From a virus, in IMG/VR virus record IMGVR_UViG_3300005528_000186, positions 1 to 24,762 of that record: a stretch of DNA of 24,762 nucleotides; one strand, 5' to 3'. The notes below the pieces were generated by a model. It was given only the letters and a program-made list of their open reading frames with translations, made no database searches and was not told the DNA's origin. Positions 1 through 24,762 of this stretch are shown here, piece after piece. Every line of letters begins with the position of its first letter. Positions within the stretch are counted from its first letter, which is position 1. The position numbers and the translations under genes were made by a program.

Positions 1-89
1 TAACAGCGTTCCACTTCTGCTTTCTGCCAATGGGCATTTAATTCGTTAGGTTGCTTATAATGTGGAACGGCAACACTTAATGCAAATAA
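1..89 (-). CDS. Possible 5' part of a further gene running off the left edge
   Basis: After the helix-turn-helix gene ends at 91, one minus-strand frame stays open to the window edge and reads ...LSVAVPHYKQPNELNAHWQ..., ending EVERC at the border. The composition looks protein-like. The frame has no ATG, GTG or TTG before the edge; an ATA at 98-96 is the nearest rare start candidate. It is +1 relative to the preceding gene. I do not recognise it, and it may be chance openness over so short a stretch. Confidence 0.25.
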
Positions 90-90
90 A

Positions 91-378
91 CTACTTATTT
101 CCTTTCTGAAAATCTTTTAGCAGTCTTTTTCCTTTTGACTTATTGACAATGGTGTATTTGACGTAACGTTCACCGTATTTATCTACGGCATCCACGCTCT
201 TTATATTTGGCTGTCCGTACTTTTTATTGAACAACTGACGAAGATCGAATATACGCGCTCCTAATCGCGTAGTGTCGTATCTTTTAGCATATTCCAATGC
301 CGTTATACTTTTACCGTCAATCATTTCCTTTAATGCGGTTAGCATTAATTCGCGTTTACGTCCTGTTTTTGTTTTCAT
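91..378 (-). CDS. Helix-turn-helix domain protein (HTH_39-like)
   Basis: This 95-residue basic protein resembles small phage helix-turn-helix proteins of the HTH_39 type. Residues about 10-50 carry the pattern ITALEYAKRYDTTRLGARIFDLR, where a short helix, a turn and an 'ARI-DLR' recognition helix follow each other. The lysine-rich C-terminus (KSKGKRLLKDFQKGNK) would suit nucleic-acid binding. It follows the recombination genes and is preceded by the A-rich leader AAAACCAAAAC one base before its ATG. It could regulate replication or recombination genes, or bind DNA as an accessory factor. The family call rests on motif recognition; the role is unknown. Confidence 0.6.
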   Translation of the reverse strand: MKTKTGRKRELMLTALKEMIDGKSITALEYAKRYDTTRLGARIFDLRQLFNKKYGQPNIKSVDAVDKYGERYVKYTIVNKSKGKRLLKDFQKGNK

Positions 379-388
379 GGTTTTGGTT

Positions 389-652
389 TTAATTATTGGT
401 TAGTAATTCGATTGCTTCGTCTGATGTTCGTACCACGTACACGGGAGCGCAGTTGACTTGTTGAAATCGCTCCTGACCTTCGCGTAGTTTGCCTGTTTTG
501 GTTTTTACCTCGATCACAAACCACTTACCGCGATAAGACACAAGCAGGTCGGGAATGTCACGTCCGTTGATCTTGTTAACGGTCGCACCAATGGCTTCCA
601 TCGCCTTGACAATTTCGGCTTCATTCCCGTCCCGCTTGTATTTGTACTTCAT
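389..652 (-). CDS. VRR-NUC / Holliday-junction-resolvase-like small nuclease
   Basis: An 87-residue protein with a compact PD-(D/E)xK nuclease layout: an N-terminal helix with a Glu (E11), GRDIPDLLV with Asp35, the FVIEVKTKTG strand with Glu48 and Lys50, and a Gln-containing helix (EGQERFQQ, residues 58-65). This is typical of stand-alone VRR-NUC domains in phages, which cut branched or structured DNA. Its start overlaps the stop of the preceding gene as TAATG, so translation is probably coupled. Next to a YqaJ exonuclease and a RecT-like protein it most likely takes part in phage recombination or junction resolution. The substrate is inferred. Confidence 0.75.
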   Translation of the reverse strand: MKYKYKRDGNEAEIVKAMEAIGATVNKINGRDIPDLLVSYRGKWFVIEVKTKTGKLREGQERFQQVNCAPVYVVRTSDEAIELLTNN

Positions 653-891
653 TATTTCTCCGTGATTTTGATGCTGTCGATGAAGCGGATGCGGGTATCT
701 TCGTTGTATGTATATACTTCGCCTTCTTGTGCTTCGTCGTACCTATTGGCATTATTCAGGCTAATTAGAATTAACTTCCCACAACCAATTTCAGCGCATA
801 TATAAATATGCTCATCAATTTCTACATACTGCCCCTTCTTAATTTTAACTTTTACCGCTTGGTTCTTCAATTCAACTGTTACTTCTGTCAT
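652..891 (-). CDS. Hypothetical protein, small beta-rich
   Basis: I do not recognise this 79-residue protein. It is predicted to be mostly beta strands (alternating residues such as VTVELKNQAVKVKIKKGQYVEI) and has two cysteines at about residues 32 and 37. It lies between the YqaJ exonuclease and the VRR-type nuclease, ends in a TAATG overlap with the latter, and starts one base after the A-rich leader AAAACCAAAAC. A role in the recombination module is plausible from position only. Confidence 0.6.
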   Translation of the reverse strand: MTEVTVELKNQAVKVKIKKGQYVEIDEHIYICAEIGCGKLILISLNNANRYDEAQEGEVYTYNEDTRIRFIDSIKITEK

Positions 892-901
892 TGTTTTGGT
901 T

Positions 902-1561
902 TTATGGGTTAATTACAAACTTAGTGATTTTCAACTTTTCTTTCAACTCCTGCAACTCCGATTCCGCTTTACGGATGGCTTCTTTAGCGACGTCAATATC
1001 ATTTGCATCAACGATGAAAGATAGGTAATACAAGCCACATTCATCATCTACACGTGGATCGAATGAGACAAACATTCCACGATCAATGCCGTGAACGATG
1101 CAACCTGCGACGATCTGCCAGTAATACTTCGGCATTTCCTTCTTTAAGTCCTCGACGCTTTCCATCAGGCAATAACGTAGGTGTGTTGTTGTCTTAGGAC
1201 ATTTGACCTCAAAAATACATGGTTCACCTGCATACGTACCAACACGATCACACGTTGCGCCAAATGTAGGCATTTCGTCCCATTGCTGAAAATAGCTGCT
1301 ATCTTCGAGCGTGACCGTAGGCACTAACTTTTCAAGCCATGTAAATGCACGGGATTCGTTCTCTACACCGTGTGCAATGTCAGCACTCTCGTAGAAGTCC
1401 TCCTGACTTTCGCCAGTCAATCGCTCCGCTAACTTCTGCATCACATACGGACGTGGTCGCTTTTTAGGTGTGCAAATCAGGTCGTACAAATTACTTGCAG
1501 TCCATTTGCCTACACGCGCCTGATGCCATTCAAACGAATTTGATTCTATTCTTGTGTCCAT
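902..1561 (-). CDS. YqaJ-family (lambda-exonuclease-like) recombinase exonuclease
   Basis: This 219-residue protein is a phage 5'-3' double-strand DNA exonuclease of the YqaJ / lambda Exo type. Visible motifs, in order: EWHQARVGKWTAS near the N-terminus (residues 11-23), HGVENESRA (64-72, with Glu67), Asp105 in GATCD, the catalytic strand FEVKCPK with Glu118 and Lys120, and YYWQI near 147, the conserved Gln helix. Length is normal for the family. It overlaps the end of the RecT-like gene by 16 bases. Such exonuclease plus annealase pairs carry out phage homologous recombination: the exonuclease exposes single strands for the partner to anneal. Confidence 0.85.
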   Translation of the reverse strand: MDTRIESNSFEWHQARVGKWTASNLYDLICTPKKRPRPYVMQKLAERLTGESQEDFYESADIAHGVENESRAFTWLEKLVPTVTLEDSSYFQQWDEMPTFGATCDRVGTYAGEPCIFEVKCPKTTTHLRYCLMESVEDLKKEMPKYYWQIVAGCIVHGIDRGMFVSFDPRVDDECGLYYLSFIVDANDIDVAKEAIRKAESELQELKEKLKITKFVINP

Positions 1562-2265
1562 CGTGTGTTCTGTTTTAATGGTTGTGATTGTACGTCGATT
1601 ACTTCCTCGTAAGTGTGGATGCCCATGCTGATTTCAGGTGCAAACTGTCGCACAAAGAACGCTGCTGCTCGGTAGCGTAACATTAGCTGTGGCATTGTTT
1701 TCCACTTGCTACCTGCCTTCGTTGCCCATCCCTCATCCGTTGCCATCTTAACGCTCACCCAGATTCCGTGCTTAATTTCGCCAGTGCGCTTGTCTTCTGC
1801 ATACGCTCTGCATGAACCACCGTCCTTGTCCGATTCCTCGTAGCCAATAGTACCCCATGCGCTCGATGCGTTAAGCGTTGCAATCAGGAAATTGCTTGAC
1901 CATGCAGGTTTGCCGTGAACGATGTAAAGATTCTGCATGACCATTAGCGGCGACGCTCCGATACGTGATGCTGTTTCGATTGCAATGATGCAGTCTGCGA
2001 TGTTGCCCTGATAAGTCTTAGGCACTAACTGTGATGCTGCAAGTACCTTTGCCTGACGTTGAGCCAGTTCAAAAGATTCTGCATTGGTAAACACACTCAC
2101 CGCTTGGTTTACTTGACGCGGTTGGATAGCAACAGGTTCGTCAATTACAATAGGCACTTCGGCTGTTGGTTGCTCGGTAGGTTGCTCTTGCACCTCCGTT
2201 TGTTGATCGAAGTCAATCGGGTATTCGATGCCGTCAACGATTTTTGGTTCTGTTTTTTGTTTCAT
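1546..2265 (-). CDS. RecT-like single-strand annealing protein (probable)
   Basis: A 239-residue protein with a disordered, Gln/Pro/Glu-rich N-terminal tail (to about residue 55) and a conserved core. The core reads ...CIIAIETASRIGASPLMVMQNLYIVHGKPAW..., then RYRAAAFFVRQFAPEISMGIHTYEEV near the C-terminus. The pattern of an 'A-x-x-G-x-x-P' helix followed by 'Y-I-V-x-G-K-P-x-W' strands is what I associate with divergent phage RecT annealases. Being directly upstream of, and overlapping, a YqaJ exonuclease strongly supports this. A promoter-like TACATTTG inside a palindrome lies just before the gene. Alternative: a conserved phage protein of unknown function. Confidence 0.65.
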   Translation of the reverse strand: MKQKTEPKIVDGIEYPIDFDQQTEVQEQPTEQPTAEVPIVIDEPVAIQPRQVNQAVSVFTNAESFELAQRQAKVLAASQLVPKTYQGNIADCIIAIETASRIGASPLMVMQNLYIVHGKPAWSSNFLIATLNASSAWGTIGYEESDKDGGSCRAYAEDKRTGEIKHGIWVSVKMATDEGWATKAGSKWKTMPQLMLRYRAAAFFVRQFAPEISMGIHTYEEVIDVQSQPLKQNTRWTQE

Positions 2266-2281
2266 TTTGTTTTGTTTTTGA

Positions 2282-2298
2282 TTTACACAAATGTAAAT
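2282..2298 (-). promoter_or_regulatory. Palindrome (operator-like) over a -7-type box before the recT-like gene
   Basis: On the minus strand the sequence reads ATTTACATTTGTGTAAAT, with 7-base inverted arms around a TTTG centre. Inside it, TACATTTG (2295-2288) fits the Bacteroidota -7 box TAnnTTTG. No TTG sits 19-20 bases upstream, so promoter strength is doubtful. It shares 14 of 15 central bases with the palindrome at 3839-3852. This looks like a regulator binding site that would cover the -7 box of a recT-gene promoter. Confidence 0.55.
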
Positions 2299-2303
2299 AA
2301 AAT

Positions 2304-2474
2304 TTATATAAGTTGGTTGTCCTGCAAAGATTTTTTTTGTGCGTCAGTCAAATATCGTTCGCCGCGCAATATCCTGTAAAGATGCGGACGGCTGCAACCG
2401 ATTAACTTTGCCACGTGGGATTTACTAATACCTAATAATTTGATCTTGCGGTTTAATTTATCTATTGACTTCAT
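2304..2474 (-). CDS. 56-residue Cro/XRE-type helix-turn-helix regulator
   Basis: A short gene starting at the ATG that overlaps the previous stop as ATGA and ending in TAA at 2304. The protein begins MKSIDKLNRKIKLLGI and contains a clean helix-turn-helix: SKSHVAKLIG as positioning helix, CSR as turn, PHLYRILRGE as recognition helix, then a short basic tail. This fits minimal Cro/XRE-like phage regulators, which usually bind palindromes as dimers. Its gene ends 6 bases before the palindrome at 2282-2298, and a near copy lies at the promoter of its own operon (3839-3852). Autoregulation plus control of the recombination genes is a reasonable inference; binding itself is not shown. Confidence 0.8.
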   Translation of the reverse strand: MKSIDKLNRKIKLLGISKSHVAKLIGCSRPHLYRILRGERYLTDAQKKSLQDNQLI

Positions 2475-2719
2475 AGGTTGTCAATTACTTCTGTTTCTAC
2501 ATAGTTGATCACATCCTGCTTCATAAAGTCTGCAAAGCGTTGGATAGCGTCCGTCAAATCTTTGTAGTCAATTACCGCATTAATGTCCGTTTGTTTCTCG
2601 TTGTGCCAGTCACCTGCTGTTTCGCTGACCGTTACGTGTACAGGCACATCAAATGCGATGCCTTCGGTGTCATCCATAAAGAAGTTGATGGTGACGTACT
2701 TTGTTAGTGATGATTTCAT
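2471..2719 (-). CDS. Hypothetical acidic protein
   Basis: I do not recognise this 82-residue protein. The first half is predicted beta (KYVTINFFMDDTEGIAFDVPVHVTVS), the second half helical (DLTDAIQRFADFMKQDVINYVETEV). It is acidic overall. It starts 2 bases after the previous stop and shares ATGA with the small helix-turn-helix gene downstream, so it belongs to the same transcription unit. Small acidic phage proteins in such early clusters are often host-takeover or anti-defence factors, but nothing in this sequence proves that. Confidence 0.6.
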   Translation of the reverse strand: MKSSLTKYVTINFFMDDTEGIAFDVPVHVTVSETAGDWHNEKQTDINAVIDYKDLTDAIQRFADFMKQDVINYVETEVIDNL

Positions 2720-2721
2720 AG

Positions 2722-2976
2722 TTATTCAGGTAAGGTTAAGTAAATAGATAGGTTTAACTCGTCATGCTGCAATTTTACCCAATTTTCATCAGTCAGGTAA
2801 AACGATGTGTCAAATGCTGTCTCGCATTGCTTACGGACTTGCTTACTGTAATGTCCTTGCAGTCGGATTCTACCGTGTGATGTCTCGATAGAGTAGAATA
2901 ATTCCAAAGATATTTTGGCATTAATGTCCGTTAAGATTTGCAGCAATTCTGCCTGTGTTTTGGTTTCTGTTGTCAT
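2722..2976 (-). CDS. Hypothetical protein
   Basis: I do not recognise this 84-residue protein. The N-terminal third is helical (ETKTQAELLQILTDINAKISLELFYS), followed by strand-like stretches such as GRIRLQGHYSKQV and LNLSIYLTLPE. No metal-binding or membrane motif is seen. An AAACCAAAAT leader precedes the ATG, a variant of the motif found before neighbouring genes. It is followed 2 bases later by the next gene of the same unit. Confidence 0.6.
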   Translation of the reverse strand: MTTETKTQAELLQILTDINAKISLELFYSIETSHGRIRLQGHYSKQVRKQCETAFDTSFYLTDENWVKLQHDELNLSIYLTLPE

Positions 2977-3000
2977 GTTTATTTTGGTTTATTGGTTTAC

Positions 3001-3294
3001 TTATTCATGATCCACCCATTCATCAGCCTTGAGTGGTTCGGCTTGTCCTGTCGTATCGTTGAGCCATAAGGCACGGCACAACTTTACCGCTGCTTCGTAG
3101 CTGACACGCTTTTTAACGTTGCGTTTGATGCACTCGTCGCAGTTCTTAATCGCCTCCGTGCTATCGTTGACAAAGATGGTTGGAGCGTGCATATCGCGTG
3201 GATGACGCTCGTCATATTGGTTACACGCTTTCGCGAACATTATTGCTATAATTAGCAGGAAGATCGGCACGGCTATAAATTGTTTCCAGTTCAT
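3001..3294 (-). CDS. Small exported or membrane-anchored protein with Cys pairs
   Basis: A 97-residue protein with an N-terminal hydrophobic segment (residues about 5-23, FIAVPIFLLIIAIMF) followed by AKAC, which fits a signal peptidase I site (A-x-A) or a plain membrane anchor. The lipobox rule is not met because Lys precedes the final Ala. The rest is hydrophilic, with Cys at about 24, 52, 55 and 73, including CDEC, so disulfides or metal binding outside the cytoplasm are possible. It belongs to the early accessory cluster and has the AAAACCAAAAC leader three bases before its ATG. A superinfection-exclusion or envelope role is conceivable but unproven. Confidence 0.6.
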   Translation of the reverse strand: MNWKQFIAVPIFLLIIAIMFAKACNQYDERHPRDMHAPTIFVNDSTEAIKNCDECIKRNVKKRVSYEAAVKLCRALWLNDTTGQAEPLKADEWVDHE

Positions 3295-3306
3295 GATGTT
3301 TTGGTT

Positions 3307-3510
3307 TTAGTTGGTTGTTTTAGTTAGTCCTAATTCTGAACAGGCATAGTTAATGTGTTTTGATGTCGTTACGCTCCAATATCCCAATACTTTAGCGGTC
3401 TTGATTTCGTAGTCAATTTTAGCTACATTGGTTGAATAAGAGCGAATAAAATCGCCTTCGCTTGTTGTTACAATACATAGATTCTGTTTGTACTTTTTAA
3501 ATGTTCTCAT
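3307..3510 (-). CDS. Hypothetical small basic protein
   Basis: I do not recognise this 67-residue basic protein (MRTFKKYKQNLCIVTTSEGDF...). It is probably a small alpha/beta fold: a strand pair, then a helix near the C-terminus (HINYACSELGL). The start is supported by the AAAACCAAAAC leader three bases upstream. It sits 12 bases before the membrane protein gene in the same operon. Confidence 0.55.
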   Translation of the reverse strand: MRTFKKYKQNLCIVTTSEGDFIRSYSTNVAKIDYEIKTAKVLGYWSVTTSKHINYACSELGLTKTTN

Positions 3511-3565
3511 GTTGTTTTGGTTTTTAAGGTTATGCAGTTGGTCGGATGCTGCTCCCCGTTTGGTG

Positions 3566-3778
3566 TTAGTTAATTACTTGTACGTCTATTACTTTTCCAA
3601 ATGTATTTGGGTACTTCATATTCCAGATCTGTTGAGCCCATGTCTTAAGAAGGTACGGATATTCACGCGCCTGTTGAGCTTTATTACTGTTAAGTTCAAC
3701 TACTAATGTTGAAGGAATAGACATTACAGAATAATTTTCTGTTACTTCGTTGTGGCTGATGGTGATTTGGATTTTCAT
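3566..3778 (-). CDS. Hypothetical protein, first gene of the accessory operon
   Basis: I do not recognise this 70-residue protein. An N-terminal beta stretch (MKIQITISHNEVTENYSVMSIPSTLVVEL) is followed by an Ala/Gln-rich helix and a C-terminal strand (GKVIDVQVIN). It is the first gene after the promoter-like sequence at 3817-3846 and has an AAAACCAAAAAC leader just before its ATG. A longer frame beginning near 3881 in another phase overlaps it but lacks its leader and protein-like composition. Confidence 0.55.
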   Translation of the reverse strand: MKIQITISHNEVTENYSVMSIPSTLVVELNSNKAQQAREYPYLLKTWAQQIWNMKYPNTFGKVIDVQVIN

Positions 3779-3816
3779 AGTTTTTGGTTTTAGTTGTTTG
3801 TTTTAATTTGATAGGA

Positions 3817-3846
3817 CAAATATACAGCGACATTTTGATTACACAA
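3817..3846 (-). promoter_or_regulatory. Bacteroidota-type promoter of the accessory/recombination operon
   Basis: Read on the minus strand: TTG at 3846-3844, a 19-base spacer, then TATATTTG at 3824-3817. This matches the known Bacteroidota primary-sigma pattern (TTTG/TTG at -33, TAnnTTTG at -7, 19-20 bases apart). Transcription would start near 3811, giving a leader of about 30 bases before the ATG at 3778. A palindrome overlaps the -33 element. Confidence 0.7.
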
Positions 3847-3852
3847 GTGTAA
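3839..3852 (-). promoter_or_regulatory. Palindromic operator candidate overlapping the -33 box
   Basis: The sequence TTACACAAGTGTAA (plus strand) has perfect 6-base arms (TTACAC/GTGTAA) around two central bases. It covers the -33 TTG of the promoter, so a bound protein would block RNA polymerase. The minus-strand core TTTACA(C/T)TTGTGTAA is shared with the site at 2282-2298. The likely binder is the 56-residue helix-turn-helix protein encoded at the end of the five-gene cluster that follows. Confidence 0.6.
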
Positions 3853-3856
3853 ACGG

Positions 3857-3883
3857 TAAAATAAAGTTGCGATTTTTGCAACT
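3857..3883 (-). terminator. Probable terminator of the late/lysis transcript
   Basis: On the minus strand the stem AGTTGC (3883-3878) pairs with GCAACT (3870-3865) across a 7-base loop and runs into TTTATTTTA. The stem is only 6 base pairs and the U-tract is interrupted by one A, so it is moderate. It lies 20 bases after the stop of the last lysis-region gene and immediately before the next promoter, where a terminator would be expected. Confidence 0.5.
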
Positions 3884-3903
3884 AATCCGTAACTAATTGA
3901 TAA

Positions 3904-4338
3904 TCAACGCAATAAATTTAATGTAAATCCTGCTATTATTCCACTTAGGGCTGCAATTACCGCGTTTTTTCGACGGTTTTTCTTTTGGACTTGCCCTAAC
4001 TCTGCAACATTTTGGGCATTAATTAACCCTAATTCCGTGACATACTCGCGGTGAAGGCTATCCTGCTGCCTGTATTGCTCGGCTAAACTATCGCATTTAA
4101 CCACGATTGTATCGCACATTTGTAGCTTTGTGACCGTGTCTGTAATGGTCTGATATTTAACGATCATCGACTGCAATCGCTCGACGTGTTCAATTACGGT
4201 ATCACGATGCAAGATTAACGTGTCGTACTTAACAATAACCTCACGCTCTACAACGGTTTCAACTTTACCGCTAAATAAGTACCAGCCTATTCCGATGCCG
4301 AACGCGATTGATAAACCAATTCCAAATAGTCGTTCCAT
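3904..4338 (-). CDS. Two-membrane-segment coiled-coil protein (spanin-like candidate)
   Basis: This 144-residue protein has an N-terminal hydrophobic segment rich in glycine (residues 3-22), a long hydrophilic helical middle with recurrent Asp-Thr pairs (D39, D46, D67, D76), and a second hydrophobic segment near the C-terminus (126-141), preceded by a basic patch KKNRRKN. Rz-type inner-membrane spanins have the N-terminal anchor plus periplasmic coiled coil; the second segment is not typical of them. Location near holin and amidase supports a lysis role. It overlaps the preceding gene by 52 bases. No separate outer-membrane lipoprotein partner is seen, so the spanin call is tentative. Confidence 0.5.
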   Translation of the reverse strand: MERLFGIGLSIAFGIGIGWYLFSGKVETVVEREVIVKYDTLILHRDTVIEHVERLQSMIVKYQTITDTVTKLQMCDTIVVKCDSLAEQYRQQDSLHREYVTELGLINAQNVAELGQVQKKNRRKNAVIAALSGIIAGFTLNLLR

Positions 4339-4568
4339 TGTTTTATACGTTCAGTTATTTTCTTGTATGAATCCACAGCGATATATTCCCACCCGTCCGA
4401 CGTTCTCATGTAAACAACTTTCTCACCGCTTACCTCCGTTGATCGCCAGAACACGATCCATTCAGCAACGTAGCATAGTGTAGCTTTACGCTTAAAATAC
4501 AACTCCTTGCCCTCATCGTATTCAAGCATGTCAAACTCAAAATAAGGGAATCCGTTCGGTGCTTCCAT
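4287..4568 (-). CDS. Hypothetical protein
   Basis: I do not recognise this 93-residue protein (MEAPNGFPYFEFDMLEYDEGKELYFKRKATLC...). It is rich in aromatic residues and reads as a small beta-sheet domain with a C-terminal helix (YKKITERIKQWNDYLELVYQ). I chose the ATG at 4568, which overlaps the phosphoesterase stop as TGATG; a GTG one codon earlier is possible. The 52-base overlap with the next gene suggests tight packing. Confidence 0.55.
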   Translation of the reverse strand: MEAPNGFPYFEFDMLEYDEGKELYFKRKATLCYVAEWIVFWRSTEVSGEKVVYMRTSDGWEYIAVDSYKKITERIKQWNDYLELVYQSRSASE

Positions 4569-5554
4569 CACGCGTAAACTTTACCGTTAACTATTCGCGC
4601 CTGTTTCATCACGTATTCGCCTGTCTTAGCGTCTATGTGCAACACCGCGCAACCTTGCGTCCAGTCGTTCTCAGGCAAGTAGTCAGGCGAAAGGTCGCAC
4701 AAACAGCCGAATGAATAACAAACGTAATCCGTGCCATCGCTGTTCTTCCATGTAAATTGTGACTCCTTATGAAAATGACCAACGGCTGAACTAATGCGCG
4801 ATTTTAAGGCTAACCAACGTGCAGGATATACGCCTCCGCTACCTTTGAACTCATGCCCGTGATAAATTGTAAACTTACCTGCTTTGATGCGTTGTAACGA
4901 TCCTATTTCGATAATTCCATGCTTACCGAACTCAAGTATCTCTGACAGGTTAAAGTTCGGCAAATCGAGTAATTCAGGTGCTTTCACTTGCATATAACGC
5001 ACCAAACGCTGTTCGTGGTTGCCGATCTTGAAGTAAATCGGGCAACTTAACTCATGTTTCACCCATGCGATAAACTGCTTCCATGTTTCAATTTCCTCGC
5101 TAATTCTCCGCGCTCTTGGATCTTTCTCGTGAAATGATACACCGTGAAAGTCCAACGTATCACCGTTAAGCAATAAACCGTTAACCTTTTGATCTTTCAA
5201 GTGATTAACGGCTGCGATCAACGCTGCTTCATCGTGGTAAGGTAAATGAATATCCGATAAAATACCTAACCGCGTGACACCTTTAGGCATTATAAAATCT
5301 TCGCGCTTCTCTGCGTATGATACTGGCGGTTGAGGTGTTTGGAATTGAAATCCTTTGCGTTGTACTTGTTCTCTTTTCTTATCGCCTAACGCACCACGAT
5401 AGTATTTTACGGCGTTACGTACTGCGTCATAGGATGTAAACAATTCGATGTTCTCATTGTAAATTTTACGCGCTATCGCTCGTGTCGCTACCGTTGGAAA
5501 CTTCTCAAGGTAATTAATTACTACCTTACCCTGAATTTTAGTTTTTCCTGCCAT
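4568..5554 (-). CDS. Calcineurin-like metallophosphoesterase with N-terminal extra domain
   Basis: A 328-residue enzyme with all the metal-binding motifs of the calcineurin-like family: D101-I-H103, G-D132-T-L-D, G-N179-H180-E, H232-G-H234 and G-H260-F-H262. It should hydrolyse phosphate esters, either nucleic acid or phosphoprotein; the sequence does not decide which. Residues 1-60 form a separate helical segment (YLEKFPTVATRAIARKIY...AVRNAVKYYRG) that looks helix-turn-helix-like, joined by a Pro/Gln-rich linker. I recall similar N-terminal segments on other phage enzymes, so it may be a DNA-targeting module. The start has an AAACCAAAAC leader. Confidence 0.85.
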   Translation of the reverse strand: MAGKTKIQGKVVINYLEKFPTVATRAIARKIYNENIELFTSYDAVRNAVKYYRGALGDKKREQVQRKGFQFQTPQPPVSYAEKREDFIMPKGVTRLGILSDIHLPYHDEAALIAAVNHLKDQKVNGLLLNGDTLDFHGVSFHEKDPRARRISEEIETWKQFIAWVKHELSCPIYFKIGNHEQRLVRYMQVKAPELLDLPNFNLSEILEFGKHGIIEIGSLQRIKAGKFTIYHGHEFKGSGGVYPARWLALKSRISSAVGHFHKESQFTWKNSDGTDYVCYSFGCLCDLSPDYLPENDWTQGCAVLHIDAKTGEYVMKQARIVNGKVYA

Positions 5555-5569
5555 TGGTTTGGTTTTGGT

Positions 5570-6067
5570 TTATAACTTGTACATCAGGTCGTTAAGATAG
5601 ATATTTTCATCTTTCACGCCAATGCTTCGCGCCCATGATCGCACATCGAAAGAGGGACAAGCCTTTACCGCAAATTGGTTGTGACCTGCCACCTTTATCT
5701 GTGGATGCTTTGCAATAGTGTTTAATACATACGCTTTCATCGCTTCAAGTTGTTCTGGCGTTCGCGTGTCCTTTGCTTTCTTCATATCCTTGCTCATGCC
5801 ACCAACGTAACACACGTGACGCGCTTTCTGATTAGTACCTACCGCACCATTTGTAACCTCACGCGGTTGAACAATGTTATCACCATCATACGGCACTAAA
5901 TTCTCAACCGTGCCACGCATTTGAATCAAATCGCTATACCCGACCTGCTTCCAACCTCTGCCCTTTGGCGGTGCGGACGTATGCCATGCGCGAATATCTG
6001 CGCCTGTGTGCGATCTGCCTTCAGGTGTTGATGTGCAATGGATGATTAGTAGTTCTAACTCTTTCAT
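5570..6067 (-). CDS. N-acetylmuramoyl-L-alanine amidase (T7-lysozyme-like endolysin)
   Basis: A 165-residue zinc amidase that cuts the MurNAc-L-Ala bond in peptidoglycan. Zinc ligands are His10 (IIHCTST), His129 (AGHNQF) and Cys137 (KACPSFD). Tyr44 (GYSD) and Lys135 match the catalytic Tyr and Lys of T7 lysozyme, with identical spacing from His129 to Lys135 to Cys137. Length is close to T7 lysozyme (about 150). No signal peptide is present, so release depends on the holin encoded just upstream; the two genes share ATGA. T7 lysozyme also inhibits its phage RNA polymerase, but no such polymerase is visible here. Confidence 0.92.
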   Translation of the reverse strand: MKELELLIIHCTSTPEGRSHTGADIRAWHTSAPPKGRGWKQVGYSDLIQMRGTVENLVPYDGDNIVQPREVTNGAVGTNQKARHVCYVGGMSKDMKKAKDTRTPEQLEAMKAYVLNTIAKHPQIKVAGHNQFAVKACPSFDVRSWARSIGVKDENIYLNDLMYKL

Positions 6068-6462
6068 TTACGTTTAATTGCTTCAATTACTTTTTGGAAT
6101 ACACCCTTACCAGTTGCTTTCTTTAGGTTCTCGTCGATGCTCATTAACTCGTTGCCGAGTATAGCCAATGACACAATGCTGCGAACGCTGAATCCAAAAT
6201 CGATCTTAAATACGTTCTCAATCGTATGCGCTAACAGAATCAAAAGAAAGTACACCAACAGTTTTGGGAATACGTCCGCTAACCTACGGCTGCTTATCTT
6301 CTCGCCTACTTTACGCGCTGCCCATACCCCCGTTGCCGTGTCGCATAGCACAGCCATTGCAACTACGAACAACTGACCACTTGCAGGAGCAAAATAAATG
6401 ATTAGCAATTCAGGTAGGTGAATTAACTTCTCACCTAACTTCATTAACCACACGCGTACCAT
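6064..6462 (-). CDS. Phage holin (Phage_holin_4 / toxin-secretion type)
   Basis: A 132-residue membrane protein with about three hydrophobic segments (roughly residues 17-40, 66-85 and 92-106) and a basic C-terminal tail (FQKVIEAIKRK). The pattern CDTATGVWAARKVGEKISSRRL after the first segment is the signature of the phage holin 4 family. It would form the membrane lesion that lets the amidase reach the wall. It is coupled by TAATG to the upstream gene and by ATGA to the amidase gene. Confidence 0.85.
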   Translation of the reverse strand: MVRVWLMKLGEKLIHLPELLIIYFAPASGQLFVVAMAVLCDTATGVWAARKVGEKISSRRLADVFPKLLVYFLLILLAHTIENVFKIDFGFSVRSIVSLAILGNELMSIDENLKKATGKGVFQKVIEAIKRK

Positions 6463-6806
6463 TAGTTGTATTGTAACTGAACGTAAAGTGCTGACTGTGG
6501 TGCGTTAGTGTCACTATCCGCTACACCTGTTGTAGCTGCGATTACGATTGCGGTGCTGAAAAACTGAATTGTTTTACCTGACTCAAAAGGTTGATAAACA
6601 TTTCCCGATGACGGAACGGCAATCGTCAAAACTGGCTTAGTTGTGCCAAGTGTAATATCCGCATCAAAATTGTCAAAGAACTTAACGTAAATAGTATTCT
6701 GATTTGGATTGATGATGTTTAATCCGCGAACGGTTAATCCAGCCACTCCGCACTCTGCAACGCTCAACAATTCTTCTGTTAATGATAGGCTTCTAAAGTT
6801 GTTCAT
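6462..6806 (-). CDS. Small beta-rich virion-type protein
   Basis: A 114-residue protein of predicted beta strands (LTVRGLNIINPNQNTIYVKFFDNF, PVLTIAVPSSGNVYQPF, IQFFSTAIVIAATTGVADSDTNAP). This style, ending with 'STAIVIAATTG-ADSDT', recurs in small proteins found among phage tail genes and resembles a beta-sandwich decoration or tail accessory domain. It is the last gene before the lysis block, joined to the holin by a TAATG overlap. The exact role is unknown. Confidence 0.6.
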   Translation of the reverse strand: MNNFRSLSLTEELLSVAECGVAGLTVRGLNIINPNQNTIYVKFFDNFDADITLGTTKPVLTIAVPSSGNVYQPFESGKTIQFFSTAIVIAATTGVADSDTNAPQSALYVQLQYN

Positions 6807-6824
6807 GATAAATAAGTTTATGTG

Positions 6825-7037
6825 TTAATTGTTAATTCCAAGTATTTGTTTTATCTGTTCGATTTCTTGCGGTGTACAATTAGCAAAGAAGTCAACGACA
6901 CGATTTGTATTTTGTACTGTCGAGTATGGATCATCATAAACCATGTATTCATCTACAAGATTACCCAAATCATCTGTTTCGGTGCATATCCAAGAATCTC
7001 GTCCGTCGCCTTGTAATTTGTATTTGTATGTTTTCAT
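6825..7037 (-). CDS. Hypothetical small acidic protein after the tail fibre gene
   Basis: I do not recognise this 70-residue protein (MKTYKYKLQGDGRDSWICTETDDLGNLVDEYMVYDD...). I start it at the ATG at 7037, 2 bases after the tail fibre stop, instead of an upstream in-frame start at 7100 that would lie inside the fibre gene. The C-terminus (TPQEIEQIKQILGI) is a helix. A role as fibre chaperone or accessory protein is possible from position only. Confidence 0.55.
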   Translation of the reverse strand: MKTYKYKLQGDGRDSWICTETDDLGNLVDEYMVYDDPYSTVQNTNRVVDFFANCTPQEIEQIKQILGINN

Positions 7038-7039
7038 AA

Positions 7040-8797
7040 TTAAGATCGTTTGAAGGTTAATACAGCGCGATAAATTACACCAACTGGATTCGTTGCCCAA
7101 ACTGGATTTGTTACCCTTAAAGTAAAAAAGTCAGAAGCACCTATTGCAATGTTCAGTCCCGTTATTGTTGTATTGGTAGTAACTGTTGCGCTTCCTCCAT
7201 TTGCAGCGGTTGTGCCTATTGAAGTTGTTGTGTTTTGAGTGGTGTTGCGCAATTCAAATGTAACAAGCTCACCAGTTCCCGCTGTTGTGTTACCATAAGT
7301 CATAATTGTGGCTGCTACAATAGTAACTGCATAGCCAAAATTAAAATCATTATTCGTGTCAGTATTTCCCGCTGTTGGTGATATACCAGAATTTAAGAAA
7401 TGCCAAACTGAACTATCCGCTGCAGGTGCTGCACCACCATGTAAACAAAGGAATGTAAAATATGCATCGTCTAATGTTATCTTACTATTTAGCTGCGTCT
7501 GAATAGCTGATGTAACGCCTTTCACATATGACAACTCTGTAAGGCTTGGATAAGTCGCAGTTGTCAAACTTGTGATCGTGCTACCAGTCGAGTTAAATGC
7601 AGCTATCTCGTTATTTGTTCCCGTACCTGTTACGGGATTTGTAAGCGTTGCCTGTTTACCGTTTAGCTGTGTTTGTATAGCTGATGTCGTACCCTTAACG
7701 TAAGACAATTCTGTCAAACTTGGATATGTCGTAGTATTCAACGATCCAACCGTTCCAGATGTTGCCCAGTACGTTATCTGATTAGCCGTTCCCGTACCTG
7801 TTACTGCATTTGGTAGAATTGTGTTAATGCTTTTAGCCGACCACAACTGTGACGATGAATTGTAAGCCAAAAGATCATTATTCACAGGTGGAACTGTAAT
7901 CAAATCCACATTGTGAATTTCATCAAGTTCGTAACCGTTTTGACAACGGACATAAATCTGCCCGTTACCCGCATTTGCCCTTTCAACTATTCCAACATAC
8001 ACCAAATGATCAGGAGCGTAAGGCTTGACGTTTGTCAAACCTCCAAATGTCGATGCACTAAGATAAAGCGTGTCACCTGCCGAGTATGCAGCCGTGTTAA
8101 CGCCCACTATTGCACCCTGAATAATAATATACCCTTCCGCACCTATTCCAATCGTAGAATCGTAAACTATCCCGATTGTTTTGGATGATGTGGCGTCCGC
8201 GTCTGCCCGTGCTAATTTAACGGACATCTTGTTGCCACTTGATCCAAAAGCGTACACTACCTGCCCTTTGGTAATTACAGAACCTTCCGCATTGTGAACG
8301 TATGCTAACAGATGCGCACTTGTCAATCCTATCGCTTGGAAATTAGTACCGTCATAAACGATTATAATTTCCTGATTCGCTTTGATGTCACCTGATTCAA
8401 GTGGAACGATGCTATTCTTGTAAATATTAACCGCACCGAGTGAGTTAATATTGATAGTTGATCCGTTATCGTTGACACTGGTAAATTTAATCGCGTAAAC
8501 ATCGCCAGTTGTATAGGCTGAAACGCCTGAAATGGTTGTCGTATAAACACCTGCGGAAACCTGCGTAGCTGTTCCATGCAACAAACCACTTGCACCACCC
8601 GTGCCGATAGGCATATAGTCCAAATTAGACCATGTGTCCGTGCCGTTAGCTATTTTGAACTTACGCTGATCTGTAGCACCGTAATACTGATCGGATGTTA
8701 CCAGTATTCGCTTTGCAGAATAGACCGTCGAATCCGCTGCCCATTGCGCTGCGGTCTTAACGACTATCTGACTATCTATGTTGACTGTTACTGCCAT
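7040..8797 (-). CDS. Tail fibre / receptor-binding-type protein with internal repeats
   Basis: A 585-residue Gly/Thr/Ser-rich beta protein. The N-terminus (MAVTVNIDSQIVVKTAAQWAADSTVY) resembles fibre attachment regions in other phages. Residues 329-381 and 387-439 are two imperfect copies of one unit, each ending YPSLTELSYVKG-TSAIQTQLN-K, a repeat known from phage fibre and collar proteins. After it comes a distinct C-terminal domain (about 450-585) that could bind the receptor. It overlaps the upstream gene by 10 bases. It most likely forms a host-contacting trimeric fibre, but no receptor can be read from the sequence. Confidence 0.75.
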   Translation of the reverse strand: MAVTVNIDSQIVVKTAAQWAADSTVYSAKRILVTSDQYYGATDQRKFKIANGTDTWSNLDYMPIGTGGASGLLHGTATQVSAGVYTTTISGVSAYTTGDVYAIKFTSVNDNGSTININSLGAVNIYKNSIVPLESGDIKANQEIIIVYDGTNFQAIGLTSAHLLAYVHNAEGSVITKGQVVYAFGSSGNKMSVKLARADADATSSKTIGIVYDSTIGIGAEGYIIIQGAIVGVNTAAYSAGDTLYLSASTFGGLTNVKPYAPDHLVYVGIVERANAGNGQIYVRCQNGYELDEIHNVDLITVPPVNNDLLAYNSSSQLWSAKSINTILPNAVTGTGTANQITYWATSGTVGSLNTTTYPSLTELSYVKGTTSAIQTQLNGKQATLTNPVTGTGTNNEIAAFNSTGSTITSLTTATYPSLTELSYVKGVTSAIQTQLNSKITLDDAYFTFLCLHGGAAPAADSSVWHFLNSGISPTAGNTDTNNDFNFGYAVTIVAATIMTYGNTTAGTGELVTFELRNTTQNTTTSIGTTAANGGSATVTTNTTITGLNIAIGASDFFTLRVTNPVWATNPVGVIYRAVLTFKRS

Positions 8798-9453
8798 ACT
8801 ATGTTGATTGTTTCATTATCTAATGTTGCTACCGTCACCGTGTTCTGTAACACGTTATCCACGTACACATTGTAAGTTGTATCGGGAAGTGTTAACGTTC
8901 CACCACTTGCAACCGTTACCGTATAAGTGTTATTGCTATTCTTTACCGTTGCAGATGCGCAAGTTGTAGTGCCTCCACCCTCATTCGGATAAGGCGGTGT
9001 AACAAATGGAATGTTGCATCTGTCATCGCCTTTCGCAACCTCAACCGCAACCGTAAACGTAACACCTGCTAAATTCTTTGGCGAATATTCTACCAACAAA
9101 TCCAAGTTAAATAACGTGTCGCGGTTAATGCGCCACTTGTACGCAGGATGACGAAGTTGTGCGATTATATCTTCCGCTATTTGCACCAAATCAGAATGGC
9201 GTTCCAACTCGTCAATTTCACCGCGTATAACGGAATCAACTAACCAGAAACGAACATCAAATGTAGTGCTGCTAATTCCACGCTGTGCGCTTTCTACATT
9301 GCACCACAATTCAGGAGTGTTCGTAGTACCCGACGCGTAATGCTCCCAAGTATTGCCGTACTTAAAATCATTTATTTGTCGGTGCTGCGTCGCTATCTCC
9401 TGAATGTTTGCGATCAGTTGATTTAACGTCGTTATGTTGCTGTAGCTTGTCAT
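8788..9453 (-). CDS. Neck / tail-terminator-like protein with C-terminal beta domain
   Basis: A 221-residue protein. Residues 1-150 are an alpha/beta domain with ATQHRQINDFKYGNTWEHYASG and later LRHPAYKWRINRDTLFNLDLL, a layout I associate with head-tail or tail-terminator proteins of Bacteroidota phages. After a Pro/Gly linker, residues 155-221 form a beta segment (YTVTVASGGTLTLPDTTYNVYVDN) of a kind often appended to structural proteins in these phages. It follows a connector-like gene, which supports a neck position. Exact function is inferred. Confidence 0.55.
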   Translation of the reverse strand: MTSYSNITTLNQLIANIQEIATQHRQINDFKYGNTWEHYASGTTNTPELWCNVESAQRGISSTTFDVRFWLVDSVIRGEIDELERHSDLVQIAEDIIAQLRHPAYKWRINRDTLFNLDLLVEYSPKNLAGVTFTVAVEVAKGDDRCNIPFVTPPYPNEGGGTTTCASATVKNSNNTYTVTVASGGTLTLPDTTYNVYVDNVLQNTVTVATLDNETINIVWQ

Positions 9454-9526
9454 CGTGCTTCTTCGCTAAGTATTCGATAAACTTTTTAGCGTTCTTTGTC
9501 TTTTTAGAAATCGATTGTGTTTTCAT
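9368..9526 (-). CDS. Small overlapping gene, charged 52-residue protein
   Basis: A short frame bridges two structural genes, overlapping the upstream one by 23 bases and the downstream one by 86. From the ATG at 9526 it reads MKTQSISKKTKNAKKFIEYL, is strongly charged and predicted helical, then ends in a disordered tail. Its middle covers the 50-base gap between its neighbours. The longer version starting at 9622 would lie deep inside the previous gene and looks like out-of-frame sequence there. I do not recognise it; it may be translated by coupling. Confidence 0.4.
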   Translation of the reverse strand: MKTQSISKKTKNAKKFIEYLAKKHDDKLQQHNDVKSTDRKHSGDSDAAPTNK

Positions 9527-10079
9527 CACCTGTTCCGCATGGGTTATAGCCTGATCGATATTTACCCATATAAATACCAACGTTATACTGTTTGTGCTTT
9601 GGTAATACTGTGTCAACTCCATCGCCAGGATCGCCGTATAAAGGATATTGATCTTCGTATTCGATAAGGTAACGCATCAACATATCTGCATCCGTTTGAC
9701 CTTTATCCATGAAGTATTTATACAAACGATCCAATTCCGAAATACTCGCAGGATTAGCGTTATCGCTGTTCATGGTCATAACGCCCTTCTGACGCATCTT
9801 GTAGTTGAACACGTATAAACCATTTCCCAACACGTAAAACTTCATTACAGGGTTAATGTACGTGTTTAATAGCGTTGTGTTTAATTGTGTCAACGTGTTA
9901 TTCTGCACCTGCGTTAACAACTGATCGTACAACGCGCTACCCAATATCGGACGTATGTAGTGACGCTGTGTGTCCCATATCACCTCGCAAAGTTGCTGTT
10001 GATCGTATGTGCTTTCAACGTATGCCAAAAGCCCTTCGTCGTTAGGCTTAAATAATAAAGGCTTATTTATCGTACTCAT
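9504..10079 (-). CDS. Head-tail connector-like protein (DUF6712-type)
   Basis: A 191-residue, mainly helical protein beginning MSTINKPLLFKPNDEGLLAYV and containing HYIRPILGSALYDQLL, then NTYINPVMKFYVLGNGLYVF. This 'I--ILG--LY--L---...' layout resembles connector proteins found just after portal genes in Bacteroidota phages and prophages. Such proteins form the ring below the portal. It starts 2 bases after the portal stop. The family call is from memory of the pattern, so moderate. Confidence 0.6.
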   Translation of the reverse strand: MSTINKPLLFKPNDEGLLAYVESTYDQQQLCEVIWDTQRHYIRPILGSALYDQLLTQVQNNTLTQLNTTLLNTYINPVMKFYVLGNGLYVFNYKMRQKGVMTMNSDNANPASISELDRLYKYFMDKGQTDADMLMRYLIEYEDQYPLYGDPGDGVDTVLPKHKQYNVGIYMGKYRSGYNPCGTGDENTIDF

Positions 10080-10081
10080 AA

Positions 10082-11971
10082 TTAATTTCTTTCTCTAACG
10101 ATTACTTGTCTAAACGTGTGACGGCATTGTGGTTGTGCTACGCCTGTATTCGGGTTTGTGTACCAACCTCCGCGTAAACTCCACACATTACGATCTTCTT
10201 CAATACTCATTTGGTTAATATCCTCACGAGAATAAAGTTTGTTTAATCGCATTAGCTCCACACAAAATGGTCTTGACTTACCACCTGCAACTAACTTCGG
10301 TGCGTTAGCGGATAAATCATAGCGATACATCACTTTCAGATTCTCGGTCTTAGCAGGTTGCTCCTTAATCAACTCTTGACCTTTGTCGGTCAACTCATAC
10401 GCTCCGACCTTATCACCTGCAATCTTCTCTGGTGACCATTTAATGCTCTTATTTTCACGCAAACGATCAATCGTATCTTTTACATCACCGATAGAAACCT
10501 TAGCCACCTTAGCGATGTTTTCGGCAGGAATAAACGGATCTTTACTAAGCAAGTCCAACACAACACGATCTAATGACTTTATTTCTGCCTTTGCAAACGT
10601 CATAAATTCCTGCTCACTTGTTGCTATTTCGTCCGCATCAAAACTCAACACGTCGCGCTCATTCAACACCTCGTATTGATTAGCATCAACACCGTACTTC
10701 ATAAACACCGCAATATTTGCGTCGATTGTTGCTTTATTAAACGCATACGACTGTTTATTCTTTACGCCCAAACGATCAATCACATATTCTGTCAATCGCT
10801 CATCACCCAAGATGCGCTCAATAGTCGCGTCACTCGGCATCCAGTCAACTGATTTAACGCGCTTTAATTTTAACGTGATAGGCAGCCCAATGTCATCCAC
10901 AATCTCATTAATAGCATACTCCAAACAACGCTGACGGCTTATCACGTAGCGGTTGTAGTAACTTTCCTCCATTGTCGCCAACTCGTTACGCTGACCTAAC
11001 GCGCCCTCCGTAGATATTCCCAATAGTAATTTCGGGAACTCGTGTGACGCTAAGATATTGTACTCCGATTGGTCCGCAATTTCTTTGTACAGCGTAGATT
11101 GGTCAGGAACATTAATAGGATCAATTGCAGCAGCCTGTTCGATAGACTGATAAAAGCCTACCATCAATCGCTTACCTTCTGGACTTGTAAAGTTCTTAGT
11201 AAACGACTCGGTAATTTCTTGCTGCTTCTCGTCATCAGGAATATTGCCAAAGAACTTAGCGTTAATCATTGGCGCAAATGACGCGGTGATGTTTGTGTAC
11301 TGAAAATCAGAATACGCAATGTGATTTTCGATCCATGTCAACGCTCCACGATATTGCGGTAATGCGTACACGTATTGGTCAGGATGGTATGCAGCATAAA
11401 AGTAAATCTGTTCACCTTCGCGCTCATTTGGATCGTACCCGTCATAAACTTTATAATCAGGCTCTTTTTCAAAGTTTTTATTCTCGATGCGTTTACCTTG
11501 TTTGATGATGTACCATTTGCGTGTGTAGGCAAATTTGCTCATGTCCGCATTGGTACGCAGGTTAGCAACGTCGATGTGTTCCAATGTCGCTGTGCGCTTA
11601 TTCTTAGACCATTTCACAAGGATCGCAAACATATTATGCACCTCGAAGTCTAAAGCCCAGCGCAATGTTGACTCGTTCAAATCCGTGTCCGCAAATGGCT
11701 GTCTGATTAACTTATCTGCCAATGACTTTTGCGCGACGGTCATATACGCGCCCTTAGCATAGTCCCATCCTGCACCTGCGATGTAATTAACCTTTGCGTT
11801 GATGATTGCAGAATGAAACGAACAACGGCGGTATAAATCAATTAAGTAGTAGGGAAAATCGTTCTTTTCTCCTGACTTAATGAACTCCGAATCTTTGATC
11901 TCAACAAATTCCGGACGCTTTCTGTTGTTCAGTTGCAGCCAGTGAATTTGTGGTTTATTTTGCTCACTCAT
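10082..11971 (-). CDS. Portal protein with C-terminal winged-helix-like and Cys/His regions
   Basis: A 629-residue protein. Residues about 30-420 look like a phage portal (AIINAKVNYIAGAGWDY, PQYRGALTWIENHIAYSDFQYTNI..., GISTEGALGQRNE...MEESYYNRYV): the dodecameric ring through which DNA is packed. Residues about 470-545 resemble a winged helix (IAKVAKVSIGDVKDTIDRLRENKSI followed by AYELTDKGQEL). Residues 570-629 (RPFCVELMRL...WSLRGGWYTNP...QCRHTF) look like the tail end of Mu-F-type minor head proteins. It is longer than a plain portal, so extra domains are fused. It starts by TAATG overlap with the previous gene. The extra domains' roles are inference. Confidence 0.8.
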   Translation of the reverse strand: MSEQNKPQIHWLQLNNRKRPEFVEIKDSEFIKSGEKNDFPYYLIDLYRRCSFHSAIINAKVNYIAGAGWDYAKGAYMTVAQKSLADKLIRQPFADTDLNESTLRWALDFEVHNMFAILVKWSKNKRTATLEHIDVANLRTNADMSKFAYTRKWYIIKQGKRIENKNFEKEPDYKVYDGYDPNEREGEQIYFYAAYHPDQYVYALPQYRGALTWIENHIAYSDFQYTNITASFAPMINAKFFGNIPDDEKQQEITESFTKNFTSPEGKRLMVGFYQSIEQAAAIDPINVPDQSTLYKEIADQSEYNILASHEFPKLLLGISTEGALGQRNELATMEESYYNRYVISRQRCLEYAINEIVDDIGLPITLKLKRVKSVDWMPSDATIERILGDERLTEYVIDRLGVKNKQSYAFNKATIDANIAVFMKYGVDANQYEVLNERDVLSFDADEIATSEQEFMTFAKAEIKSLDRVVLDLLSKDPFIPAENIAKVAKVSIGDVKDTIDRLRENKSIKWSPEKIAGDKVGAYELTDKGQELIKEQPAKTENLKVMYRYDLSANAPKLVAGGKSRPFCVELMRLNKLYSREDINQMSIEEDRNVWSLRGGWYTNPNTGVAQPQCRHTFRQVIVRERN

Positions 11972-12327
11972 TAGTAATGATATTGCGTTGTGTTAGTAGG
12001 CATTTGGTACGCCTGTTCATTTACATCGTTAACTTTCAACTGCCCTTTCTCGACAAGTGACGTAGCTAATGACGGGTTAATGTTGTTGCTGCTCGTTTGC
12101 TCGTATACGTAATACTGATATATCTGTTCCGTTAGCGTTGCCGTTGTTCCTTCAATAAATACAAACGTATCCTTACGGCTATCACTCGCTGATGGCTGTG
12201 CTATCCACGTTACCACCGTCTGATCACCACCTAATAGATAAAACAAATAATATGGATTTGTTAGCGTTGTTTTCTCTGTCAACGTTAACACCAACGTGTT
12301 GGATGCTCCTTTTGTAACTTGCAACAT
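11971..12327 (-). CDS. Hypothetical virion-associated protein upstream of portal
   Basis: A 118-residue beta-rich protein (MLQVTKGASNTLVLTLTEKTTLTNPYYLFYLLGG...). I have an impression of similar small proteins next to structural genes in Bacteroidota phages, but know no function. It is the first gene after the intrinsic terminator at 12362-12391 and carries the leader GTAATTTTA five bases before its ATG. It couples to the portal by TAATG. It may be a head or neck component. Confidence 0.6.
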   Translation of the reverse strand: MLQVTKGASNTLVLTLTEKTTLTNPYYLFYLLGGDQTVVTWIAQPSASDSRKDTFVFIEGTTATLTEQIYQYYVYEQTSSNNINPSLATSLVEKGQLKVNDVNEQAYQMPTNTTQYHY

Positions 12328-12361
12328 AATAATAAAATTACAAAACGAAATTTTGTGTAAT

Positions 12362-12391
12362 AAAAAACGCGCCTACCGTAAGATAGACGCG
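12362..12391 (-). terminator. Intrinsic terminator after the capsid / tail tube genes
   Basis: On the minus strand CGCGTCTATC pairs with GGTAGGCGCG (10 base pairs, two of them G-U) around the loop TTAC, followed directly by six T. It begins 27 bases past the stop of the tail tube gene. It would end or reduce transcription before the portal genes, giving high capsid and tube expression relative to the portal. Confidence 0.85.
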
Positions 12392-12418
12392 CCAAACCAA
12401 ACTATGAACAGAAACAAA

Positions 12419-12928
12419 CTATACTCCTAAAGCAGTCCACAAGTTAGTGACGTGTGGTGCTTTGATCTTTTCCATACCAGTAAAGGTAAGAGTGTAACCG
12501 TTACGATCACCGTATGCAGTACCTGATTCATCAACAGATGATGAACAGAACAAGCCGTTTTCGTAACCAAACACACGAACCTCACCGTTATTGTACTTCA
12601 CGGCAACATGGAATGTACCACCGTGATATTTCTCAACCTCATTTAAGATAGCAGCATTCTTTTCGTTCCATACCCAGTTAACTGTTGGAGCGTACATTGT
12701 TGTGCCATTCTCGCGTGAAGTTGTGCCGCTGTCTGTAGCGGTTGCGGTAGCCTCTTCGCACTGCAAAGTGAACCACCCTGTCAATCCATTGCCCGACAAA
12801 GTTGCTTGACCTGATGTCAACGCAAAGCCTGTCAAGTTAGAATTAAAGGTTTTTACCTTAATCTCTTTGATACCGCCTACGTTGTCACGACAGTCGATAA
12901 CAAAAGATTGATTGATTGAACAACTCAT
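12419..12928 (-). CDS. Probable major tail (tube) protein
   Basis: A 169-residue protein with strand-rich composition and the ending GTAYGDRNGYTLTFTGMEKIKAP, similar in style to tail tube subunits, which commonly end with a 'D-NGY-x-x-TFTG' strand. An internal stretch VNWVWNEKNAAILNEVEKYHGGTFHVAVKYNNGEVRVFGYENGL resembles the tube core helix and strand pair. It lies directly after the major capsid gene and before a strong terminator, consistent with a highly made virion protein. Alternative: a capsid decoration protein. I favour tube because no other gene in the window fits that role. Confidence 0.6.
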   Translation of the reverse strand: MSCSINQSFVIDCRDNVGGIKEIKVKTFNSNLTGFALTSGQATLSGNGLTGWFTLQCEEATATATDSGTTSRENGTTMYAPTVNWVWNEKNAAILNEVEKYHGGTFHVAVKYNNGEVRVFGYENGLFCSSSVDESGTAYGDRNGYTLTFTGMEKIKAPHVTNLWTALGV

Positions 12929-12943
12929 CGTCTAATGTTTTAT

Positions 12944-12977
12944 AAAGCGTGGCAACCTTACGGGGCTGCCACACTTT
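12944..12977 (-). promoter_or_regulatory. 14-base-pair intergenic hairpin after the capsid gene
   Basis: Minus strand: AAAGTGTGGCAGCC pairs with GGTTGCCACGCTTT (two G-U pairs) around a 6-base loop CCGTAA. It starts 9 bases after the capsid stop and ends 15 bases before the next ATG. The U-tract is only UUU, so it is more likely an attenuator, RNA-processing or mRNA-stabilising element than a full terminator. Confidence 0.65.
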
Positions 12978-12986
12978 GATTAATTA

Positions 12987-13973
12987 TTATGCTGTCTTGA
13001 AAGATACTACGTGCTGAGGGAAGAACACGCCAGTTGTAAACTTCATGCGAACACGTGCGTACAACTTATCGTCCTTCTTCTCATACCAAGCCATCCAATC
13101 GTTAGCATCTGTAATTTGGTCAGTTGCGATGATAAGGTTAGACTTGTAGAAAGTGAAAATACGGTTTTTGAACAATGCAGGCATTCCGCTCAACTCGTCG
13201 TTGTCAGAGTTCAATCCTGGTACCGCTTGGATAACCATGTTAGTACCTGGCAATGTTACACGACGTGCAGCGATGTCAGCAGTTGATGCAGAGTAGTGGA
13301 AATAGTTTTCGTTCTTGATCTTGATGATCAATTTGTCGAAAGTATCGTCACCGCATACTGTGATCAAATCTTCCTTACGCTTCATAGCAGCAGGAACAGC
13401 TAACCAGTGGTTGTCGAAAATGGTAACTACGTTAGAAACTGTGATTGAAGTTTCGCTTGTAGTGTTAGAGTTAACGTAACCACCAAGAGTTTCGATAGTC
13501 TGAATGAAACCGTTGAAGTGCTTTAAGTTACGAGTACCTGCACCCTGTGTCTTGGATGACTGCCAGTAAGCAGATTCCAAATCTTTCGCGATTTGCTCCG
13601 CTGTACGTGCCATGATAGTAGATACTAATTCAGGTGCAGAGTTCTCGTCCAATTTAGCACCTGCGCGTAAGTAACGACGAAGTGACTTCGCGTCCAAATC
13701 TTTGAAACACCAATCTAATTCAACTTTCATTGAATCAACTGTCAAAGTGATCTGATCGAAGTTTCCAGAGTCACCAGATGGGTTTACAGTAGCGCATGAG
13801 CTGTCTGCTTGAAAATAAGGATCAACATCAAAATAAGTCAGACGCTCTGAATACTTGATGCCTTCTACAACTGTTACCAATGGTACAGTCACAGGTGAAT
13901 AAATCGCAATCGAACGTAAGTCGGCTGCTTCGTCGGTGACGTGGTTCGTCATCCCTGTTAAATCAAATGCCAT
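12987..13973 (-). CDS. Major capsid protein (HK97-fold type)
   Basis: A 328-residue protein with the size and pattern of an HK97-fold capsid subunit. N-terminal residues 1-35 (MAFDLTGMTNHVTDEAADL...) are followed by a beta/E-loop-like region (YSERLTYFDVDPYFQADSSC), the long helix region (KSLRRYLRAGAKLDENSAPELVSTIMARTAEQIAKDLESAYW) and a C-terminal strand set ending RMKFTTGVFFPQHVVSFKTA. It lies after the protease and scaffold genes, the usual capsid order. Its leader is a long A-rich tract (AAAAACATAAAAAA) next to the ATG, as in strongly translated Bacteroidota genes. A 14-base-pair hairpin follows the stop. Confidence 0.85.
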   Translation of the reverse strand: MAFDLTGMTNHVTDEAADLRSIAIYSPVTVPLVTVVEGIKYSERLTYFDVDPYFQADSSCATVNPSGDSGNFDQITLTVDSMKVELDWCFKDLDAKSLRRYLRAGAKLDENSAPELVSTIMARTAEQIAKDLESAYWQSSKTQGAGTRNLKHFNGFIQTIETLGGYVNSNTTSETSITVSNVVTIFDNHWLAVPAAMKRKEDLITVCGDDTFDKLIIKIKNENYFHYSASTADIAARRVTLPGTNMVIQAVPGLNSDNDELSGMPALFKNRIFTFYKSNLIIATDQITDANDWMAWYEKKDDKLYARVRMKFTTGVFFPQHVVSFKTA

Positions 13974-13998
13974 TTTTTTATGTTTTTATTAGTGAATA

Positions 13999-14658
13999 TT
14001 AACGCTTAAAAATTCGTGCGCGGATTTCCTCGATTGACGGCTTTGCCTTCTCTTCAACGCGGAAATTTTGCTCTTTTTTAGTTTCTACTTGTGGTGCGTC
14101 GCCCAAATCCTCAATAGCCTTAGCAACTGATTCGTTGAACGCTAACATCTGTGTGCGGAACTTAGACAACTCATCGTTCTGCTTGGTCAAGTTAGCTACC
14201 ACTTCGCTTAATGCTGTGATATTATCTTTTAACGCCTTTACCTCGTCTTCGGTGAAACGTTGAACTTTCTCCACTCGTTCGATAACCTCTTTCGGTGTTG
14301 TTTGTGAAGTTTCTTCGCTCATTCCTTCTGGTGCGACTGGCGCAACAACTTCTTCGTTGTTTGGCTCTTGCATTTCAGGTGCTTCAATCTCTGTGATAAA
14401 ACCATCAACGATTGTGATAACAGTTCCGTCCTCCAAAGTGTACTCACCTGATGCTGCAGGTACTAATCCTTCGGGAGTTTCTACGTTTACAGGTGTTCCG
14501 ATCATTGGTTCACCTTCCCAAACCAAAACAGAACCGTCAGGCAATACAGCCTTACCAAATGCTTGTTCGTTGGTGTTTACTTGTTCGTCTTTGAACACTG
14601 CAAATGCAGACTTCATTTGTTCCGCGAACTTTTTGATAGTATCTTGATTGATTGCCAT
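13999..14658 (-). CDS. Capsid scaffolding protein
   Basis: A 219-residue acidic protein between the prohead protease and the capsid gene, the standard scaffold position. Residues about 45-90 form a beta domain (PDGSVLVWEGEPMIGTPVNVETPEG...), followed by an acidic Pro/Glu linker and a coiled-coil helix (about 125-175, EVIERVEKVQRFTEDEVKALKDNITALSEVVANLTKQNDELSKF). The end is short and basic (IRARIFKR), like scaffolds that bind the capsid inner face. The protease upstream probably degrades it during maturation. The leader GTAATTTTA lies five bases before the ATG. Confidence 0.75.
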   Translation of the reverse strand: MAINQDTIKKFAEQMKSAFAVFKDEQVNTNEQAFGKAVLPDGSVLVWEGEPMIGTPVNVETPEGLVPAASGEYTLEDGTVITIVDGFITEIEAPEMQEPNNEEVVAPVAPEGMSEETSQTTPKEVIERVEKVQRFTEDEVKALKDNITALSEVVANLTKQNDELSKFRTQMLAFNESVAKAIEDLGDAPQVETKKEQNFRVEEKAKPSIEEIRARIFKR

Positions 14659-14668
14659 GTTATTAAAA

Positions 14669-15286
14669 TTACGGTTTAGTAAATTCGTTTAGAAAGTTGT
14701 CTATAATCGTGTCCATTGACGCTACAAGTTCGTCGTGTGGGTTAGGTTCGTCTGCCATAAAATCAAATCCGAATAATCCCTCAACGCTAAATCCTTTGTA
14801 CTCACCATTGGTTATCTTGTCGCGTATTTCAGGTGATTCCACGTAGTAAGATAAAATCCAACTACCGTCCTCGACATCTTTGAATGCCTGTGGTGCGTTA
14901 ACACCGCGCTCTTTATCAACGATCATAGATTCCACCATGTACACACCGTTGGCAATATCTTCCGCGTCATGCATCTTGTTAACCGCGTTAAATCGTTGCT
15001 GCTTTGCCCACTTTTTAACGATGGTTTTAATGGTCTCTTTTGAAACCTTAACAAAATATTCGCCTTTGCTGTCATTGCGGTAAATTGGAAAGTCCGCTCT
15101 CATTGCAACGCCTGTAACGATCCATTCTTTGTCGTTAACAAAGTACATCGGCTTCGCTTCGTCAAATACTACAAAGTCAACCTCTACCGCAGGTGCATCC
15201 ACTAACGCATTCATTGACACGCCAGTATTGTCGTTCATGTCAACTGTCATTTCGTAGATAGGGAGCTTTTTCTTTTTCTTCGCCAT
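14669..15286 (-). CDS. Prohead maturation protease (XkdF / S78-type)
   Basis: A 205-residue protein matching XkdF-like phage serine proteases. The stretch NKMHDAED with His106, VESMIVDKERGVNAPQAF, GSWILSYYVESPEIRDKI and GEYKGFSVEG with Ser167 are the recognisable parts; His106 and Ser167 would be the catalytic pair. It should cleave scaffold and perhaps capsid N-termini during head maturation. It lies directly before the scaffold and capsid genes. The leader GTAATTTTA is five bases before its ATG. Confidence 0.8.
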   Translation of the reverse strand: MAKKKKKLPIYEMTVDMNDNTGVSMNALVDAPAVEVDFVVFDEAKPMYFVNDKEWIVTGVAMRADFPIYRNDSKGEYFVKVSKETIKTIVKKWAKQQRFNAVNKMHDAEDIANGVYMVESMIVDKERGVNAPQAFKDVEDGSWILSYYVESPEIRDKITNGEYKGFSVEGLFGFDFMADEPNPHDELVASMDTIIDNFLNEFTKP

Positions 15287-15315
15287 GTTGATAAAATTAC
15301 AAATGTGTTGTTCGT

Positions 15316-16956
15316 TTAGAATCGTGCAAGGTTCTCGACTACTTGCACGTTATTGTTTACCTCGTTGATCTCCGTAACCGCCACGTATGCCGTTGGTTGG
15401 TTGTTTTGTTGATTGATCACGTTGCCTTGCTGATCTAATAGCGTGGACGGTTGTGCCGCGCTGTTGATGTTTGGTTGATCGTTGATCTGTGCTAATCCCA
15501 TACCGCCACCCATGCCACCGCCACCGCCACTTGCAGATGGACTGTCAACGTTTGTCTGCATAATGTTACGAACCTGTGCGAAACCTGCAACTAATGACGC
15601 TGCCGCTGCAATATATGAAGCAGGTGCAGGTAATGTCGCTAATGCCTTTGTCGCTGACTGATATGTGTTAATTACAGCCTGTGCAATACTAAATGCCTTT
15701 TGTGCCTTTGCGTTTTTCTTTGATGCGTCCGCTAATGCTCCAAATAGTTGTGACGTTGCTGTTTGCGTTGAATCGTTAAATTTCTTATTTAGGTTTTGAG
15801 TTCTGATAACAAATCCATCCTGCAAATACTGCATCTTATCGACCAACGTCTTTTGTTGCTCCGCTATGTAATCGCTAAGGTCAAGCGTTCCCTGCTTAAT
15901 AGCTGCGACACCGTCTTGCGTTGCTTTGACTTGCGTTGCAATAATAGGTTGGAATACTTCGTGTGTCTTTTGTATTTGCTCCTGTTGCGCAACTGCTCGT
16001 TCTTTGTATTGCTCTTTAAGAAAGTTGGTATGGTTAACTTCAATAATCTCTTGTTCTGTTATCAAGTTATCCAACTGCAAACGCGCCTGATCTACCGCAT
16101 CGACATACTCCTGCAAATTTTGTTGCCTACGTGCTGCCTGTGCCTTCTCTTGAATGGCTGCCATCTCTGATTGCCCAGTTACTTTGAGCATCATAATGTA
16201 AGCCTCGCCAATGTAATCCAATAATCCTTTCTCCGCTTCCTGTTGCTTTAACGTTGCTTCCGCTGCTGCCAATGCTGCCTTTGCGCCTTTGACTTTTTCC
16301 GCAACTTGTAGTTTTTGTTTCTCATAAATGCTTTGCTCTGAATCACCACGCGCTTGTGCTAACTTTATTTCATTGTCCAAATATGACGCACGTAACTCGA
16401 CTTGCTTTGTCGTTTGTTCGCTGACCTTTTGCAATCGACGCGCCTCCGTATTTAGTGGATTAAAGTAATTTACCACCTCCTTAATCGCAGTACCTAACGC
16501 AACAACCGCAACCGTCACAGCAATAACAGGATTAGAAGCAATAACCGCATTTAACGCTCTCCACGCTTTGCTCATGTCTTTCAAAGACTCCAAACCTTGC
16601 GTCAAAGCCATTGCTGCTTGTAGCTTCATAATCGTTTGTTGCACTTCTTCCGATTCGCCACCGAACAAAGCCATAGCACCTTGTAACCCTGCAACCGCTC
16701 CCGCTGCTTTTTGAGCAAATCCTACTACAGCCTGAAACCCATCAGGGTGCATTGCTGCCATAGCTTCGTTAGCATCCTGAACGCGATCTTTTAACTCCGC
16801 TGCCGCAGCCGCTAACTGATGGAACTCCTGACTGTCCTCCGCAACGCCCAACATTTGGTTACGGATAGCCTTTAATGAATCGCGTACCTCTTTTACAGAT
16901 TTCGCAGCCTCTGCCGATTCTATGGTTAGTTTAATTACTTCTTCTCTTGATGCCAT
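15316..16956 (-). CDS. Tape measure protein
   Basis: A 546-residue protein of long Ala/Gln-rich helices with coiled coils (residues about 5-65 and 175-340), a hydrophobic segment near 125-165 (SNPVIAVTVAVVALGTAIKEVVNYF) and a second Ala-rich hydrophobic region (KAFSIAQAVINTYQSATKALATLPAPASYIAAAASLVAGFAQV). This is typical of tape measures, which set tail length and later leave through the tube. By the usual ruler of about 0.15 nm per residue it predicts a tail of roughly 80 nm. A Gly-rich stretch follows near residue 475. Confidence 0.85.
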   Translation of the reverse strand: MASREEVIKLTIESAEAAKSVKEVRDSLKAIRNQMLGVAEDSQEFHQLAAAAAELKDRVQDANEAMAAMHPDGFQAVVGFAQKAAGAVAGLQGAMALFGGESEEVQQTIMKLQAAMALTQGLESLKDMSKAWRALNAVIASNPVIAVTVAVVALGTAIKEVVNYFNPLNTEARRLQKVSEQTTKQVELRASYLDNEIKLAQARGDSEQSIYEKQKLQVAEKVKGAKAALAAAEATLKQQEAEKGLLDYIGEAYIMMLKVTGQSEMAAIQEKAQAARRQQNLQEYVDAVDQARLQLDNLITEQEIIEVNHTNFLKEQYKERAVAQQEQIQKTHEVFQPIIATQVKATQDGVAAIKQGTLDLSDYIAEQQKTLVDKMQYLQDGFVIRTQNLNKKFNDSTQTATSQLFGALADASKKNAKAQKAFSIAQAVINTYQSATKALATLPAPASYIAAAASLVAGFAQVRNIMQTNVDSPSASGGGGGMGGGMGLAQINDQPNINSAAQPSTLLDQQGNVINQQNNQPTAYVAVTEINEVNNNVQVVENLARF

Positions 16957-16957
16957 G

Positions 16958-17620
16958 TTATGCTATTTTTTCTACGATTAAGGTAAAACCTGCCATGCAC
17001 GTTGTCACGGCTGTTGTTTCTGATCGGAACATTAATTGCGCTGTCCCTGCGTCCGCATTAGTTCTTATCGTGCCATCTAAGATCACAGGATAGGTTGATG
17101 TTGCAGGCATACCCGATGAAACACCAACCGATGCGTTATCCGCTATAGAATGACCACCCGACAATGTTCCCGTGTTTGCTAATTGATGATAAAATGAAAC
17201 ATCAATACGTGTCACAGCGGTGCTAACGTCAAATTGGAATCCGCATCCAGTAGTTGCAGCCGTTGGCTTTACTCGACCTATTGCTTTTATTAAGTATGTG
17301 GAATCAGCATCGTAATCGAAGACTAAATCTGTTAATGTTACAGGTGTTGTGTTTGCTGCTGTTGCAACATCATTAGTTAACGAACCAACAAAGTGATAAA
17401 CGCTCGACAATTTGCTGTCAAGTATTTGCTGTAAATCCGTAACATCTGATATTTCGTGTGTGTGCGCTGATGGCGTAAATGTTGACGGCTTTGTGCTAAC
17501 ATTTGCCCATTCCACCGCGTTTGCGGATGCTGCCACGTCAACAATACCGTTATCGTTTGTATCGTAAACGGATTTAAGCATATCACCGCTACCGCCACCC
17601 GTATTTGGTCTGTAACTCAT
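16958..17620 (-). CDS. Minor tail / fibre-tip protein
   Basis: A 220-residue protein. The N-terminus (GGGSGDMLKSVYDTNDNGIVDVA, then VSTKPSTFTPSAHTHEISDVTDLQQILDSKL) is a well-known phage fibre motif, with 'H-H-ISDVT-LQ--LD-KL' forming a trimerising shaft. The segment DTNDNGIVD resembles a calcium-binding EF-hand-type loop. Residues about 75-220 form a beta-rich C-terminal domain. It overlaps the hub gene by ATGA and lies one base from the tape measure start. It probably decorates the tail tip. Confidence 0.7.
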   Translation of the reverse strand: MSYRPNTGGGSGDMLKSVYDTNDNGIVDVAASANAVEWANVSTKPSTFTPSAHTHEISDVTDLQQILDSKLSSVYHFVGSLTNDVATAANTTPVTLTDLVFDYDADSTYLIKAIGRVKPTAATTGCGFQFDVSTAVTRIDVSFYHQLANTGTLSGGHSIADNASVGVSSGMPATSTYPVILDGTIRTNADAGTAQLMFRSETTAVTTCMAGFTLIVEKIA

Positions 17621-20328
17621 ATTAAATAAAATTGTGTTCCGTTATACAAAATTGTTACGCTTTCATATTGCACGGTCATCGTGTAAGTCGCTGCACCGTC
17701 AATGTTTACACCTCCACCTGAAATTGTAACCGTATGCGCCCCTGATGTAATGTCTTTTATGTCAATAACAGTTCCCGATGCGTAATCAGATGGTGATAGC
17801 GTGATAGTAAATGTACCGTTTGCCAAATAATAACCCGACTGCGTAAGTGTTGTGTTAGCAGTTAAAGTAGTTGTGCCAGTGCCTTGCTGTCTTACGTTGT
17901 TAATGTACACCACATCGCTTTCCTCTATTACAAGGTTTGACGAATTGATTACAGTAACATTCTGTAATGTAGGTAAGACAATGATATCGCTACTATCCTG
18001 AATCGTTATGTTCGACGTTCCACTACCAACTCGGTTACCACTACCCGATACTGTTGTGCCTGTGCTATCCTCCGCTATGTAGTTATCACGTCCCACGTTT
18101 ACCACGTTAGTGACTACCGCCGTTGATCCTGTGCTTCCCCAGTTAAATGACGGAGCAGGTAAACCACCCAATGTTCCACCGTATGTAAAATCAAGGTTCT
18201 TATTTGTTGCAGGTGTGAACGGAATGCCCGTAGCTAATCGCAGCAATTCAACCTTTGTAGACTTGATCTGATTCGTAGAATAGTCCACGATCTTATGCAG
18301 CCTGTAATTGTGACCGTCAATGTGAATAACACGTCTAAACGATAGGTTCAAAATATCCAACGGTGTTAATAGCAGGTGAATGCTTACCAATTTACTATTC
18401 GCGTTGGTGATCTCATTCATGTACGAATAATGGTAGTTGTTGTAAACGTTGTTATCCGTGTATTGCGTAATACCACGTGGATTCACGTAGAATATTTCAC
18501 GCGGAACACCAATGTTCACATCTAAGGTTGGCGTGTATGGATCGTCGACGTGTCCCATGTACGGGTAAATCGTTTCTGTAAAGTTACCCGATACGGTTTG
18601 ATAAGTCCATGCCGTGTTAGTCGTTAACGCTCCACCCCAATAAAGGATGCGCGGTTTTGTCTTCATCGGTGAACGGTTACCGTTGTTTTGCACCTGATAG
18701 ATGTGTGGAATAATTCTATCGTGCGACGAGTTGCTCAATATCGGACACGGAGCAAATCCTGTCTCAATTACTTTAACGGATTTGATAAAGTCGTTAGTAA
18801 CGTCTAATGTATATTCGCCAAATGTCTTATTCCAACGCTCACGGTAAAACTTATTCCAGTAATCGTTATCGTCGCTATCCTTTACCACGTAGCGAATAGC
18901 ATCAAGTAGTCCCATCGGTGTAATTGTAACGGCTTTACTCACGTCAACTTTATCCGTCCAGTCTTCGCTTGTTACGCTACCGAAAAAGTCATCAGGCGGA
19001 TCGATGTATAGCAGTTTTTCGTTAGTGCGGTCAGGTTCAACCATCAGGTTAAATCGCGATATCACCCATTTCAAAAAGTCCGCCTGTCGTATGTCGATAG
19101 GTAGCACCGCGTTCATGTCAATCGTACTGCCTTCAACTACCACGGGATTATTTCGTGTATTAAACACTTGAACGCCACTACCTGCGTATGTTCTAAATGA
19201 ATTTAAGTTAGACGTAACAACGACGCCGAACATTCTGAACGTAATTTGATCACCTGTTTGTAGCAATAATGATGGCGTTGTAAATGTGACGTTATAAGTC
19301 AACGTAGCCCATGATGCTATTGAACCAAAATAAATATTACCAGTATTTGTAGTTGATCCGATCGATATGTTGTTCTTATAAATTACCCAATATACATTTC
19401 CTGTCCAGTTGGTAATTGTAGATGCTGTTATATTGATAAAACCAACATCGCCTGTAATTATAAACTCATGCCACCCTGATTCAGCAGCCGTGAACGTATA
19501 AGTAACAGTGTCGTATTGACTTGATGGATCTGATACTTCTAAATCAAATGGGAAATCTTGTGCAGCTAAGTTACCACTTACAAACGCTGAACTTCTTGCT
19601 TTGAACAAACTATTTGCCACACCGCTTGATGACAGCGTTAACTTATCACCACAATACGGAACAAACAACTTCTTAAAGTATGACGAATCCAAAAACGTGC
19701 TATCCCACGTATAGCCTACACCGGTAACAATCTTCTCAACTAATGACCGTAAACTAATAGCAGGAAAAAAGTCTTTAACATCCCACGTAGCCTCTGACGT
19801 AATGCCATAGTTTATCATCGGATAAACATAGTTACCGTCATCACTATCAACATTCGACCACGTTGCACGTTGGTTAGTGCGATCATACGTGTGATTGTCG
19901 GAACTGTAGTCCAAGTCCGTCAACTTCTTATCTGCTAAGTCCGTAAAGATGTTTGTTAACGTTCCATACAACTCAACATTATAAAACATCTTACCTAATT
20001 GCTGCTGATCACGGTCAATAGATCGTAAACGCATATAACCACGTAACTGCTCAACGCCATCGGTGTACAACACAAATGGCACTTTCAGATTCGGATTAAA
20101 GTCAGGCGTAAAGTTGATTATGCCACTAGTTTGTGTGTTATATCCAATCTCAAAGACAGCATCAAGTACCTCACTTAATACTTTGTCCTTGTATAGCTTT
20201 ACGGTACGACTGAACGCACCGTTACGCTTGTCAGGATCGCGGATGTCAGCAATAGCGAAGTTCAAAGACGCACCTACCGCCTGTGATAAATTGACAAGCG
20301 TACCATTTATAAATAGTTCATCCCTCAT
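17617..20328 (-). CDS. Tail hub / tail-associated protein (Tal-like)
   Basis: A 903-residue protein. The N-terminal part (IADIRDPDKRNGAFSRTVKLY..., FNPNLKVPFVLYTDGVEQLRGYMRL..., LADKKLTDLDYSSDNHTYDR) has the layout of the baseplate hub protein common in Bacteroidota siphophages: gp27-like rings that close the tube. The C-terminal part (about 760-903) is a Gly/Thr-rich beta region with NITIQDSSDII, LQNVTVINSSNLVI and TLTANTTLTQSGYYL, resembling fibre-type repeats and possibly touching the cell surface. It is joined by ATGA overlaps at both ends. No peptidoglycan-cutting domain was seen. Confidence 0.7.
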   Translation of the reverse strand: MRDELFINGTLVNLSQAVGASLNFAIADIRDPDKRNGAFSRTVKLYKDKVLSEVLDAVFEIGYNTQTSGIINFTPDFNPNLKVPFVLYTDGVEQLRGYMRLRSIDRDQQQLGKMFYNVELYGTLTNIFTDLADKKLTDLDYSSDNHTYDRTNQRATWSNVDSDDGNYVYPMINYGITSEATWDVKDFFPAISLRSLVEKIVTGVGYTWDSTFLDSSYFKKLFVPYCGDKLTLSSSGVANSLFKARSSAFVSGNLAAQDFPFDLEVSDPSSQYDTVTYTFTAAESGWHEFIITGDVGFINITASTITNWTGNVYWVIYKNNISIGSTTNTGNIYFGSIASWATLTYNVTFTTPSLLLQTGDQITFRMFGVVVTSNLNSFRTYAGSGVQVFNTRNNPVVVEGSTIDMNAVLPIDIRQADFLKWVISRFNLMVEPDRTNEKLLYIDPPDDFFGSVTSEDWTDKVDVSKAVTITPMGLLDAIRYVVKDSDDNDYWNKFYRERWNKTFGEYTLDVTNDFIKSVKVIETGFAPCPILSNSSHDRIIPHIYQVQNNGNRSPMKTKPRILYWGGALTTNTAWTYQTVSGNFTETIYPYMGHVDDPYTPTLDVNIGVPREIFYVNPRGITQYTDNNVYNNYHYSYMNEITNANSKLVSIHLLLTPLDILNLSFRRVIHIDGHNYRLHKIVDYSTNQIKSTKVELLRLATGIPFTPATNKNLDFTYGGTLGGLPAPSFNWGSTGSTAVVTNVVNVGRDNYIAEDSTGTTVSGSGNRVGSGTSNITIQDSSDIIVLPTLQNVTVINSSNLVIEESDVVYINNVRQQGTGTTTLTANTTLTQSGYYLANGTFTITLSPSDYASGTVIDIKDITSGAHTVTISGGGVNIDGAATYTMTVQYESVTILYNGTQFYLI

Positions 20329-21542
20329 CCCTGTTGACGTTTGCGTTTGTTGGCTAATCTGAACGATGTCTTAAACTCCCACAGCATATCCCATACTTTG
20401 TATCTGATAGTGTGGTAATTGCTATCAACTACGATCACAGGTCGCAAATACTGACCATTGTGCCAGTAAACTTCGGGACTTTCGAATAGTTCCTTTAACC
20501 AGTTTATTGTAACCTCGCTACCTATCATCTCGGACGTGCAATTTATAGTGTCAGTCGCTGATGTGTAAACCTGTCGCTGCCCTCTATTAATTACGTCCTG
20601 ATTCCAACTGTTACCTGACAGATAACCGTTATTTTTCTCAACAAATTCCCGCTCCACAGTTGACGTAATGTCTCGACGGTATTTGTAGCCGTACATATCA
20701 AATCCGCCTAACTCATTAAGGAATACTATTTCAACAGGATTTTGACCACGTGCCGTGCAATCGCGCTCAAAGTAATACGATGTGCTTGGGTTGTTATTAG
20801 CGTAATTTGTTAGTGCAACTTCATATCTGTTAACCGTATTATCTATTACAGGCTGCGAACCACTTGCTAAGGTAGCGTTATTCAAATCCTCTACACCGAT
20901 ACCAACACGCAACAATTTATCCTGCGTAATACTTGCAGATGCTTGGTAAGGGTTTTCAACAAGAAAAGTACCTAACGTGTTACCTGCTGAATCGTAGGTT
21001 GTACACTTCAAATAATACGCACTACCTGACACATCGTTGATAAAGTACAACCATCTTTGTTCAGAATCAGAAACGAACTTTTGCGTTTCAGGCTGTTGTG
21101 TGAGTAACACACCGCCTAATCCAAGCGTGTAGTTCTGATAGTTGTATGTCTCCAATACCACAGGATCAAGGGACGCGTTCCATGCGTACTTCGTGCCTGT
21201 ATCTTGCAGGTTAGGATAAACAACGGGGTTAGTTCCGTATTGCTCACCAAAACGAACTATGTATGCCTTATAGCTATTTGTGCAACGCTGAAAGCCGTAT
21301 ACCGTATGATCGATGTCGTGGCTGATGTGAGCCTGTATGACGTTGCTAATGTCAAATGTGCCATAGCCTGTAATTACATTGGAATCACAAGTAAGACGTG
21401 TATAACCTGCCACGCCTGACACGTAAATGTCCGCAACGTAGCGGAAATTAGGTTGTGCCGTGTTGGTAGAACCTACCACAAAGCGCATCTCGTTGTACAC
21501 GGGTGTCCACTCTTGTGGCTCGTGTGTGATATTAATTGCCAT
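20325..21542 (-). CDS. Tail tip protein, distal-tail (Dit)-like
   Basis: A 405-residue, strand-rich protein just before the hub gene, the usual place of the distal tail protein that links tube and hub. The segment EIVFLNELGGFDMYGYKYRRDITSTVEREFVEKNNGY resembles the conserved core of distal tail proteins in related phages ('W-N-LGG-D'). Its C-terminus is basic (SFRLANKRKRQQG). It starts by TAATG overlap with the gp10-like gene. The Dit assignment is from position and one motif. Confidence 0.55.
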   Translation of the reverse strand: MAINITHEPQEWTPVYNEMRFVVGSTNTAQPNFRYVADIYVSGVAGYTRLTCDSNVITGYGTFDISNVIQAHISHDIDHTVYGFQRCTNSYKAYIVRFGEQYGTNPVVYPNLQDTGTKYAWNASLDPVVLETYNYQNYTLGLGGVLLTQQPETQKFVSDSEQRWLYFINDVSGSAYYLKCTTYDSAGNTLGTFLVENPYQASASITQDKLLRVGIGVEDLNNATLASGSQPVIDNTVNRYEVALTNYANNNPSTSYYFERDCTARGQNPVEIVFLNELGGFDMYGYKYRRDITSTVEREFVEKNNGYLSGNSWNQDVINRGQRQVYTSATDTINCTSEMIGSEVTINWLKELFESPEVYWHNGQYLRPVIVVDSNYHTIRYKVWDMLWEFKTSFRLANKRKRQQG

Positions 21543-22081
21543 TATTCCTCTAATATTTCTGCCACAAAGACTTCACCTGACTTTGTTAGCAGCGTTTGTA
21601 ATAACTCATTGATTGCGTCTTCATTCCAGACTTCTGAAAAGAATCCTTTGCCCTTTGCCACAAATCCTTCCTTGTGAATCTTTGACGATATAGCGTAAGA
21701 CAGGCTATCACGCCATTGCAGCGTGTTTTTGAATGTACGTGTGAATGATTTGCCCGTTTTTTTATCGGTCATTACCTGCTTTAGCTGTGGAGCGATACCG
21801 CGTTTGGTAATCCACAGTAACAAGTTCTTTCTGACGCTTCCATTACCAGATGCCCGTGTTGGTCGACGTCCTTTGTCGATAAACTCCCAATAGTTGTTCA
21901 TTTCGATGACTATCTGATAGCCACCGTCAACGGCTGTAACCTTTGGTGTAATGGATTGCGCTAACTCGCTGTCATCATACCACGAATCCTTGCGCACCAA
22001 ATTAGCACGTATAGCGTTAACCACATTTTGCGCCCATTCGGTGATCTCATCCTGTACAAAGTCCTCATAATCGGAAGCCAT
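21542..22081 (-). CDS. HK97 gp10-like tail completion / morphogenesis protein
   Basis: A 179-residue protein with the sequence YWEFIDKGRRPTRASGNGSVRKNLLLWITKRGI (about residues 63-97), typical of gp10-family neck or tail completion proteins ('W-F-D-G---P' followed by 'W---+GI'). The first 50 residues are helical and the last 50 again helical. It carries the leader GTAATTTTA five bases before the ATG, with a 15-base identical stretch to the leader of the gene at 12327. It lies between the tail chaperone and the distal tail gene. Confidence 0.65.
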   Translation of the reverse strand: MASDYEDFVQDEITEWAQNVVNAIRANLVRKDSWYDDSELAQSITPKVTAVDGGYQIVIEMNNYWEFIDKGRRPTRASGNGSVRKNLLLWITKRGIAPQLKQVMTDKKTGKSFTRTFKNTLQWRDSLSYAISSKIHKEGFVAKGKGFFSEVWNEDAINELLQTLLTKSGEVFVAEILEE

Positions 22082-22103
22082 GTCCGTAAAATTACAAAAC
22101 GGG

Positions 22104-22388
22104 TTATCGTTTACTTTGCATCTCGTGTTTTAACCGCTCCATCCGTTCAGCGTGTTCGTCCTGAACGTCTTTGATTAACGCCAGTCGATTATACCACTCA
22201 TTCAAGGTCAACTCAAAGTATTGCTCCTCTTTGGTCAAATCACCGTTGGTCATGTTATAGATCGTGTAGGCTATTCCCCATCTGTCTCCGACGCTTTGAT
22301 GACCGCTTCCGCTTCCTGCATCAGCTTGTCGCTTAGGCTTTCCAAATAGGTTAGGACGTGAGGCTCGATGGCTTTTGATGCCGCGCAA
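22104..22388 (-). CDS. Frameshift extension of the tail assembly chaperone (gpGT-like)
   Basis: This frame has no convincing start of its own (a TTG at 22388 falls inside the T9 run) and lies -1 to the upstream chaperone gene, overlapping it by 118 bases. The second half (GDRWGIAYTIYNMTNGDLTKEEQYFELTLNEWYNRLALIKDVQ...) is a well-formed helical domain with the 'W-x-IY-x-x-x-GD-TK' style of T-domains in tail assembly chaperones. The first part is a Gly/Ser-rich linker. Slippage at the T9 run would give a fusion of about 253 residues. The domain looks real; the exact slip site is inferred. Confidence 0.65.
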   Translation of the reverse strand: MRGIKSHRASRPNLFGKPKRQADAGSGSGHQSVGDRWGIAYTIYNMTNGDLTKEEQYFELTLNEWYNRLALIKDVQDEHAERMERLKHEMQSKR

Positions 22389-22864
22389 AAAAAAAGCGCG
22401 ATACCGATGGCGATGTCCGCAGGTAGGTGATCTTTGAACAACTTAACACGCTCGTCAAATGTTAGCTGCTTTTTAAACCATTGGCGTTTCTGATCGCTGA
22501 ATATAGCAACGATGTACGGAAGTAGATCGTAAAGGTTGCTGTCGTTCAGGTTCAATATCTGTAATGATCGCTCATGCTTAACCTTTATCGTGTTGATGTT
22601 AGGTAGGCATACGAACTTGTAGCCTTTAACCTTAAATACAGGCTCGTATCGACTGTTTGGATATTCCGTCAGTAGTTTATACAACTCTTTGCGGTGTTCG
22701 TTAATTTCCGCGAAGTTCATGCTGTCAAAGTAGTCGCTAGGCTTACCGTGCCACATGGATAGTAGTTTTATGTCCCTATCCAATAGGTCAATATCCAATA
22801 CTTGCTCCTGCGACAAGCGCATGAACTCACCGATGTTTCCCGCTGTTAAATTTCTGTATTTCAT
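22271..22864 (-). CDS. Tail assembly chaperone (gpG-like)
   Basis: A 197-residue helical protein starting MKYRNLTAGNIGEFMRLSQEQVLDID. The end (LPADIAIGIALFFCAASKAIEPHVLTYLESLSDKLMQEAEAV) has the 'A-x-A-x-FF' helix style of gpG-type chaperones that coat the tape measure before tube assembly. Codons for FF lie on a run of nine T. The overlapping -1 frame downstream supports a gpG/gpGT pair. It is separated from the tape measure gene by four genes, which is unusual. The call rests on the pair arrangement and sequence style. Confidence 0.65.
   Translation of the reverse strand: MKYRNLTAGNIGEFMRLSQEQVLDIDLLDRDIKLLSMWHGKPSDYFDSMNFAEINEHRKELYKLLTEYPNSRYEPVFKVKGYKFVCLPNINTIKVKHERSLQILNLNDSNLYDLLPYIVAIFSDQKRQWFKKQLTFDERVKLFKDHLPADIAIGIALFFCAASKAIEPHVLTYLESLSDKLMQEAEAVIKASETDGE
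22382..22400 (-). promoter_or_regulatory. T9 slippery run inside a GC hairpin loop
   Basis: On the minus strand CGCGC, nine T (22395-22387) and GCGCG follow each other, so the T run forms the loop of a 5-base-pair GC stem. In the gpG frame the codons are CTT TTT TTT TGC, giving the canonical -1 heptamer T TTT TTT. Slipping back one base enters the frame open to 22104. Polymerase slippage on nine T could produce the same result. Confidence 0.6.
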
Positions 22865-22865
22865 G

Positions 22866-23507
22866 TTAAAATAGTGTATCGTTTGAAATGGCTGTCTTTT
22901 TTTTAGACACTTTCATATTATCTAATAAGGCAAAATTGACATTAGGCATACGTGCAAAATCGTCGTTATTATCTATTGGTCTATCATTAGGCACTAATTG
23001 TATAGACGGATATACGCGAACATTTTTTAATCCGTATTGCTCTATCAACTCGTCCTGTCTGCCACCGTAACTTGCAGTCAAAACAAAGTTAGACGGTATA
23101 TCATTGATTCTATTCACCCAGTATTGCAATGACTTCGTATACGCCCATATTTCGACGTTCGGATTTTCGGCTGCTATTTCTACCCACATATCGAAATAGT
23201 TTTGATTAAAAAAGTCCCCAGAAGCGTGAACACGTATTGCTTTGCAGTCCATTGGTAATCTAGGCTTAATTCCGTTTTTTACAAGTTCAAAATTTTTCCA
23301 ACGGTGTTCCCTTACAGCAGGGAATCTCTCAGGACTTGCAGCGTAACAACGATACTGACCTTTCTTTACGTCAAACTTACCTGTGATTCTATCAACGGTA
23401 ACTTTGCATTCCAACGCAAACGGACAAGTAGTTCCAGTTGGTAAATTCCACTCATAGACTGTATCCCTGTAATATCTTTTATTTTTTACAAATTTACCGT
23501 TATTCAT
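22866..23507 (-). CDS. GP88-domain protein (phage gene product 88 family)
   Basis: A 213-residue protein with the family pattern: LPTGTTCPFALEC (Cys28, Cys34), QYRCYAASPERFPAVREHRWKN (Cys54), KAIRVHASGDFFNQNYFDMWVEIA, VEIWAYTKSLQYW, and VLTASYGG. The three Cys near the N-terminus could bind metal or an iron-sulfur cluster. The function of the family is unknown. It lies between terminase and tail chaperone, where no morphogenesis gene is expected. Its DNA, especially the 3' end, looks richer in A/T than its neighbours, suggesting late acquisition. Confidence 0.75.
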   Translation of the reverse strand: MNNGKFVKNKRYYRDTVYEWNLPTGTTCPFALECKVTVDRITGKFDVKKGQYRCYAASPERFPAVREHRWKNFELVKNGIKPRLPMDCKAIRVHASGDFFNQNYFDMWVEIAAENPNVEIWAYTKSLQYWVNRINDIPSNFVLTASYGGRQDELIEQYGLKNVRVYPSIQLVPNDRPIDNNDDFARMPNVNFALLDNMKVSKKKTAISNDTLF

Positions 23508-23519
23508 ATTGATAGATTA

Positions 23520-24722
23520 TTAAAAACGTATTGCGAAGTTAGCTCCTTTACCTTCTTTTAGTGCTGCGTGTGCCATTGCCGTTGCCATTATTCCGTCATC
23601 ATGGAAACCGTAAGGCGCACCGTATTTTATTGTTCTGCTTTTAGCGTTGTAATCAAAACTAAACACGTCGAACTCTTTTTGTAGCCAGTCAATCGGTAAG
23701 AATGTTACCGCGTCTGTCTGTGTTGCTACCGCCAAAGATTCTATAATGTCATTCTTACTCTTGGCTGATGTTACAAACGGCTGCACGTTATACGGGTTTT
23801 TGCATTGTGATTTGATCTGATCTATCAACGCATCACCGATACTGTTCACCTCGACGTTGACCGTAGCGTTAAACCTGTTTATTTGCTCGGATATTTGCCG
23901 TGTTATGTTCGACCATGTATCGTGTCTCCATCGGTTCAAATATACCTGCTCACCTTTCTCGTTAAAGATAGACAATACAGAATAATCGTCTGCACGTCCT
24001 AAATCGACACCACCGTAAAACTTGACACCTCCCGATGCCTCTTTGTACTTTGGACTAAATATACCAGCACCACCGTCAATAAACTCCGCTAAATATTCCT
24101 GCCTGAATACATGATCGGGTAATGTCAACCGCGCGTCGTCAATTTCTGATGGGTTAATCAACGGGTTGTCGTACGAACTCATACGAAACGACTTGTATTG
24201 TTCGTTAACACCGTCTAAGTTGAACAGGTTGTAAAAATGATTCTTACCCTTTGGCGTACTGATTAACAGCACCTTTTTCCCCTTCACCAACACCGTTGCC
24301 CGTAACACCTCCGTCCATGCAGCCTCGTCCATAAATGCGAACTCGTCACACACAAGGTAGTCGAACGTAAAGCCTCGGATGTTATCGTACCGTTCCGCGC
24401 TGAAGAATTGAATAGTGCTGCCTGTGATATATTCCAATATCAACTCTGATCGGTTTACGTTGCGATATATTTCAGGACGCTTTCTAAACGCCTTATGCAC
24501 CTCATCAAATACTTTCTTGGACTGTTTATACACTGGCGATACCCATGCACATTTAGCATTCTTTTGGTTTAATGCCCAATACATCAACTGGTTCGAAGCA
24601 AGTAATGTCTTGCCGAACTGTCGACCAATATTCAGAATGTAATACTTCTCATGCCCGTTGTTAATCGCGCTATGAATTATTTTCTGATTCTGATGCGGTG
24701 TGTATAGGATTGCCTTCGCCAA
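23520..24722 (-). CDS. terL: Terminase large subunit
   Basis: A 400-residue DNA-packaging motor. The ATPase half shows Walker A GRQFGKT (residues 33-39), Walker B LVCDE (Asp126, Glu127) and the coupling motif STPKG (about 155-159). The nuclease half shows GVDLGRADDYSV (Asp240), EVNSIGD (Glu291) and FHDDGIMATA (Asp375/376), the acidic residues that bind metal. The only usable start is TTG at 24722, because a stop lies upstream in frame and no ATG precedes Walker A. It overlaps the end of the upstream gene by 53 bases. It cuts and pumps phage DNA into the prohead via the portal. Confidence 0.95.
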   Translation of the reverse strand: MAKAILYTPHQNQKIIHSAINNGHEKYYILNIGRQFGKTLLASNQLMYWALNQKNAKCAWVSPVYKQSKKVFDEVHKAFRKRPEIYRNVNRSELILEYITGSTIQFFSAERYDNIRGFTFDYLVCDEFAFMDEAAWTEVLRATVLVKGKKVLLISTPKGKNHFYNLFNLDGVNEQYKSFRMSSYDNPLINPSEIDDARLTLPDHVFRQEYLAEFIDGGAGIFSPKYKEASGGVKFYGGVDLGRADDYSVLSIFNEKGEQVYLNRWRHDTWSNITRQISEQINRFNATVNVEVNSIGDALIDQIKSQCKNPYNVQPFVTSAKSKNDIIESLAVATQTDAVTFLPIDWLQKEFDVFSFDYNAKSRTIKYGAPYGFHDDGIMATAMAHAALKEGKGANFAIRF

Positions 24723-24762
24723 AGTCTGCTCTAAATGTCATGTTACCTGTTACCTTAATATC
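24670..24762 (-). CDS. 3' end of upstream gene, probably small terminase subunit (partial)
   Basis: The frame entering at the right edge reads DIKVTGNMTFRADFGEG, then NPIHTASESENNS and a TAG at 24670. It covers 30 codons and overlaps the start of the large terminase by 53 bases in a different phase. The disordered, Ser/Glu-rich tail directly before terL fits the end of a small terminase subunit. The stretch is too short to prove the family; an ATG inside it (24741) alternatively could start a 23-residue peptide. Confidence 0.45.
   Translation of the reverse strand, partial: DIKVTGNMTFRADFGEGNPIHTASESENNS

Follow-up and report, generated by a model that had tools for sequence, protein, structure and literature searches.

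Cro of the lambdoid phages represses more than one early promoter, and the operators of phage 434 are 14 bp long. A second group of small phage regulators, the Aca repressors, comprises single-HTH proteins of ~60-65 amino acids, with an inverted repeat that in every case falls inside the core promoter (PMC9410906); one of them, Aca10, forms a small dimer with a four-helix fold (PMC9410881). This anatomy, which matches the layout described here, is backed by experiment (PMC9410906, PMC9410881).

The locus that we analysed resembles the Aca systems, especially Aca1 and Aca10, in that a small single-HTH protein (56 amino acids) is encoded last in an operon of small variable genes. The intergenic gaps of this accessory operon (55, 12, 24, 2 and -4 bases) do not exceed the 55 bases that PMC9410906 allows within an operon, a conserved inverted repeat lies inside the operon's core promoter and the four-helix fold of Aca10 is also predicted for the regulator. 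However, a sequence search linked the regulator to none of the Aca structures in the PDB, the cargo is not known as anti-CRISPR and the phage has a second matching operator at the adjoining recT promoter. Likenesses to Cro of 434 and lambda include a minimal HTH that may be of the Cro/C1 type (434 Cro is matched by Foldseek at a probability of 0.82, although with a non-significant E), operators of 14 bp as in 434 and a proposed action on more than one early promoter. Unlike in the lambdoid phages, no opposing CI and no integrase were detected in complete relatives, there is no divergent promoter, and the regulator gene stands at the end of its operon. Also comparable are HigA-type antitoxins and the C-proteins that accompany restriction-modification systems, which are small XRE HTH autorepressors; C.BclI, C.AhdI and HigA are Foldseek neighbours of the regulator, but no restriction-modification or toxin gene was recognised in the accessory operon. 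The kind of circuit is already known from Aca and Cro; the new elements are the phage lineage and the presence of a further operator at the promoter of the recombination genes. The analysis below establishes where the sites lie, how well they are conserved, where the promoters are, how the genes are ordered and that protein and operator change jointly.

The phage and its relatives

The window, which is the whole stretch of 24,762 bases that was analysed, is an entire virus record. Its main genes are all on the minus strand, with the terminase large subunit encoded at the right end and the recombination genes at the left, and its promoters have the Bacteroidota form, TAnnTTTG. The source is an uncultured Bacteroidota phage. 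Our search found no isolate phage that resembles the window and none with a capsid resembling its capsid, and a host search by capsid among genomes gave no match.

Relatives were taken from IMG/VR and form two groups: a near clade (L002-L010; recT 97-100%) and a sister clade (L011-L017 and L121-L130; recT 75-77%, capsid 90-91%). Each group includes a complete genome. G004, from the near clade, has 36,036 bases and is circular by a 22-base end overlap that is consistent with the gene order of its relatives; G012, from the sister clade, has 35,823 bases and is circular by a 133-base end overlap (99%). Elsewhere in the window, a 585-aa gene (7040-8797) contains an internal duplication (~7488-7567 and ~7662-7741, ~77% identical) with the repeated PSLTELSYVKG...AIQTQLN.

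Table 1 Features of the accessory and recombination operons in the window
Feature	Position	Strand	Details
Operator 1 (O_acc), candidate	3838-3853	-	TTTACACTTGTGTAAT; 14-bp core 3839-3852, perfect 6-bp arms
-33 TTG, accessory promoter	3844-3846	-	Within operator 1
-7 box TATATTTG, accessory promoter	3817-3824	-	Predicted start ~3812
Promoter-proximal variable slot	3307-3778	-	Two small ORFs, 70 and 67 aa; unrelated genes instead in relatives
Three small genes, 97, 84 and 82 aa	2471-3294	-	Constant across the near clade; last overlaps regulator start by 4 bases
56-aa Cro/XRE-like HTH regulator	2304-2474	-	Last gene of accessory operon; HTH_3-like domain
Operator 2 (O_recT), candidate	2282-2297	-	TTTACATTTGTGTAAA; contains -7 box, extends to predicted start
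-7 box TACATTTG, recT promoter	2288-2295	-	Predicted start ~2283
RecT-like single-strand annealing protein	1546-2265	-	First recombination-operon gene; PHROG 561, E 2.7e-64
YqaJ-type exonuclease	902-1561	-	Second recombination-operon gene; Pfam PF09588, 1.5e-11

Matching palindromes at two promoters

Compared on the coding strand, the two palindromes (sites 1 and 2) agree at 14 of 15 bases, and no third copy with three or fewer mismatches occurs elsewhere in the window. A sequence-only reading had placed them at 3839-3852 and 2282-2298, with the first covering the -33 box of the accessory promoter and the second a -7-like sequence before the recT-like gene. Its coordinates and sequences proved correct (site 2 is given here as 2282-2297): the TTG lies inside site 1 and TACATTTG inside site 2. 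Of the 18 TAnnTTTG boxes on the coding strand of the window, only two are intergenic, and both are the promoters at the palindromes. We predicted transcript starts from the position of the promoter box measured in Flavobacterium (-12 to -5; PMC9723704); the resulting starts in Table 1 are close to the 3811 and 2281 proposed earlier. Relative to them, site 1, with perfect arms, spans ~-40 to -27 and site 2, with imperfect arms, ~-13 to +1.

The accessory promoter has a spacer of 19 bp between its -33 TTG and TATATTTG, which is kept in the window, G004 and L010. There is no TTG at the expected -33 position of the recT promoter, which on sequence is therefore predicted to be weaker. This promoter might need help, and operator 1 extends to ~-40, near activator territory, so the 56-aa protein could be imagined to activate one or both promoters in a positive early loop. 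We consider such a loop very improbable: the accessory promoter should need no activator because both of its boxes are present at 19 bp, and a dimer bound at site 2, or at the accessory site of the sister clade (between -28 and -13), should exclude polymerase. G004 also has a third strong promoter, TTG-18-TATATTTG, located after the HTH_39 gene and before the replication genes (34068-34096; L091:16032-16060), without a palindrome.

Both sites, in the same orientation and with no other copies, are found in the six relatives that span both places (G001, G002, G004, G005, G007 and G009), among them the circularly complete 36-kb G004; in three shorter fragments (G003, G006 and G008), site 2 alone was found. 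Loss of the palindromes from relatives that retain the regulator had been named in advance as the observation that would count against the proposal, and they are kept in 6/6. None of the 14 core positions varies at either site among six sequences, compared with 35 of 96 flanking positions around site 1 and 17 of 74 around site 2. The sequence upstream of site 1 is heavily changed in L010, and the 16-bp palindrome there is still perfect. A scan of the viral collection for the operator plus -7 box pattern returned only these phages and one match beside a tRNA-like sequence on an unrelated contig (L102), which we take as chance.

Short AT-rich palindromes are common, and the window holds 25 with 5-bp arms. 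A palindrome pair of this kind appeared anywhere in the window in 12 of 200 whole-window shuffles and in only 10 of 5,000 shuffles of the 629 intergenic bases. It is scarcely credible that the sites have no regulatory role or are RNA hairpins or terminators, given that their cores are conserved relative to the flanks, that they are located in promoters and that a different palindrome replaces them in the sister clade. Moreover, site 1 probably acts as DNA because it lies upstream of the predicted transcript, and no Rfam match was found in the window.

A 56-aa regulator behind a variable slot

The regulator matches Pfam HTH_3 (PF01381) with 22.0 bits, just below the cut-off of 23 (E 1.7e-4). 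Its AlphaFold model has four helices at moderate confidence (pLDDT 73), and the Foldseek neighbours of the model are in the Cro/C1-type (XRE) class, but with E above 0.3. These results are compatible with the earlier description of a minimal Cro/XRE protein of 56 residues, the stop codon of which is 6 bases from site 2. The protein is 100% identical in nine other contigs; across ten sequences, its gene varies at 29 nucleotides, in each case synonymously, and no amino acid is changed. The adjoining genes for proteins of 82, 84 and 97 amino acids have 7, 16 and 6 variable residues, respectively. We found no real relatives of the regulator in 84,980 genomes or 50,697 phage records, and none at the more distant recT loci (L018-L081). 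No NCBIfam family scored above its cut-off, and no Aca chain was among the PDB matches up to E 10.

The first slot of the accessory operon encodes proteins of 70 and 67 aa in the window, 76 and 58 aa in G004 and 87 aa in L006, L008 and L010. In the sister clade, it encodes 65, 55 + 66, 51, 74 or 56 aa, and the first ATG of the slot is always 49-50 bases from the start of the operator. A membrane-like gene of 93/97 aa comes after the slot, and the regulator is at the operon end. Searches of Pfam, PHROGs and NCBIfam gave nothing informative for the genes of the window operon. In G012, a VRR_NUC-like gene (L096:10500-10793), related to window positions 389-652, has been relocated, in inverted orientation, to a place immediately before the accessory promoter.

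Protein and operator differ together in a sister clade

Every sister genome examined encodes another 56-aa HTH protein (MTYSQRVTQRQKALGVSSTAIARNLNISRKTLYERF...) just upstream of recT, at the same locus. The two regulators are 30% identical over the HTH (33 residues), and the same helices are predicted for both (3-14, 18-25, 29-36/38 and 41/44-53), at moderate confidence (pLDDT 73 and 69). Because an identity of 30% over 33 residues is weak evidence of homology, the regulator of one clade may be a replacement rather than a homologue.

The accessory promoter of the sister clade has a different palindrome, GTAACA-N4-TGTTAC, which fills the spacer from TTG to TAnCTTTG. Over the -7 box of the sister recT promoter is GTAACA-N4-TGTATC, a two-mismatch copy that matches the accessory operator at 10/12 arm positions and overlaps both the regulator stop codon and the -7 box. 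For the accessory promoter, 6/6 arm positions agree, except in L014 with 5/6; for recT, 4/6 agree. In G012, these two sites are among only three places genome-wide with two or fewer mismatches. A third GTAACA-like match in some sister genomes (GAAAAAACATTGTTAC) is inside a coding gene and was taken as chance. Window-type and sister-type operators have ACA-N4-TGT in common. The comparison of sequences indicates that the 56-aa protein and the operator changed together, and that the two promoters carrying an operator remained the same.

These comparisons also bear on the importance of the recT site. The regulator might repress its own accessory promoter only, with the recT copy being weak, vestigial or a result of promoter and stop-codon constraint, and having little effect. 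Consistent with this, symmetry is lower at site 2 than at site 1 in each clade, a -33 TTG is missing from the recT promoter and the sister site, at just 10/12, overlaps a stop codon and a -7 box that are constrained anyway. Yet the recT core in the near clade is invariant at 14/14 positions, including bases outside the -7 box, and is shared with site 1 to 14/15 bases; we consider a role at the accessory promoter alone to be unlikely.

A further question is which protein reads the palindromes. These phages encode other DNA-binding proteins, and a host or other phage reader is possible in principle because all proteins differ between the clades. Candidates include HTH_39, a second small HTH protein of these phages that is encoded in the recT operon, a protein with a DnaA C-terminal domain and a host regulator. 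HTH_39 is divergent in the window and L002, whereas in G004, L006, L008, L009 and L010 it is 71-72% identical to that of the sister clade. As both HTH_39 types occur with the window-type operator, HTH_39 does not set the operator type, and we rejected it as the reader. The 56-aa protein was the only one observed to stay constant where the operator is constant and to differ where the operator differs, and in the viral-collection scan the combination of site and promoter was restricted to these phages. We therefore give another reader little chance; co-variation over two clades suggests that the 56-aa protein, which tracks the operator type, is the candidate reader.

Two observations concern these other DNA-binding proteins. 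The HTH_39 gene (window 91-378) exists in two divergent types within the near clade, ~35% identical, and its neighbours are ~90% alike or more; judged from these sequences, the difference is a local replacement. G004 encodes a protein of 167 aa with a DnaA C-terminal DNA-binding domain (L090:2420-2923; Pfam 6.8e-17) near a DnaB-like helicase.

Some unrelated mobile elements (L147:7213-8093, L150, L154 and L156) have GTAACA-N4-TGTTAC directly before TATCTTTG, driving a two-gene operon in which the second gene encodes a 115-aa HTH_3 protein; L157 has the promoter alone. In L147 and L156 a serine-recombinase-like gene is next, on the opposite strand. This appears to be an independent instance of the operator-promoter arrangement of the phages. 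In L159 (12757-12780), GTAACAAAATTGTTACTATCTTTG occurs before a 232-aa gene, and the ATGAGGGGGCAACTCAATAAA leader is common to L159 and L147.

A proposed early shut-off circuit

We consider it likely that the 56-aa protein is an Aca/Cro-like early autorepressor that controls the accessory and recT operons via both palindromes. After infection, host sigma-A polymerase would start transcription at two promoters, accessory (3844-3817) and recT (~2288). The accessory operon would deliver the products of the swappable small-gene slot and the three conserved small genes, and the regulator last. As the regulator accumulates, we infer that it would dimerize and bind both palindromes, the one that covers the -33 box upstream of its own operon and the matching one that covers the -7 box and start site at recT. 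Repression, rather than activation, would then shut off both promoters, so that an early burst of transcription is followed by closure of the cargo and recT operons. All of the sites are within core promoters, which fits the blocking of polymerase. With regard to timing, the accessory operon may close first and the shut-off of recT may be later or weaker, because site 1 has perfectly matching arms and site 2 does not, and the sister clade shows the same order.

The sequence-only reading had suggested that the regulator acts on its own operon and controls the accessory and recombination genes together. On sequence grounds this is well supported, because the sites are kept in 6/6 relatives and the sister clade, with its diverged regulator, has its own palindrome. 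The same reading spoke of a 'switch', a term that holds in the sense of an early-gene shut-off loop but not of a decision between lysis and lysogeny. As it had noted for the window, there is no visible integrase or large repressor, and none was found in relatives either, the two complete genomes included: tyrosine integrase (PF00589) and serine recombinase (PF00239) are absent from G004, G012 and G015, and the sole HTH_3 match in these three genomes is the regulator itself, in G004. PF01381 is a weak detector of diverged HTHs and misses the sister regulator too, so a very diverged second repressor may exist. We rejected a Cro-CI lysis/lysogeny switch; with no integrase or second repressor detected in the complete relatives, an early-gene shut-off loop is the more suitable description.

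Implications

More tentatively, the 56-aa protein could represent a new Aca-like repressor family of Bacteroidota phages, one that marks a hypervariable anti-defence slot and that also times the shut-off of the recombination operon via a second, weaker operator. If this is true, the stretch behind operator 1 would be a route to undiscovered anti-defence genes. Genes have been found by position in this way before, using the early promoter motifs of archaeal viruses (PMC11065993) and using Aca, and if the slot holds anti-defence cargo, the operator and regulator could serve as positional bait for such genes. Regulation in uncultured Bacteroidota phages is poorly described, and the locus offers a compact, testable early-gene circuit, with natural operator variants across two clades.
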